From contig NZ_MKEK01000001.1 of NCBI RefSeq assembly GCF_001752395.1, positions 1,611,259 to 1,675,258 on the forward strand: a stretch of 64,000 nucleotides of DNA, written 5' to 3'. The position numbers and the translations under genes were made by a program. The stretch is from Rheinheimera salexigens. GTDB lineage: Bacteria > Pseudomonadota > Gammaproteobacteria > Enterobacterales > Alteromonadaceae. This document shows positions 1-64,000 of this stretch, in pieces. Below the pieces are notes generated by a model. It did no database searches and was not told the origin of the DNA. It saw nothing but the letters and a program-made list of their open reading frames with translations. The first letter of the stretch is position 1. Every line of letters begins with the position of its first letter.

Positions 1-1692
1 CACAGTTATTTCTTGATAGTCCGCTTTTAACGCTAATAAATACCAAGCATGGGCAATTTCAGTATTGGTTGAATGGGTTAAATCATAAGCACTATCTAAC
101 GCAGCCATTTGCTGCAAATTGATATTTAGCGGTAAATTATTAATAAAATATAACCACTCATGAACTGTCCAAGCGTCTGTAGTTAATTGTTCAGCACTGA
201 CTGAGCCCGCCATCCAAGTCTCTATTTGCTGTTGTACTTTATTAAATACATCTGAAGTAGGATTAGGCGTAGAAGCCGGTAAACCTGGGCTATAAATCCA
301 TTCGTTAACCTCTTGCTCCGACACAATACCTGGGTACTTAGCAAGTAAGTGTTCGTTTAAATAAGCTTGAAAGCGTTTAGTGTCCATAGTTTGAAAGGCA
401 TGCTCGGTAAAGTAGGTTTTAACAAATGGGTCAAACACTTCACGGCCAAACTTTTGCTCTAAAAACATTAGAAATAATTGACCTTTGCTGTAAGGCACGC
501 CACTAAAAGCGGCATCTGGATCCCGACCTTTTAAGTCAACAAATAAGATACTGTCATCTGCGGGCAACTGCTTTAATTCAGCTTTAAGATCTTGCACTGA
601 AAGCACTTGCTCCATTACCGCTCGTTCAGTGCCAAATACTTGCTCCATAATGCGGTTTTCAACATAAGAGGTAAAACCCTCGTTAAGCCATAAATCACGC
701 CATGTTGCGTTGGTAACTAGGTTGCCAGACCAAGAATGGGCTAATTCGTGAGCAATTAAATTAACTAAACTAGCATCGCCAGCCACGACGGTAGGCGTGA
801 TAAAGGATAAGCGAGGGTTCTCCATGCCACCAAACGGAAAGCTTGGCGGTAACATTAATAAATCATAGCGACCCCATTGGTAAGCACCATACAGTTTTTC
901 ACCCACATCAATCATTTGCTGAGTACTAGCAAATTCGGTTGCTGCGGCATCTAAAATATAAGGTTCAGCGTAAATACCGGTTTGCTCGCTCATGGCTTTA
1001 AAGTGTAAATCACCGGCGGCAATGGCAATTAAATAAGGCGGAATAGCTTGTGGCATATCAAAAGTATAATCGCCGTCGCGCACCGTATCAGGATCGTTGT
1101 TGGCACTCATTACTGCTAACACATTATCATCGGTATGAATTCGTGCTTTATAGGTCATGCGTACTGCGGGTGTATCTTGGATCGGGATCCAGCTGCGGGC
1201 GTGTATTGCTTGGTTTTGGCTAAACATAAACGGCTGGGTTTTACCGGCGGTTTGCTCTGGTGTTAGCCATTGTAAGCCCGATGCTTTGTCGGTTGAGCTG
1301 TAATAAACTCTAACCGTATCAGCTTGAAACTTAGGGGTAATGCTTAACTTTGAACCCATCACATCATCACGTTTAGCTAAGCTAAAAGGCACTTTTTGCC
1401 ATTTACCATCTGCACGTTTGGCATAAACCCGATCTATGATTAAATCGCGAGTATCTAAATATATTTCTTTATTATTCTGATTAAGCCAATTTAGCGATAA
1501 GTCGGCAAAGCCAGACAGAGATTTCTGCTGAAAATTTACCGTCAAATCTAGATATAAATGGTTAACGTTAACTTGGTCATAATTGGCATAAGTAAGATTG
1601 TCGGTCACTTTAGCTTGGGCTGTAGGGCTGAAAACCAATGCAGAGGTACAAACCAAAGTAGAAAGTGCAAACAGATGATGACGAATTGACAT
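1..1692 (-). CDS. M1 family zinc aminopeptidase, C-terminus cut by window edge
   Basis: Metallopeptidase that removes N-terminal residues from peptides, probably in the periplasm. The reading frame starts at the ATG ending at 1692 with a signal peptide (MSIRHHLF... ending AQA near residue 27) and stays open for 564 codons to the window edge, so the stop codon is missing. The exopeptidase motif GGMEN is at residues 288-292. The zinc site HELAH is at 315-319, with the third ligand Glu 338 exactly 18 residues after it (HEXXH-X18-E). The order and length resemble the leukotriene A4 hydrolase/cold-active aminopeptidase branch of family M1, which is usually somewhat over 600 residues. It is divergent from the DUF2254 gene at 1872. 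The family call is firm; substrate preference is not visible. Confidence 0.93.
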
Positions 1693-1871
1693 AAAAGCAG
1701 ACCTTTTGTTGTTTTATTATTTGCAGTGTAATGCGATTATCTTGGTAGCGACAAGCGGTTAACCGACAGACTGACAACTGCATCAGTTGTGTTAAGCTCA
1801 GGTGCGACAAAGGTGAATATGCCTCATCATAGACGCTAAGCAAATAATAACAATAATCACAGGATGGCAAA

Positions 1872-3176
1872 ATGATTACAAAGTGGGGCTGGGTATTATT
1901 GCAACTAAGTCGAAAACTGTGGATGCGCACGGTATTGTTTGCTGTGCTAGCTAACGTAACTGCTTTAGCGGCTATTTTATTTAAAGATATTATTCCTCCC
2001 GAATTAGCCGGAATGATTGGTGCCGATGCAGTAGATAAAATACTGACTATCCTAGCGTCAAGCATGTTAACGGTAACAACTTTTTCTCTTAGCGTTATGA
2101 TTGCCGCTTTTAGTGCGGCGACCAATAGTGTTTCACCTCGCGCTACCCGTTTATTAATGGAAGATAGTACCACTCAAAATGCGTTAGCCACTTTTGTTGG
2201 CTCTTTTTTATATAGCATTGTCGGTATTATAGCCCTGAGCACAGGCGCTTATGGCGAGCAGGGTAGAGTGATCTTATTTATTGTCACTGTGGGCGTAGTC
2301 GTGTTGATAGTGGCAACCATTTTAATCTGGATTAATCATTTGTCTTCGCTAGGTCGGGTCGGTGAAACTTCAAATAGAGTGGAAGATGCGGCTTTTTCGG
2401 CGGTGCAACGCCGAGTTAAGCACCCATGGTTAGGCGGCAACAAATTAGCCTCAACAGAAGACATCAGCCCAAATGCTAAACCCTTGATGTCAGATGTTAT
2501 TGGTTATATTCAGCATGTCGATATTAAAAAAATTAATAGTTTTTGTGCTGCGAATGAGATAGAAGTTTTTATAACCAGTTTGCCAGGAGCTTTTATCCAT
2601 TTAGGCCGGCCTTTATTATGGATGAGCAAGCTACCAGAAGGTGATACTGATATTTTAAGTAATGCCTTTACCATTCAAGATCAACGCTCTTTTGATCAAG
2701 ACCCGCGATTTGGCTTATTAGTATTGGCTGAGATAGCCTCACGTGCTTTATCACCCGCAGTGAATGACCCAGGTACTGCCATCGAAATTATTGGCCGCGG
2801 CATGCGAGTGCTGTCAAACTGGAAAATAACAGCAGAAGAAGATGTGCCAACTAAAGAAGATGTGCCAACTAAAGAAGATGTGGAGTACCCCTTAGTCCAT
2901 GTGTTGCCAATAGAATTATCTGATTTGTTTGATGACTTTTTTACGCCTATCGCCCGAGACGGTGCGAGCTTAGTGGAAATCCATATTCGACTGCAAAAGA
3001 CCTTTTTAGCTTTAGCTTATTTAGGTGGTGAGTTTAGGCGTGAAGCCATTCGCCATTCTGAATTAGCTTTAGCGCGCGCTGAAAAATCATTGGCTTATAG
3101 TTACGATAATGAAGTATTAACACAACTTAATCAGCAGTTACAACAACAGCCTGCACAGGTTCATTCTACATCTTAG
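1872..3176 (+). CDS. DUF2254 family inner-membrane protein
   Basis: Predicted integral membrane protein of unknown function matching the DUF2254 family. Four hydrophobic segments lie in roughly the first 155 residues (about 20-40, 60-85, 105-125 and 130-155), followed by a soluble C-terminal half. Between segments is the polar stretch AATNSVSPRATRLLMEDSTT, which I recall as typical of this family. The start is supported by AGGA eight bases upstream of the ATG. Residues about 323-337 contain EDVPTKEDVPTKEDV, an in-frame tandem repeat. The gene stands alone between two intergenic gaps. No enzymatic motif was seen. Confidence 0.82.
   Translation: MITKWGWVLLQLSRKLWMRTVLFAVLANVTALAAILFKDIIPPELAGMIGADAVDKILTILASSMLTVTTFSLSVMIAAFSAATNSVSPRATRLLMEDSTTQNALATFVGSFLYSIVGIIALSTGAYGEQGRVILFIVTVGVVVLIVATILIWINHLSSLGRVGETSNRVEDAAFSAVQRRVKHPWLGGNKLASTEDISPNAKPLMSDVIGYIQHVDIKKINSFCAANEIEVFITSLPGAFIHLGRPLLWMSKLPEGDTDILSNAFTIQDQRSFDQDPRFGLLVLAEIASRALSPAVNDPGTAIEIIGRGMRVLSNWKITAEEDVPTKEDVPTKEDVEYPLVHVLPIELSDLFDDFFTPIARDGASLVEIHIRLQKTFLALAYLGGEFRREAIRHSELALARAEKSLAYSYDNEVLTQLNQQLQQQPAQVHSTS
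2838..2882 (+). repeat. in-frame 18-bp tandem repeat, 2.5 copies
   Basis: The unit gaagatgtgccaactaaa occurs at 2838-2855 and 2856-2873, followed by a half copy to 2882. It encodes two EDVPTK hexapeptides plus EDV inside the DUF2254 protein. The copies are identical, which suggests a recent duplication by slippage; because the unit is a multiple of three the frame is kept. Confidence 0.9.
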
Positions 3177-3356
3177 CCCCGTTTTGATTGGCTGATTATA
3201 AGCAGTGAGAGCTGTTCATAAGTTGAGACTTTCATTACGGGTATATATTGCTGCTGCATTTGCTAATTGGTCACTGCCGACTATGATTCTATGTATGGAA
3301 TATAGCTAATAAAGCGCTCGGGCAAACCGCCGCTTAGCTCAGGCAAAGGCTGGTTA

Positions 3357-5582
3357 ATGCAGCACAATGATAAAGGTACAGCTTCAGCAAAAAGCTCAGC
3401 AAAAAACACCAACAAACTATCCTCAAAAACTGACGAGTTAGCCTATAAAACAGTGTTAGAGAAGATGGCGGATGGCGTGTGTTTTTTTGCTATCGACAGT
3501 TTGCAAATTCTTTACGTCAATCACGCACTGCAACAACAATTGGCCAGATCAAAACAGCAATTATTGGCGCTAAAAATCTTTAATATTCAACCCGACTTAG
3601 ATAAGGCTAGCTTTAAATTTTTGATCAAACCTTTAGTTGACGGCAGCTTGCAAGAACTGCATTTCAACTCTTGGTTATTAAACACTAAAGCTGAAAAAAT
3701 GCCGGTTGAACTCGCTATGTATGTACAAGAAAGTCGTGTTGGGCCTAAAATTATTATCGCTATTGCTCGTGACATGTCGAAACCGCAACATTTAGCTCAA
3801 TTAGATTGGGCGGCCGAAACCTATATCCATAACTTATTACAGCGTTCAGATGATGCTTTAGCCATTATCAATAAACAGCAACGGATAATTGATTGTAATC
3901 AGGCTGCCCTAAATTTATTTGGCTTTAAGCATCACCATGAAATGTTAGGGCTGATCCCGCGCCATATAGGTGTAGCAAAAAATCAGCTACAAGATACTGC
4001 ACCCTCAGCTGTTATTGAAAGAGCTTGGCAAGAAGGATATCAGCGCTTTAATTGGTTACATAAAACGCCGCGCAGTGCAGAAACTTTAATGGAAGTAACG
4101 TTAACACCCATCCTGTATAAAACTGAGCCTTGCTTACAAATATTGTGGCGAGACTTAACTGAAATTAAACAAAAAGAACACACAATTAAGCAGCTAGCTT
4201 ATTATGATGATTTAACGGGATTAGCCAATAAAAACTTATTTACAGCACGATTAAAATACTTATTAGCCGTAGCGAAAAATAATAACTATAGAGTAGCTGT
4301 TATTTATTTCGATATTATCAAGCTATCTGAAGTAAATGAAACAATGGGCTATATAGGCGGCGATATTACCATTAAAGCGGTAGCGCAACGTTTTGCCGAG
4401 CACATTCGCAATGTCGAAATGGATTCTAAATTTATTGATGATGAAATCAATAGCCATGTTGAGATTAATATTGATGATATTAATCGAGAATTTGACTCAC
4501 TAGCGCGAATACATACTGATAAGTTTTCATTAGCCGCCGTGTTAACCGATACTGCTGCAGCATCAATTTTAATCGAACGTATTCAACAAGTTATTAAGCA
4601 ACCGCTTAACATTATGGGCCATGAATTAACGGTTTCAGTTAGAGCCGGGGTGGCCATATATCCAGATGACGCTACCAATTTAGAAATGCTAATACGCGGC
4701 GCTAATATAGCGCTTGGTTTCGCCAAAGAGCAGCAATTAGCCCACTGTTTTTATAATTCTGCGTTAGGCGACAATGTGCAGCGCCGTGCTTTAATCACTA
4801 AACGCTTAGAGCATACGCTGATGGCAGCTAAGCCTAGTTTTAGCCTACGTTATCAACCACAAATTGATTTAACGACAGGACGACTCTGTGGTGCAGAAGT
4901 ACTTATTCGCTGGTTTGATGAAATATTGGGCTGGGTTACGCCAGATGTTTTTATCCCGCTAGCTGAAGAGCGGGGGTTAATTAATTCGATTACCACTTGG
5001 GTGATAGATACTGCGGGTATGCAGTTGATTAAATGGCAAAAAGTTGGTTATCAATTTCAACCGGATATGAATATAAAGTTAGCTGTCAATATTTCAGCAA
5101 AAAGTTTAGATATCCCAGATATTGTCCCGCGTTTTGTAGATAAAGTTAAACAGTTAGGTTTAACACCATTAGATTTTGAGATTGAATTAACTGAAACGGG
5201 CATTATGCGCGATCCTACTCAAGCCATTAATGTGTTACATCAGTTAAAACAGCAAGGCTTTAAATTGGCGATTGATGATTTTGGAACTGGCCATTCTTCA
5301 CTAAGTTATTTAAAAAATATTAATGCCGACATCTTAAAAATTGATATGTGTTTTGTTAAAACCTTACTGTCGGATAACACTAATCACGCTATTGTTAAAA
5401 CTGTTATTGCAACTGCAAAAATATTTGGCATGCAAACCTTAGCAGAAGGTGTTGAAGATAAGGCCATTGCAGAAGAATTAAGGCTATTAGGCTGTAATTA
5501 TGCCCAAGGTTACTATTATGCTAAGCCTTTAACCGCGATAGAGTTTGAACAAACATGGTTAGGGGCAACGTTAGCTAGCTAA
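3357..5582 (+). CDS. PAS-PAS-degenerate GGDEF-EAL protein, probable c-di-GMP phosphodiesterase
   Basis: Cytosolic signalling protein of 741 residues with no membrane segment. Two PAS-like sensor regions cover roughly residues 30-145 and 160-275. A GGDEF domain (about 280-465) begins with the usual YYDDLTGLANK motif but reads HTDKF at 386-390 where GGDEF should be, so cyclase activity is unlikely. The EAL domain (about 485-735) keeps the catalytic set: Glu 514 in AEVLIRW, NISAKSL, ELTE, DDFGTG, LKID and EGVED. The likely role is hydrolysis of c-di-GMP to pGpG, with the dead GGDEF domain possibly acting as a GTP sensor as in some known PDEs. The ATG follows AAGG about eight bases upstream. The window also carries a c-di-GMP riboswitch near 48.0 kb, so this nucleotide is in use here. 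Confidence 0.92.
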   Translation: MQHNDKGTASAKSSAKNTNKLSSKTDELAYKTVLEKMADGVCFFAIDSLQILYVNHALQQQLARSKQQLLALKIFNIQPDLDKASFKFLIKPLVDGSLQELHFNSWLLNTKAEKMPVELAMYVQESRVGPKIIIAIARDMSKPQHLAQLDWAAETYIHNLLQRSDDALAIINKQQRIIDCNQAALNLFGFKHHHEMLGLIPRHIGVAKNQLQDTAPSAVIERAWQEGYQRFNWLHKTPRSAETLMEVTLTPILYKTEPCLQILWRDLTEIKQKEHTIKQLAYYDDLTGLANKNLFTARLKYLLAVAKNNNYRVAVIYFDIIKLSEVNETMGYIGGDITIKAVAQRFAEHIRNVEMDSKFIDDEINSHVEINIDDINREFDSLARIHTDKFSLAAVLTDTAAASILIERIQQVIKQPLNIMGHELTVSVRAGVAIYPDDATNLEMLIRGANIALGFAKEQQLAHCFYNSALGDNVQRRALITKRLEHTLMAAKPSFSLRYQPQIDLTTGRLCGAEVLIRWFDEILGWVTPDVFIPLAEERGLINSITTWVIDTAGMQLIKWQKVGYQFQPDMNIKLAVNISAKSLDIPDIVPRFVDKVKQLGLTPLDFEIELTETGIMRDPTQAINVLHQLKQQGFKLAIDDFGTGHSSLSYLKNINADILKIDMCFVKTLLSDNTNHAIVKTVIATAKIFGMQTLAEGVEDKAIAEELRLLGCNYAQGYYYAKPLTAIEFEQTWLGATLAS

Positions 5583-5605
5583 GTTTGAATTGAGGTAAAA
5601 ACCTT

Positions 5606-6220
5606 ATGATCAATTTTACTGAGTTAATGCAAAATGTCCGGCAATGCACCTTGTGTCAGAATAATTTACCGCTAGCAGCCAAACCTATTTTGCAAGCGAG
5701 TGCTAAGGCGAAAATATTAATCGCTGGCCAAGCGCCAGGCCGTAAAGCGCACGATAGCGGGGTACCCTTTGACGATGCCAGCGGCGTACGTTTACAGCAA
5801 TGGTTAGGCTTAACAACAGAACAATTTTATGATCCCAACTTAGTTGCCATTTTGCCGATGGGTTTTTGTTATCCAGGAACCGGAAAAAGTGGCGACTTAG
5901 CCCCCAGACCTGAGTGCGCACCCACTTGGCGACATAAACTGTTAGCCGAAATGACCCAGATACAGTTAAGCATTATTATCGGCCAATATGCTATTAAGTG
6001 GCACCTGCCAGACTACAAAGGCACAGTAACAGCAGCGGTAGAACAAAGTTTAAACCACATTCAGCAACAGGCGAACCTAGATAACTGCAGCCAGTTAGTG
6101 TTACCACATCCTAGTCCACGCAATAATATTTGGTTAAAAAAACACCCTTGGTTTAACGACGCATTGTTACCGTTATTACAGCAAAAGGTGAGGGAGCTGC
6201 TGGCGAACCAGCAAAGCTGA
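5606..6220 (+). CDS. uracil-DNA glycosylase superfamily protein, Fe-S type
   Basis: Base-excision repair enzyme of the UDG superfamily, 204 residues. The active-site motif GQAPG is at residues 41-45 and the second motif appears as HPSPRN near residue 167. Cys 14, Cys 17, Cys 88 and Cys 104 follow the C-X2-C...C-X15-C pattern of the 4Fe-4S families 4 and 5, so an iron-sulfur cluster is likely. It lies 23 bases after the EAL gene on the same strand, with GAGG upstream of the ATG. Exact family and lesion specificity cannot be set from motifs alone. Confidence 0.85.
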   Translation: MINFTELMQNVRQCTLCQNNLPLAAKPILQASAKAKILIAGQAPGRKAHDSGVPFDDASGVRLQQWLGLTTEQFYDPNLVAILPMGFCYPGTGKSGDLAPRPECAPTWRHKLLAEMTQIQLSIIIGQYAIKWHLPDYKGTVTAAVEQSLNHIQQQANLDNCSQLVLPHPSPRNNIWLKKHPWFNDALLPLLQQKVRELLANQQS

Positions 6221-6402
6221 GCAATTTAACAATGTTTAGCTGTTAGCTCTGAGCCGTTAACGACTAGCCGTTAATTATAAGTTAAGCTAACCACGCAATA
6301 ATGGCATTGTTTCTAATAACGGGGTGGCAGCATCATTAACGCCAATTGGCTGATTAATTTAGCCAAAACCGTTACCCTTTTACCCAATTTGTGGAGAACA
6401 AT

Positions 6403-6765
6403 ATGAAAATTTTTATTCCTAGCCTGTTAGCTGCAACGCTATTAATGTCTGGCTGTGACAACGCTACACAAGACAAAGTTGCTGTGCAAACGCCTGAGGT
6501 AGCACCGTCTGCTATGGTTCATTATCAGTGCGAGAGCGGTGAACAAATTGCTGCAACGTACAACTCTACTGACACAGCACAAGTTCAATACCAAGGCAAA
6601 AAACACCATATGCAAATCGACGTTTCAGGCAGTGGCTCGCGTTACGTTGGTGGCGGATTTGAATGGTGGACAAAAACGACGAGTCAAGGCGCTGAAGGCA
6701 CGCTTTTCCAACATCAAGCTGATGGCTCAACTGGTGAAAGTCTCGAGCTTTGTACCGAGTTGTAA
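6403..6765 (+). CDS. mliC: MliC-family lysozyme-inhibitor lipoprotein
   Basis: Small outer-membrane or periplasmic lipoprotein of 120 residues. The signal peptide ends in the lipobox MSGC with the lipidated Cys at residue 18. The mature part holds YQCESGEQIAATY and SGSGSRYVGGGFEWWTK, which match the MliC/PliC fold that blocks the active site of c-type lysozymes; two further Cys can pair. The ATG at 6403 is chosen over an upstream GTG (6391) because GGAG at 6393-6396 sits correctly for it and would lie inside the longer form. Confidence 0.85.
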   Translation: MKIFIPSLLAATLLMSGCDNATQDKVAVQTPEVAPSAMVHYQCESGEQIAATYNSTDTAQVQYQGKKHHMQIDVSGSGSRYVGGGFEWWTKTTSQGAEGTLFQHQADGSTGESLELCTEL

Positions 6766-6824
6766 CGGCAGCAGAATTTGTTAGTATGGCGGCTTTCATC
6801 TTAAGCATACTTAAGCAATAACCA

Positions 6825-8702
6825 ATGAACGCGCCTTTTAAACTGCGGCCTTACCAACAAGAAGCCGTTACTGCCACTTTAAAACACTTTCGCCAATCTG
6901 ATGAGTCGGCGGTGATAGTGCTGCCGACCGGTGCCGGTAAAAGTCTAGTAATTGCCGAGCTAGCTCGTCTTGCTCGGCGTAAAATACTGGTGCTGGCCCA
7001 TGTAAAAGAGCTGGTTGAACAGAATCACGCCAAATACCAGAGTTATGGCTTAGTGGGCGGTATTTTTTCGGCTGGGTTAAAACGTAAGGATAATCGCTAT
7101 CAGGTGACCTTTGCCAGTGTGCAGTCGGTGTCAGCGAATCTAGATCAATTTAAAGATGAATACTCTTTGCTTATCATCGATGAGTGTCATCGCGTTAGTG
7201 GTGATGATACCAGCCAGTATCAGCGGATTATTGAGCAATTGCGGCAGCAGAATACCGGCTTAAAAGTGCTTGGGCTCACTGCCACACCTTATCGCTTAGG
7301 TATGGGCTGGATTTATCGCTATCACTATCGCGGCTTTGTGCGTAGCAATAGCAAAGAGAGTGGAGAGAGCAGTAAGAGTAGCGAGCAGAACAAGCCTTTT
7401 ATCCACTGTATTAATGAGCTGTCGTTAATTTATATGATTAATAAAGGCTATCTGACTAAGCCTGAATTAATTGACGCAGCCGTAGCGCAATATGATTTCT
7501 CTGCGCTGATGCCGAACCGCTTTGGCGATTATGCTGACAAAGAGGTCAATCAGCTGTTAAGCAAATATCAGCGTGTTACCCAAGCCATTATTGAACAAGT
7601 AATGGAGCTAGCGGTTAAACGCCAAGCAGTGATGATCTTTGCCGCCACGGTGGATCATGCTAAAGAGATCACCGGCTATCTACCACCAGAACAAACCGCA
7701 TTAATAACCGGCGCTACCGATCAGCGAGAGCGAGATAAGCTGATCCAGCGTTTTAAGCAGCGGCAATTAAAGTATTTGGTCAATGTATCTGTTCTCACCA
7801 CAGGCTTTGATGCCCCTCATGTCGATTTTATTGCTATTCTGCGTCCAACTCAGTCGGTCAGTTTATACCAGCAAATCGTCGGTCGCGGCCTACGTTTAGC
7901 AGAAGGTAAACAAGACTGCCTAGTGATTGATTACGCAGGCAATAATGTCAATTTGTATCACCCAGAAGTGGGGGAGAAGAAACCCAACCCTGACAGTAAT
8001 CCAGTGCAGGTATTATGCCCAGGCTGTGGTTATGCCAATATATTTTGGGGCAAAACCGACAGTGCAGGTCAAGTGATTGAACACTATGGCCGACGTTGTC
8101 AGGGGCTGTTAGGGGCGGATGCAGATGACGATGACGAGTCAGTAGTGCAGAGCCAGCGGCCAGAGCAGTGCGACTACCGCTTTCGTTTTAAAGAGTGTCC
8201 GCACTGTGGCAGCGAGAATGATATTGCCGCCCGCAATTGTCAGCAGTGTAAAAAAGCCATTATTGACCCCGATGATAAGCTACGCGATGCACTAAAACTA
8301 AAAGACGCTATGGTCATTCGTTGCGCCGGTATTACTTTACATACCGGCAATACTTTAAATACAGCCATCAGCTTAAATACTGAAGCTGCCGTAAATAATA
8401 AGCTTAGTAACCCTAACAGTAAGCTTAAAATTACTTATCACGGTGAAGAGGGTGAAGAGCTCAGTGAGTGGTTTGATTTCAGTAACCCAGCACAACGCAC
8501 TATGTTCAATAAGCTATTTGGCCGGCGTTTAGCCAATAGCCAAGTACCGCAAGAATTCAGTAAGCTAGAACAAGTGCTAGCAGTGCAAACCTTACTGCCA
8601 GCCCCAGATTTTGTTATTGCCCGTAAAGTAAAACACTACTGGCAGGTCAAAGATCGAATTTTTGATTATCAAGGTAACTACCGTAAGGCGAATGAGACCT
8701 AA
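6825..8702 (+). CDS. radD: RadD-like superfamily 2 DNA helicase/ATPase
   Basis: DNA repair ATPase of 625 residues related to RadD (YejH), which in E. coli works with RecA and SSB in recombinational repair. Walker A PTGAGKS has its Lys at residue 39, the DEAD-box equivalent DECH is at 119-122, and motif III appears as LTATPYRLG near 152. The second RecA-like lobe carries TTGFDAPH and [13 protein letters not shown]. After it come cysteine pairs typical of RadD zinc-binding regions (CPGCGYAN, then CPHCGSEN and CQQC). A Ser/Glu-rich insert (about 176-190) follows motif III. No SOS box was seen upstream. Confidence 0.9.
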
Positions 8703-9004
8703 AGCTCACTGCCATAGAACAAGCTAGTGATAACAAGTTAACTCCGCCGACGACTAACACAGCGCTTTATTGCCGCGTTAATGCCAGCAATTGGCACGGA
8801 GATGCAATAGTTGCTGTGAGCGAGTAGTAGACGTTAACATTCTCAATATGAACTCGTCTTGAGGCACATGCTAGTTGCTTTATTTTTTGGTTATTAAAAT
8901 GAGATCATTGTATCGAATCACACTACGTATGGTACTTGGTGGTCAAGTGCTAGATATAGGAAAACTGATAATCCAATTGATTCCAGTTAAACGAATAAAA
9001 GTTA
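8703..9004. other. intergenic stretch, no gene recognised
   Basis: Noncoding gap between radD and the convergent PEP-CTERM gene. The only open frame noticed is a 39-codon basic one from the ATG at 8899, which has no ribosome binding site and is not called. A weak stem (cagcaa/ttgctg, near 8787-8816) could follow radD but lacks a T run. Composition turns clearly AT-richer from about 8,870. Confidence 0.5.
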
Positions 9005-9050
9005 CTATAAAGGTATAACACTTCAACTGCCTAGAAAACTACCTTTATAG
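9005..9050 (-). terminator. inverted repeat 3' of the PEP-CTERM gene, possible terminator
   Basis: Perfect 11-bp arms (ctataaaggta at 9005-9015, tacctttatag at 9040-9050) around a 24-base loop, starting 19 bases past the stop of the minus-strand gene. The loop is long and the T run after it is poor (TAACTTTTATT), so terminator function is only plausible. Confidence 0.45.
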
Positions 9051-9068
9051 CCTTTAAGATAACTATTA

Positions 9069-9725
9069 TCATACTTTGCGTTTCAGATTTAATAGAAGTA
9101 AACCAATTACTGAAAAGCCGAGTAGGCTTACAGTTGATGGTTCTGATATAGTAGGTATTTGGCGGATTGTAAAAGTTATTTCACCATCGCCATCACTGTC
9201 AAATAATCCTGCTAGTGCAAAGTTAAACTCAGTATAAGCTCCGAAATCTACACCAGTGCCACCGCCAAAATCAAGAGAGTCAGGGGCAAGATCACTCGGA
9301 TCGAGAAGAATCTGTGCGAAATCTGAATTACTTGGAAGCATGCCGGATTCTCTTCTAAAGTGACGACTGTCGTTATTGTCGGACTCTTCAAAATCTATTC
9401 CGAAACCAATACCTAGTATTAAATGATAGTCTCCCCAAGCAATACCGCTATCGTTGAAAACCCTTTCTGAAAATAACAAGTTATCAACGACAAAACTGGA
9501 AGTACCGAATAGAGTAAATTCCAAATCACAAGGGGCAATGGCGTTCATTTGCTTGTCAAGAAATATTTCTTGACCTTCTAGTCTAGAATTAACGTTACTA
9601 CACGAGCCGGAGCCTAAAACAGAAAGTCCTAACAATGAAGCGTTTGCTGGAATAAAAAACAATGAAAAACAAAAAGTTAGGAGCAATACAAAGGGACTGA
9701 CAACGCGGTTTGATAGCATATCCAT
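9069..9725 (-). CDS. PEP-CTERM sorting-domain secreted protein
   Basis: Secreted protein of 218 residues with a signal peptide (cleavage near ANA, residue 29) and a C-terminal exosortase tag: SEPSTVSLLGFSVIG starting at residue 194, a hydrophobic helix, then the basic end NLKRKV. The usual PEP is SEP here. PEP-CTERM tags are recognised and cut by an exosortase (XrtA), generally for export to an exopolysaccharide surface. The middle has an aspartate-rich DSDGDGE stretch that may bind calcium. GAGGTGA upstream supports the ATG at 9725. The prsK/prsR pair at 61-64 kb belongs to the same system. The gene sits in an AT-rich patch unlike its neighbours, which hints at transfer. The biological role is unknown. 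Confidence 0.85.
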   Translation of the reverse strand: MDMLSNRVVSPFVLLLTFCFSLFFIPANASLLGLSVLGSGSCSNVNSRLEGQEIFLDKQMNAIAPCDLEFTLFGTSSFVVDNLLFSERVFNDSGIAWGDYHLILGIGFGIDFEESDNNDSRHFRRESGMLPSNSDFAQILLDPSDLAPDSLDFGGGTGVDFGAYTEFNFALAGLFDSDGDGEITFTIRQIPTISEPSTVSLLGFSVIGLLLLNLKRKV

Positions 9726-10057
9726 AATATCACCTCATTAGTGTATAGGATTAAGCACATCTATAGTTTGTCAGAATAAAACTTAGATTAAGATACGATC
9801 AAAGTCAACCTGTGAGCTGCGTTAAAATTCTGCTGCCATTTTAAGAATAGGCCTCTTAGATACTTTTACTTTCGCCACTAGGTGTTATTTTTCTTTCCCT
9901 TATTCAATTTCACTTCATTTGAAATAGCGCTAAAACAAGAAAAATACACCGTTTGAATAGCGAGAAAGCAATGCCCGCACGTGGCACATTGCCTACAGTC
10001 AGATTAGATTATGCTTTGTTACTTTTAGGGGGCAGTTCAACTACAAGTTAGGCTATA
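9726..10057. other. intergenic stretch upstream of the PEP-CTERM gene
   Basis: AT-rich noncoding gap that must hold the promoter of the PEP-CTERM gene and the 3' end of the GNAT transcript. I looked for a sigma-54 site, since PEP-CTERM genes are often RpoN/PrsR-controlled, and found no good one: the best minus-strand match, near 9838, starts TGGCAG but lacks the -12 GC. No gene or clear terminator was seen. Confidence 0.5.
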
Positions 10058-10492
10058 TTAGGCGGGGTCTATTTGGTACTGCATTGCTATTAACTGATGG
10101 CCACCAACAATTTCTACTGCTTGAATAAAGGTAAAGCCATACCTTTCATAGTAATTGCGTAAATAGTCATGAGCATGAATTTTAATAGCCGTTATGCCCA
10201 TTTCTCGGGCATGTTCGATTAGCGCGGTAACAACTTTCGCTGCGACGCCTTGGCCTCGGTAGGCTTGGATAACAGCCACTCTAGCCATTACTGCAGAGCC
10301 GTCGTCATTAACCGTTAATCGTGCGGTTGCCACTAACGCACCTTGCTTAGTCACTAAGGCATGGCTAGATATTGGATCTAATCCATCAAGATCTAAGGTA
10401 CGGGGTATTTTTTGTTCTACGGTAAACACTTGATAGCGGATCGCATGAGCTTGCTTTATAAGCTCAGTGCTATTGCCGATAATGATGTCCAT
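10058..10492 (-). CDS. GNAT family N-acetyltransferase
   Basis: Acetyl-CoA-dependent N-acyltransferase of 144 residues. The N-terminal RYQVFTVEQKIP resembles the YjcF/ElaA-like branch. The acetyl-CoA motif A appears as MARVAVIQAYRGQGVAAKVV (about 69-88), and motif B as NYYERYGF near 112. The substrate is unknown. It lies 3' of the J-domain operon on the same strand, separated by 113 bases that hold a hairpin, so it is probably a separate unit. Confidence 0.85.
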   Translation of the reverse strand: MDIIIGNSTELIKQAHAIRYQVFTVEQKIPRTLDLDGLDPISSHALVTKQGALVATARLTVNDDGSAVMARVAVIQAYRGQGVAAKVVTALIEHAREMGITAIKIHAHDYLRNYYERYGFTFIQAVEIVGGHQLIAMQYQIDPA

Positions 10493-10564
10493 ATTAATGT
10501 CGCTCCTAGCACTGAACGCTGCGGTTCGACGCTGTTAGTCACAATTACAGGTCGTCACTGTTAT

Positions 10565-10590
10565 AAGCGCGTACAAGCATGTACACGCTT
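10565..10590. repeat. imperfect inverted repeat between the J-domain operon and the GNAT gene
   Basis: Arms aagcgcgtac (10565-10574) and gtacacgctt (10581-10590) pair at 9 of 10 positions around a 6-base loop. It lies just past the last gene of the operon and before the GNAT start, so it could end the operon transcript or be an operator. No T run follows. Confidence 0.45.
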
Positions 10591-10605
10591 GGTAGGGTGA
10601 TAACG

Positions 10606-11499
10606 TTATAAGTCTAAATATTGCGGCCAACCGAGTAACGGGTTGCTTAAGCCATGTTCACTTTCTAAAGCATCAAGCTTCTCGGGTGAGGCATCTTCAA
10701 GCGCTAGAGCTTGATAGCTTTTGGCAAACTCTAAGGTGCGTACTAAAGCCGGAATAAAATGTGGCCCTAAATCGGCTTTGATTGCATCCGCTATAGCAGG
10801 GGGCAGCTCGGCGTAAACTGACTCGGTTTGCATGGCGAAATAGTGAGTATTAAACCAATGCGGTTGCAAGGTGATATTACGCAAGCGTTGTTTTAAATCA
10901 TGTTTTACTTTATCACCCGAGGTTAGGGCGCGGTAAAACACAATTTCTGCTAACACATCTTCTAAACCAAAGTGCTCATATTCGTCGTACTGGGTACGAA
11001 TAAAAAATTGTTGATGCAGTAATTGCCGAGCCTCGCTTTGTAAGTGTTCACGTAAAGCTTGCTGATAATGCTGCCAGCCGAACCAATCTTCGGCATCAGG
11101 CGGGGTTGATATGCTTTGCACTAACTGCTGCTGAACGTCACCGTATAACGACTTGGTATGCTGGTTTTTACTGACACTGCTTAGCATGCTCCAGCCTTTT
11201 TGAAACGGCTTAACAATGCTTTCAGGGGCTAATAAAATTGTGAGCGCTCTATCAAGATCATTATCGGCTAGTTCTCGAAGGCCTAAGCTAGCAATACCAA
11301 TAATATCGTTGGCGGCTTGCTCTAATAAATGCATTTTATATTTATTATAAAACTTATCGGCAAATTTTAAGCTCATTAAAATCGCTTTGGATTTTAATTG
11401 CACTAAACTAGCGGCATCAAGTTGTTGTTCGGCTTGGGCTTTAACAATAACTTGGGTTAAAAATGGTCCATTACTGCCATCACGAAGCATTAACTGCAT
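10606..11499 (-). CDS. unrecognised protein, last gene of J-domain operon
   Basis: Protein of 297 residues that I do not recognise. It is soluble and mainly predicted helical, with no signal peptide, membrane segment or enzyme motif. Features are a Gln- and Leu-rich body, a region near 95-120 (FQKGWSMLSSVSKNQHTKSLYGD), a tryptophan-containing stretch near 140 (DAEDWFGWQHYQQAL), and the C-terminal end LLGWPQYLDL. It starts 11 bases after the previous stop, so it is co-transcribed with the 253-residue protein, the acidic protein and the J-domain protein. A client or partner role in a chaperone-linked process is only suggested by position. Confidence 0.6.
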   Translation of the reverse strand: MQLMLRDGSNGPFLTQVIVKAQAEQQLDAASLVQLKSKAILMSLKFADKFYNKYKMHLLEQAANDIIGIASLGLRELADNDLDRALTILLAPESIVKPFQKGWSMLSSVSKNQHTKSLYGDVQQQLVQSISTPPDAEDWFGWQHYQQALREHLQSEARQLLHQQFFIRTQYDEYEHFGLEDVLAEIVFYRALTSGDKVKHDLKQRLRNITLQPHWFNTHYFAMQTESVYAELPPAIADAIKADLGPHFIPALVRTLEFAKSYQALALEDASPEKLDALESEHGLSNPLLGWPQYLDL

Positions 11500-11510
11500 G
11501 CTAATAACCC

Positions 11511-12272
11511 TTAATCTAAAAAGCTAAACATATCGTCGACTTCGGCGTACTCGTCAGTGGCTTTATTATTTTCTTTTGCTTGCATCACTAATTCGGTAGC
11601 AAACTTATTGATAATACCTTCCCAACCGGAGTTTTCGTTACGGATAAGTGCTTTAATGGCCGATTCAACACTTGGGGTTAAATAACGAATTAACGCCAGT
11701 AGGCTGCGCGGATCATCAAAGCTAATGTTATGGACGTCTTCATTACGATGACGTTCGGTAAAACGACTCGCTTCTTCTAAATCTTCTTCGACGTCATGCT
11801 GATTATCATTATAAACATCATCGTCGTGCAATTGCTCACCGCGATACAATTCAATAAACGGTATAGATAAATAAAACAGTCCAGCTGGGTCATCAGCGAT
11901 GCAATGCAGTATTTCCGCCTGCTTTTCTTCGCTGTCTTGATTACGAATTAAGTAGGTTAAAAAATCAAAAGTATGTTGTTGTAACTCTTCAGCATTACTT
12001 TTAATTTGCTCTTCCCAATATAACGGTTGCTGACAAACGATATCGCGAATTTTTTCTGGCGACATTAACTCTGAAATAATCGAAGGAAAAGATAAATCAT
12101 GTTGGCTATTGATTTGCGTTAACGTAACAATATCTATATTTTCAATTACTTCAACTAGCTGTTGATCTGACATGGTATTAGCGATGAGTTCGAATTTTTT
12201 GCTAGCTTGTTTAGGTTCAATTACCGCTAGTTGCTTTATTTCTGCTGCAGCAACTTCAATTAAATTGGTCAT
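11511..12272 (-). CDS. unrecognised protein, third gene of J-domain operon
   Basis: Protein of 253 residues of unknown family, soluble, with an acidic patch in the middle (about 140-170, HDDDVYNDN then VEEDLEEA) and an acidic end, EYAEVDDMFSFLD. The first half is helical with repeated short Glu/Gln segments. Its ATG overlaps the stop of the preceding gene by one base (TAATG), a usual sign of translational coupling, so the two products are probably needed in fixed ratio. No catalytic motif was seen. Confidence 0.62.
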   Translation of the reverse strand: MTNLIEVAAAEIKQLAVIEPKQASKKFELIANTMSDQQLVEVIENIDIVTLTQINSQHDLSFPSIISELMSPEKIRDIVCQQPLYWEEQIKSNAEELQQHTFDFLTYLIRNQDSEEKQAEILHCIADDPAGLFYLSIPFIELYRGEQLHDDDVYNDNQHDVEEDLEEASRFTERHRNEDVHNISFDDPRSLLALIRYLTPSVESAIKALIRNENSGWEGIINKFATELVMQAKENNKATDEYAEVDDMFSFLD

Positions 12273-12838
12273 TAAGAATTTTCTCCGTTAAAGCGGATAT
12301 CATCAAATTGATCGTCATAGCCGTCTTCATCGTTATCGCCATCATCAGCGAACTTATCAGCATCGTCTGCATAGTCATTATTACGGTCGTCATCATTGTC
12401 ACGGTCATCATCGCCGTACTGGTCTGAATCAGTGCTGCTTGCTGGGCTGTTGTCATGGCTAATCATAAATACCACGGCACAAGCTTCGATTAATACCGTC
12501 TCAGAATAATCTCTAATCGCTTTAATTAATGGTAAATCAGCATTGTTAAACGCAACACTGGTTTTAAATTGATCCCAACTTGGCAAAGTGGCAGTGGTTA
12601 ACCATTGTTGCCATTGTTTTATTGCCGCGGGTGGAAACTTAATTTGACCATACAAAGCAATAGGTAAATATTCTGGTAAGTCGGCCAGCATAGAAGGGTC
12701 TTGCAACAAAATAGCTTTCATTTTTGCTGTAAATTGCGCCAACGCCGTCGGTGATTCAGGATCATCGTAAGAATGAATGTTCTCTAGCGCTTCCGTTTTT
12801 AAGGTCTCAAGACGCGGTATGTTTAATTTTTTTGACAT
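12272..12838 (-). CDS. unrecognised protein with extreme Asp-rich tail, second gene of J-domain operon
   Basis: Protein of 188 residues. Residues 1-130 form an ordinary soluble region. Residues 137-180 hold 22 aspartates out of 44, mixed with Asn and Gly (for example GDDDRDNDDDRNND), which should be disordered and strongly negative. Such tails can bind cations, mimic nucleic acid or contact basic proteins; which applies here is unknown. It starts seven bases after the J-domain stop and is coupled to the next gene by TAATG. I do not recognise the family. Confidence 0.62.
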   Translation of the reverse strand: MSKKLNIPRLETLKTEALENIHSYDDPESPTALAQFTAKMKAILLQDPSMLADLPEYLPIALYGQIKFPPAAIKQWQQWLTTATLPSWDQFKTSVAFNNADLPLIKAIRDYSETVLIEACAVVFMISHDNSPASSTDSDQYGDDDRDNDDDRNNDYADDADKFADDGDNDEDGYDDQFDDIRFNGENS

Positions 12839-12845
12839 AAATTAC

Positions 12846-13130
12846 TCACGGGTAAAATTGATCCCATAATTCCTGCATGGCTGCGGCAGGGTCGGGCACA
12901 ATTACGTTGTTAAAGTCTTTAATAAAAGCCGCTTTTTGTTTTGGATCAATAAGCACATTGTAGGCGCTTGTGACGCGTTGCAACTGAGCGGAAGCATATT
13001 GCTGCTCTGGCTCTGATAAACCTAGTATTTTATCGGGATGATATTTATTTGCCTGTCGCCGATAAGCTTTTTTAATCTCATCATCTGTGGCATTGGTTTT
13101 AATGCCAAGTACCCGAAAGTGATTAATCAT
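12846..13130 (-). CDS. minimal J-domain (DnaJ-like) co-chaperone
   Basis: Protein of 94 residues that is almost only a J domain: HFRVLGIKTNATDDEIKKAY, then the Hsp70-activating HPD motif at residues 31-33, then a helix ending in AYNVLIDPKQKAAF. It lacks the Gly/Phe-rich, zinc-finger and C-terminal client domains of DnaJ, so it should stimulate DnaK ATPase at a site set by a partner. The ATG at 13130 is chosen because AGGA lies seven bases upstream and the J domain begins at once; a longer frame to 13190 adds 20 unlike residues. It heads a four-gene operon with three unknown proteins. Confidence 0.88.
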   Translation of the reverse strand: MINHFRVLGIKTNATDDEIKKAYRRQANKYHPDKILGLSEPEQQYASAQLQRVTSAYNVLIDPKQKAAFIKDFNNVIVPDPAAAMQELWDQFYP

Positions 13131-13232
13131 TATTTGTCCTGCGCACACAAAAGTAATTGAATAAGAACGCGCTGTTACATTCACAGCCATTAATCATAAT
13201 AGCAGAATAGCCACAGTGCGTGTTATACAAAC

Positions 13233-14369
13233 TTAGTTTATGTGACTATTTTGCAACTCTTTAACGGCTTTCTGCGGTATAAACCACTGCGGATTTATTT
13301 GTAGTGAAAATAGCAGTGGGCTAAAACGATTAAAGTTTATGGCATTTTCTGGACATTGAATATTATCAGCATAATGGCGCTGCCAAGGGTCATTAACAAT
13401 AAACACTTGATTACCTTTAACCGCAATGCCTTCTGCTGCGGTTTGGCTCATTCTTTCATAACTTGGGCACTGGCTAGTGGCCGGCGTGGCGGCATAAAAA
13501 CCAATGTTTTGCACCACAGCCGGTGCTTGCTTAGCTAAATCTATAATCCATAATTGATCGTCATTGCGTGCCATGGCAATTAAATACCCGGGATGGTTGG
13601 GTTTATCGCTGGGTAAAAAATCTAAGGCATTAATGGGATGATCTTGATTATCGATGTTGGGTAAATGCAGACCGGCATCCGTGACGGCAATAAAACTCTC
13701 ATCTTGCCAAAAGTCAGCGCCATAAGGGCTGCTAAATATCATCGGCGCATTAGCGCTATTTTGTTCTAAGGCTAAATATAAATTGCGGTTATTATCAAAT
13801 GCTAACCCTTCGATGCCATCATTAGGAAAATTACCTACTTTAGCTGATTTAGGAAACTGTATCGGACGCACTGCAACAATTTGGGCTTGGCTAAGTGCTT
13901 TATCTACTATTATTTTCAGTAATAAGCTTGGGTAATCCGTTGAATAGCTATGGGCATATTTAGCCTGACATTGGGCTGATAAAGAATAAGCGCGCGAGTC
14001 TTCAGTTACCGTTATTAACGTGGTGTCGTCAATGCGATCCCAAGTAAGCGCTTCAAAATCTGGATCGCCGTGTAATAAATCAGCAAAGCAACTGTGTTGT
14101 AAGCTCGGCGCAACAGTAATGGCAATGGGCGCGGCTTTTAATTGTGCGGTAGTAGGATCAATACGCAGTAGCACGTTACGCATGGTTTTATCGGCTTTAT
14201 TATCGCCAATATGCAGTAATTCATTATGGCGTAGCGTTAAACCTGAACTTTGCGGATCAAGTAGGGTTACACCTTGGGTATCAACTAGCCACTGGCCGGC
14301 AACGGCTAATTCATCAGCAAAAGAATTACTAGCCATGGCTAAGCTAACAATGAGTAATGCATTTTTCAT
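13233..14369 (-). CDS. secreted beta-propeller protein, phytase/SdiA-regulated-like
   Basis: Periplasmic or secreted protein of 378 residues with a signal peptide cut after SFA (near residue 18). Repeats with the cores NDGIEGLAFDNNRNLYLALE and AAEGIAVKGNQVFIVNDPWQ fit a six-bladed propeller of the kind called esterase-like activity of phytase or SdiA-regulated. Several Cys could form disulfides. Its stop is about 40 bases upstream of the J-gene region; it is probably a separate transcript. No substrate can be named. Confidence 0.65.
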   Translation of the reverse strand: MKNALLIVSLAMASNSFADELAVAGQWLVDTQGVTLLDPQSSGLTLRHNELLHIGDNKADKTMRNVLLRIDPTTAQLKAAPIAITVAPSLQHSCFADLLHGDPDFEALTWDRIDDTTLITVTEDSRAYSLSAQCQAKYAHSYSTDYPSLLLKIIVDKALSQAQIVAVRPIQFPKSAKVGNFPNDGIEGLAFDNNRNLYLALEQNSANAPMIFSSPYGADFWQDESFIAVTDAGLHLPNIDNQDHPINALDFLPSDKPNHPGYLIAMARNDDQLWIIDLAKQAPAVVQNIGFYAATPATSQCPSYERMSQTAAEGIAVKGNQVFIVNDPWQRHYADNIQCPENAINFNRFSPLLFSLQINPQWFIPQKAVKELQNSHIN

Positions 14370-14507
14370 TATAAAACCTTAATAAATAAGAACAAAGATG
14401 ATCAAATCATAGCTAGGCTAAGTATAAAGCTATAGTTAATGTATTATAAGTACTGGCTAGCTTCGGTTTATGGCTTAATTGTGCTTTAATAAAAACAGCA
14501 TTAATTA

Positions 14508-14543
14508 ATTGCTTATTTTATTGCTTATTTTATTGCTTATTTT
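14508..14543. repeat. 12-bp tandem repeat, three exact copies
   Basis: The unit attgcttatttt is repeated exactly three times, then decays into aatgctta. It lies in the divergent gap between the propeller gene and HiPIP, about 80 bases upstream of the HiPIP start. It may be slippage-prone; an effect on the promoter is possible but unproven. Confidence 0.9.
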
Positions 14544-14625
14544 AATGCTTAGGTAACGGCAATGACTAATAAAAATAATAACTCTAGCGTGCGGTTATAC
14601 AACGACATTACACAGAGGATATATC

Positions 14626-14916
14626 ATGAAAACTAATAGAAGGCGTTTTTTAAAGTTATCCGCAGGTGGCTTGGTAGGCTTAAGTGTGGGTGGTGTTAGT
14701 CTTAAGGCTTTTGCCAATGAGCAATTGGATGCAGAAAACCCACAAGCGAAGGCATTACAATACACGCACCAGTCAGAAAAAGAAGATGCTAATTGTGCTA
14801 ATTGTGCTTTAATCCAAGGTACTGAAGGTGAAGAGTGGCGGCCTTGTGCAATATTCCCAGGCAAGTTAGTTCACAGTGATGGCTGGTGTGCCGCATGGGC
14901 GCAAAAACCAGCGTAG
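14626..14916 (+). CDS. Tat-exported high-potential iron-sulfur protein (HiPIP)
   Basis: Small periplasmic electron carrier of 96 residues. The N-terminus has a twin-arginine signal (RRRFLKLSAGG), fitting export of a folded protein with its cofactor. Four Cys at 57, 60, 74 and 88 (NCANC, PCAIFPGK, GWCAAWA) match the 4Fe-4S binding pattern of HiPIPs, which usually pass electrons to reaction centres, terminal oxidases or thiosulfate/iron oxidation. No partner gene is nearby, so the partner is unknown. The unit ends at a strong hairpin shared with sdaA. Confidence 0.92.
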   Translation: MKTNRRRFLKLSAGGLVGLSVGGVSLKAFANEQLDAENPQAKALQYTHQSEKEDANCANCALIQGTEGEEWRPCAIFPGKLVHSDGWCAAWAQKPA

Positions 14917-14948
14917 CAATACAATTGAAATAATAAATTATGCAATAA

Positions 14949-14973
14949 AAACGGGGCAGTTTAAGCCCCGTTT
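14949..14973. terminator. bidirectional terminator between HiPIP and sdaA
   Basis: Perfect 9-bp GC-rich stem (aaacggggc / gccccgttt) with a 7-base loop between two convergent genes. The stem ends run into T on both strands, so it can end both transcripts. Confidence 0.85.
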
Positions 14974-14980
14974 ATGTTTG

Positions 14981-16363
14981 CTAACATTCGATAATATTAA
15001 CCGCTAAACCACCACGAGAGGTTTCTTTATACTTAGTTTGCATATCTTTACCGGTATCCCACATGGTTTTAATCACTTTGTCCAACGAGACCTTTTGCTC
15101 ACCCGTGCCACGAAGTGCTAAGCGAGAGGCGTTAATCGCTTTTATCGAGCCCATGGCATTGCGCTCAATACAAGGAACTTGAACTAAGCCGCCAACGGGG
15201 TCACACGTTAAGCCTAAGTTATGCTCCATACCAATTTCTGCCGCATTTTCAACGTGGAGTGGAGTACCGCCTTGAATTTCAGTAAGGGCGCCTGCGGCCA
15301 TTGAGCAAGCTACACCCACTTCGCCTTGGCAACCGACTTCGGCACCAGAAATAGAGGCATTTTTCTTATATAAAATACCAATAGCGGCAGCCGTTAATAA
15401 ATATTGTACGGCAATATCGGGCGTTACCGGCTGGATAAATCTATCGTAATACATTAGTACGGCAGGAATAATGCCAGCAGCACCATTGGTGGGGGCAGTT
15501 ACAACACGGCCACCAGCAGCGTTTTCTTCATTAACCGCCAGTGCATATAAGTTAACCCAGTCCATGACTTGTAGTGGGTCGTTACTTTTTTCGGCGATTA
15601 AGCGTTTATATAATGCCGGTGCCCGACGTTTTACTTTAAGCCCGCCAGGTAAAATACCTTCGGTTTTAATTCCGCGATCAATACAGGCGCGCATGGTCAG
15701 CCAAATATTATTTAACTGATCGGTAATTTCTGCCGGTGTGCGCAACACTTTTTCATTTTCTAGCATTAAACCCGATACAGATAAGCCGTGCTCTTTACAT
15801 AGCGCCAGTATTTCGGCTCCAGATTCAAAAGGGAATGGTGGCGGGTTACTAGTAGCAAATTGAGTAGCTGCTTCTTTTTCTTTGGCAAATTCTTCTTCTT
15901 TAACGATAAAGCCGCCGCCAATTGAAAAGTAGATATCCCGCATTACGATATTGTTGGCGCTATCGTAGGCAATTAATTCCATGCCGTTAGAGTGCGCTTT
16001 TAAAGTTTTACGGCGATGGAACACGATGGCACCTTCGCGCGGAAACTTAACCGGATGCTGTTTAGCTAAACGTAATAATTGTTCATCATTAACTTGTTTT
16101 AATAATGCTGGCACTAAATCAGGATCAATCGTCTCGGGTAAATAACCGGCTAAGCCAAGTATGACGGCCTTACCTGTGCCGTGACCAATACCGGTTTGGC
16201 CTAAAGAGCCAAATAATTCGACTTTCACGGTAGCCACGGAGTCGAGCAACTGCTTTTCTAATAACTCGTCAGTAAACTTTTTTGCTGCGCGCATAGGGCC
16301 AACAGTGTGGGAGCTCGAAGGACCAATACCAATGCTAAACATATCAAATGCACTAATAATCAT
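14981..16363 (-). CDS. sdaA: L-serine ammonia-lyase, iron-sulfur type
   Basis: Deaminates L-serine to pyruvate and ammonia using a 4Fe-4S cluster. At 460 residues it is the fused single-chain form. It starts [20 protein letters not shown], the standard N-terminus. The catalytic domain carries Cys-containing segments [20 protein letters not shown] and [20 protein letters not shown], which supply the cluster ligands. The order pabB, nudL, sdaA on one strand is the same as in E. coli, supporting orthology; sdaB-type naming cannot be excluded. Confidence 0.95.
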
Positions 16364-16483
16364 TTTATTCCGCTTAATTATTCAGTTGATGTAGCTGTAA
16401 TAAAGTTATTGTATCTGAAGCTGTGCAAATGTGTAAGCCATCTAACTGTTGCGATAAATCGCCATGTCAGCTTAGCTGTACGG

Positions 16484-17044
16484 CTAAAGCAACTGGGTAC
16501 ATAGCTGGTGCATAATAGCGGCGGTGGCTCCCCAGATAAATCTGCCGCGATAAGGCATAGCATGTAGCAGTCTAGTTTTGCCCGCTAGCGGTAAGCTAAA
16601 CTGATGCCGATTTTGTTGCTGTAAAAAGTGGGTTAAGGGGACTTCAAAAATATCGGCGACTTCATTAGGTTCAAGTTGCCAACGAGCTTGCGGTGTAACT
16701 AGCGCGACCCAAGGCACTATGGTAAAACCGGTGCTGGTGGGTTGCAGCGGCAGGGTGCCAAGTAAATCAACATGGCTACTAAGCAATCCAATTTCTTCAT
16801 GCGCTTCGCGCAGGGCCGCATCTGCGGTGGTTTCGTTTAGCTCAATACGACCGCCAGGAAAGCTGACTTGGCCAGGGTGATGTCTTAAATGCAATGCGCG
16901 TTGAGTGAAGAGTAATTTTAATTCGTTGCCATAGTTAATAACCGGCACTAAAACGGCAGCTTGATGAATATCAGTCACAGCACGCCGTTCAGCATGTGCA
17001 GCTTGATGTAACATAAAACGTTGCCGAAATTCATTTGCTTGCAT
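16484..17044 (-). CDS. nudL: Nudix CoA pyrophosphatase
   Basis: Nudix hydrolase of 186 residues that in this family splits coenzyme A into 3',5'-ADP and 4'-phosphopantetheine. The family signature LRHHPGQVSFPGGRIE precedes the Nudix box, visible as GGRIELNETTADAALREA then HEEIGLL. It lies 26 bases after pabB and 120 before sdaA, as in E. coli. Probably co-transcribed with pabB. Confidence 0.92.
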   Translation of the reverse strand: MQANEFRQRFMLHQAAHAERRAVTDIHQAAVLVPVINYGNELKLLFTQRALHLRHHPGQVSFPGGRIELNETTADAALREAHEEIGLLSSHVDLLGTLPLQPTSTGFTIVPWVALVTPQARWQLEPNEVADIFEVPLTHFLQQQNRHQFSLPLAGKTRLLHAMPYRGRFIWGATAAIMHQLCTQLL

Positions 17045-17070
17045 GTTGGTTTACTCAAACGCTCAGTAAA

Positions 17071-18435
17071 TTATTTATTTGGTAGCAGTGTAGGTAAAAT
17101 TTTATTGACCTTATCTAGGGTTTCTTGAAATTCACTGTCGACATTTGAGTCGGCGACAATGCCACCGCCAGCCCAACAATAAATCTGTTGCTGGTTGCAG
17201 GCTAGGGTGCGAATAGTGATATTCGTGTCCATATCACCATTAGCGTTAATATAGCCAATACTACCACAATAGACTGACCGTCGATGCGGTTCGAGTTGCT
17301 CGATAATTTCCATGGCCCGCACTTTAGGTGCACCCGTAATTGACCCGCCCGGAAAAGCAGCATGCAATAAGTCGCAGGCAGTATAATTGTTGGCTAAGGT
17401 ACCGGTAATGGTACTCACTAAGTGATGCACCGCTGGAAAGCTTTCTATGGCAAATAAGCTAGGTACCGCCACGCTACCAGGAGTACAAACTTTACCTAAA
17501 TCATTACGTAGCAAATCGACTATCATCACATTTTCAGCCCGATCTTTAGCTGAGTTGCGTAAGTTATTGGCTTCAATCTCATCGGTCATAATGCAAAAGC
17601 CACGTGGCCGAGTGCCTTTAATAGGTTTAGTTTCAACCTGTTTATCGTGCAGCTGTAACAAGCGCTCGGGCGAAACACTTAATACACAACCTTGCTCTAA
17701 GCGCAAAAACGCCGAGAAGGGAGCCGCATTGGAGTCACGTAGCTTAACATAAGCTTGCCATTCATCACCCTGATAGTGGGCGTTAAAACGTTGGGCTAAG
17801 TTTATTTGATAGCAATCACCGCTAAGTAAATATTGTTGAATTTGCTCAAAACGTTGCTGATAACTGGCTTTATCCATATTAGATTGCCAGTCACTGGTCA
17901 AACTAAAAGGCACGCTGGCATTAGGTGGCGTTAGCAATTTTTGCTTAAGCTTTAGCCATTCAGCTTCGGCATTACCATGATAATCGACATACCACAGCTG
18001 CTGTTGCTGTTTATCTAATATTAACGCCCATGTATAAAAGCCAATCGCCATATCCGGTAAGTCGATATCATGCTCGGCTAATGTGGGTAGTTTTTCAATA
18101 TAACGACCTAAATCATAACCAAAGTAACCCAAAGCACCGCCAATGAAAGGCAGATCAGTGACTACTTTGTTGGGAAAATAGCGGTTTAGTCCCTGCTGCA
18201 ATAGTGCAAAGGGATTGCTACTTGTTTGCTGCTGGCCTTGAGCATCAACTAACGTTGTTAGGCCACTAGCCGCTTGCAAGGTCGCTATTGGCTCTGCCAC
18301 TAGAATATCGTAACGGCTATTAACATGTTGCGAGGCGGCCGAGTCTAAAAGCATAGACCACGGTTGGTTAGCAAAATGGCTAAAGTAATCGAGTAAGTTT
18401 TTAGGTAATTTGTCTTGAATTAGATGCTGCTGCAT
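17071..18435 (-). CDS. pabB: aminodeoxychorismate synthase component I
   Basis: Makes 4-amino-4-deoxychorismate from chorismate and ammonia for folate synthesis. The chain contains the usual PabB features: WSMLLDSA and FDILVAEPIATL-like N-terminal motifs, SPERLLQ, the PIKGTRPRG segment, DLLRNDLG, and the C-terminal GGSITGAPK and WAGGGIVADS. The frame runs upstream to 18591, but that would overlap the divergent fumarase start. The first ATG next to the conserved region is at 18435, giving 454 residues, the usual size, though no good Shine-Dalgarno is visible for it. The glutaminase pabA is not in the window. Confidence 0.93.
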   Translation of the reverse strand: MQQHLIQDKLPKNLLDYFSHFANQPWSMLLDSAASQHVNSRYDILVAEPIATLQAASGLTTLVDAQGQQQTSSNPFALLQQGLNRYFPNKVVTDLPFIGGALGYFGYDLGRYIEKLPTLAEHDIDLPDMAIGFYTWALILDKQQQQLWYVDYHGNAEAEWLKLKQKLLTPPNASVPFSLTSDWQSNMDKASYQQRFEQIQQYLLSGDCYQINLAQRFNAHYQGDEWQAYVKLRDSNAAPFSAFLRLEQGCVLSVSPERLLQLHDKQVETKPIKGTRPRGFCIMTDEIEANNLRNSAKDRAENVMIVDLLRNDLGKVCTPGSVAVPSLFAIESFPAVHHLVSTITGTLANNYTACDLLHAAFPGGSITGAPKVRAMEIIEQLEPHRRSVYCGSIGYINANGDMDTNITIRTLACNQQQIYCWAGGGIVADSNVDSEFQETLDKVNKILPTLLPNK

Positions 18436-18553
18436 GAATGGGACTAGCCGCTGTTTCTGATGCGGGTTATCATAGCAGCACTTACCACAATAGTTAAATA
18501 CGGCGCTATTTATAAGCTTAGATAGCGTAGACAGCGTTAGAGGACATTTGAAT

Positions 18554-20074
18554 ATGACGGTCATTCGCCAGCAAGATTTTATCGATAGCATTGAAGATGC
18601 ATTGCAATATATCTCTTATTATCACCCTTTAGATTTTATTAAAGCGCTAGAGTCTGCTTACCATAAAGAGCAAAACCAAGCCGCTAAAGATGCCATTGCC
18701 CAAATACTGATTAACTCGCGCATGTCGGCAGAAGGCCATCGACCCATTTGTCAGGACACCGGCATAGTAACGTGTTTTGTTAAAATAGGTATGGACGTTA
18801 AGTGGGATAAGACCAACTTAACCGTGCAAGAAATGGTAAATGAAGGTACCCGTCGTGCGTATTTGAATCCGGATAATCCATTACGCGCTTCTATTGTTGC
18901 CGACCCAGCCGGTGGCCGGAAAAATACTAAAGATAATACCCCTGCGGTGGTGCATATTGATTTAGTCGCGGGTAATCAAGTAGAAGTGATGATTGCGGCT
19001 AAAGGCGGCGGTTCAGAGAATAAAACTAAAATGGCTATGCTTAATCCATCAGATTCCATTGTCGATTGGGTATTAGAAACCTTGCCAAAAATGGGCGCCG
19101 GCTGGTGTCCGCCAGGGATGTTAGGTATAGGTATTGGTGGTACGGCAGAAAAAGCCGCTGTGTTAGCCAAAGAGTCATTGATGGAGCCGGTTGATATTCA
19201 GCAGTTAATTGATAAAGGCGCTGAAACGGCAGATGAAAAGTTACGTTTAGAGCTATACGAAAAAGTGAATAAACTGGGTATTGGTGCCCAAGGTTTAGGT
19301 GGTTTAACCACAGTGGTTGACGTTAAAATTAATAGCGTGCCGACCCATGCGGCAAGTTTACCGGTTGTGATGATCCCTAACTGCGCCGCTACGCGCCACC
19401 TGCATTTTCATTTAGATGGTTCAGGCCCTGCAGATATTCAGCCGCCGAAGTTAGAAGATTGGCCGCAAGTGACGTGGGAACTGGGTAGCAAAGTGCGCCG
19501 GGTTAATTTAGATCAAATTACCCCAGCAGAGGTGCAAACATGGCGGGCTGGTGAAACAGTATTATTAAGCGGTAAAATGCTGACCGGTCGTGACGCGGCG
19601 CATAAGCGAATCGCTGAAATGCTCAGTAAAGGTGAAGCATTGCCAGATGGCGTTGATTTTAACAACCGCTTTATTTATTACGTCGGCCCAGTTGATGCAG
19701 TCGGCGATGAAGTTGTAGGCCCAGCAGGCCCAACTACCGCAACGCGGATGGATAAGTTTACCGATATGATGCTTGGCCAAGCAGGCTTACTGGGTATGAT
19801 TGGTAAGTCTGAGCGCGGTGAGGAAACCGTCGCCAGTATTAAGCAGCATAAAGCGGTATATTTAATGGCAGTAGGCGGTGCAGCTTATTTAGTGTCAAAG
19901 GCCATTAAGAAATCTCGCGTAGTGGCTTTTGCTGATTTAGGCATGGAAGCGATTTATGAGTTTGACGTTGAAGATATGCCGGTAACGGTTGCTGTAGACT
20001 CTGAAGGGAACAACGTTCACCAGCAAGGCCCGGCTATCTGGAAAGTAAATATCGAAAATATGGCAGCAAAATAA
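18554..20074 (+). CDS. fumA: class I fumarate hydratase (iron-sulfur)
   Basis: TCA-cycle enzyme interconverting fumarate and malate, 506 residues with a 4Fe-4S cluster. Candidate cluster Cys are in PICQDTGIV, GWCPPGMLG and PNCAATRHLHFH. The C-terminal domain carries VGPAGPTTATRMDKF. The ATG at 18554 is preferred over a TTG at 18548 because GAGGA sits about nine bases upstream. It is divergent from pabB. The two-domain length fits FumA/FumB rather than FumC. Confidence 0.94.
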   Translation: MTVIRQQDFIDSIEDALQYISYYHPLDFIKALESAYHKEQNQAAKDAIAQILINSRMSAEGHRPICQDTGIVTCFVKIGMDVKWDKTNLTVQEMVNEGTRRAYLNPDNPLRASIVADPAGGRKNTKDNTPAVVHIDLVAGNQVEVMIAAKGGGSENKTKMAMLNPSDSIVDWVLETLPKMGAGWCPPGMLGIGIGGTAEKAAVLAKESLMEPVDIQQLIDKGAETADEKLRLELYEKVNKLGIGAQGLGGLTTVVDVKINSVPTHAASLPVVMIPNCAATRHLHFHLDGSGPADIQPPKLEDWPQVTWELGSKVRRVNLDQITPAEVQTWRAGETVLLSGKMLTGRDAAHKRIAEMLSKGEALPDGVDFNNRFIYYVGPVDAVGDEVVGPAGPTTATRMDKFTDMMLGQAGLLGMIGKSERGEETVASIKQHKAVYLMAVGGAAYLVSKAIKKSRVVAFADLGMEAIYEFDVEDMPVTVAVDSEGNNVHQQGPAIWKVNIENMAAK

Positions 20075-20085
20075 TAACTACTCAT

Positions 20086-20114
20086 AGGCTACTAGATTCT
20101 TAGTGGCCTTTTTT
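20086..20114 (+). terminator. rho-independent terminator after fumarase
   Basis: Stem aggctact/agtggcct (one G-U pair) around an 8-base loop, followed by a run of six to seven T, 12 bases after the fumarase stop. Confidence 0.85.
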
Positions 20115-20225
20115 ATGTGCTTTAAAGCTTTATGTGATTAGTGATAACTAAATAACTAGAAAGACAATTAGAAATAAAACAACAAATAACAACTAGAAAT
20201 AAAAAACTTTTAAAACGGAGTCAGA

Positions 20226-22256
20226 ATGAAATATTCAGCATTGCTGGTATCGCTGTTGCTCAGTGGTACGGCCTTGGCTAAGGCGCCCTTAAGTGTCGAG
20301 CATTTAAATCAAGTAAATAATCTTTATGATGTGACGTTATCTCCTGATGGTCGGTATGTCGCTTATGGGCAAACTAATGGTGGTTTTAGCCCCGCAGATA
20401 CCAGCAGCGATTTATATTTAATTGATTTAGCGAAATCAGAACAGCAAAACAGATTAACCCGCTTAACACAAAGTAAAGGCCGTGAGCATCAACTGCAATG
20501 GTCAGCACAGAGTGATAGTGTGTATTTTATTACCGATCGTAGTGGTAGTGCTCAAGTATGGCAATTATCGCTAGCAGGCGGTGAGGCCCTGCAAATAACC
20601 GATTTACCGTTACCGGTAACCGGCTTTATTGTTTCAGCGGATGCAAAACAAATCGCATTGTCGTTATCGGTTAAGCCTGGTTGTGAAACCTTAGCCTGCA
20701 CTGTGGCGGCAAAGCATGCAGATAGCACTAAAAAAGATAGCGCTATGGCTTATGACCAATTAATGGTTAGGCATTGGGATACCTGGTTAGACGGTTACCG
20801 TAATCAGTTGCATGTTGCAGCGTTAGATAAAGGCTTAGTCACTGCAGCGCGTAATTTAATGCCAGAGTGGGATACCGATATTGCTGGCATGGCAGAAGTC
20901 GCATTTTCTCCAGATAATCAGCGCTTAGTTTTCAGTGCCAAAATTCCTGCAGCAGATCAAGCTTGGCACACCAATTTTGATATTTTTATGGTATCTATTA
21001 ATGGTGGTGAAAAACAAAACTTAACCGCAGCAAACCCGGCTTGGGATGCCGCACCGACATTTTCAGCAGATGGCCGTTTTATGGCCTATAAAGCCATGCA
21101 ACGACCACAAGCCGAAGCGGATCGGTTTAGTTTAATGTTATTGGATATGGTGACCGGGCAGCGTAAAGAGTTAGCGGCTGAATTTGATCGCTCTATTATT
21201 GAATATAAATTTGGCCCGGATAATCGCAGTATTTATGTGACGACTCAAGATGTGGGTCAGCGCAGTATTTATGCTATTAGCACCAGTTTTGGTGATGTGC
21301 GTAAAGTGTTTGGCGAGGGTACAGCAGGTTCATTGCACATTGCGGCAGATAAACTGGTCTTCACTAATCATAAGTTAGATTTTCCTACTGAAGTATTTCA
21401 ACTTAATTTAGATGGCACTGAACTGAGACAATTAACCGATATTAATGCCGATTGGCGTAATGCGGTGCAGTTTGGCGACTATGAGCAATTTAGTTTTAGC
21501 GGCGCTAATGAAGAAACCGTATATGGTTATCTGGTAAAACCGTGGGATTTCGATGCTAAGAAAAAATATCCAATGGCATTTTTAGTCCACGGTGGGCCGC
21601 AGGGCAGTTTTGGTAATATGTTTAATGTGCGCTGGAATGCCCAAATGTATGCCGCTCAAGGTTATGCCGTTGTTATGGTCGACTTTCATGGTTCAACCGG
21701 TTATGGCCAAGCGTTTACTGACTCGATTAGTCGCGACTGGGGCGATAAACCGTTACAAGATTTACAAAAAGGTTTTGCCCATATTGTTAAAACCCAACCT
21801 TGGATTGATGGCGATCGTGCCTGTGCGTTAGGGGCGTCTTACGGTGGTTATATGATGAACTGGATTGCTGGTAATTGGCCAACCGGTTTTAATTGTTTAA
21901 TCAACCATGCTGGTTTATACGATATGCCAAGCTTTTATGGTAGCACTGAGGAGTTATGGTTTCCTGAGCGTGACTTAGGTGGTCCAGTATGGCAAGAGGG
22001 CTCGGATTATCAAAAGTTTAATCCAGCAGCGTTGGCCGATAAATGGCAAACACCTATGCTAGTGATCCATGGTTTAAAAGATTACCGGGTACCTTATGCC
22101 CAAGGCTTAGGTGCTTTTACTAACTTGCAGCGTAAAGGCATAGACTCACGGTTGGTGATTTTTCCCGATGAAAATCATTGGATCTTAAATAAAGATAACC
22201 GCGTTCGTTGGTATAACGAAGTGTTTCAATGGCTGGATAAATATACTAAGCAGTAA
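20226..22256 (+). CDS. S9 family prolyl oligopeptidase-like secreted peptidase
   Basis: Serine peptidase of the dipeptidyl/acylaminoacyl-peptidase type, 676 residues, exported by a signal peptide cut after ALA (residue 18). The N-terminal half is a TolB/DPP-type beta-propeller (SPDGRYVAYG, SPDNQRLVFS, SADGRFMAYK). The alpha/beta-hydrolase domain starts near 440. The triad is Ser 538 in GASYGG, Asp 619 in GLKDYRVP and His 651 in DENHWI. It likely degrades peptides in the periplasm. A clean AACGGAG precedes the start. Confidence 0.94.
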   Translation: MKYSALLVSLLLSGTALAKAPLSVEHLNQVNNLYDVTLSPDGRYVAYGQTNGGFSPADTSSDLYLIDLAKSEQQNRLTRLTQSKGREHQLQWSAQSDSVYFITDRSGSAQVWQLSLAGGEALQITDLPLPVTGFIVSADAKQIALSLSVKPGCETLACTVAAKHADSTKKDSAMAYDQLMVRHWDTWLDGYRNQLHVAALDKGLVTAARNLMPEWDTDIAGMAEVAFSPDNQRLVFSAKIPAADQAWHTNFDIFMVSINGGEKQNLTAANPAWDAAPTFSADGRFMAYKAMQRPQAEADRFSLMLLDMVTGQRKELAAEFDRSIIEYKFGPDNRSIYVTTQDVGQRSIYAISTSFGDVRKVFGEGTAGSLHIAADKLVFTNHKLDFPTEVFQLNLDGTELRQLTDINADWRNAVQFGDYEQFSFSGANEETVYGYLVKPWDFDAKKKYPMAFLVHGGPQGSFGNMFNVRWNAQMYAAQGYAVVMVDFHGSTGYGQAFTDSISRDWGDKPLQDLQKGFAHIVKTQPWIDGDRACALGASYGGYMMNWIAGNWPTGFNCLINHAGLYDMPSFYGSTEELWFPERDLGGPVWQEGSDYQKFNPAALADKWQTPMLVIHGLKDYRVPYAQGLGAFTNLQRKGIDSRLVIFPDENHWILNKDNRVRWYNEVFQWLDKYTKQ

Positions 22257-22268
22257 TTTTGTTTAAAA

Positions 22269-22303
22269 CTTCTGCAGCGGCTTAATTTACAGCGCTGCAG
22301 AAG
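22269..22303. terminator. hairpin between convergent S9 peptidase and DsbA-like genes
   Basis: Perfect 11-bp stem (cttctgcagcg / cgctgcagaag) with a 13-base loop. On the minus strand it is followed by TTTT, so it probably ends the DsbA-like transcript; on the plus strand the T run is weak. Confidence 0.65.
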
Positions 22304-22331
22304 CTTATATCGATTTATAGCATAGGCGTTA

Positions 22332-22976
22332 CTAAGCTAGCTCAGTTGCTACTTTTTGTAAGGCGGTTGCTAACTGTGCCGGTTCTTGTGCGCCAGAAAT
22401 TAAATATTGGTTATTGATAATAAAGGCCGGTACTGATGAAATACCCGCTTGCTGGTATTTAGCAATGTCTGCCGTCACTACTGCAGCAAATTTGTCAGAT
22501 GCTAAAATTTTCGCGGCTTCTTTTTTACTTAATCCAGCATCCTCTGCGCATTGTGCCAATACTTGATGATCGGCGACGTTTTTAGCATGACCAAAATAGG
22601 CATCGAATAACGCGAGTTTCATCGCGTCAGCTTTATTCTGCGTTGCCGCCCACTTCACTAAGCGGTGGCCATCAAAAGTATTACAGGTATAGCGCTGCTG
22701 CAATTGACTAAAGTTAAGCCCAAGCTCAGTTGCAACTTGGATCATATGCTCTTGTGAAGCGCGCATTTCGTTTTCGTCCCGACCATATTTTTTACTTAGC
22801 GCCTGTAAAATAGGTTCTTGAGGGGCATTTTTATCTGGATTGAGTTGAAAGGCATGCCACTCCAACTCGACAGAAATGTCAGGTATTGTAGTTAATGCTT
22901 GTTGTAGTCGAGCGTAGCCAATTGCGCACCAAGGGCAGGCAATATCGGAAACTAAATCTATTTTAATCGTGGTCAT
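22332..22976 (-). CDS. DsbA/FrnE-family thioredoxin-fold oxidoreductase
   Basis: Cytosolic (no signal peptide) DsbA-fold protein of 214 residues with the redox site CPWC at residues 14-17 and the cis-Pro segment SSVPAFIINNQYLISGAQ near 183. This is the FrnE-like branch, which acts as a disulfide or 2-hydroxychromene-type isomerase/oxidoreductase; the actual substrate is unknown. Confidence 0.88.
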   Translation of the reverse strand: MTTIKIDLVSDIACPWCAIGYARLQQALTTIPDISVELEWHAFQLNPDKNAPQEPILQALSKKYGRDENEMRASQEHMIQVATELGLNFSQLQQRYTCNTFDGHRLVKWAATQNKADAMKLALFDAYFGHAKNVADHQVLAQCAEDAGLSKKEAAKILASDKFAAVVTADIAKYQQAGISSVPAFIINNQYLISGAQEPAQLATALQKVATELA

Positions 22977-23342
22977 AGGCGAGCTCCAAGCTAGATAATT
23001 ATTTGTTTGTTAGTTATGCAACAGCTATGCGCTAACTAATACAGCTATATAAAATTTGTTATGTTATTAAGATATTGCGGGTTATTTGTTCAGCATAGGC
23101 TTTTTTTATCTTTGGCTCAAGTCGTGCTAGTGCGCTATGCAGCTAAAAAAGGCTTACTAGAGTAGTTAGTGGATTTGAGTGAACTGGATACTGTTGGCTT
23201 TTTAGGTTTAAATAGCAATGATGCTATTATTTAGGGTCCGGCAGAAATTTCTTGAGAATAAAGCTGCTAAAGATTTAATTGCTTAGCAGCTTGATTGAAT
23301 ACCAGCTAAATTGACCTGAAAGGATGATTGCTAATAATCGGT
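22977..23342. other. intergenic stretch, possible short gene remnant
   Basis: No intact gene. A short frame on the plus strand from ATG 23061 reads 34 codons to a TAG at 23163 and then continues, after that stop, as LVDLSELDTVGFLGLNSNDAII to another stop. This could be a decayed gene fragment but is too short to identify. A small hairpin (aatagca/tgctatt) is at 23211-23228. No riboswitch or clear promoter was seen. Confidence 0.4.
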
Positions 23343-24470
23343 TTAAAAGTAATAACCAAAGTTAATATTAATCCGCTTGTCCCAACCTTTACCGATCTGT
23401 GCCAAACCAATATGATCATCTAGTGGCGTGGCGAAAACCATGTTGTTGCCCATGATAAAATCAAACATGGTATAGGTTGGACCGGCAGCAACGGCACAAC
23501 CAATGACGTTCTGTTTGCTATTATCATAGCTAGCGTCTGCGACATCGGGTGTCATTAAACCAAAATCGTTATAACATTTAACACTGCCAAAGGAGGTTGG
23601 AATAGTTTTGGCTATGTTTAGGCTGTATATCTGGCCTTTAGCAGCAACTTCATATTGCCAACTAAGAAAAGCAAGCGCGACTTTATTCGGATCGACACTG
23701 TCGGCGGCATTAAATTCATATTGAATTGCCTGCAACTGTAAATTCCAGCCGTGATAACTTGAGTCAAGATGAACAGCTGCTGCATAGCGGTCGCCATTAT
23801 TTTGACTGAGGTTATTGTAGATTTGGCCTATTTGCAAAGAGCCGCCCAGGGTTGTGGAGCCACCTTGATGTTGCATAGTATAGGTTTGACGCAGGCTAAG
23901 CTGATTCGATTCTTCGTTGCTGTAATCAGTGCCATTAATATTACCGCTATACAAGTCTGCGGCATATTGCTTATTTTCACTGCCGGCATATTCAGAATTT
24001 TTGAAAAAAGCAATATCGCTTTGCCAGCCATCTTTGTTATAAACAGCCTTAATTCCCATGTCGCTGTCATCTTCCATACCAAAATAGTAAGGCATGCCCA
24101 GCCAGAAGCTGTTAGAAATAAAACCGGGGTTACCAAAAGGGTTTTTAGTCATACCGAATTGGATTTGCCAAGCAGGACTGGCATCGTAATAACCGTAACC
24201 ATGTTTGATAAAGTGGCTGTCTGCAGTAAAACGGTACTCGGCACTGATGCCCCAGTCGCCTTTTTTGCCGTTAAATTTTATGGCAGCGATATCTAGACCA
24301 ATTTCACCGCCTTTCGCTGTAGAGTCTGCACTATAATCTTTATAGGCATACTTAATCCGTAGCGTACCTGTGACATCAATGCCATCTTCAGTTTCGGCCT
24401 GTGCACTAACACTGCTTAGTGACAGTGCAGTGACTAAAGCGGATAAAGTAAATTTTACCGGTTTTATCAT
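23343..24470 (-). CDS. outer-membrane porin of the catabolic cluster
   Basis: Beta-barrel outer-membrane protein of 375 residues with a signal peptide cut after AQA (near 25). The mature part shows alternating amphipathic strands (for example GTLRIKYAYKDY, WGISAEYRFTAD, AWQIQFGMTKNPFG) and ends in ININFGYYF, the aromatic C-terminus recognised by the BAM machinery. Two Cys lie in the C-terminal third. It is next to and on the same strand as the M20, BCCT and M24 genes, so it probably admits the cluster's substrate. A specific porin family cannot be assigned. Confidence 0.8.
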   Translation of the reverse strand: MIKPVKFTLSALVTALSLSSVSAQAETEDGIDVTGTLRIKYAYKDYSADSTAKGGEIGLDIAAIKFNGKKGDWGISAEYRFTADSHFIKHGYGYYDASPAWQIQFGMTKNPFGNPGFISNSFWLGMPYYFGMEDDSDMGIKAVYNKDGWQSDIAFFKNSEYAGSENKQYAADLYSGNINGTDYSNEESNQLSLRQTYTMQHQGGSTTLGGSLQIGQIYNNLSQNNGDRYAAAVHLDSSYHGWNLQLQAIQYEFNAADSVDPNKVALAFLSWQYEVAAKGQIYSLNIAKTIPTSFGSVKCYNDFGLMTPDVADASYDNSKQNVIGCAVAAGPTYTMFDFIMGNNMVFATPLDDHIGLAQIGKGWDKRININFGYYF

Positions 24471-24522
24471 GGGATTTTCCTAAACGCAGCCCATAGAACT
24501 GCGTAGTTGTATAAAAGATTAA

Positions 24523-25674
24523 TTACAGACTCAATTCTTGCTCAACCAAAGCTTGCCAGTAACGTACACCTAGCATTGAGATATTGTCATTGAAGTCATA
24601 AAGTGGATTGTGCAAAGCGGTACCGCCACATTCACCCTCACCATTGCCCACCAGAATGTAGCAGCCATCTACTTCGCGCAGCATAAAAGAAAAATCTTCG
24701 CTGATAGTGAAGGGCTGACAACTGCCATTGACATTTTCTGCACCAACGACTTTAGCCGCAGCTTCGACAGCAGCTTGGGTTTCCTTGGCAGCATTGATAG
24801 TGGATAAGAAGCTATTATTAAAGTGGTACTTGTATTCAACGCCAGCTGACATGCATTGTCCGGCGACGACGCGCTCGATTGCGGCATCAATTTTGGCTAA
24901 GGCGGCATCGGTAAAGCTGCGGGTATCGCCTTTAATTTTCACTCGAGAAGGGATCACATTAACGGTACCGTTAGTGCTAAATTCCGTAATAGAGATCACT
25001 GCCGTTTCATGGATAGCACTTAAGTTACGTGAAACGATGGTTTGCATGGCGGTAACAATTTGGGCACCCACCACGATAGGATCAGTACCTGTATGTGGCA
25101 TGGCCGCATGACCACCACTAGCAATAATATCAATTTCAAAACTACTTTCGCTGGCCATAAGTGAGCCTGGGCGAGTGGCAAACTGACCGGCGGGGATGCC
25201 AGGTAAATTATGCATGCCATAGATGGCATCAATCTGCCAACGGGTAAAGAGACCATCGTCAATCATGGCCTTAGCGCCAAGGCCATGCTCTTCACAAGGC
25301 TGAAAGATAAAGTAGGCGGTACCGTCAAAGTTACGGGTTCGTGCCAGTTCATGGGCAGCACCCAGTAACATAGCGGTGTGACCATCGTGACCACAAGCGT
25401 GCATTAGGCCCTTATTGACTGATACATGGTCAAAGGTATTTTGCTCGGTAATTTGTAAGGCATCCATATCGGCTCTAAGGCCAATAGAGCGGGCACTTTC
25501 GCCACATTTTAAAATGCCCACTACACCGGTCTTACCTATATTACGGTGCACTTCTAAACCAAATTCCTCCAGTTTCTCTGCCACCATTTTTGCGGTGTCT
25601 ACTTCTTCGAAACCAAATTCTGGGTGTTTGTGAATGTGCTTACGCCAATCAATAACTTGTTGTTCTATAGTCAT
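24523..25674 (-). CDS. M20 family amidohydrolase (hippurate/N-acyl amino acid hydrolase type)
   Basis: Dinuclear metal amidohydrolase of 383 residues, cytosolic. Motifs are WRKHIHKHPEFGFEE near the N-terminus, GLRADMDAL, the metal site HACGHDGHTAMLLG, CEEHGLGA, and GGHAAMPHTGTDP in the dimerisation domain. Relatives cleave N-acyl groups from amino acids. Within this cluster it may remove an acyl or other amide group to release a diamino acid; that is inference. E. coli also pairs an M20-type hydrolase (YgeY) with diaminopropionate ammonia-lyase (YgeX). Confidence 0.88.
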   Translation of the reverse strand: MTIEQQVIDWRKHIHKHPEFGFEEVDTAKMVAEKLEEFGLEVHRNIGKTGVVGILKCGESARSIGLRADMDALQITEQNTFDHVSVNKGLMHACGHDGHTAMLLGAAHELARTRNFDGTAYFIFQPCEEHGLGAKAMIDDGLFTRWQIDAIYGMHNLPGIPAGQFATRPGSLMASESSFEIDIIASGGHAAMPHTGTDPIVVGAQIVTAMQTIVSRNLSAIHETAVISITEFSTNGTVNVIPSRVKIKGDTRSFTDAALAKIDAAIERVVAGQCMSAGVEYKYHFNNSFLSTINAAKETQAAVEAAAKVVGAENVNGSCQPFTISEDFSFMLREVDGCYILVGNGEGECGGTALHNPLYDFNDNISMLGVRYWQALVEQELSL

Positions 25675-25734
25675 TGTAAGTTTTCTCTTTTAGTAGTGAA
25701 TGGCTGCGCTAACCCGCAGCCAACAGGTAATGCT

Positions 25735-27302
25735 TTACTCGCTTAAAAGCTTTTCTCTAGCGGCAGCTTTTAAAGGCTGAGGTTGAGAGTCTGTAACAGG
25801 TTCAAATTCGGCTCTAAACATCTTCAAGGTGCTAATGATGCAAAGGAACAATACAAATATCAGTGGGAAGGCGAAGATAAGACTAATACTCTGCAACAGT
25901 TCTATCCCGGTTTGGCTACCCATCATTAAGGTCAGCGCCATGGCAACTTGGGCAATAACCCAAATTATCTTCATCTTTTTAGACGGGTTTTCACTACCGT
26001 CTTCACACATACTGGCCAAGGTAAAGGTAGAGCTGTTCAGTGAAGTGATAAAGCAAGTGAAAAGTGCAATAACGACACCAATAGAAATAACCGTTCCCAT
26101 TGGGAAGTTTTCTAGCACGATAAAGGTGGCGGCTTTTGAAGAAGCAGCTGCTGCGGCTAATACATCGGGTTCAGACATAATACCGATAGTGCCGAAGAAG
26201 GCGATCCAGACAAAGATACCTAAGCAAGGCAATAACATAGAACCTAAAATAAACTCTTTAACTGTCCGGCCTTTAGAGACACGAGCGATAAAAGGTCCAA
26301 CAAAAGGTGCCCATGCAATAGCCCAAGCATAGTAATAGATGGGCCAGCCGCGTAACCAAGGCGATTCCTCTACAGCAGCAAAGGTAGGTAACATTAAGGC
26401 GTCTTGAAAGAAGTCATTAATGTAGTTACCCATAGTATCAAAATAGACATTGAACATAGCGGTAGTGGGGCCAACCAGTGCCACCAGAGCAATTAAGCCT
26501 ACAAGCAAATAAGCGTTATAGTCCGAAAACATCTTGATGCCTTTCTCTAGCCCAGTGGTGGCACATAGGATAGTGATTAAGGCAATTACACCGACAAGCA
26601 AGAAAATAACCCAAGGCACACAGGGGTATCGAAAAGATAGGTAAAGCTAATACCTAACGATAAGCCGCTTTGACCTAAAGACGTTGAAATACCGGCAATA
26701 GCACCAAATACACAGATCAGGTTGATTGCTTTACCTAAGTTGCCATTAGCTTTATCGCGGCCCCAAGGGATAAGAATATTACTAATAAGACCGTTTTCAT
26801 TCTTACGGTACATCAAGTAGCCAACCACTAAGCCAATTACAGAGAAAGCCGCCCAGGCTTGAATGCCCTGATGAATAAAACTTTGTTTCATGGCAAATTC
26901 AGCGGCTTGTGCTGTTTGGGCATCGATACCTGTAGTTACCAAAGGGTTCATATAGTGATAGACCGGCTCAGCCACACCCCAATACAGCATCACGGTGCCC
27001 ATTCCGGCAGAAAACAGCATGCCTATCCAAGAAAACGTGCTGAATTCAGGTTTGGAATCATCGGCACCGAGTTTGATCTGGCCATACTTACTGAAGGCTA
27101 AATAAAACATGGCCATGACGAAGGTAAAAGACCCGCCAATGTAGACCCAACCAAAGGTATCAGTTAGGTAGGTCATGGTGCCTATCCCAACAGTATACAG
27201 TTGCTCTGGGAATAAGATCCCTGACAGCACGATAAGTAATATAAAGCTCATAGTACTTAGAAAAAGCATCCGGCCTTGAGTCAATTCTTGTTTGGTATTC
27301 AT
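25735..27302 (-). pseudogene. BCCT family transporter broken by a 2-bp frameshift
   Basis: Betaine/carnitine/choline-type secondary transporter in two overlapping frames: the N-terminal part (27302-26586) and the C-terminal part (26619-25735). At 26617-26622 there is CACACA; removing one CA joins FDTPV to PWVIFLL in one frame of about 521 residues, normal for the family. In the joined protein the helix-3 motif is AGMGTVMLYWG and the tryptophan box reads YYYAWAIAWAP, both altered compared with glycine betaine carriers (AGMGIG, FYWAWWIxW), so another substrate is likely. Either the gene is newly inactivated or the base call is wrong. It lies 14 bases after the M24 gene in the same operon. Confidence 0.85.
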
Positions 27303-27316
27303 AGTCTTGTCTCTAT

Positions 27317-28483
27317 TTATTCGATAATGATCAGTTCGGGTTCTGCTCGACGGCTAAGCCATTCAGCACCATTTTCGGTGATGACGATATTCTCTTCATG
27401 GACCATAGACTTACCTGGCGCATAGACCATGCCGGGTTCCAACGTCATGACCATGCCAGGTTTAAGCATAGTGTTATCAGTGGCGGTATTAGATGGACGT
27501 TCTGTTAGCTCTATGCCAAGTCCGTGGCCGAGTCGACCGACATCATTACCTAAGGCACCATTTGCTTCGAGCACTTGCCACATGGCATTGAAAATGTCTG
27601 AAGTGGTGGCACCAGGGCGGGCAGCGGCAAAGCCCTGAGTGGTCGCTTCGTAACAGGCGCGATAAGCGGCTTTAGTTTGTTCGCTCGCATGACCAAAGGC
27701 CCAGTTGCGATCGAAGTCGGAGAAATAACCGTCACGCACGGCTCCGGTATCGATGATAAGCACATCGCCGGAGTCAATTATCCGATCTGTTGGCCCCATA
27801 ATGATGCTGTCATAACCATCAGGGCCAGAGCCGGCGATAATGTAGGGGCATTCATCGGCCCCAGCTTGCAGCAGATCGATGCGCAATTGCTTGCAAATTT
27901 CTCGCTCAGACATACCGATACGAGCATTTTGCGGGATTTTGTCAAAAGCCAGATTAGTAATCCGGCAAATTTCCCGGGTTTTAGCTATCTCGGCTTGTGA
28001 TTTAATTTGGCGCAGTTCATGAACAGCCAAGGACACGTCGACAAACTGTTTTTTCATCAGCGTGGTCAATTGTAGATAATTATTGATTGGCATTCGCAAA
28101 TGCGACTCTATACCTAAGGTCGCGCCAACACGGCCAAAGCGACAAGGAAGTGAATTAAGCGTACTGGCAACTAGGCTAATGCCGTCATCTTCAGGGCGTG
28201 GTGAAGGCCAAGTGATAATATTATCAATCCAGGTGCTTGCCATGCCACTGGCACCAATTTCTGGCACTATGGCAATGGGCTTACCTTGTGCGGGTACGAT
28301 AACAAACCAAGGCCGAGTCGGGCTTTGCCAAAACTGGGTATGGAAGCCGGTGAAGTAGCGGACATTAGGCTCGGTAGTGAAGAGCATAGCGTCCAACTCT
28401 AGTTCACGCATCATCTGCTGCGCTCGGCTGGTTCTGTGTTCAAACTCTGCTTGTTCAAACCCACGCTGTAAATTATTAGCCAT
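27317..28483 (-). CDS. M24 family metallohydrolase (Xaa-Pro peptidase/ectoine-hydrolase-like fold)
   Basis: Pita-bread-fold hydrolase of 388 residues. Metal ligands appear in order: VLIIDTGAV, DFDRNWAF, LGHGLGIE, LEPGMVY and VHEENIVI. The N-terminal creatinase-like domain includes LFTTEPNVRYFTGF. The same fold serves prolidases, creatinase and the ectoine ring-opening enzyme DoeA, so it could open a cyclic amidine or cut an imide or amide bond. ATG 28483 is preferred over 28495 because GAGA lies just upstream. It is the first gene of the minus-strand operon, divergent from the regulator. Confidence 0.85.
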   Translation of the reverse strand: MANNLQRGFEQAEFEHRTSRAQQMMRELELDAMLFTTEPNVRYFTGFHTQFWQSPTRPWFVIVPAQGKPIAIVPEIGASGMASTWIDNIITWPSPRPEDDGISLVASTLNSLPCRFGRVGATLGIESHLRMPINNYLQLTTLMKKQFVDVSLAVHELRQIKSQAEIAKTREICRITNLAFDKIPQNARIGMSEREICKQLRIDLLQAGADECPYIIAGSGPDGYDSIIMGPTDRIIDSGDVLIIDTGAVRDGYFSDFDRNWAFGHASEQTKAAYRACYEATTQGFAAARPGATTSDIFNAMWQVLEANGALGNDVGRLGHGLGIELTERPSNTATDNTMLKPGMVMTLEPGMVYAPGKSMVHEENIVITENGAEWLSRRAEPELIIIE

Positions 28484-28825
28484 AGTTGATCTCATTTTTT
28501 ATTAATAGTGTTTAGGCTTGTCTATAACCCTGTGCTAGTCATTATCAATATGAAAGTTAACTTTTGTTTACTCTGATATAGGTACGTATTACTAGTCACC
28601 GAGTTAACTATTAAGTCGAAGATTACACTATTAACTTTTGTTGACGATAGTCCTTTTCGTGATTAATTTCGATTTTTAGCTTAACACATTGAAAACAAAG
28701 GATTTATATATTTAATGCGGAAAGTTTAAGTTTCTTAACTACGACTAAAGTCATATAAAGTTAACTTTGCGTATTGAGTTTTACTTTTTTGCAGTTTACA
28801 ATCACTGCAAATAGAGTTTACTAAA
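28484..28825. promoter_or_regulatory. divergent promoter region with two palindromic operator candidates
   Basis: AT-rich gap between the divergent M24 operon and the YheO-type regulator. The perfect palindrome aaagttaacttt occurs at 28553-28564 and 28757-28768, 204 bases apart. A half match (ttaactttt) is at 28631-28639 and a degenerate copy near 28727. The first copy is near the M24 start and the second near the regulator start, which is what one expects of sites for the local regulator controlling both directions. Assignment of the binding protein is inference. Confidence 0.65.
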
Positions 28826-29516
28826 GTGGCCTATGAAATGAGTTTTTCCGCGTATAAATCGTTTAATACAGAGTTATCAGATAAAGACAGGGAATGTTTG
28901 GTCGGTTATTTTCGATTAGCAGATACCATTGCCGATTTCATCGGTCCTCATTGTGAGTTGGTGATCCATTCCTTTGAAAACTTTGAACAGTCAGTAGTTA
29001 AAATAATTAATGGTCATCAAACCGGCCGAGAAGTTGGCTCGCCAATGACAGATTTAGGCTTGAAGATGTTACGTCATGTCGAAAAGACGGGAGAGTTAAC
29101 GCCTAAAAGTTATTTTACCAAAAATAAAGACGGTGCTTTATTAAAGTCGACCACTTGTGTGCTAGCGGGTGAGGGCGGCAGACCTATAGGCATGTTTTGC
29201 ATCAATATGAACTTGTCTTATCCGTTTTCGGAAATCATGCAAACCTTAATGCCGGATATAGCGCAGCACAATGGTGCCGTGATTGAAAACTTTAACTCAA
29301 ATGCAACCGATGTGATTACTCAGGCGTTAGATAATACGATACGCGATATCGAAAATGATCCGACTATTACACTGAAAGGTAAGAATAAAGCCATTGCCAA
29401 GCAACTTTCTTGAGAATGGCATTTTTGAGTTAAAAGATGCAACCCCAATGGTTGCTGAACGTCTGGGAGTAACTCGCCACGCCGTTTATAAATACATCCG
29501 TGAGTTTAAATTGTAA
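28826..29516 (+). pseudogene. YheO/DauR-type transcriptional regulator, frameshifted before its HTH
   Basis: PAS-like YheO sensor domain (about residues 25-140: HCELVIHSFENFEQSVVKII, GMFCINMNL) followed by a C-terminal HTH. The frame stops at 29411-29413 after 195 residues. In the next frame the text continues ENGIFELKDATPMVAERLGV then TRHAVYKYIREFKL, the expected DNA-binding helices, to TAA at 29514-29516. Deleting one T from TTT at 29406-29408 restores a single 229-residue protein. As read, the product lacks most of its DNA-binding domain. YheO-family regulators often control D-amino-acid or similar amino-compound catabolism (DauR is one). Confidence 0.85.
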
Positions 29517-29542
29517 CCCTGAAATAATGAAATAATGAGAAA

Positions 29543-29929
29543 ATGATGAAACAGAAAATACACACAGAAAATGCCCCTGCTGCTATCGGTCCATACTCAC
29601 AAGGTTTGGCTTTTAAAGACTTAGTATTTACTTCTGGCCAGCTGCCACTTGATCCAAACACTATGGCTTTTGCAGAAGGCGGTATTAAAGAGCAATCTCG
29701 GCAATCGCTAGCCAACCTTAAGGCTGTACTTGAAGCTGCAGGAGCTGGGTTAGACAGCGTGTTAAAAACCACTTGTTTCTTATCAGACATGGAAAATTTC
29801 GCTGCATTTAACGAAGTGTACACTGAAGTGTTTGGTACTGACGTTGCGCCTGCTCGTTCATGCATTGAAGCGGCCAGATTGCCAAAAGATGCTTTGGTTG
29901 AAGTTGAAGCTATTGCTTTTATTAAGTAG
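29543..29929 (+). CDS. RidA family imine/enamine deaminase
   Basis: Small protein of 128 residues of the YjgF/YER057c/UK114 (RidA) family. Visible motifs are APAAIGPYSQGLAF at the start, TSGQLPLDP, and CIEAARLPKDALVEVEAIAF, with the catalytic Arg in the last segment. RidA hydrolyses 2-aminoacrylate and related imines released by PLP enzymes. Here it sits directly before dpaL, whose reaction goes through aminoacrylate, so the pairing makes chemical sense. GAGA precedes two adjacent ATGs (29543 and 29546); either may be used. Confidence 0.92.
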   Translation: MMKQKIHTENAPAAIGPYSQGLAFKDLVFTSGQLPLDPNTMAFAEGGIKEQSRQSLANLKAVLEAAGAGLDSVLKTTCFLSDMENFAAFNEVYTEVFGTDVAPARSCIEAARLPKDALVEVEAIAFIK

Positions 29930-29993
29930 CAGTTTTACTTAAGAGGCCATTAACGTGACCTCTTGTTAGCCCTCTCACATTAAAGAGAATTCT

Positions 29994-31172
29994 ATGTTTA
30001 AAGTAACCGATAACCGTTTCTATACTGGTGATAGCAGTCCGCTTTTCACTCGGGAAATTGCCCAGCAGTGCCGTCAGTTTCATGGCCAGATAGAGGGGTA
30101 CACGCCGACACCTCTGGTTTCTTTGCCGCATTTAGCCAAGAAATTAGGCGTGAAATCGATTCAGGTGAAAGATGAGTCGCATCGTTTTGGCCTGAATGCG
30201 TTCAAAGTGCTTGGCGGTTCTTATGCTTTAGCGCGCTTGCTGGCTGAGCATTTGAACGTGGATATTGCAGACATAGATATGAAAACGATAGGTAGCAAGC
30301 TGCCTGAACCGGTAGTTTTTATTACGGCTACAGCGGGTAATCATGGTACTGGCGTTGCTTGGGCTGCACGGGAAATGGGCCAAAAAGCGGTAGTTTATAT
30401 GCCAAAAGGTTCATCTCTGGCCAGTGTTGAGCGGATTAAAGGTTTGGGCGCTGAGTGTATCGTTACTGACGTGAACTATGATGATACCGTGCGCTTGGCA
30501 AGCCAAATGGCCGATGAAAAGGATTGGATCTTAGTTCAGGATACAGCATGGCAAGGCTATACTAAGATCCCAACCTGGATATCTCAGGGCTATATGACCA
30601 TGGCAGATGAAGCCATACAGCAATTACAGGATACTGATTCTGACCTACCGACTCACGTATTTTTACAGGCTGGCGTAGGCGCAATGGCCGGGGGCATCTT
30701 AGGCTATCTAGTGGATGCTTTAGGCAGTGCAAACTTCAAAAGCGTCATCGTTGAACCTGATGCTGCCGATTGTATTTATCGCTCTGGCGAAGCAGGCGAT
30801 ATTGTTAATGTGAGCGGCGACTTAAAGTCTATTATGGCCGGTTTAGCTTGTGGTGAACCTAACCCTGTTACTTGGCCGATCCTTAAAGCGAGCAGCAGCC
30901 AGTTTGTGTCGGTTGCCGATGAAGTTTCTGCCTTGGGGATGCGTATCTTAGGGAATCCGTTGCGTGGCGATAATAAAGTAATCAGTGGCGAGTCAGGCGC
31001 AATTTGCATGGGATTACTGTACTTGCTGGCGACTGATCCTAAAGGCAAACAAATCGCGTCTGAGTTAGGTTTGAATCAAGACTCTAGTATCTTGCTGTTT
31101 AGCACCGAAGGGGATACCAACCAAGAGCGCTATCAACAAATTGTTTGGCAAGGCAAATTAGCCTATTGCTAG
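29994..31172 (+). CDS. dpaL: 2,3-diaminopropionate ammonia-lyase
   Basis: PLP fold-type II enzyme of 392 residues that turns 2,3-diaminopropionate into pyruvate and two ammonia. The PLP Lys is residue 71 in FGLNAFKVLGG, nearly the same as E. coli YgeX. Other marks are VKDESHRFGLN, the TATAGNHGTGVAWAA substrate loop and the glycine-rich QAGVGAMAGGILG phosphate cup. It follows ridA by 64 bases and ends the operon at a strong terminator. The enzyme points to diaminopropionate as the product of the upstream hydrolases. Confidence 0.92.
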   Translation: MFKVTDNRFYTGDSSPLFTREIAQQCRQFHGQIEGYTPTPLVSLPHLAKKLGVKSIQVKDESHRFGLNAFKVLGGSYALARLLAEHLNVDIADIDMKTIGSKLPEPVVFITATAGNHGTGVAWAAREMGQKAVVYMPKGSSLASVERIKGLGAECIVTDVNYDDTVRLASQMADEKDWILVQDTAWQGYTKIPTWISQGYMTMADEAIQQLQDTDSDLPTHVFLQAGVGAMAGGILGYLVDALGSANFKSVIVEPDAADCIYRSGEAGDIVNVSGDLKSIMAGLACGEPNPVTWPILKASSSQFVSVADEVSALGMRILGNPLRGDNKVISGESGAICMGLLYLLATDPKGKQIASELGLNQDSSILLFSTEGDTNQERYQQIVWQGKLAYC

Positions 31173-31259
31173 AGCAATTAAATTTTAGAGCCGGTTATTA
31201 GTGCAGCTTTAAGCATTGGATAAAGGCACCTTAGTTCGACTGAATATTGTTGAGTTAAC

Positions 31260-31299
31260 AACACCACAAGCTACCCATTAAGGCTGTGGTGTTTTTTTT
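31260..31299 (+). terminator. rho-independent terminator after dpaL
   Basis: Stem aacaccaca/tgtggtgtt with inner pairing, followed by eight T (31292-31299), about 90 bases past the dpaL stop. Confidence 0.9.
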
Positions 31300-31349
31300 A
31301 AGGAAAAACAACTGTTACCACTGAGTAAAACTGAATTACCACTATGTAG

Positions 31350-32552
<1,203 letters not shown>

Positions 32553-32763
32553 GATTTTTGTAAAGTAAGTAGATTACAACACCCATTCTGGTTAGCCACA
32601 GTACTTGTCACAGTAATTGGTTCGCGCAAGTGCTCGTTCAGACATCCTGTGTAACCAGCTTGGGGTTCTAATCTTTGTTTATAGAAATCTATCTTTTAGC
32701 TAAGTATTAATAATTTCATTTTTCATATTCATATTTAGTTATTTCGGTGTTTTTGGAGGTTTT

Positions 32764-33618
32764 ATGAGTCAAGATATATTAACTAAAGTCAGTGAACATC
32801 TGGTATTTGGTGGCAAACAAATCCGCTATGAGCACAGCTCGAACACGCTTAACTGTAAGATGCAGTTTTCAGTGTTTTTACCAGCAGAAGCAGAAACGGC
32901 AAAAGTGCCAGCTGTCTATTGGTTGTCGGGGTTAACCTGTAACGATGAAAACTTCTCAAGTAAGGCTGGCGCGCAACGTATTGCTGCTGAATTAGGTATA
33001 GCGTTAATAATTCCAGATACTAGCCCGCGTGGTGAAGGTGTTGCTGATGATGAAAATGCGGCTTATGACTTTGGTTTAGGCGCTGGTTTTTATGTTAATG
33101 CTACCCAAGCGCCTTTTGCCAAGAATTATCAAATGTATGACTATATCTTAAATGAATTACCGCAATTAGTTGAAGCGCAGTTACCGCTGTCAGATAAGCG
33201 GGCGATCAGTGGTCACTCTATGGGTGGTCATGGTGCTTTAGTGATTGGTTTACGTAATACCGAGCGTTACAGCAGTATTTCAGCGTTTTCACCTATCTGT
33301 AATCCCATTAATGCTGCTTGGGGTATTAAAGCGTTAACCGGATTTTTAGGCGAAGATAAGCAACAATGGCAGCAATATGATGCTTCTTTGTTATTAACAG
33401 AAGCTAAAACCTTATTGCCAATATTAGTTGACCAAGGCACCGCAGATAACTTCTTTCCAGATCAACTGCGCACAGAAACGTTAATTACCGCGGCTAAACA
33501 GCATGAGCAAGCGGATATCGAAATACGCTATCAAGAAGGCTATGATCATAGCTATTACTTTATCTCTAGCTTTATTGAGTCACATTTACGCTTTCACGCT
33601 AAGCATTTAAAAACTTAA
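32764..33618 (+). CDS. fghA: S-formylglutathione hydrolase
   Basis: Esterase-D-like serine hydrolase of 284 residues that releases formate and glutathione from S-formylglutathione. The nucleophile motif is SGHSMGGHGAL, with the Asp region DQGTADNF and the His in GYDHSYYF. WLSGLTCNDENF is typical of the family. It completes the formaldehyde detoxification pair with frmA, though a 211-base gap separates them. GGAGG upstream is a strong ribosome binding site. Confidence 0.96.
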   Translation: MSQDILTKVSEHLVFGGKQIRYEHSSNTLNCKMQFSVFLPAEAETAKVPAVYWLSGLTCNDENFSSKAGAQRIAAELGIALIIPDTSPRGEGVADDENAAYDFGLGAGFYVNATQAPFAKNYQMYDYILNELPQLVEAQLPLSDKRAISGHSMGGHGALVIGLRNTERYSSISAFSPICNPINAAWGIKALTGFLGEDKQQWQQYDASLLLTEAKTLLPILVDQGTADNFFPDQLRTETLITAAKQHEQADIEIRYQEGYDHSYYFISSFIESHLRFHAKHLKT

Positions 33619-33637
33619 TTTTGAGATAACCAAACGG

Positions 33638-33667
33638 TTAAGTGCTAATACGTTAAATGCTAATATG
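33638..33667. repeat. 15-bp near-tandem repeat, two copies
   Basis: ttaagtgctaatacg is followed directly by ttaaatgctaatatg, then ttaaag. It lies 3' of fghA, upstream of its terminator. Confidence 0.75.
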
Positions 33668-33717
33668 TTAAAGGATAGAACTGTTCTATTATTAAGTATA
33701 TTTAGCGCAAACCAGAT

Positions 33718-33758
33718 AAAAGCAGCCAAGGTAAGTAACGCTATGGCTGCTTTTTTTT
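33718..33758 (+). terminator. rho-independent terminator after fghA
   Basis: 11-bp stem (aaaagcagcca / tggctgctttt) with a T run of eight from 33751. Confidence 0.9.
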
Positions 33759-33821
33759 GCTTGTAACTATTTTTTTATAACGCAGGTATAATCAAATATT
33801 ATCAATAAGTAGGAGCATTCT

Positions 33822-34247
33822 ATGAACCAAAATAGTAGCTACGATGACAATAATGTATTTGCTAAAATTCTTCGCGACGAATTACCTTGTTTTAAAATTT
33901 ACGAAGATGATTACAGTTTAGCGTTTATGGATATTATGCCGCAGGCAACCGGTCATGCTTTAGTGATACCTAAATTTGCTGCCGAAACCTTACTGGATAT
34001 TCCTGCTGATATGCTGTCCCATACCATGACGACAGTGCAAAAAGTGATGTCAGCTCAAAAATCGACCTTAGGGGTGGAAGGCATTATTTTAATGCAGCTT
34101 AACGGTAAAGAGGCAGGGCAAACTGTACCCCATTTGCATTTTCATTTAATTCCAGAACATTTAGCTAAATTAAAGGGCCATAGCTCAGAAATGGGCGATA
34201 TGGAACAAATTAAAGCTTTAGCTGAAAAAATCAGTACGGTGTTATAA
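33822..34247 (+). CDS. HIT family protein
   Basis: Histidine-triad nucleotide hydrolase/transferase family, 141 residues. The triad HLHFH is at 104-108 within TVPHLHFHLIPEH. The upstream part has FAKILRDELPCFKIYEDD, the usual nucleotide-binding start. Members often hydrolyse adenosine phosphoramidates. TAGGAG precedes the ATG. No operon partner is obvious. Confidence 0.92.
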   Translation: MNQNSSYDDNNVFAKILRDELPCFKIYEDDYSLAFMDIMPQATGHALVIPKFAAETLLDIPADMLSHTMTTVQKVMSAQKSTLGVEGIILMQLNGKEAGQTVPHLHFHLIPEHLAKLKGHSSEMGDMEQIKALAEKISTVL

Positions 34248-34310
34248 GCCTAAGCTGATAACGCTACACTAAACACTTATTACTCAACACTATACTTAGG
34301 CTGGCTATTT

Positions 34311-36299
34311 ATGCGCTTTATCTCAGTATTTTTATCTGTATTTATATTACTTAGCTGTAGCCAGCTACCACCAACCCAGTCAGAAGTGGGTTTGCGTTTA
34401 AGCCTTATCCATATTAATGATACTCACTCACATTTTGATCCCAGCCCAGCAATTGTCAGCGATGCTGATAAACAAGCACTCTATACCTATATTGGTGGCC
34501 ATCCACGCTTATTAACCCAAGCTACTATTCTGCGCCAACAGGCTACGGAACAGGGTATACCGGCGCTATTTTTACATGGCGGCGATGCGTTTAAGGGGAG
34601 TGCTTATTTTGAATTGTTTGAGCAAGAAATTAATATTGATATATTAAATCGCTTACAGTTAGATGCGATGGCAATGGGTAACCATGAGTTTGATATTGGC
34701 CTAACTAAATTAGCTGACTTTATGGCTAAGGTTAATTTTCCCATACTTGCCGCGAATATTGACAGCCAAGCTGAACCCATTTTAAGTAATAGTATTAATT
34801 TACAGCCTTATCAATTGTTTATAGTAAAGAATAATCAATTTATGCCGCTAGCTGATATTAAGCAGGCGGCAGATCAGCCTGTAGTCGCAGTGTTTGGCTT
34901 AGCATTAGAAGATATGCGAGCTATTGCTACGAATACGGGCCATTTAGTATTTAATAATGAAATAGCTAGTGCTCAAGCCACTGTTAATGCGTTAACTAAT
35001 ATGGGTATTAAACACATTATTGCGCTCACCCACTTGGGGAGTCAGCGTGATGTAGCCTTAGCGGCTGGTGTTAATGGTATTGATGCCATTGTGGGGGGCC
35101 ATTCTCATAGTTTATTAGGAGACTTTAGTCATTGGCATTTAGGCCAGCAGCCGGCGTATGCTGAGTTGATTACTAACCCTGACGGCAAAGGTAAAACCTG
35201 TGTACTCCAAGCCGGACAGTTTGCCCAAGCGATGGGTAACGCTATTATTGAGTTTACACCAGCAGGTGAGCTAGTAGCTTGTGTTGGTAATAATACTATT
35301 TTAGCCAGTAATGAATTTTATGTTACTGCTGCTCGTGATGTCGCGAGCCGTATTGCAGCAGAGAAACAAGAACAAACTGAGCGTTATATTGCCGCTTTAC
35401 CCCGCACAGCCATCATGGCTGAAGATGCCACGATGCGGCAAGTATTAAATAGCCAATATTTACCGGCAGTACAACAGGCTTACGGTGCAGCAATTAGCTA
35501 CACTGAAACGGTTATTAATCATGTGAGATTACCAGGCACGGGCGGTAGTGATCAGCATGGATCACAGTTAGCGGGATATATTGCTGATGGCATGACATTT
35601 TGGCTTAATCAACCGTCATTACAGGCTAAAACCGGTAAAAAAGTCGATTTCGCGCTGATAGGCGCCGGTAATATACGTGCAGCTTTGGAAGCAGGGACAG
35701 TTTATGAAGGCAATATTCGCTTAGAGGTACTGCCTTTTGACACGCCATTATCGGTAATGAGTATTCTTGGTGCTGATATCGAAAAATTATTAACCGATAT
35801 TATCAGTGCTAGCTTAGTGCCGGGTGCGCATACCGGTAAATACCCTTATAGCGGTAATTTACGTTATGTCGCCCAGCAAACTGCAAGCGGTGAAGCTAAG
35901 TTAAGTCAACTGCAAGTCTGGCATAATGGACAATGGCAAGATATTGCAGCGGATACTGTCTATACCATGGCAACGACCAGCTATCTAGCTGATGGCAATG
36001 ATGGTTGGCAACATTTACAGCATATCCAACAGCAGCACAGTGATCGAGTGGATATTATTTTACAGTCGACTCAAGCAATACAACAACCTAGTGTGTTTGC
36101 CGTAAAGCGGGTGAATGCCAAGCAAGACAGCAGTGGCGCCATGTCATATTTAGCTGAATATAAAGATGTACCCAGCTTACCCTGCAAAGCAGAAAATACT
36201 GATTGCAAAGCTGCAGCTCAAGCCTTTATCGACTATTTACAAGCTAAGCCTAATCTATGGCAAACACCACGCCAACCCACCGTGACGTTACAACGGTAA
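34311..36299 (+). CDS. 5'-nucleotidase/UDP-sugar hydrolase-like lipoprotein
   Basis: Cell-envelope nucleotidase of 662 residues, lipidated at Cys 16 (LLSC lipobox). The metallophosphoesterase domain shows NDTHSHF, HGGDAFKGSAYF, GNHEFD and GGHSH. The C-terminal 5'-nucleotidase domain carries GAGNIRAALEAG and YLADGNDGW, the substrate-stacking end. It would cleave extracellular nucleotides, UDP-sugars or NAD to nucleosides for uptake. A Cys pair near the end (PCKAENTDCK) may form a disulfide. Confidence 0.9.
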   Translation: MRFISVFLSVFILLSCSQLPPTQSEVGLRLSLIHINDTHSHFDPSPAIVSDADKQALYTYIGGHPRLLTQATILRQQATEQGIPALFLHGGDAFKGSAYFELFEQEINIDILNRLQLDAMAMGNHEFDIGLTKLADFMAKVNFPILAANIDSQAEPILSNSINLQPYQLFIVKNNQFMPLADIKQAADQPVVAVFGLALEDMRAIATNTGHLVFNNEIASAQATVNALTNMGIKHIIALTHLGSQRDVALAAGVNGIDAIVGGHSHSLLGDFSHWHLGQQPAYAELITNPDGKGKTCVLQAGQFAQAMGNAIIEFTPAGELVACVGNNTILASNEFYVTAARDVASRIAAEKQEQTERYIAALPRTAIMAEDATMRQVLNSQYLPAVQQAYGAAISYTETVINHVRLPGTGGSDQHGSQLAGYIADGMTFWLNQPSLQAKTGKKVDFALIGAGNIRAALEAGTVYEGNIRLEVLPFDTPLSVMSILGADIEKLLTDIISASLVPGAHTGKYPYSGNLRYVAQQTASGEAKLSQLQVWHNGQWQDIAADTVYTMATTSYLADGNDGWQHLQHIQQQHSDRVDIILQSTQAIQQPSVFAVKRVNAKQDSSGAMSYLAEYKDVPSLPCKAENTDCKAAAQAFIDYLQAKPNLWQTPRQPTVTLQR

Positions 36300-36333
36300 G
36301 CTGTAACGCTTTAAGCTGTATAGTTTTAAGGTG

Positions 36334-36762
36334 TTAACGCTTAAATTTAGTTTCTAAAATCACCGATGAATTGGTGCGCTCTACACCGTCTAAGTTACCA
36401 ATGTCGTCAAGGATATGACTTAACTGCTCGGTGCTTTGGGCTTGCACTATGGCAATTAAGTCATACTCGCCACTAATTGCATACAGAGCCGAGACTTGCG
36501 GTAAATGTTTTAGTTCGATATTGGTTTTTGCAGTGAGTTTTTGTTTTACCTTAATACTGACATGCGCAGAGACTAATTCGGCAGAATATTTATCACCATA
36601 ATCGACAGAATAACCTTTAATAACACCAGTTTGTTCTAATTTAGCAATACGGGTTTGCACGGTAGAACGTGATATATTTAGCGCCCTTGCTAAGTCTGAA
36701 ATGCTAGTGCGCGCATTGCTTTTTAATAGCACTAATAATCTTTCATCTTCTTTAGTTATCAT
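36334..36762 (-). CDS. Lrp/AsnC family transcriptional regulator
   Basis: DNA-binding regulator of 142 residues. The N-terminal HTH is ISDLARALNISRSTVQTRIA and the C-terminal RAM (amino-acid sensing) domain includes SALYAISGEYDLIAIVQA. ATG 36762 is chosen because the family domain starts right there; a frame to 36792 adds ten residues without a good ribosome binding site. It is divergent from astC, so it is a fair candidate for control of arginine catabolism here. Confidence 0.88.
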   Translation of the reverse strand: MITKEDERLLVLLKSNARTSISDLARALNISRSTVQTRIAKLEQTGVIKGYSVDYGDKYSAELVSAHVSIKVKQKLTAKTNIELKHLPQVSALYAISGEYDLIAIVQAQSTEQLSHILDDIGNLDGVERTNSSVILETKFKR

Positions 36763-38157
<1,395 letters not shown>

Positions 38158-38161
38158 ACAG

Positions 38162-39196
38162 ATGCTAGTGATCCGACCGATCACTAAGGCTGATTTTGCG
38201 GCGTTAAAGCAAATCGCGATTGAATCTGGCCATGGTTTTACGTCATTGCCAGTGAATGATCAGCGCTTAACGCAAAAAATCAGCCATGCCGAGCAAAGCA
38301 TTATTGCTGATGTTAGCCAGCCGGGCGATCAAGGCTATTTATTTGTGTTAGAAGATAGCGAAACCGGTGAAATTGTCGGGACTACGGGTATTGAAGCGGC
38401 AGTAGGCACTAGCACGCCGTTGTATCACTTTCAACAAAATACCATAGTGCATCATAGCGCTGAGCTTAATGTTTTTAACCAATTAAGAACCTTAACGCTA
38501 TGTAACGACTACACTGGCGCATCAGAAATTTGCACCTTATTTTTACGCGAAAGTTACCGCCGTAATCATGCTGGACGGTTTTTGTCTAAAGTACGGTTTT
38601 TGTTTATGGCCGAGCACCCTAAGCGCTTTTCTGACCGGGTTATCGCAGAAATGCGTGGGGCGGCAGATAAAAACGGCCAGCCACCATTTTGGCACTGGTT
38701 ACAACAGCTATTTTTAACTATTGATTTTCCCACGGCCGATCACCTGATAGGCATTGGTAAAAAAGCCTTTATTGCTGAATTAATGCCAAGACATCCCATT
38801 TATGTTGGTTTGTTGCCTGAAGCAGCACAGCAAGTAATTGGCCAGGTGCATCAAAACACCAAACCTGCACTTAAAATGCTGGAAAGCGAAGGCTTTATTC
38901 ATAAAGGTTATATTGATTTATTTGATGCTGGGCCAACTGTTGAAGCTCAACTTAAGCAAATTAAATCGGTAGCAGAAAGTAAAAAAGTGCCGGTAAAGAT
39001 CACACCGATCCAAGGTGATTATACGCTGGCAGTGGCAAATACAAAATTAGAAAACTTTAGAGCCAGCTTTGCCAAGCAAGCGCAATATGATGCACAGCAA
39101 GGCGTGCTGCTTATTAGCCCAGAGTTTGCTGAATTATTGCAGCTTGAGCAAGGTGATATGGCTAGGTTTATCTATTTGGATAAAGTGTCAGCCTAG
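38162..39196 (+). CDS. astA: arginine N-succinyltransferase
   Basis: First step of the AST pathway: arginine plus succinyl-CoA gives N2-succinylarginine. The 344-residue chain starts MLVIRPITKADFAALKQIA and carries GEIVGTTGIEAAVG, ICTLFLRESYRRNHAGRFLS and FLFMAEHPKRF, all typical of AstA. The start is set by the astC stop four bases upstream; an earlier in-frame start lies inside astC. Second gene of the unit. Confidence 0.95.
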   Translation: MLVIRPITKADFAALKQIAIESGHGFTSLPVNDQRLTQKISHAEQSIIADVSQPGDQGYLFVLEDSETGEIVGTTGIEAAVGTSTPLYHFQQNTIVHHSAELNVFNQLRTLTLCNDYTGASEICTLFLRESYRRNHAGRFLSKVRFLFMAEHPKRFSDRVIAEMRGAADKNGQPPFWHWLQQLFLTIDFPTADHLIGIGKKAFIAELMPRHPIYVGLLPEAAQQVIGQVHQNTKPALKMLESEGFIHKGYIDLFDAGPTVEAQLKQIKSVAESKKVPVKITPIQGDYTLAVANTKLENFRASFAKQAQYDAQQGVLLISPEFAELLQLEQGDMARFIYLDKVSA

Positions 39197-39227
39197 TGTA
39201 AGTGTTGCTTAGCTATAAATTAGGTGT

Positions 39228-39260
39228 TGTTTAGGTATTGTTTAGGCGCAGTTTAGGTCT
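39228..39260. repeat. 11-bp near-tandem repeat, three copies
   Basis: tgtttaggtat, tgtttaggcgc and agtttaggtct follow one another between astA and the DUF1338 gene, all sharing the core gtttagg. The unit equals about one helical turn. No function is evident. Confidence 0.75.
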
Positions 39261-39298
39261 AAGTCGTATTAATATTTAATAGTGGAAATAAATTTACC

Positions 39299-40102
39299 AT
39301 GCATACAGATGTAAAAGCGCTTTTTGAAAACTTGTGGCAAAATTATGTTGAAGTTACCCCTTCAGCAAAAAGCGTACATAAGCTTTTAGGCTCGTCGCAA
39401 CAAGACGATATTATTAATGATCACATTGCTTTGCGTACTTTTAATATTGAAAAAGTAGGTTTAGAAAAACTGGCTGCTCATTTTAAAGCTTTAGGTTATG
39501 AAGAGTGTGGTGAATACCATTTTGAAGCAAAGAAATTATACGCTAAGCATTATGAACATGCCGATCGTACTTTGCCTAAAGTGTTTATCTCAGAGTTACT
39601 GTTAGATAAGTGCTCAGATTATTTGCGCGAAACCATTACTGCGTTAGTGGCAAAAATACCTGAGTCTGCAGTAACCGCTGATAACTTCTTATACTCTGGT
39701 ACGCACTGGCAGGTTGATCAAGCTACGTATGAAAAGCTGTTAGCAGAAAGTGAATATGCCGCTTGGGTAGCTGCTTGGGGCTATCGTGCCAATCACTTTA
39801 CCGTTAACGTAAATGATTTAGATAGCTTTGAAACCTTAGAGCAAGTTAATAGTGCATTAAAAGCGGCCGGGTATTTATTAAATACTTCAGGTGGTGAAAT
39901 TAAAGGCACCCCAGAGGTGTACTTAGAGCAATCATCAACATTAGCTGACTTACATCCGGTGCAATTTAGTGATGTAACTGCGACTATTCCTAGCTGCTTT
40001 TATGAGTTTGCCCGTCGTTACCCAATGAGCAACGGTATCTTATATACAGGTTTTGTTGCTGCTTCAGCAGACAAAATATTTGAAAGTACCAATGCGCGTT
40101 AA
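39299..40102 (+). CDS. DUF1338 family, 2-oxoadipate dioxygenase/decarboxylase-like
   Basis: Protein of 267 residues of the DUF1338 family. Characterised long members (HglS/YdcJ) are Fe(II) enzymes converting 2-oxoadipate to 2-hydroxyglutarate. The likely metal His is in NDHIALRTFN, with another in RANHFTVNV and an acid in the C-terminal part (YLEQSS). The gene commonly follows ast genes in Shewanella relatives, as I recall. Here it follows astA directly, where astD would be expected. Its role in arginine breakdown is not known. Confidence 0.85.
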   Translation: MHTDVKALFENLWQNYVEVTPSAKSVHKLLGSSQQDDIINDHIALRTFNIEKVGLEKLAAHFKALGYEECGEYHFEAKKLYAKHYEHADRTLPKVFISELLLDKCSDYLRETITALVAKIPESAVTADNFLYSGTHWQVDQATYEKLLAESEYAAWVAAWGYRANHFTVNVNDLDSFETLEQVNSALKAAGYLLNTSGGEIKGTPEVYLEQSSTLADLHPVQFSDVTATIPSCFYEFARRYPMSNGILYTGFVAASADKIFESTNAR

Positions 40103-40130
40103 TTAAGCCGTACTTTCTGCAATTACCTGC

Positions 40131-40160
40131 AAAAGCCAGCAATATATTGCTGGCTTTTTT
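40131..40160 (+). terminator. rho-independent terminator after DUF1338 gene
   Basis: Stem aaaagccagcaat/attgctggctttt with a two-base centre and a run of T to 40160. Confidence 0.9.
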
Positions 40161-40231
40161 GTTGCGCTAGTAAATGTATAGGCACTATGTTATTAATTCT
40201 ACAGGCTGTTTTAATGGAGCGATTAAGCAGA

Positions 40232-41689
40232 ATGCGGATTTATCTATTTATTAGTGTGTGTGTGTTTGCAATGTTCAGCTTAGGTGCTGCAGAAGTACGC
40301 TTAGATAAAGTTGATATTACCTTAGCTCATCCCGCTAATGGTAGCTTGCTGGCTATGCCAAAACGCCAACAACTATGGGTCTCGGGATTTAATCAGTATG
40401 AGCGCTGGTTAAGCCGGATCTCGTTAACCGATTTTACTGCTAACCAAGTTGCTATACCGGCTCAAGCGCAATTTTTTGCTAGCGCTACGTTAGCTAATCA
40501 GCGCCATGAACAATTAGTTTTCTTTACGACAGAAGGCGTAAGTTGGTTAAGTGAGACCGGCGAGGTTACACCTTTAGTTCGCAGCGACTCATTATACCGA
40601 GTTGTTGATAAATCCCGTTTACGAGACAATGATTTTGTTATTGCTTTAGGTTCAGGATTAAGTGATTTTTTAATCCCCGATTTTAATCATTTTCAGTTAT
40701 TTCGCCAACAACCGGATGGTCAATTTAACCATTATCCGCTTAGCGTGCCAGCCTTAGTAAAAAACTGGAGCAAAGATCTTAACTATCAACCGCGTCCTTA
40801 TTATGTAGTAGACGCTAATGCTAATGGCAAACTTGATATTGTAATGGTATTGCAAGGCCAGTTTTATGCTTTTTTACAACAACAAGATGGCAGTTTTTTA
40901 ACCAAGGCAGAAAAATTAGCGTGGCCCATAACGCTATCCACTGAGCAAGAGGCTGATCAACGTAACGATGCTGGTGCCACTTATGCCGGTAAGAATATCG
41001 ATAGTATCGCTAAGGTCACAGATATTGATGGCGATGGAATTGTAGATATTGTGATTGAACGCGAGCAGTTTATTGATGCTTTAGAGCGTAAAACCAGCTT
41101 TAGGGTGCACTATGGCCAAAAAACCACTAACGGTCTGGTTTTTCAGCCTGAACCTGATACCAGTATTAATACTGACTCTTCGCCAATAGACGTTAAAATT
41201 GCGGATATAAACGGTGATGGTCGGCAAGATTTTTATATTGCTAGCACCCATTTTGGTGTCGGCACTATTATTCGGGTGTTATTGCGTGGAAGTGCTAGTT
41301 TAAATGTCGATTTTTATTTGTTAAATGAAAATAGGCGTTACAACACTAAGGCTGATTTTCGCCAAGGGGCGACGATAGATGTCAGTATTAGTAATTTTCG
41401 CTTTGATATGCCATTACTGCAGTTAGCTGATTTAGACGCAGATGGTAAAAGCAGCCTGCTGCTAGGAGATGGCGCCAATAAATTGAAGTTTTACTTACCC
41501 GATAGTAAACGTTTATTTCAACGTAGTAGTATAGATATTAGTGTTGCCTTACCTCGTGATGCTAAGCAAGTCACCGTGCTTGATTTAAATAACGACAATA
41601 AACAAGATATTATTTTACCTTTCTCTAGTCAAGATACTGAGCAGCAGCGTAACCACTTAATATTATTATTAAGTAAGACTGAGCAGTAA
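40232..41689 (+). CDS. secreted VCBS/FG-GAP repeat protein
   Basis: Exported protein of 485 residues with a signal peptide ending near GAA. It holds at least five calcium-binding FG-GAP-like loops: DANANGKLDIVMV, DIDGDGIVDIVIE, DINGDGRQDFYIA, DLDADGKSSLLLG and DLNNDNKQDIILP, which point to a beta-propeller. The start could be 40232 or 40214 (MERLSRMR...); the shorter gives a normal signal peptide but neither has a strong ribosome binding site. Function unknown. It ends at a bidirectional hairpin. Confidence 0.8.
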   Translation: MRIYLFISVCVFAMFSLGAAEVRLDKVDITLAHPANGSLLAMPKRQQLWVSGFNQYERWLSRISLTDFTANQVAIPAQAQFFASATLANQRHEQLVFFTTEGVSWLSETGEVTPLVRSDSLYRVVDKSRLRDNDFVIALGSGLSDFLIPDFNHFQLFRQQPDGQFNHYPLSVPALVKNWSKDLNYQPRPYYVVDANANGKLDIVMVLQGQFYAFLQQQDGSFLTKAEKLAWPITLSTEQEADQRNDAGATYAGKNIDSIAKVTDIDGDGIVDIVIEREQFIDALERKTSFRVHYGQKTTNGLVFQPEPDTSINTDSSPIDVKIADINGDGRQDFYIASTHFGVGTIIRVLLRGSASLNVDFYLLNENRRYNTKADFRQGATIDVSISNFRFDMPLLQLADLDADGKSSLLLGDGANKLKFYLPDSKRLFQRSSIDISVALPRDAKQVTVLDLNNDNKQDIILPFSSQDTEQQRNHLILLLSKTEQ

Positions 41690-41716
41690 GTTATTCTGAG
41701 TAGTAAGCAAAGCTAA

Positions 41717-41748
41717 AAAAAAGCTAACCGATTAGGGTTAGCTTTTTT
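41717..41748. terminator. bidirectional terminator
   Basis: 13-bp stem (aaaaaagctaacc / ggttagctttttt) with a six-base loop between the convergent VCBS and amidohydrolase genes; A and T runs on both sides allow use in either direction. Confidence 0.9.
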
Positions 41749-41775
41749 GTTTAAAGCCTAGCTAAATAGTTTAGG

Positions 41776-44700
41776 CTAGTTAGGTGTTTCTTCAAAGGCG
41801 AAAGGTTGCCGTTTGTGATCACGCAAACCAATTTCATCTAGCGTATTGGCATCAAATAAACGGCCATTAACCATGGTATGAGTCACTTTATCGGTAACCC
41901 TAATATCTTTTAGTGGGTCACCATCAATCACAATAAGATCGGCCAACTTACCCGTTTCTAAACTGCCTAGTTGATGATCCATACCAAAAGTTTTAGCTGG
42001 GTTAATCGTCGCGGTTTTTAATGCTTCTAAGGGTGTCATGCCGCCTTGAGCAAACATCCATATTTCCCAATGCGCCCCTAAACCATCGCGTTGACCATGG
42101 GCGCCAATATTGGCGACTATGCCCAAGTCAGATAATTCTTTTGCCGTTTTAGCAATAGAAAAATGGTTGTAATGGTGCTCTGGTGCTTTAGGGCGACGCA
42201 TACTACGGGCGGCTAGCGGATCTTTTGGTACTAAGTTTTGTAACTTAGGGTGGGCCCAGACATCGGTTTTATCGTACCAGTAATTTTCACCCCAAATGCC
42301 GCCATAGGCCACCACTAATGTTGGTGTATAGGCCGTCTCACTGGCTTGCCATAGCTGTTTGATATCGTCGTATATCACTGCCGCTGGTAATGAGTGTTCA
42401 ATGGTGGTGTGGCCATCGACTATCATGCTTAAGTTATGCTGCATTAACGAGCCGCCTTCAGGCACTACCATCATGTCTAATTCACGGGCTGCCTGAATAA
42501 CTTGTTGGCGCTGATTTCGTCTTGGTTGGTTATAGCTTTTAACACTAAAAGCACCGGCTTTTTTTAGCCGTTCTAAATGAAATTTAGCATCCTCTAGGCT
42601 ATCAATATGCGAAGTGTAACCTGCGCCTTCAGCACCATATAAAATAGTTCCGGTTGAGAAAATACGCGGCCCGGCAATAATACCGGCTTTTTGCATTTCA
42701 CTGGCGGTAAATATTTCTCGAGTATCGTTAGAAGGGTCATGGATAGCGGTAACACCAAAGGCTAACGAGGCATAGTTTCGCCAATTTTGTTGCGGAATTA
42801 ATTGATTACTGCCTTGGGCACCATGGGCGTGGGCATCAAATAAGCCAGGCATAATGGTTTTGCCACTAATATCAATCACCTTAGCCTTTACCGGAACCGC
42901 AATATCTTGCCGAGTACCCACGGCTATAATTTTGTTATTTTCCACAACGACTACGCCGTCTTGGATCACTTGATCATTGTGCATAGTAATGATTTGGCCA
43001 CCAACAAAAGCAACAGTGCCTTTAGGTATGTCTGCGGCTATTTTAACACTAAGATTGGTGCCGTTTTCTACGGCAAAGTCAGTTGATTTAGTATCATCAA
43101 AAATGCCATTAATACTGGCGTGATACAGTTCTGGGCCTAAACTCCAATATAAATTACGGCTATCACTGCTCCAGCTTAGGTATTCACCCGCGCGAACTGA
43201 TAGTTGCTTCACTGGGAATTGTTTATCTGTGCCACTAATATCAATGGCAGTTCCACGCTCAGTGAAAGGGGTAATAAACACTTTAAAGCGATCAGCAAAA
43301 GCTAAGAATTTACCATCTGGGGACAATTTAAACTCAGTACCAAACTTAGCCGTGTACAGGGTTTGTTGGCTATGCTTAGTTAAATCAATACGAATTAAGC
43401 TAGGCGCAGTGCCAGAATCCATGGCGTATACGTTAGCATTATCGTTAGTAAACATGGGCGCATAGCCATTTTTACTAATTAACGTGGCAACACCGCCATT
43501 ATGGCTGACTTGATATAAGCCAGTGTTTAGTGACCATTCTTTGGCTAATAAACTGCCTCCTGCGACTTTACGATAAACGACGGTTTTACCATCTGGGCTA
43601 AATACCGGCTCGACATATTTACCAGGCTGTTCAGTTAACTTTGTGACTCGGCCATTGCGCAAGTTTATTATTTTTACTGTGCCTTGCTGCTGGTCATTCC
43701 AAGTGACATAAACTAGTTGTTTACCGTCACGAGAAAACTGCGGATAAAATTCAAATTCTTCTACTTGCTTGGTTAAACGACGCGGTTTAGGATCTTTTAC
43801 ATCGGTGATATATAAGTAACCCATGGCTGAAAATACCGCTTGTTTGCCATTTGGCGATACTTGTACAAAACGCAGCATCTTACTTTCAACAATATCTTGA
43901 TCCAGATCTTGTTTAACTCTGACCGCGGTTTGAATTTGTTTATCACTATTCACTGAAAAAGGAATGTTAGTTATTTTTTTGCTGGCGACTTCTAGTTTGT
44001 GAATTTCACCACCGGCCCAAAATACGATAGCCTTATTATCAGGTGTCCAACTTAGGGTAGGGTATACACCGTGGATAGCCCAAGTTTCTTGCATATCGCG
44101 ATCTAAAGCATCATATAGCTTTTTATGTTCGCCACTTTCTAAGTCATATAAAAATAAGCTGGTTTGAAAATCGACACGGCGAATATAAGCTAAATATTTA
44201 CCGTCTGGTGATGGCGTTGGTCTAATCGCGCCACCAGGACCTTTTAATACAGTCTCGAATTTACCCGTGCTGCGCTCAAAACGTTTAATGGCATATATAC
44301 CTGCGCCGGAATCTTTACTGTAATGAAAGGTTTTACCAGGGGTATCGTCTTGAGAAAAATAAATATAATCACCATCTGGCGAAAATGCGGGCTCGCCTAA
44401 ATCTTTTTGATCATTACTACGAGTGGTTAACTTTAAACCTTCGCCACCAGCCTTATGGTATTGCCATACTTCACCAGCGCCTAAAGAGCGACTGGCGGTA
44501 AAATGCTTACGAGCAACGATAAAGTCACCATCTGGGCTCCAGGCGGGGCTATTAAGTAAGCGAAATGTTTCATTGGTTACGGCACGAGGTTCGCTACCAT
44601 CGACATTCATAATCCAGATATTATCACCACCGCCTTGATCGCTAGTATAAGCAATGGACTTACCATCAGGGCTGAAGGTGGGCTGCATTTGCCAACCGAT

Positions 44701-44952
44701 ATCTTGAGTTAACGCTGTCGCCTTACCACCCCTAATAGGCATAGTGTAAATATCGCCCAGTAAATCAAAGACAATTGTTTTGCCGTCTGGGCTGACATCA
44801 ATATTCATCCAGCTGCCTTGCGAGACATTAATATTAACGGTTTTAAACTCACCTTGCGGGGCATTTACATCCCATTTAACGCTTTGTGGCTCTGCTTGCA
44901 GCATACAGCTGCTCAGGGCTAGCGCTATAAGAGAGGGTTTAAGTAGCTTCAT
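41776..44952 (-). CDS. TolB-like PD40 propeller fused to amidohydrolase
   Basis: Exported protein of 1,058 residues. The first two thirds hold many PD40/WD40-like blades (SPDGKTIVFD, SPDGKSIAYTSDQGG, SPDGKYLAYIRR and so on). From about 690 an amidohydrolase domain begins with a metal-site GLFDAHAHG, TTIEHSLP and NIGAHGQRDGLGAH, ending in HDQLGSLETGK-like strand text. The N-terminus (LALSSCMLQAEP) could be a lipobox or a normal signal. ATG 44952 has AGGA upstream; the frame to 45015 is not needed. It may hydrolyse a peptide or cyclic amide in the periplasm; the substrate is unknown. Confidence 0.88.
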   Translation of the reverse strand: MKLLKPSLIALALSSCMLQAEPQSVKWDVNAPQGEFKTVNINVSQGSWMNIDVSPDGKTIVFDLLGDIYTMPIRGGKATALTQDIGWQMQPTFSPDGKSIAYTSDQGGGDNIWIMNVDGSEPRAVTNETFRLLNSPAWSPDGDFIVARKHFTASRSLGAGEVWQYHKAGGEGLKLTTRSNDQKDLGEPAFSPDGDYIYFSQDDTPGKTFHYSKDSGAGIYAIKRFERSTGKFETVLKGPGGAIRPTPSPDGKYLAYIRRVDFQTSLFLYDLESGEHKKLYDALDRDMQETWAIHGVYPTLSWTPDNKAIVFWAGGEIHKLEVASKKITNIPFSVNSDKQIQTAVRVKQDLDQDIVESKMLRFVQVSPNGKQAVFSAMGYLYITDVKDPKPRRLTKQVEEFEFYPQFSRDGKQLVYVTWNDQQQGTVKIINLRNGRVTKLTEQPGKYVEPVFSPDGKTVVYRKVAGGSLLAKEWSLNTGLYQVSHNGGVATLISKNGYAPMFTNDNANVYAMDSGTAPSLIRIDLTKHSQQTLYTAKFGTEFKLSPDGKFLAFADRFKVFITPFTERGTAIDISGTDKQFPVKQLSVRAGEYLSWSSDSRNLYWSLGPELYHASINGIFDDTKSTDFAVENGTNLSVKIAADIPKGTVAFVGGQIITMHNDQVIQDGVVVVENNKIIAVGTRQDIAVPVKAKVIDISGKTIMPGLFDAHAHGAQGSNQLIPQQNWRNYASLAFGVTAIHDPSNDTREIFTASEMQKAGIIAGPRIFSTGTILYGAEGAGYTSHIDSLEDAKFHLERLKKAGAFSVKSYNQPRRNQRQQVIQAARELDMMVVPEGGSLMQHNLSMIVDGHTTIEHSLPAAVIYDDIKQLWQASETAYTPTLVVAYGGIWGENYWYDKTDVWAHPKLQNLVPKDPLAARSMRRPKAPEHHYNHFSIAKTAKELSDLGIVANIGAHGQRDGLGAHWEIWMFAQGGMTPLEALKTATINPAKTFGMDHQLGSLETGKLADLIVIDGDPLKDIRVTDKVTHTMVNGRLFDANTLDEIGLRDHKRQPFAFEETPN

Positions 44953-45215
44953 GGTAGCGTTCCTATAATTTCTTAGCATCGTTAGTAGGTTTACCTCATA
45001 GAGTGGCATAAACATAGCATTGAGTTAAGGCGAAAAGTAAGCTATTGCGTTAGAATTGCACGAAATGGGGATAAGTCTGGGTTTTTATTATAAAGCCTTA
45101 AAATTTAGCTGAATGCTTTAAGCCGACATCAGGTTTTAAGTATGGCTGGATTACAGACAATATAAAAATCACACCACAATTACCAAAAACTAAAAGTCGG
45201 GTAAAGGAAAAAAAG

Positions 45216-45749
45216 ATGTTGGATTGGTCGGTTTTATTGAGTATTGCCCCCTATAATTGGAGTGATATTGGTATCGCTTTATTATGCGGTAGCATCATCG
45301 GTATTGAGCGCCAATTAAGAGGTAAACCGGCGGGCATTAGAACCTCGATTTTGATTATAGTGGGTACTTATCTATTTATCGCAACGTCGATGTCTATCAA
45401 TAGCGATATGACAGATCCATCACGTATTATCGGTCAAGTTATTACCGGTGTCGGATTTTTAGGTGCAGGTGTCATGTTAACGCGCGATGGCGTAGTGGTT
45501 GGCGTTACTTCTGCGGCAACAATATGGGTATTAGCGGCAATAGGGGTGTCTATAGGCATTGGTCATGGTGTAGTTGCCATTAAGTTATCATTATTTGTGA
45601 TTGCTGTTTTGACCGGTATAGATTTTCTTGAAGACTCTTCGTCAGCAATGCGCCGTGGAGTACACCAAACTTACCAAGATTGGTTTGGGCGGAAAAAAGG
45701 CCGGTTATTTCGCCGCCGAAAACTTAATAAAACGCCAAAATCTGATTGA
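45216..45749 (+). CDS. MgtC/SapB family membrane protein
   Basis: Inner-membrane protein of 177 residues with about four to five membrane helices. It shows the family motif GIERQLRGKPAGIRTSILI and GVGFLGAGVMLTRDG, then a strongly basic tail (RKKGRLFRRRKL). MgtC relatives affect F-ATPase, phosphate uptake or magnesium adaptation. I saw no magnesium riboswitch upstream. It lies 108 bases before the antiporter gene. Confidence 0.92.
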   Translation: MLDWSVLLSIAPYNWSDIGIALLCGSIIGIERQLRGKPAGIRTSILIIVGTYLFIATSMSINSDMTDPSRIIGQVITGVGFLGAGVMLTRDGVVVGVTSAATIWVLAAIGVSIGIGHGVVAIKLSLFVIAVLTGIDFLEDSSSAMRRGVHQTYQDWFGRKKGRLFRRRKLNKTPKSD

Positions 45750-45857
45750 TATATGTACAGAGTAAGGCTTGTTAATAGTCATAAATAAACAAGCAAATAA
45801 AAATAACAAAATATGCACAATGATTGTGCTGACATAAAGAAAAATTGGACGTTATAG

Positions 45858-47417
45858 ATGTTAGAAGCAGTTTGGATAGGGTTTGCATTCTCGTTAGGAT
45901 TAATAGTCAGAAGCATAGGCTTGCCGCCTTTAATTGGTTACTTGCTCGCGGGCTTTATGATTTCGGCAACCGCTTCTGATTTAAGTATGCCAGCAGAAGG
46001 TACGGAAATTATTCATCATGTTGCCCATCTAGGCGTGTTATTACTGTTATTTACCGTTGGTTTAAAACTCAATGTTCGCAGTTTGGGTAAGCCCGAAATT
46101 TTAGGCTCCAGCCTTTTACACTTTAGTGTCTCTATTATTTTAACTTTTCCTGCTGCTTTTTTCATTTTCAATGTCAGTTGGTATCAAGCCCTAATGTTAG
46201 CAGTGGCATTGGCGTTTTCTAGTACGGTATTAGCCGCTAAAGTATTAGAAAGTAAACGAGAGTTACGGGCCTTTCATGGTCGAGTGGCTATTGGCATTTT
46301 GATTATGCAAGATTTACTAGCGTTATTAGTGATGAGCCTAGCTAATGGCACAGCGCCATCACCTTGGGCGTTGTTAGTCTTTACCTTACCCTTATTTAGA
46401 CCATTATTATTTAGACTATTTGATGCCAGTGGTCATGAAGATTTATTAATTTTATTCGGTTTACTTTTAGCCTTAGTCATTGGTGGTTCGGGTTTTGAAG
46501 CGGTAGGATTAAGCTCTGAATTAGGCGCACTGGTATTTGGGGCCATGTTGGCAAAGCATCCTAGAGCGGAGGAGTTATCTAAATCGCTTTGGAGTATAAA
46601 AGAGGTGTTTTTAGTCGGCTTCTTTTTACAAATAGGTATAGATGGTTTACCCGATAGCAATGCCTGGTTATTTGCCGGCGTAATGACATTGTTATTACCG
46701 CTAAAAGCCTTATTGTTTTTCTTATTATTAATACTGTTTAAATTACGCTCTCGTAGCGCATTTTTAACCAGTTTAAGCTTAACCAATTACAGCGAATTTG
46801 GTTTAATTGTAGCCAGTGTGGTGTTACCAGAGTGGCTGATCCCATTAGCCTTAACGGTAGCAATATCTTTTGTTATCTCTGCGCCGTTAAATCGCTTTGC
46901 TCACCCTATCTACGATAGAATTTGTAATAGACTGATGAAATTTGAGCGTAATATTCATCACCCCGATGAACAACCTGTCTCATTAGGTGCCGCTCAAGTA
47001 TTAATTATGGGCATGGGCCGCACCGGAACTGCGGCATATAATTATCTGCAAAGCGATATTTCCTTAATTGCCATGGACTCAGATCCCGCGAAAGTGGCCA
47101 AGTTACAGCAGCAAGGCTTTAATGTGTTTTATGCTGATGCAGAAGATCAGGTGTTTTGGCAGGGACTTAATTTTGGTTCGGTGCAAGCGGTTATTTTAAG
47201 CATGAATGATGTTGAAGCTAAAGTGATAGCCGCCAGAAAGTTGAGGCAAATTGGTTTTAGCGGTGAAGTAGTTTCGCACAGTATGCATAATGACGAAGCC
47301 AATGAAATTATTGCTGCGGGAGCAAATGAAACTTATTTAACCATGTCTGAGGCCGGTGTGGGTATTGCAGAGCATGTTAAACAACGTTGTTTTACTAAAG
47401 ATGTTGATGCAGCTTAA
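45858..47417 (+). CDS. CPA2-type cation:proton antiporter with TrkA-N domain
   Basis: Membrane transporter of 519 residues, like KefB/YbaL. About 12 helices fill residues 1-360, including IGYLLAGFMI, the LLLLFTVGLKLN stretch and ALAFSSTVLAAKVLE. A cytosolic RCK/TrkA-N domain follows with the nucleotide-binding MGMGRTGTAAYNYL near 390. It probably exchanges K+ or Na+ for H+ under nucleotide control. The usual second RCK (TrkA-C) part is absent. Confidence 0.9.
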   Translation: MLEAVWIGFAFSLGLIVRSIGLPPLIGYLLAGFMISATASDLSMPAEGTEIIHHVAHLGVLLLLFTVGLKLNVRSLGKPEILGSSLLHFSVSIILTFPAAFFIFNVSWYQALMLAVALAFSSTVLAAKVLESKRELRAFHGRVAIGILIMQDLLALLVMSLANGTAPSPWALLVFTLPLFRPLLFRLFDASGHEDLLILFGLLLALVIGGSGFEAVGLSSELGALVFGAMLAKHPRAEELSKSLWSIKEVFLVGFFLQIGIDGLPDSNAWLFAGVMTLLLPLKALLFFLLLILFKLRSRSAFLTSLSLTNYSEFGLIVASVVLPEWLIPLALTVAISFVISAPLNRFAHPIYDRICNRLMKFERNIHHPDEQPVSLGAAQVLIMGMGRTGTAAYNYLQSDISLIAMDSDPAKVAKLQQQGFNVFYADAEDQVFWQGLNFGSVQAVILSMNDVEAKVIAARKLRQIGFSGEVVSHSMHNDEANEIIAAGANETYLTMSEAGVGIAEHVKQRCFTKDVDAA

Positions 47418-47444
47418 ATACTAGCCTTGAACATTTTATAAAAT

Positions 47445-47472
47445 AAAAAAGACGCCATTAGGCGTCTTTTTT
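47445..47472. terminator. bidirectional terminator between antiporter and DUF3718 genes
   Basis: 12-bp stem (aaaaaagacgcc / ggcgtctttttt) with a four-base loop, ending both convergent transcripts. Confidence 0.92.
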
Positions 47473-47488
47473 GAATTAAACAACGAGC

Positions 47489-47860
47489 TTAGCTTGCGCT
47501 ACGTTCTTTAATTGCACCAATAATTGGCGAAGCAGCAAAACCATTGCTTTGTGCCCATTCAACATCACCCGCAGCAGCAACTTGGCTACCAGGTAACTGA
47601 CTAATAATAAAGCCTGCAGCATCTACAGCATTATTTTTAATCGCATGGCGAACTAATGGTAAACCGTCACAAACAATACCTTCATACACATTACGTAAAC
47701 GTAAGCGATTGTCTGATAATGTTTTTCTTAAACTATTTTTATTATCAGCTGCAACATAAGAGCAAATAGATAGAGCTAATTGGTCATCAGCTAATACAGG
47801 AGTACTTACGAATGAGCTAGCAACGAAAGCAGCAGCAAGCGCAGCAAATTTAATGTTCAT
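47489..47860 (-). CDS. DUF3718 family secreted protein under c-di-GMP riboswitch
   Basis: Exported protein of 123 residues with a signal peptide cut after VLA (about residue 24). The mature part fits DUF3718: ICSYVAADNKNSLRKTLSDN, RLRNVYEGIVCDGLPLVRHA, with two Cys that can pair. Function unknown. GGAGCC sits before the ATG. A c-di-GMP-I riboswitch aptamer ends about 97 bases upstream on the same strand, so expression should respond to c-di-GMP, linking the protein to surface or biofilm life. The transcript ends at the hairpin shared with the antiporter. Confidence 0.82.
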   Translation of the reverse strand: MNIKFAALAAAFVASSFVSTPVLADDQLALSICSYVAADNKNSLRKTLSDNRLRLRNVYEGIVCDGLPLVRHAIKNNAVDAAGFIISQLPGSQVAAAGDVEWAQSNGFAASPIIGAIKERSAS

Positions 47861-47955
47861 AATCAGGCTCCAAAAGAGTTATCAATGTAAGAAATCATAT
47901 GAAAGGACAGCTTTAACGCCGTTTAACTCTGGAACAAACAGATTAAACATCGCTT

Positions 47956-48047
47956 TGGCGACGGTAGCCCAGCTATCTTAGCATTGTAATAATGCCTTAG
48001 ATCTGAGGCTTTGCGTGTACACCTTTTCAGATGACTTGCCTTTCTTG
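47956..48047 (-). promoter_or_regulatory. c-di-GMP-I (GEMM) riboswitch aptamer
   Basis: Read on the minus strand, the leader shows the GEMM-I core in order: AAAGGCAA (48043-48036); a hairpin GTCATCT-GAAA-AGGTGTAC (48035-48017) with the conserved GAAA tetraloop and one bulge; the invariant ACGCAAAGCC (48016-48007) then TC; a CTAA receptor segment; a second hairpin GGCATT/AATGCT; AAGATAGCTGG; and GCTACCGTCGCC (47968-47957). This matches the Vibrio Vc2-type aptamer in sequence and fold. The gene it serves is the DUF3718 gene downstream. The expression platform is unclear: a following hairpin (near 47947-47920) lacks a T run. Confidence 0.92.
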
Positions 48048-48103
48048 GACGCGCATTCTAATCACTGCTGATTTTATAAGCAAGTACAATCGTAAACTTG
48101 TAG

Positions 48104-49585
48104 TTATTTGTTAATTATAGCTGTAACGCCATCTTGCCAACGTTGATAGAGGCTATCAGCTTGTAGCGGGGGAATTTTAGGATTGTACTGTTGATTAGCT
48201 TGCCAAACTTGCTGTATATCACTTAGGTCAGTGAAATAGCCTAATTGTAACCCTGCTAAAAATGCTGCACCTAATACACTGGTCTCAGCCGTGTGACAGC
48301 GTTGCAAGGGTTGTTGAGTAATATCGGCTAAAGCCTGTAAAAACCAGCTGTTTTCCGTCATCCCGCCATCCACTCTGAGTATATCCAGGGCAATTCCATC
48401 TGCTGCCATTGCCTGTAATAAATCGCGACTTTGATAACAGACACTTAATAAAGCGGCGGCGGCTAGCTCTGCTTTACCGGTATTGCGGGTCATACCAAAT
48501 ATTGCGGCTTGCGCATTGGGTTGCCAATAAGGTGCGCCAAGGCCGGTAAAAGCGGGAATTAATAATTCAGATTGTTGATAAGGCACTTGTTGCGCTAATG
48601 CTTCGGTGTCTGCAGCCTGCTGGATAATACCCAGTTTATCCCGCAGCCATTGCACAATAGCGCCGGCCATAAAAATACTACCCTCAAGGGCATAGGTTGG
48701 TTTAGCGTTAAGTCGCCAAGCAAGGGTGCTGATTAGTTGCTGCTGGCTAATGAATACCTTAGAGCCGGTATTAAGCATACTAAAACAACCCGTGCCATAA
48801 GTACTTTTAGCCATGCCAGGGGTAATACAAGCTTGACCTAATAATGCCGCTTGTTGATCGCCAATCATGGCGAATATGGGGATAGCACTACCAAATAAGT
48901 TAGTATCGGTATAACCAAATTCAGCTGCGTTATCTTTTATTTCGCCAAGTAATGAATCCGGAATATCAAATAAGCTTAGTAGCTTAGGATCCCACTCTTG
49001 GGTATGTAAGTTAAATAATAAGGTTCGACTGGCATTCGTGGCATCCGTAGCATGCACTTTACCGGCGGTTAAGCGCCATAAAAGATAGCTATCAACAGTG
49101 CCAAAGCAAAGTTCGGCATTATCGGCAGCCACTCGCGCATCCGGTATATTATCCAGTAACCAGGCTAATTTAGTGGCGGAAAAATACGGGTCAAGTCGTA
49201 AGCCGGTACGTTGCTGAATATCAGTTAAATGACCTTGCTGCTCTAACTGCAGGCAAGTTTGTGCAGTACGTCTATCTTGCCAGACAATGGCATTATATAA
49301 GGTTTTTCCTGTGCATTTATGCCACAGCAAGCTTGTTTCGCGCTGATTAGTTATAGCAATAGCGGCAATATCAGTCGCGTTAAGTTGGGCTTGTTTCAGT
49401 GCAGTGACCATACAATTATAAACACTTTGCCATAATTGCTCGGGGTTTTGCTCGACCCAACCGGGCTGTGGATAAATTAACTCGACTTCTTGTTGAGCTA
49501 TTGTGATAGCCTTAAGTTGTCTATTATAGATAATAACGCGACTTGACGTCGTGCCTTGATCAATTGCAAGAATATATTCAGACAT
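48104..49585 (-). CDS. glpK: glycerol kinase
   Basis: FGGY-family kinase of 493 residues that phosphorylates glycerol to sn-glycerol-3-phosphate. It begins YILAIDQGTTSSRVIIY, with AITNQRETSLLW, DATNASRTLLFNL, STYGTGCFSMLNTG and the C-terminal LRVDGGMTENSWFLQ. No glpF or glpD lies next to it, so it seems to be a single-gene unit. Confidence 0.96.
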   Translation of the reverse strand: MSEYILAIDQGTTSSRVIIYNRQLKAITIAQQEVELIYPQPGWVEQNPEQLWQSVYNCMVTALKQAQLNATDIAAIAITNQRETSLLWHKCTGKTLYNAIVWQDRRTAQTCLQLEQQGHLTDIQQRTGLRLDPYFSATKLAWLLDNIPDARVAADNAELCFGTVDSYLLWRLTAGKVHATDATNASRTLLFNLHTQEWDPKLLSLFDIPDSLLGEIKDNAAEFGYTDTNLFGSAIPIFAMIGDQQAALLGQACITPGMAKSTYGTGCFSMLNTGSKVFISQQQLISTLAWRLNAKPTYALEGSIFMAGAIVQWLRDKLGIIQQAADTEALAQQVPYQQSELLIPAFTGLGAPYWQPNAQAAIFGMTRNTGKAELAAAALLSVCYQSRDLLQAMAADGIALDILRVDGGMTENSWFLQALADITQQPLQRCHTAETSVLGAAFLAGLQLGYFTDLSDIQQVWQANQQYNPKIPPLQADSLYQRWQDGVTAIINK

Positions 49586-49690
49586 ATCGTATAATGTAAT
49601 AAATGCTTATCAGGTTAATAATTAATATTCAGACTAGCAGTAATCAGGCACAGTGCCTATATCAAATTCTTTATAGTATAAGAGGCGTTT

Positions 49691-50017
49691 ATGATCGTAA
49701 CTTTTAAATCTAAAGCGGGTAGTGATACTGCCTACTTTAAAAATATCGCACTTAAATTGTTAATGATGATGGGTAGAGATGACAAGGTCCCGTCAGCTTT
49801 TTATGCTGAAGACGTGCCTGCGGCATTACAGTCATTACAGCAAGCATTAGCCAAGCTTAAACAAGAGCAACAACAAGAACAGCCGCAAGAAGATGAAGCT
49901 GATATTAACCAACAGCAAGTGAAAAGCGAGCATGTGTCAATTGAGACTCGCGCTCAACCCTTAATTACCTTGCTAACAAAAGCAGTAAAGAAGCAAGAAT
50001 CAGTTTTTTGGGAATAA
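49691..50017 (+). CDS. DUF1840 family protein
   Basis: Small cytosolic protein of 108 residues matching DUF1840: MIVTFKSKAGSDTAYFKNIA at the start, LMMMGRDDKVPSAFYAEDVP, and a C-terminal region about limits of loaded residues (RAQPLITLLTKA). The middle holds a Gln/Glu-rich stretch (KLKQEQQQEQPQEDE). Function unknown. Stands alone. Confidence 0.85.
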   Translation: MIVTFKSKAGSDTAYFKNIALKLLMMMGRDDKVPSAFYAEDVPAALQSLQQALAKLKQEQQQEQPQEDEADINQQQVKSEHVSIETRAQPLITLLTKAVKKQESVFWE

Positions 50018-50068
50018 ACTATTTTAAGCTGCACTACTTAATTTAAATGCTATGCAAATAAGTAGTGC

Positions 50069-51073
50069 TTATAATCCTGCAGCCTCAAGCAATGTCGCCA
50101 TATGTTCAAGGGCGGTTATCCCTTGAATATCAGTAGCCTGTAAAGGCACTTTATAATGGGCTAAATTAGCAAAATCATCGGCTATTTGTTGCAGATGCAC
50201 TTTTTCTTGTACCCTACGCTGGGCTAAAAACTCACCGTCAGCACTATCGGGTAATATCCGATTTATCACTAAACCCGCCAGCGGTAGCTTTTCTTGCTGT
50301 AGGCTGGTGATTGCTCGACCAGTTTCTAAAATAGGTAGTTTTTCTGGAGTTAAAACAAATAATAATGCACTTAACGTGTGATCCGTTAATACTTCACGAG
50401 TACCTTGTAATAAGCGCTGTCGGGTGAGTAGGGTATCTGTTATAGCTTTATTACGAGCATCCATACCGGCAGTGGCATTCTCACTGGGATCGGTCAACGG
50501 ATTATCAACATCACGGCCAGCTTTTGGCGCTAAATGACCTAATACATCATTTAATTTTTCTGAACGTTTATTGGCATTAAGTAGGCCTTGGGTCCACGCT
50601 GCCATGGCTTCAGGTAAACTGAGTAAGCGCAGCGTATGACCGGTAGGCGCGGTATCAAAAATAACCAAGTCATATTTTTCTAAGCCCATGGCAATAATAT
50701 GCGATAAGCGTTCTAAAATTGCCGCTTCTTGTGCCCCGGGTGACTGACGGGTAAGGCGCATTTGTCGTTCTATCTCGGTATACATTTCAGGCCGAGTAAA
50801 GCGTTTTAACTGGGCACTAACTTTAGCTAAATGCTGTTCAACTTCTTTATCTGGATCTAACTCTAAGGCATCTAAATTGGCGGCTAAACGGGTAATGTTG
50901 TCACCGATATCCCGATTAAAAGCGTCGGCTAAGCTATGCGCCGGATCGGTTGAGACCAATAAGGTTTTTTTGCCACGTTGGCTAGCCAGCACTGCTAGGG
51001 CTGAAGCGGTAGTAGTTTTACCCACGCCACCTTTACCACCAATTAAAAGTATCCGCTTATCAGTTAACAACAT
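50069..51073 (-). CDS. ArsA/Get3-like ATPase, third gene of cstA operon
   Basis: Soluble P-loop ATPase of 334 residues of the ArsA/TRC40 group. The deviant Walker A GKGGVGKTT is at residues 13-21, switch I DPAHSLADAF near 43, and switch II IFDTAPTGHTLR near 140. There is only one ATPase domain and no cysteine at all, so it has neither the arsenite-binding Cys of ArsA nor the CxxC of Get3; arsenic resistance is unlikely. It overlaps the CC-star gene by ten bases. A role in targeting or assembly of a membrane partner, perhaps CstA or the CC-star protein, is suggested by operon structure only. Confidence 0.88.
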   Translation of the reverse strand: MLLTDKRILLIGGKGGVGKTTTASALAVLASQRGKKTLLVSTDPAHSLADAFNRDIGDNITRLAANLDALELDPDKEVEQHLAKVSAQLKRFTRPEMYTEIERQMRLTRQSPGAQEAAILERLSHIIAMGLEKYDLVIFDTAPTGHTLRLLSLPEAMAAWTQGLLNANKRSEKLNDVLGHLAPKAGRDVDNPLTDPSENATAGMDARNKAITDTLLTRQRLLQGTREVLTDHTLSALLFVLTPEKLPILETGRAITSLQQEKLPLAGLVINRILPDSADGEFLAQRRVQEKVHLQQIADDFANLAHYKVPLQATDIQGITALEHMATLLEAAGL

Positions 51074-51336
51074 TTAAAGTTATCCAGTGGTGAATGCTCC
51101 ATACCCATACGGATATGCCAGTCATGAAAACGTTCCATTAATAAGGGTTGTAGCTCTAAAGTGTAATAACTAGCAGGATTAGGCACGCCCATCATTTCGG
51201 AAAAAATCAGTAACATAAATAAGTCGTCTTGCTCACGCTTTGCCCGCGCTATCGCAGAGCGATAGGGGGCATTGTAGGCTTCTTCAGCGTAAAAGCTGGC
51301 CTGGCGTAGCCAGGCTTTAACTTTTTCTAATTTCAT
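51064..51336 (-). CDS. small 'cory-CC-star'-type protein
   Basis: Protein of 90 residues ending exactly in Cys-Cys before the stop (NFKCC); these are its only two Cys. The rest is helical with YNAPYRSAIARAKREQDDLF and MLLIFSEMMGVPNPASYY. This fits a family named for the CC-stop ending, which I recall as found with ArsA-like ATPases. It overlaps cstA by four bases (ATGA) and arsA by ten, so all three are translationally coupled. The terminal Cys pair may bind metal, be lipidated or form a redox site; none is shown. Confidence 0.8.
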   Translation of the reverse strand: MKLEKVKAWLRQASFYAEEAYNAPYRSAIARAKREQDDLFMLLIFSEMMGVPNPASYYTLELQPLLMERFHDWHIRMGMEHSPLDNFKCC

Positions 51337-53015
51337 GTCGCTTCAGCAGGGTTTTCTTTATTATATTTTAGCTGTCTGGCCAAGGTAGCACCAGATTCTA
51401 AGGTAACAAGAATTGCTGCAGCTAATACTACTAAGTCTAGGCTAAATAAGAACCAATCTTCTTTAATATAGAAGCTTTTTAGTTGGATTAGTAAGCCGAA
51501 AATAGTCATAAATAATAAAAATACTAACGGTGCTAGGGTATACCACATCGGGCGGCGTTTTTTCACTAACATAACCGTGATGACTAACAAGGTTAAACCG
51601 GCTAACAGTTGATTAGTAGTACCAAATAATGGCCATATTAATAAACCACCAGAACCATCACCGCCGGCACCGAATGATAATAATAAACACGAACCTACCG
51701 CTAATAAGGTTGCTGGAAACGCTTTTTGCATCCAACCGATATTATAAATAGCACCCCATTCTTGGAATATATAGCGTTGTAAACGTAAACCGGTATCCAT
51801 AGTAGTACCCGCAAATAGCACCACCATTACCGTTAATAAGGTTTGAGATAATACGGTATCTAAACCCACACCGGCTTGTAGAATATTGGCTCCACCATGA
51901 ATAAAGGCTGAGACACCGCCTTGACCGAATTGATGGTAAATAGCTTGCCAGTCGGCTAAGGTTGCAAAACCTGCTGTTGCCGCAATAATAGCGGCTAAGG
52001 CTAAAGAACCTTCACCAACCGCACCAAAGTAACCAACAAAACGTAAATCAGGCTCTTTATCTAATTGTTTAGACGTAGTACCACTGGCCACTAAACCATG
52101 GAAGCCAGAGATAGCACCACAGGCAATAGTGACAAATAACAGCGGGATCATCGAGGGTGTGCCTTCAGGTAAATCATTATTAAAGGCAGGGGCTACCAAC
52201 TCAGGTCCAGAAATTAACACCGCAGCATATAATAAAATTAGACCGATAAATAATTGAATACCGTTAATATAATCGCGCGGTTGCAATAACATCCAAACTG
52301 GTAGCAGTGATGCAATACCAGCATAAACAAACAGCATAATAATCCATGACTGATTATCAGTGACTGGACCAATCATTTCAGGTAGCGATATTGGCATCAT
52401 TGGACCAACATAAATCATGCCGTATAAACAAACAACACCGATAATCGTGACCAGCAATAAGCTCATATTTTTACGATAAATTAATTGGCCTATTACTAAC
52501 GCGACTAAGATGGCACCCCAGACTGGAATGGTAGCACTGGGAAAGTTAATTAATTGGCCAGAGATAACAACAGCAAATACGGCATTTACCATTAGTAATA
52601 CTAAGAAAATGACGATCATAAATAAACTACGAGCGCGATTACCAACCACTTCGCCGGTTAAGGCTCCGATAGATTTGGCTTTATTGCGATTACTGGCCCA
52701 GATAGCGCCGGCATCGTGGACACCTGCAAAAAAGATAGTACCAAATACCACCCATAAAAAAGCGGGTACCCAACCCCAAATTACTGCTATAGCAGGGCCG
52801 ATAATAGGTGCTGCACCGGCAACAGAAGTAAAGTGGTGGCCCCAAAGGACATATTTATTGGTAGGAACATAGTCAATACCATCTTGCATGGTATGAGCTG
52901 GGGTTCTAAAGTGAGGATCCACTTTAAATATTTTTTCGCAAATAAACTTAGAATAGACAAAATAGCCTAAAGCCATAGCACCTAAGCCCATTAACATTAA
53001 CAGAATTGCGTTCAT
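51333..53015 (-). CDS. cstA: CstA family carbon-starvation transporter
   Basis: Polytopic membrane protein of 560 residues with about 14-16 helices. It carries the CstA landmarks GHHFTSVAGAAPIIGPA, WVVFGTIFFAGVHD and SGFHGLVASGTTSKQ. CstA proteins take up peptides or pyruvate during carbon limitation. It is shorter than the roughly 700-residue E. coli CstA. It heads the operon with the CC-star and ArsA-like genes. No CRP site could be confirmed upstream by eye. Confidence 0.93.
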   Translation of the reverse strand: MNAILLMLMGLGAMALGYFVYSKFICEKIFKVDPHFRTPAHTMQDGIDYVPTNKYVLWGHHFTSVAGAAPIIGPAIAVIWGWVPAFLWVVFGTIFFAGVHDAGAIWASNRNKAKSIGALTGEVVGNRARSLFMIVIFLVLLMVNAVFAVVISGQLINFPSATIPVWGAILVALVIGQLIYRKNMSLLLVTIIGVVCLYGMIYVGPMMPISLPEMIGPVTDNQSWIIMLFVYAGIASLLPVWMLLQPRDYINGIQLFIGLILLYAAVLISGPELVAPAFNNDLPEGTPSMIPLLFVTIACGAISGFHGLVASGTTSKQLDKEPDLRFVGYFGAVGEGSLALAAIIAATAGFATLADWQAIYHQFGQGGVSAFIHGGANILQAGVGLDTVLSQTLLTVMVVLFAGTTMDTGLRLQRYIFQEWGAIYNIGWMQKAFPATLLAVGSCLLLSFGAGGDGSGGLLIWPLFGTTNQLLAGLTLLVITVMLVKKRRPMWYTLAPLVFLLFMTIFGLLIQLKSFYIKEDWFLFSLDLVVLAAAILVTLESGATLARQLKYNKENPAEAT

Positions 53016-53199
53016 CTACTGCCTCGTTGGGTTTTATTGTATTTTTAGTGATTAAATAATAGTACAGGAATAATGAAAATGAGGTATTAGACTTAAGTCG
53101 AAATGAAAATAACTAGGCAGGGGAAAGCCCTAACGAGCAGTATAGGCCTCGTTAAGGCGTGGTTTGGGTCTGGTTAAAGAGTGGTTGCAAGATGTTAAG

Positions 53200-53553
53200 T
53201 TAAGGTTTCTTTACCCAACGGCCATCTAATAAAATAAACTGTCCTGAGCTCGTGCGTTCTATGGCTTTTTTGCCCGCTAAAGCCTCAACATCAGATACGG
53301 CAATGCTATTGCGCTGCGCTAACTTGGTGTATTCAGCGCGTCGGGCATCATTTATTAGTTTAATCACCTCTTCCGCATTTGCATTAGGACTGACTAACCC
53401 AAGATAACCATTAGTTTGCTCGCCAACTAATCCTTCAGATTTCACTTGGCTCAGGGCCGACATGGCTTGTTGTAAGTTCATCGCCAATACCGGCAAGCTG
53501 ATGGCAAAAACAGCCGTGAACAATAGAGTTTTGATGCTGGTTAAGTATTTCAT
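53200..53553 (-). CDS. ydbL: YdbL family (DUF1318) periplasmic protein
   Basis: Exported protein of 117 residues with a signal peptide ending PVLA. DUF1318 marks are NLQQAMSALSQVKSEGLVGE, NGYLGLV and LINDARRAEYTKLAQR, ending GQFILLDGRWVKKP. Last gene of ydbH-ynbE-ydbL, nine bases after ynbE. In E. coli YdbL assists the YdbH-YnbE lipid-transport bridge. Confidence 0.92.
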   Translation of the reverse strand: MKYLTSIKTLLFTAVFAISLPVLAMNLQQAMSALSQVKSEGLVGEQTNGYLGLVSPNANAEEVIKLINDARRAEYTKLAQRNSIAVSDVEALAGKKAIERTSSGQFILLDGRWVKKP

Positions 53554-53562
53554 AATTACTCC

Positions 53563-53751
53563 TTAGAATAAGCCGCTAGAATCGCTAAATAACTCATCAA
53601 GTTGTTTATCGACTTTAATAAAAATTTCATGTTGAATTTTGACATTCAAATTTATATTGATTGGCTCTGCTGGTAGCGCCACTTGCACTTTGGGCGTACA
53701 AGCAACGGCCAATAACGCCAAGGATAGGGCTATGGCACATTTTTTTATCAT
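53563..53751 (-). CDS. ynbE: YnbE family outer-membrane lipoprotein
   Basis: Lipoprotein of 62 residues with lipobox LAVAC (Cys 18). The mature part has LPAEPININLNVKIQHEI and ends DELFSDSSGLF, typical of YnbE. In E. coli it docks with YdbH to form a continuous groove between membranes for phospholipid movement. It overlaps ydbH by four bases. Confidence 0.92.
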   Translation of the reverse strand: MIKKCAIALSLALLAVACTPKVQVALPAEPININLNVKIQHEIFIKVDKQLDELFSDSSGLF

Positions 53752-56327
53752 GGGGACTCTCCATTTGAAGCCTTAGCGGCTTTTTGTTGCAAACGCTGTT
53801 GTACGCGTCGTTTGATTTTTTCACTGATTTGACTGCTTAATTGCATACTAGTAATTAATGCTGGAATATCTTCCTCTAAATTAATATTAAAATTAATCGC
53901 ACGGCCTTGTTCAAGAGTCGGATTTTTACCTTGAATCGATAACGCTAAAAACAGCCTGCCATTGGTATCGTAACTAACATTGCTAGATAACACTGAGTAT
54001 TGAAAATTATCTAATGCTTCTAGTACCACTTTCATACCTTGATTACCGGCGGCCATACTCGATGCTGCAGGTGGGCGGTATTGTAATGCACCACCAGGGC
54101 TTTCTGCGGCAATATGGCCTTTTTCCACACTAACACCGCTACGGCTAATTAATAATGGAATAGTACCTGATATACGGCCGTTACCTTTTAAATCAGACGT
54201 AGGGTGCTGCTGTAATATTTTAGCTAATTCTATTTTATCTAACTGTAGCGTTATTACTTGTTGCGGCTGACTAAAATCTAGCTTTACAGGATTTGCCGTT
54301 ACTTTGCCGCCCATGGCTGCAATGTCCAGTTGCTGTAAATCTACTACACCGGCCAGTAACTCGGTAGTATTCGCTTGATAACTAGCGCTAAACATAACCG
54401 GCCCCAACTCAACGCCCTGAGAAAATTCCGCCAGCTTAGCTTGAGGAATTTCAATATAGATACTATTTGCTGAGTATTCTAAGTGCATGTCAGCGCTTAA
54501 GGCTTTAAAAACACTGCGATCATAAATGCCTGATAGCTCATTAAAATTTATATTAGCCTTTATTAATGCTTGGCCCTTATTAACGTCAACACTACCGTTA
54601 GCTAAGATTTTACCGCGAGAAAATTCTAACAAGGCAGGCCATTGTTTAAAGCTTGCCGCCAGCGGATTACCCCCTAATATAAAAATATCATCAAGCTGCC
54701 ACTGCACTTTTATGTCCTGAGGATTATAACTGGCTTGGTGGCTAACGGCTAAATTTGCCGCGTTTTCTAACCGGCCGTCTAAACTTAACTGGTTAATATT
54801 ACCGCTGAGCTTAGCCTGATACTGCCAACGCTGTGGTAACAATTCTGGTTGTAATAAGGTCGCGATATCTAGCCTTACACTGCTACTAAGGGTTAAATCC
54901 TGAACGCTACTAAACTGGCTGGGCTGCAAGGTCAGCTTAACCTGCTGCGCGGTAATATCATCATACTTGACACTGGCAATATTTGCGTCCAATTGACTTA
55001 AGTCGAGTTGCCATGTTGCAGCTTGCCACAAGGCACTAAATTTTGCGTTTAAAGCCAGTTTGGTAACAGCAACTTGTTGCTCAGCAGACAGTTGGTAATT
55101 TAAGGCTTGTTGCTGCAGTTTTAGCTTAGCGTTATGCAATTGCACACTAAAGTTTTCACTGGCATTAACAATGACATTACTGCTAACTTCAGCTTTAGTC
55201 GCACCGACTGTTTTTATGTTAACGATTAAGGGTAGGGCATCGAGTGAAGGCTGGGCACTGCCATCAGCATTTACCTCAAGCATAATATCTTCAATCGCAA
55301 TACCGAAGGGTTTAAAATTATGGCTAAATTTAGTTTGGCTAAGCATTAACGCAGATTGCAGTTGATAGTTGGTCACCTTACCTTGAGTTAAGCTTAACTC
55401 TGCTTTTAAATCACCTTTAAGTAAGCCGATATTAGGAATGCTAAGTTCAGTGGGCAAGTTAGCATTCAGCTGCCAATTGCCACTTAACTGTTGTCGCCAG
55501 TCTTCTTTATGTAAAGGTAATGGGATTGATAGCTGAGCTTGACTTTGTATATTCACCGGGGCGGTAAATTGCTCTACTGCCTGTGTAGGCATGTCTATTT
55601 GCCACTTAGTAAGTTGTTGCTGCAGCCAAGGTGATACCGGCTTAGCATTGAGCGCTATGTTGCTATTGGCACTAAGTATATTCACTGTTTGCGCCAGTTG
55701 TTGATGCAAGGTTAATACGATAGTGTCATCAATATTTAATTCAGTATTGACCTCCGGTAACTCATTTTCAGTATTTACCTGGCCGGATAAGGTGACTCGA
55801 GTGATATCGGGCTGTGCAGATTCAGCTAACTGGATCCGATAATCTACTAGTTGCGCTGTTTTGCTTAGTTCAGTATTAACGAGATAAGTACATTGCTGCT
55901 TAGCACAAGGTAACTGCAGTTGTACGTTATTCAGCTTAACCCTATTAGGCAGGGTATCTGGCAGTTTCCACTGTTGCGGTAGGCTAAATTCATTATTACT
56001 ACTTTCTGCGGGTTCAGTCGCTTCTGGCCATTGTTTTAGCGCTAATTTACCTTGCTTAAGCGTAATCAAATCTAAACGGGGAGATAACACACTTTGCCAT
56101 TGCCAGTTGATGGTTAAATTTTGCAGTTCAATATCGAGTTCCGGTTGGTGCAGGGTAAAGCTGAGTTGACTAAAACTAATCTGCTTCAGACCCATTTCGC
56201 TAATATCATACTTTAAATTTGTTATGGGCAAGCTGTTAAGTTTATGCTGCAAATACCCATAGCCTGCCATTAGGCTTAGCGCCAATAGCAGGACAACAAT
56301 GAAAAGTATTTTAACCAGCTTAAACAT
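53748..56327 (-). CDS. ydbH: YdbH family AsmA-like intermembrane protein
   Basis: Long periplasmic beta-groove protein of 859 residues anchored by an N-terminal helix (about 5-25). The body is mostly beta with low motif content; the C-terminal part includes KGNGRISGTIPLLISRSGVS and EKGHIAAESPGGALQYRPP, the YdbH signature. With TamB and YhdP it moves glycerophospholipids to the outer membrane in E. coli. First gene of the ydbH-ynbE-ydbL operon. Confidence 0.92.
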   Translation of the reverse strand: MFKLVKILFIVVLLLALSLMAGYGYLQHKLNSLPITNLKYDISEMGLKQISFSQLSFTLHQPELDIELQNLTINWQWQSVLSPRLDLITLKQGKLALKQWPEATEPAESSNNEFSLPQQWKLPDTLPNRVKLNNVQLQLPCAKQQCTYLVNTELSKTAQLVDYRIQLAESAQPDITRVTLSGQVNTENELPEVNTELNIDDTIVLTLHQQLAQTVNILSANSNIALNAKPVSPWLQQQLTKWQIDMPTQAVEQFTAPVNIQSQAQLSIPLPLHKEDWRQQLSGNWQLNANLPTELSIPNIGLLKGDLKAELSLTQGKVTNYQLQSALMLSQTKFSHNFKPFGIAIEDIMLEVNADGSAQPSLDALPLIVNIKTVGATKAEVSSNVIVNASENFSVQLHNAKLKLQQQALNYQLSAEQQVAVTKLALNAKFSALWQAATWQLDLSQLDANIASVKYDDITAQQVKLTLQPSQFSSVQDLTLSSSVRLDIATLLQPELLPQRWQYQAKLSGNINQLSLDGRLENAANLAVSHQASYNPQDIKVQWQLDDIFILGGNPLAASFKQWPALLEFSRGKILANGSVDVNKGQALIKANINFNELSGIYDRSVFKALSADMHLEYSANSIYIEIPQAKLAEFSQGVELGPVMFSASYQANTTELLAGVVDLQQLDIAAMGGKVTANPVKLDFSQPQQVITLQLDKIELAKILQQHPTSDLKGNGRISGTIPLLISRSGVSVEKGHIAAESPGGALQYRPPAASSMAAGNQGMKVVLEALDNFQYSVLSSNVSYDTNGRLFLALSIQGKNPTLEQGRAINFNINLEEDIPALITSMQLSSQISEKIKRRVQQRLQQKAAKASNGESP

Positions 56328-56510
56328 AATTATGCCTTAAAATAATGCGCAATCTGAGAATGCTTTAAACAGTTTAATTAGAATGCTATGAATAGCTTAT
56401 GAATATAGCAGTGCTGATTAAGTATAACTACTTATACCTAAACATACCTATTGCTATTGATAACGATACCAAACTACAAACCACGTTTCTGTGTTGGGTA
56501 AATGCAGCAT

Positions 56511-56547
56511 AAAAAAAGGACTACCTTAGTTGTCTAAAGTAGTCCTT
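56511..56547 (-). terminator. rho-independent terminator after M28 peptidase gene
   Basis: Fourteen-pair stem (one G-U) with a TTGT loop at 56516-56547; on the minus strand it is followed by seven T (56517-56511). It lies about 70 bases after the peptidase stop. Confidence 0.9.
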
Positions 56548-56615
56548 AGTATTGTTAGCGGTTATTGCTAACTAGGTAAGCGCTGCTAATCCGCTAAAGC
56601 TGCTTGGGCAACTGA

Positions 56616-58313
56616 TTATTTACGTTCGGTTGCTGAAGCATCACGAATAGCGCGGAACTCATTGCCTTTGTACCAATTTGGCCACTGGCGACTGTTCGCT
56701 AGCTCGTTACCCACTTGATAGAATAACTGCATATCTTGCTTTGCACCGGTTAGATCCCAGTTATCATCATATTGGTCTTGTACTTTATGGTAACAGCACT
56801 TATTAAATTCAGCACGTTGGGCTTTGCCCCATTCCACGCCATGCTCTACATGATCATTACCGCTTTTAGCATACAAAATAGGCACGCCTTTTTTCGATAA
56901 GCTAAAGTGATCTGAGCGATAAGCAATACCGGCTTCAGGATTAGGCTCACGAACTTCATAACGACCTTGTTGTTTAGTATATTTGATTAAAATATCTTCA
57001 ACTTCGTTATTACCTAAACCAACAATAACCATATCTTTCATTGGACCATAGACGTTCATCACGTCCATATTAATCGCCGCCACGGTTTTTTCTAATGGAA
57101 AGACTGGGTTAGCTGCATACCATGCCGAACCTAATAAACCACGCTCTTCAGCGGTAACTGCCACAAATACCACTGAACGTTCAGGTTGAGGTTGGCTAGC
57201 AAAATGTTCAGCAAGTGCCATTAAACCACCTGTGCCTGAAGCATTATCTTGCGCACCGTTAAATACTTTGTTGGTAGGGTTAGAGAAATCCATACCTAAG
57301 TGATCCCAATGGGCCATATACAACACATACTCATCTGGATATTTGCTGCCTTCAATATAACCGACCACATTACTCGAGGTTAATTCGCGTAAGTTACTTT
57401 TTACACTGATTGATGCTTTAGCTTTTAAATCGACTGGGGCAAAGTCTTTCTCTAGCGCTTTTTTATGCATAGTCGCTAAATCAGTACCCACATTTGCAAA
57501 CAGTTTTTCTGCCGACTCAGTAGTGATCCAGCCTTCTACTTTGGCTAAATCAGCATTTTTGTTTTCATTAATTAAATCAAATTTAATTGGCGAACCATGA
57601 GCAACAACACCCCAACCATAACTTGCGGCATCAGTTTCATGAATAATTAATACCATAGCAGCACCTTGGCGGGCTGCTTCTTCATATTTATAGGTCCAAC
57701 GGCCATAATAAGTCATGGCGTTACCATTAAATAAGTTTTCATCTTGGGTTGCAAAGCCAGGGTCATTAACAAACATCACCACAGTTTTGCCAGTAACATC
57801 TATACCTGCGTAATCGTTCCAGTCGTATTCTGGTGCCACGATACCGTAGCCAACAAACACCATGTCGCTGTCTTTAACGTCTACTTGCTCAGTAACTTGC
57901 TTAGTCCAAGCAGTCATATCATCACGATAATTAAATTGCGCCGGTAGGTTATCACCCGTAAGCGTTAACGCAGAAACCTTAACCGGGTCGATTTGGACTA
58001 AAGATACGGGTTGTTTATAACTATCACCATCTATTGGCTTTAAACCGATGCGTCGAAAATCATCTTCAAGATAAGCAACGGTTAATTCTTCACCCTTAGT
58101 TGCAGGTGCACGGCCTTGAAACTCATCAGAAGACAAGGTTTTAATATGCTCTGCTAATTTAGGGAAACTGGCTTGTTCTAAGCTGGCCACACTATCATGC
58201 TTTTTAGCTTGGCTGTTCGCTTGTGTTACTGTCTCATTATCGCTGCATGCACTTAGTGCAACGCAGGCTGCTAAAGCTGCGGCAATAGTTGAGAACCTGG
58301 AAAGGGTAGTCAT
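56616..58313 (-). CDS. M28 family zinc peptidase, lipoprotein
   Basis: Aminopeptidase-like enzyme of 565 residues exported as a lipoprotein (LSAC, Cys 23). A PA domain insert is at about 145-300. The metal-site text runs MAHWDHLGM, AQDNASGTGGLMALAEHF, AVTAEERGLLGS, NMDVMN and YRSDHFSLSKKGVPIL. ATG 58313 is chosen for its GGAG and lipobox; a frame from 58400 adds 29 non-signal residues. It likely cuts peptides in the periplasm or outer leaflet. Confidence 0.92.
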   Translation of the reverse strand: MTTLSRFSTIAAALAACVALSACSDNETVTQANSQAKKHDSVASLEQASFPKLAEHIKTLSSDEFQGRAPATKGEELTVAYLEDDFRRIGLKPIDGDSYKQPVSLVQIDPVKVSALTLTGDNLPAQFNYRDDMTAWTKQVTEQVDVKDSDMVFVGYGIVAPEYDWNDYAGIDVTGKTVVMFVNDPGFATQDENLFNGNAMTYYGRWTYKYEEAARQGAAMVLIIHETDAASYGWGVVAHGSPIKFDLINENKNADLAKVEGWITTESAEKLFANVGTDLATMHKKALEKDFAPVDLKAKASISVKSNLRELTSSNVVGYIEGSKYPDEYVLYMAHWDHLGMDFSNPTNKVFNGAQDNASGTGGLMALAEHFASQPQPERSVVFVAVTAEERGLLGSAWYAANPVFPLEKTVAAINMDVMNVYGPMKDMVIVGLGNNEVEDILIKYTKQQGRYEVREPNPEAGIAYRSDHFSLSKKGVPILYAKSGNDHVEHGVEWGKAQRAEFNKCCYHKVQDQYDDNWDLTGAKQDMQLFYQVGNELANSRQWPNWYKGNEFRAIRDASATERK

Positions 58314-58414
58314 AGTCGCTCCGTAATCATTGTTATTATAGGATGCCGCTATTAGCGACATCCTATATAGTAATCTAAGCAGTATGCTTGAACCAGTCAC
58401 TTAATCGTAAAGCG

Positions 58415-59017
58415 TTAGTCTTTATAGCCCCAAGGAGTAGCAGGTACAGCCACTGGCTTGGTTAAATCAAAATCGACTCTAAATTCACGACCTTCACGGA
58501 TTAAACGATAAGTGAACGTTTCAGGGTAAATATACATCTGCCAAATATTGCTGTTTGATTGCGGGTTACCCAGTCTAGCAAACGACTCTTTTGAGTATTG
58601 ATCGGCAGGGAAGCTTTGCATGGTATCGAAGCCAGCATCCACAGTATGGCCGCCATACATTGTTGACTGGTCATAGCTACCATCTTCTAAACGGTGATCA
58701 TGCTTTAAATTAAGCCCTGAACCGGTTTTAGTTATAATCCAAGTACGAGAATGATCATCGCCGACATGAAATGGGATCTGTAATTGCTGATCGGTACATT
58801 TGCGAACATGCATGATTAATTTACCTTCAAAACCATCGCTGGCAGGATTATTAACCGTGACCTTGCCTTCAAAGGCTTTACCACAATGCTGGCGTAAGTT
58901 ATCAAAGTAGTTATCATGACTTGGGATTGAAACTAAAGGTGCTTCTTGTATTGTACTTGCAACAGCAGTAGCACTAAAGGCTAATGCAATACTTAAGATT
59001 AATGCATGCTTTTTCAT
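58415..59017 (-). CDS. exported protein of unknown function
   Basis: Protein of 200 residues with a signal peptide ending AVA (near residue 20); not recognised. The mature part has two Cys (RQHCGKAF, RKCTDQQL) and repeated aromatic text such as NIWQMYIYPETFTYRLI. AAGGAA supports the ATG at 59017; the longer frame to 59041 is not needed. It is downstream-adjacent to the lipoprotein peptidase on the same strand, about 100 bases away, and may share its transcript. Confidence 0.75.
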   Translation of the reverse strand: MKKHALILSIALAFSATAVASTIQEAPLVSIPSHDNYFDNLRQHCGKAFEGKVTVNNPASDGFEGKLIMHVRKCTDQQLQIPFHVGDDHSRTWIITKTGSGLNLKHDHRLEDGSYDQSTMYGGHTVDAGFDTMQSFPADQYSKESFARLGNPQSNSNIWQMYIYPETFTYRLIREGREFRVDFDLTKPVAVPATPWGYKD

Positions 59018-59115
59018 GTTTATTTCCTTGTGAAAAAGCATGACTATACCCAGAACCTAGTATAGCTGCAAACTGAACTCGCGCTGAGAGGCTTTATTCT
59101 TGCTGGAGAAAAATA

Positions 59116-59385
59116 ATGAAAAATGAAATAGATGGAAAGTTTTTATTAACTGTTTTTGCCAAAGTAGAAAAACACGGTAGTGCAATAACCAATGATTTAG
59201 GTGCTGGTTTTACTTTAGATGGCGTGACGGTAAACTCAGGGTTTGACGGTTACGAAGCTTACTTTGACAACGGTAAAGTACAATTGACTTTGGGCTTCCA
59301 TAATCAATGGAATACCAATGCTGAAAATGAAATAGCATTTGATGAATTTATGAATATGTTGAATAAAATCAATAATAATTATTAG
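59116..59385 (+). CDS. small protein resembling DUF3081
   Basis: Protein of 89 residues, cytosolic, resembling DUF3081 by the start MKNEIDGKFLLTVFAKVEKH and the patterns FDGYEAYFDNGKVQLTLGFHNQ. GGAG is ten bases before the ATG. The family assignment is from memory of related small proteins and is not certain. No function known. Confidence 0.65.
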   Translation: MKNEIDGKFLLTVFAKVEKHGSAITNDLGAGFTLDGVTVNSGFDGYEAYFDNGKVQLTLGFHNQWNTNAENEIAFDEFMNMLNKINNNY

Positions 59386-59548
59386 TTATATATGCATTTG
59401 CTCAGGTGTCGTTCAGCAAAATTCTCTAAAATGCTCGATAACGATATACATAGGTAGTAAATGCAAAATTAATGCATTTAGACGGCTAAAGGGCTGTTGC
59501 TAATAGTTAAAAAACGCGATATTGTAGCGCTGTCAATCGAACACGATA
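59386..59548. other. intergenic stretch upstream of the lysine riboswitch
   Basis: Noncoding region expected to contain the lysC promoter. A palindrome-like atgcaaaattaatgcat lies near 59462-59478. No gene was seen; promoter boxes could not be fixed by eye. Confidence 0.4.
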
Positions 59549-59717
59549 GACCAGAAGAGGCGCATTAGCCAGGTAGTTGTTGTTAGAAGTCTATACTTCG
59601 TAGCGGCAATAAGGGGGACTAATGCCGAGAAAACATCAGCTATAGAACTGTTGTTTTCGGTCGTTTAGGCTGAATCCTGACGACTGTCACCTAGTACTTG
59701 GTGGAGAGCTTCTGGCC
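59549..59717 (+). promoter_or_regulatory. lysine riboswitch (L box) of lysC
   Basis: The leader matches the E. coli lysC L box in order: P1 5' strand gaccagaag (59549-59557) then AGGCGCATTAGCC; AAGGGGGACTAATGCCGAG; GGCTGAATCCTGACGACTGT then CACC; and TTGGTGGAGAGCTTCTGGCC, whose cttctggcc (59709-59717) closes P1. Lysine binding would lower lysC expression. No T-run hairpin follows, so control may be at translation, as in E. coli; a hairpin tttgcta/tagcaaa near 59755-59769 may help. Confidence 0.93.
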
Positions 59718-59807
59718 TTTGTTAATTTCACAAGCGATCTACACCAATCTCGTTTTGCTATTAGCAAATGCCACGCTCTGCTTATTGTATTTTATAAGGA
59801 GAGAACC

Positions 59808-61157
59808 TTGCCTAATTTAACCGTTGCCAAATTTGGTGGCAGTAGCGTCGCTAATTATACTGCTATGTCACGCTGCGCCGATATTGTTTTAAGTCAACCT
59901 GCTATTCGCGTAGTTGTGGTTAGCGCCTGTACAGGCGTGACTAATTTGTTAGTGGATATTACCCAGTTTTCCAGTGTGGACGCACGTTTATCTGCTTACA
60001 GCGGTATTGAAAATATTACCTTTGCTGTTATTGCCAAGTTAAAACAAACTGATGGTGTAATGGCAAGTACTCAAGCATTATTACAGCGCTTAAAACACCT
60101 AGTTGAACAGCATGATCATGTGTATTCAGCGGCAGAAAAAGATGAAATAGTGTCTTTTGGTGAGCGTTTAAGTTCAGTTTTATTTAGTCAAGTTTTGCTT
60201 GAACGGAATATTGCCGCTTGCTGTTTTGATGTCAGGCAAGTCATGCGTACTGATAGCCATTTTGGTAAAGCCGAGCCTAATATCAAAGCCATAAAAGTAC
60301 TCTGTTTAGAAAAGCTTACGCCTTTATTAGCCGAGTCAGTCGTGGTTACTCAGGGCTTTGTTGGCGCCAATGAATTAGACCAAACAACGACCTTAGGCCG
60401 AGGCGGCTCAGATTATAGTGCGGCTTTATTAGCCGAGGCGTTAGCTGCGGATGTAGTACAAATTTGGACCGATGTCGTTGGCATTTTCACCACTGATCCG
60501 CGTTTAACCGAACATGCCCGCTGTATTAAAGAAATAAGCTTTGATGAAGCCGCAGAAATGGCAACCTTTGGCGCTAGGGTAATTCATCCGGCCACTTTGT
60601 TGCCTGCAATACGGCAAAATATAGCAGTGTTTGTAGGATCTAGTCGGGAGCCTGAATCCGGTGGAACCTGGATTGCTAAAGAGGTTGCTGAACGACCAGC
60701 ATACCGGGCGATAGCGCTACGAAAATCGCAAACCCTGATCACTTTAAAAAGCCCTGAGATGCTGCACGCAGCTGGTTTTTTAACTCGTGTATTTGATATT
60801 TTGAGTCGGCATGAAATATCTATCGATTTAGTAACCACCTCTGAGATAAGTGTCGCGTTAACCTTAGACCAAGGTGGAATGACAACGGCGTTTAGTTCCG
60901 ATATTGATTTAGCATTATTTGAACTAGAAAAGTTTTGTGATGTAACAGTCGAGCGCGGTTTAAGTTTAGTGGCGGTAATTGGCAATCATTTACATAGCAA
61001 CCAAGGTGTAACCGGCGAGCTATTTAATACCTTAGAGCGGATAAATATGCGCTTAATTTGCCATGGTGCCTCTAAACATAATTTATGTTTTTTAGTTCAA
61101 GATACTGAAGCGGTAGATGTAGTAAAACAGTTACACCAAAGTTTATTTGCCGCTTAA
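59808..61157 (+). CDS. lysC: lysine-sensitive aspartate kinase III
   Basis: First enzyme of lysine, methionine and threonine synthesis, phosphorylating aspartate. At 449 residues it has VAKFGGSSVANYTAM, FGERLSSVLFS, TLGRGGSDYSAALLAEAL and C-terminal ACT domains for lysine feedback (FLTRVFDILSRHEISIDLVT). It starts with TTG at 59808, supported by AAGGAGAG; there is no ATG nearby in frame. The lysine riboswitch upstream and the ACT domains give two layers of lysine control. Confidence 0.95.
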   Translation: MPNLTVAKFGGSSVANYTAMSRCADIVLSQPAIRVVVVSACTGVTNLLVDITQFSSVDARLSAYSGIENITFAVIAKLKQTDGVMASTQALLQRLKHLVEQHDHVYSAAEKDEIVSFGERLSSVLFSQVLLERNIAACCFDVRQVMRTDSHFGKAEPNIKAIKVLCLEKLTPLLAESVVVTQGFVGANELDQTTTLGRGGSDYSAALLAEALAADVVQIWTDVVGIFTTDPRLTEHARCIKEISFDEAAEMATFGARVIHPATLLPAIRQNIAVFVGSSREPESGGTWIAKEVAERPAYRAIALRKSQTLITLKSPEMLHAAGFLTRVFDILSRHEISIDLVTTSEISVALTLDQGGMTTAFSSDIDLALFELEKFCDVTVERGLSLVAVIGNHLHSNQGVTGELFNTLERINMRLICHGASKHNLCFLVQDTEAVDVVKQLHQSLFAA

Positions 61158-61177
61158 TAGCTTTTGCCCCTAGTAAT

Positions 61178-61213
61178 CTACAGAACCTAGCGATTTAGCG
61201 TTAGGTTCTGTAG
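61178..61213. terminator. hairpin between convergent lysC and prsR
   Basis: Perfect 12-bp arms (ctacagaaccta / taggttctgtag) with a 12-base loop. No long T run on either side, so it may only slow or end transcription weakly. Confidence 0.55.
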
Positions 61214-61230
61214 AGTATGGTTGAAGTGGT

Positions 61231-62592
61231 TTATTGCTGGGTTTCGCTTTCAGTTGTACGTAAGTCGAGTAATTTATATTTTTCAATTAAAGCGTATAAA
61301 GTGGGTCTGGTAACACCTAAAATATCTGCAGTTTTAGACAGATTTCCGCTAGCTAAAGAATGGGCATGACGAATCGCTTGGCTTTCTGCTTGCTCTCTTA
61401 CCATCCGCAAGGTAGCTGTTTTACTGCTTTGTGCTGTTAAGCCTAAGTCTTCTGCCGAGATTTGTTTACTATCAGCTAAAATAACAGCTGATTTTAGTTT
61501 GTTTTGTAACTCTCGAATATTACCAGGCCAACTATGTTGCATCATGGCTTGCATTGCACAATCACTAAATCCTTGAATTTTACTATTAAACTCATCATTA
61601 AAGCGGTGTAGTAAGGCTTTGGCAATAACAATAATATCGTGCCCGCGATCACGTAGTGGCGGGATCACTAGAGTGATTTCACTAATACGATAGTATAAAT
61701 CTTCACGAAAACTCTGCTCGGCTACCATCTCGGATAAATTACGGTGAGTGGCACAAATAACTCGGACATCGACTTCTATTTCTTGACGGCCACCGATACG
61801 TTCAATAACACGCTCTTGTAAAAAGCGTAACATTTTAGCTTGTAAACTAAGCGGCATATCACCAATTTCATCCAACAATAAGGTGCCGCCATTGGCGCAT
61901 TCTATTTTACCTAGAGTCGTTTTATTGGCGCCAGTAAAGGCACCCCGTTCATAACCAAATAATTCACTTTCTAGCAGGTTTTCAGGAATAGAAGCACAGT
62001 TAATCGCCACAAAAGGCTTTTTGACTCTTGGGCTTTGTTTGTGAATGGCGCGGGCAAATACTTCTTTACCGGTGCCACTTTCACCCAGTAATAAGGTGGT
62101 GATTTCAGTTGGAGCAATTTTCTCTACTGTGCGGCAGGCTTTAATCATGGCATCACTATTGCCAATTATTTCTTGCGCGGCAACGTTACTACTGCGTAAG
62201 GCACGATTCTCAGCCTCTAGTTGCGCTAGTTTAAAGGCACGATTTAATGTCACATTTAGGACGTCAGCATCTATTGGTTTTTGATAATAATCATAAGCAC
62301 CTAAAGCTATAGCTTTAAGGGCATGACTATTATCGGTGTTACCGGTAATAACGATGACTTTACAATTAGGATTAAAGTTTAAAATATCGTTTAAACAGGC
62401 TAAGCCTTCAGTAGCATTTGCTTCATCTGGTGGTAGGCCTAAATCGAGGGTGACAACATCAGGTTCATAGCGCCTAAGTTGAGTGAGTGCTGATTGTCTA
62501 TCTTGGGCAAACACCAACTCAAATTCAGATAAACTCCATTTTAGTTGTTTTTGAATACCAATATCGTCTTCTATGACTAGTATCGTTTTCAT
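61231..62592 (-). CDS. prsR: PEP-CTERM-box sigma-54 response regulator PrsR
   Basis: NtrC-type regulator of 453 residues. The receiver domain has the phosphorylated Asp 50 (TLDLGLPP); the AAA+ domain has Walker A GESGTGKE at 170-177 and the sigma-54 contact motif GAFTGA; the end is a Fis-type HTH (NLSKTADILGVTRPTLYALI). The receiver text matches PrsR of exosortase (XrtA) systems. It lies 33 bases after prsK on the same strand, so the two form one operon. Expected targets are genes of PEP-CTERM proteins and exopolysaccharide. Confidence 0.92.
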   Translation of the reverse strand: MKTILVIEDDIGIQKQLKWSLSEFELVFAQDRQSALTQLRRYEPDVVTLDLGLPPDEANATEGLACLNDILNFNPNCKVIVITGNTDNSHALKAIALGAYDYYQKPIDADVLNVTLNRAFKLAQLEAENRALRSSNVAAQEIIGNSDAMIKACRTVEKIAPTEITTLLLGESGTGKEVFARAIHKQSPRVKKPFVAINCASIPENLLESELFGYERGAFTGANKTTLGKIECANGGTLLLDEIGDMPLSLQAKMLRFLQERVIERIGGRQEIEVDVRVICATHRNLSEMVAEQSFREDLYYRISEITLVIPPLRDRGHDIIVIAKALLHRFNDEFNSKIQGFSDCAMQAMMQHSWPGNIRELQNKLKSAVILADSKQISAEDLGLTAQSSKTATLRMVREQAESQAIRHAHSLASGNLSKTADILGVTRPTLYALIEKYKLLDLRTTESETQQ

Positions 62593-62625
62593 CTAACCGT
62601 CCTTGTAATAACAACTATACAGTAG

Positions 62626-64000
62626 TTAGTGTAATGGAAGCATTAAGGTAAAAGTAGTTCCCACTGCTAAAGTGCTGCTGACTAATAATTCGCCCTGATG
62701 CTGAGCAGCAAATTGTTGCGCATCATAAGCACCAACGCCCATGCCAGAGTTTCCTTTGGTTGAATCAAAGGGTTTAAATAAACGTAAGCGAATAAACTCT
62801 TCTGACATACCATAGCCTGTATCGCTAATACTAATTATGGCATGGTTTTTTTTAACTGCCAAAGTGACCTGTACTTCACCTTGCTCTTCAGTAGCATGCT
62901 GAGCATTATCAATTAAATGATATATCACACTGGCAAAGCGTTCTTTATTTAATGATAGCTGAACTTCAGCCGTTGCCGTAAATGACGGTAGGGGCAACTT
63001 AGTAGCACAACGTTCACTGACAACTTGGCTAATAACAGTATTGACGCTAAAAATGCTATCTTCACTTGATTGGCTTCGTTTAGAGCTAAGTTGTTGTAAC
63101 ATATTATTTAAGCGCAGTTGCATAGCCGCTAACGTGGTGAAACTATCATCAATAAATTCAGGATTATGACGATGTTTAATACTGTTTTTTAACAGTAAAT
63201 CGAGTTGAGCTTTAACATTTTTTAAGTCGTGGACAACAAAGGCAGACATACGACTAAAGGCGGCAAATTGCGCATTTTCACTCAGCGTTTCACTGGCTTG
63301 CATTAACAGTAAATAACTACCTACTTGCTCAGAAACCAGCATTAAAAAATCGCGTAACTCCCAGTTTAAATTCAGTTGGTTTACATCTGGCGCATTGAGT
63401 AAACATAAGCCCCATAATTCGCCTTCTGACTGTATAGGTATGGCTAATTGGGCGTCAATAGTCTTTCTATTACTAAGTTGCTGCACAAACGCATCAGCAG
63501 GATCTTGTAAATCGACTAACCAGTATTTATCGGCAAATGTGGCGGCATAACGAGTAATAAGTTGAGTTTCGGCGGTATTAAGTTCAGCCCGTTCGTAGCG
63601 CGCTAAGGGGATGAAGTTTTGACCTTGGGTATAACGAATAATGCAACCGCGGCTATAGCCAATAGTATCTAGCCAAGCTTTTAGAATTGTTTGGTATTGA
63701 TCGGGTTGGCTTATATCTATTTGGCGTAAATGTCGTGTTAGCTCTAGCCATTTTTGGCGGTAATCAAACTTATTGGCAAAAAAGTGTTTTTCAATGTAAA
63801 CCCTAAGTTGGCGACGAACAGCACCAGAAAATAACAATACCGCCAACATGGCAAAACCGAGTACTAAGAATGTCGCTTGGATTAAATGTGACCACTGGCC
63901 ACCAATATAACGGATATAAAAGCCTGCGATGGCAATTAAGCTTAAGTAAACACCTGCAGCAAACACCAACGAGCTTTGTAGCACAATATCGCGAGAAATA
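62626..64000 (-). CDS. prsK: PEP-CTERM system histidine kinase PrsK, N-terminus cut by window edge
   Basis: Membrane sensor kinase; 457 codons are present and the frame is open at the window edge (ISRDIVLQSS before the first internal GTG), so the start lies outside. Visible are two membrane helices, a GAF domain (about 95-235 of the visible part), the phosphorylated His in AFVVHDLKNVKAQLDLLL, and the ATPase boxes IDNAQHA and ISDTGYGMSEEF. XrtA-linked PrsK proteins are near 680-700 residues, so about a third is missing. Partner of PrsR. Confidence 0.9.
   Translation of the reverse strand, partial: ISRDIVLQSSLVFAAGVYLSLIAIAGFYIRYIGGQWSHLIQATFLVLGFAMLAVLLFSGAVRRQLRVYIEKHFFANKFDYRQKWLELTRHLRQIDISQPDQYQTILKAWLDTIGYSRGCIIRYTQGQNFIPLARYERAELNTAETQLITRYAATFADKYWLVDLQDPADAFVQQLSNRKTIDAQLAIPIQSEGELWGLCLLNAPDVNQLNLNWELRDFLMLVSEQVGSYLLLMQASETLSENAQFAAFSRMSAFVVHDLKNVKAQLDLLLKNSIKHRHNPEFIDDSFTTLAAMQLRLNNMLQQLSSKRSQSSEDSIFSVNTVISQVVSERCATKLPLPSFTATAEVQLSLNKERFASVIYHLIDNAQHATEEQGEVQVTLAVKKNHAIISISDTGYGMSEEFIRLRLFKPFDSTKGNSGMGVGAYDAQQFAAQHQGELLVSSTLAVGTTFTLMLPLH

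Follow-up and report, generated by a model that had tools for sequence, protein, structure and literature searches.

Does a c-di-GMP riboswitch control the gene of a small DUF3718 protein in Rheinheimera salexigens, and if it does, in which direction and by what means? The locus lies in a 64,000-nucleotide stretch of contig NZ_MKEK01000001.1 (positions 1,611,259 to 1,675,258), which we call the window and whose numbering we use throughout. A first-pass annotation, made from the letters of this DNA, had read a c-di-GMP-I aptamer upstream of the gene and proposed that the one controls the other. Our analysis makes it quite probable that a c-di-GMP-I (GEMM-I) riboswitch opens an mRNA with one gene, which encodes a small and probably exported DUF3718 protein; a distal box in the leader is the putative switch. 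Computation establishes the aptamer, the gene, a conserved promoter pattern and the pairing of aptamer with gene. Three features define the locus:

47960..48050, minus strand: c-di-GMP-I riboswitch aptamer (RF01051, 66.0 bits, model positions 1-87 of 87)
47489..47860, minus strand: gene of the DUF3718 protein, 123 aa, with an N-terminus that resembles a signal peptide by eye (PF12514, 67.8 bits)
47445..47472, minus strand: intrinsic-terminator-like stem after the gene (12 pairs, 5 G-C, T run)

Using Infernal, we obtained a covariance-model match to RF01051 at 48050-47960 on the minus strand, untruncated, with a score of 66.0 bits (E 1e-10) against a gathering score of 35, which places the element in the c-di-GMP-I class. 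The annotation had predicted such a match at 48047-47956; the match was found at full length and its ends differ slightly. The GEMM-I landmarks that had been claimed on the minus strand are present in the aligned aptamer sequence, among them the GAAA-capped first hairpin and the ACGCAAAGC junction, both invariant in 29 leaders. No second RF01051 match was found in the 3.44-Mb genome among the 150 of 276 first-look candidates that were scored. The window holds one other Rfam match, a lysine riboswitch (RF00168, 88.1 bits) at 59547-59719 on the plus strand, which is followed by an amino-acid kinase/ACT protein (59808-61157, plus strand) in an aspartokinase-like arrangement.

Might this RNA sense another cyclic dinucleotide, for example cGAMP, as riboswitches of the GEMM-Ib type do? 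A change at the position of G20 in Vc2 of Vibrio cholerae marks the cGAMP binders. We take one G of the window aptamer to be the equivalent of Vc2 G20, and this presumed equivalent, whose mapping is our own, is G in 29 of 29 aligned leaders. GEMM-I class riboswitches of Geobacter do bind cGAMP, according to an excerpt of PMC8835794, but the invariant G speaks against such sensing and we consider it highly improbable here. Letters that match the ligand-contact residues G20, A47 and C92 named for Vc2 in part of PMC4744006 are present in the window aptamer, at positions that we assign tentatively. As for c-di-GMP, the ligand that we favor, the genome contains 34 GGDEF matches, which suggests that the molecule is made in this host. 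Within the window a GGDEF domain was matched as two adjoining pieces at about 4197-4736 on the plus strand (contig 1615455-1615994) in one 758-aa open frame; it is perhaps an insertion-bearing or degenerate domain.

The order of the locus is simple: glpK upstream, ending at 48104, then the aptamer, the lone DUF3718 gene and the terminator-like stem. The earlier reading of this gene as the only one before a terminator holds, with a single frame at 47860-47489 and then the stem at 47472-47445 on the minus strand. Our scan listed five terminator-like sites against 3.0 (sd 1.5) in shuffles, and the stem is therefore distinguished by its length and not by the count. The gap between the Infernal aptamer end and the gene is 99 nt (47959-47861); the proximity noted earlier thus stands, and the figure of 97 given for it does not.

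The protein belongs to DUF3718, with residues 32-92 matching PF12514 at 67.8 bits against a curated cut-off of 22.5. The Pfam entry states unknown function and nothing else, and a search of PMC found no paper that names DUF3718 or PF12514. Among its relatives are 111 homologues that are 57-99% identical across 56-100% of the query. The protein is small and probably exported, and it has two invariant cysteines. Its predicted fold is ankyrin-like and weakly supported. No Pfam ankyrin profile matched the protein at E <= 0.001, and a PDB sequence search up to E 1 returned a single match, the engineered protein OR264 (E 0.26). We did not adopt ankyrin homology.

A riboswitch of this class is expected in the 5' leader of its gene, downstream of a promoter, and the region just upstream of the aptamer contains two candidate promoter elements:

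48078..48083, minus strand: candidate -35 element TTGCTT (TTGCNN in 31 of 31 leaders, with 17 nt between it and the -10 element)
48055..48060, minus strand: candidate -10 element TAGAAT (TANNNT in 31 of 31 leaders)

In the window, TTGCTT-17-TAGAAT ends 4 nt 5' of the aptamer model, and TTGCNN-17-TANNNT occurs 3-6 nt 5' of the aptamer in every one of 31 leaders (the window and 30 named loci). This pattern was composed after the same leaders had been viewed and a consensus promoter scan of the window did not list the site, so the promoter argument rests on conservation. We infer a transcription start near 48048-48046, within a few bases of the aptamer. The first-pass annotation had held that a start downstream of the aptamer would undo its proposal; a promoter pattern upstream of the aptamer in 31 of 31 leaders lends such a start no support.

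The pairing of aptamer and gene was surveyed in 60 genomes, namely that of the window and 59 relatives, from which 82 riboswitch matches and 111 DUF3718 matches were listed; the riboswitch search in the relatives used stricter filters, with 60 candidates scored per genome in nearly all. All 31 genomes of the genus, with that of the window among them, have exactly one riboswitch that precedes a DUF3718 gene in the same orientation, at a distance of 189-223 nt from the domain match. For independent genomes about 0.013 links of this kind would be expected by chance across the genus, though these genomes are not independent. Two other genera of the family contribute three more links and the 24 genomes outside the family contribute none, which brings the total to 34 linked riboswitches of the 82 listed. 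An aptamer also stands upstream of the gene in all 30 named loci of close homologues, mainly from Rheinheimera, Arsukibacterium and Alishewanella; this set shares some genomes with the 31 and the two are not independent. The survey of DUF3718 leaders that the annotation had proposed is thus positive in both of these overlapping sets. The link is not universal for DUF3718, since the window genome has three such genes, two of them besides the window gene, and one riboswitch match. In six loci (L094-L099, positions 3474-3518) the DUF3718 gene is followed, about 100 nt on, by a guanidine-II riboswitch; the one in L094 stands before a frame of 104 aa that resembles an SMR transporter by eye.

One possibility is that the intact aptamer is idle in the cell, with ligand binding that expression does not follow. 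Bc1 of Bacillus thuringiensis behaves in this way, as it binds c-di-GMP while its downstream genes are unresponsive (excerpt of PMC11218506). On the other hand, the aptamer, the promoter pattern and the gene pairing are all kept in the window and the 30 named loci, and an idle element would not need them; we therefore regard this explanation as improbable. Control of the DUF3718 gene by the riboswitch, as first proposed, is supported by the model match, the lone gene, the promoter pattern and the pairing.

The arrangement extends beyond the genus. We assembled 137 loci from the best-scoring riboswitches of two listings and 80 hand-picked stretches, and examined 128 of them, the other nine having no orienting motif. 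A DUF3718 frame follows the riboswitch in 30 of the 128, including 22 of the 90 loci outside the genus; the loci are not a random sample, as some of the hand-picked stretches were chosen for a link already evident from coordinates and 20, in the genus, for the lack of one, and these are therefore counts and not frequencies. DUF3718-linked riboswitches were observed in 13 more genera of the family; the names returned by protein searches point to Colwellia, Thalassotalea and Thalassomonas. On one contig (L159, 35598-37191) a tandem pair of riboswitch-DUF3718 units fits within about 1.5 kb.

We scanned one downstream frame each for 20 of the 98 unlinked loci, taking the longest that starts within 600 nt, which is not always certainly the first gene. 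MotY was matched in three and a spore-coat U domain in two. Single frames matched a GbpA-like LPMO, a GGDEF domain, an AAA/ParA-like ATPase, an alginate lyase, a PKD-domain protein, a subtilase, a ShlB-type transporter of two-partner secretion and a cellulose-binding protein; seven of the 20 had no match. The usual targets of c-di-GMP riboswitches are motility and adherence (excerpt of PMC6366702), and several of the scanned frames agree with them. Because riboswitches of the same class, within the same family or order, precede MotY, GGDEF, LPMO, subtilase, alginate lyase and transporter frames, we suggest that DUF3718 may be part of a surface or motility program.

Some of these loci bear separate mention. 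The motY-like frames, with MotY_N and OmpA domains, are in L034, L040 and L121, and proteins that resemble MotY by eye follow further riboswitches of the genus (L041-L046 and L048-L050). In L070 the aptamer precedes a GGDEF frame with the N-terminus MKYHDS (confirmed for L070, with similar loci identified by likeness), a possible feedback loop. ParA/MinD-like ATPase frames, an unusual riboswitch target, lie 146-231 nt after the ACGC motif of the aptamer in L039 (confirmed) and in L079, L155 and L165 (by likeness).

How might ligand binding reach the gene? After the aptamer the leader runs through a short hairpin, a variable stretch, a CCUUUC box and the Shine-Dalgarno sequence GGAG:

48039..48044, minus strand: GAAAGG in the 5' strand of the aptamer, a candidate for pairing with the distal box (complete pairing over six positions in 28 of 29 leaders)
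47948..47963, minus strand: hairpin directly after the aptamer, CGUCGC-CAAA-GCGAUG (terminator-like stem, 6 pairs)
47927..47935, minus strand: GUUCCAGAG, a weak candidate for an anti-Shine-Dalgarno segment (it gives the best helix with the ribosome site; p = 0.09, 200 shuffles)
47901..47906, minus strand: candidate distal anti-aptamer box CCUUUC, complementary to 48044-48039
47868..47871, minus strand: Shine-Dalgarno sequence GGAG, read from the sequence

We propose that without c-di-GMP the aptamer 5' strand GAAAGG would pair with the distal box CCUUUC, some 45-75 nt before the start codon. With c-di-GMP bound, the aptamer would retain its 5' strand, the leader would refold and access to the ribosome site would change.

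Two simpler elements were considered. The stem directly after the aptamer is kept, by eye, in divergent leaders, and in several relatives it has no T run; we therefore rejected it as a terminator that could serve as the main mechanism, and control in the window's genus is probably at translation. A possible anti-Shine-Dalgarno helix, GAGUUA/UAACUC, looks consistent when judged by eye; none of 29 leaders reached p 0.05 for it in a shuffle test, and it was set aside.

The distal box was followed through an alignment of 29 leaders that excludes L096 and L099. In all 29, the stretch most complementary to the 5' strand falls 46-77 nt before the start codon, even though the sequence in between differs largely from group to group. 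In the best register, all six GAAAGG/CCUUUC pairs form (G-U allowed) in 28 of the 29 leaders, with one mismatch in L110, and L116 has a full compensatory change from A-U to G-C at one paired position. Taken singly, nine of the 29 show complementarity at p <= 0.05, or seven with a slightly different 5' segment. The window's own box is no better than chance (p = 0.63), so that the case for it rests on conservation and co-variation in the relatives.

This co-variation is seen when distant DUF3718 leaders are included. Their aptamer 5' strand is AGAAAAGG in a type that we call C1 (12 leaders) and GAAACGG in a second, C2 (7 leaders), and the distal box is GUUUUUUCUUU in C1 and CCGUUUC-like in C2. 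The 5' strand and the box, which lies 39-77 nt before the start codon, thus differ together across the three types and stay complementary; one further leader, L119, fits none of them. When 5' strands were exchanged between types, the mean helix score was 19.3, 21.9 and 17.3 with the own-type strand (29, 12 and 7 leaders) as compared to 12.4-14.6 with those of the other types. This comparison carries no significance test and amounts to three lineages whose types are defined by the 5' strand itself, and the C1 box is at the same time a T run; L134, for want of a match at the aptamer end, and nine Rheinheimera-type loci already represented in the named set are excluded from it.

Within a fixed 110-nt stretch, complementarity at p <= 0.05 was found for 12 of 30 DUF3718-linked riboswitches as compared to nine of 95 unlinked ones (three of the 98 had no 5' motif), and four of those nine (L179-L182) precede the same gene. 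The whole window leader is not unusually stable (z -1.05; 25 of 200 shuffles as stable). The joint change of 5' strand and box across three leader types points to the distal box as a possible switching element.

Folding was used to approach the question of whether c-di-GMP turns the gene on or off. With the aptamer forced, the ribosome site was harder to open than with the distal helix forced in 26 of 28 leaders (3 at +0.0), by a mean of +2.0 kcal/mol; L115, whose start is misplaced in the alignment, was left out here and kept among the 29 leaders of the complementarity, swap and anti-Shine-Dalgarno tests. Against 30 interior shuffles of each leader, 10 of the 28 had a natural value that stands apart at a fraction of 0.10 or less, namely the window, L090, L117 and seven of eight Arsukibacterium leaders, themselves closely related; the eighth of these, L118, was not among the 10. 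A separate folding run on 29 leaders gave a mixed outcome. As the shuffle control backs 10 of 28 leaders, we do not rely on a direction read from folding. An OFF switch, in which c-di-GMP would lower expression, is our reading for the window's genus, at little better than even odds.

An ON switch, in which c-di-GMP would increase the expression of DUF3718 through antitermination or through release of the ribosome site, is a rival reading whose prospects fall somewhat short of even. In the C1 leaders the distal box doubles as a T run, and when their transcripts were ended there, 11 of 12 folded a stem that uses aptamer bases (without a shuffle control); the exception, L120, forms a short hairpin of its own next to an aptamer that stays intact. 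This terminator-type fold predicts ON control in those relatives. Lowered c-di-GMP reduces Vc1-dependent expression in Vibrio cholerae, as given in an excerpt of PMC4744006. The window's genus, however, has no such conserved T run, and its opening energies lean the opposite way, mostly within the shuffle control.

Three known riboswitches of the class are its closest counterparts. Like the window element, Vc1 of Vibrio cholerae is a class I aptamer located early in the leader of a gene for a secreted protein, GbpA, and it has been shown to act in cells, whereas the window riboswitch is known from sequence; Vc1 has 244 bp between transcription start and start codon as compared to about 190 in the window, counted from the putative start (Vc1 data from an excerpt of PMC4744006). 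The Vc1 gene product is unrelated to DUF3718, and a GbpA-like LPMO also follows the riboswitch in one scanned relative, L047. Vc2, before VC1722 of the same species, shares the aptamer class, the single aptamer and a Gram-negative host and precedes a different gene. Vc1 and Vc2 respond in opposite directions, neither of them by termination in the account excerpted from PMC6366702. Bc1 likewise has a class I aptamer and a long expression platform, but it carries two intrinsic terminators (excerpt of PMC11218506) where the window leader has no conserved one.

The window riboswitch is therefore a standard member of its class, and what is new is the target family; more tentatively, a covarying distal switch element would be a second novelty. 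Since the pairing of aptamer with DUF3718 recurs in related bacteria, there is good reason to regard the protein as a candidate c-di-GMP response. A broader picture, which we offer as speculative and somewhat doubtful, is that DUF3718 is a recurrent and dedicated c-di-GMP output of this bacterial family. Its exported, ankyrin-like proteins would fall into two clades that stand apart in the protein tree. In both, class I riboswitches would read the ligand by keeping the aptamer 5' strand away from a covarying distal box or by letting it go; high c-di-GMP would turn translation OFF in the Rheinheimera group, and relatives would use a terminator-type platform. A riboswitch that is kept in all 31 examined genomes of the genus and was met with in 13 further genera marks the unstudied DUF3718 family as a likely target of c-di-GMP.
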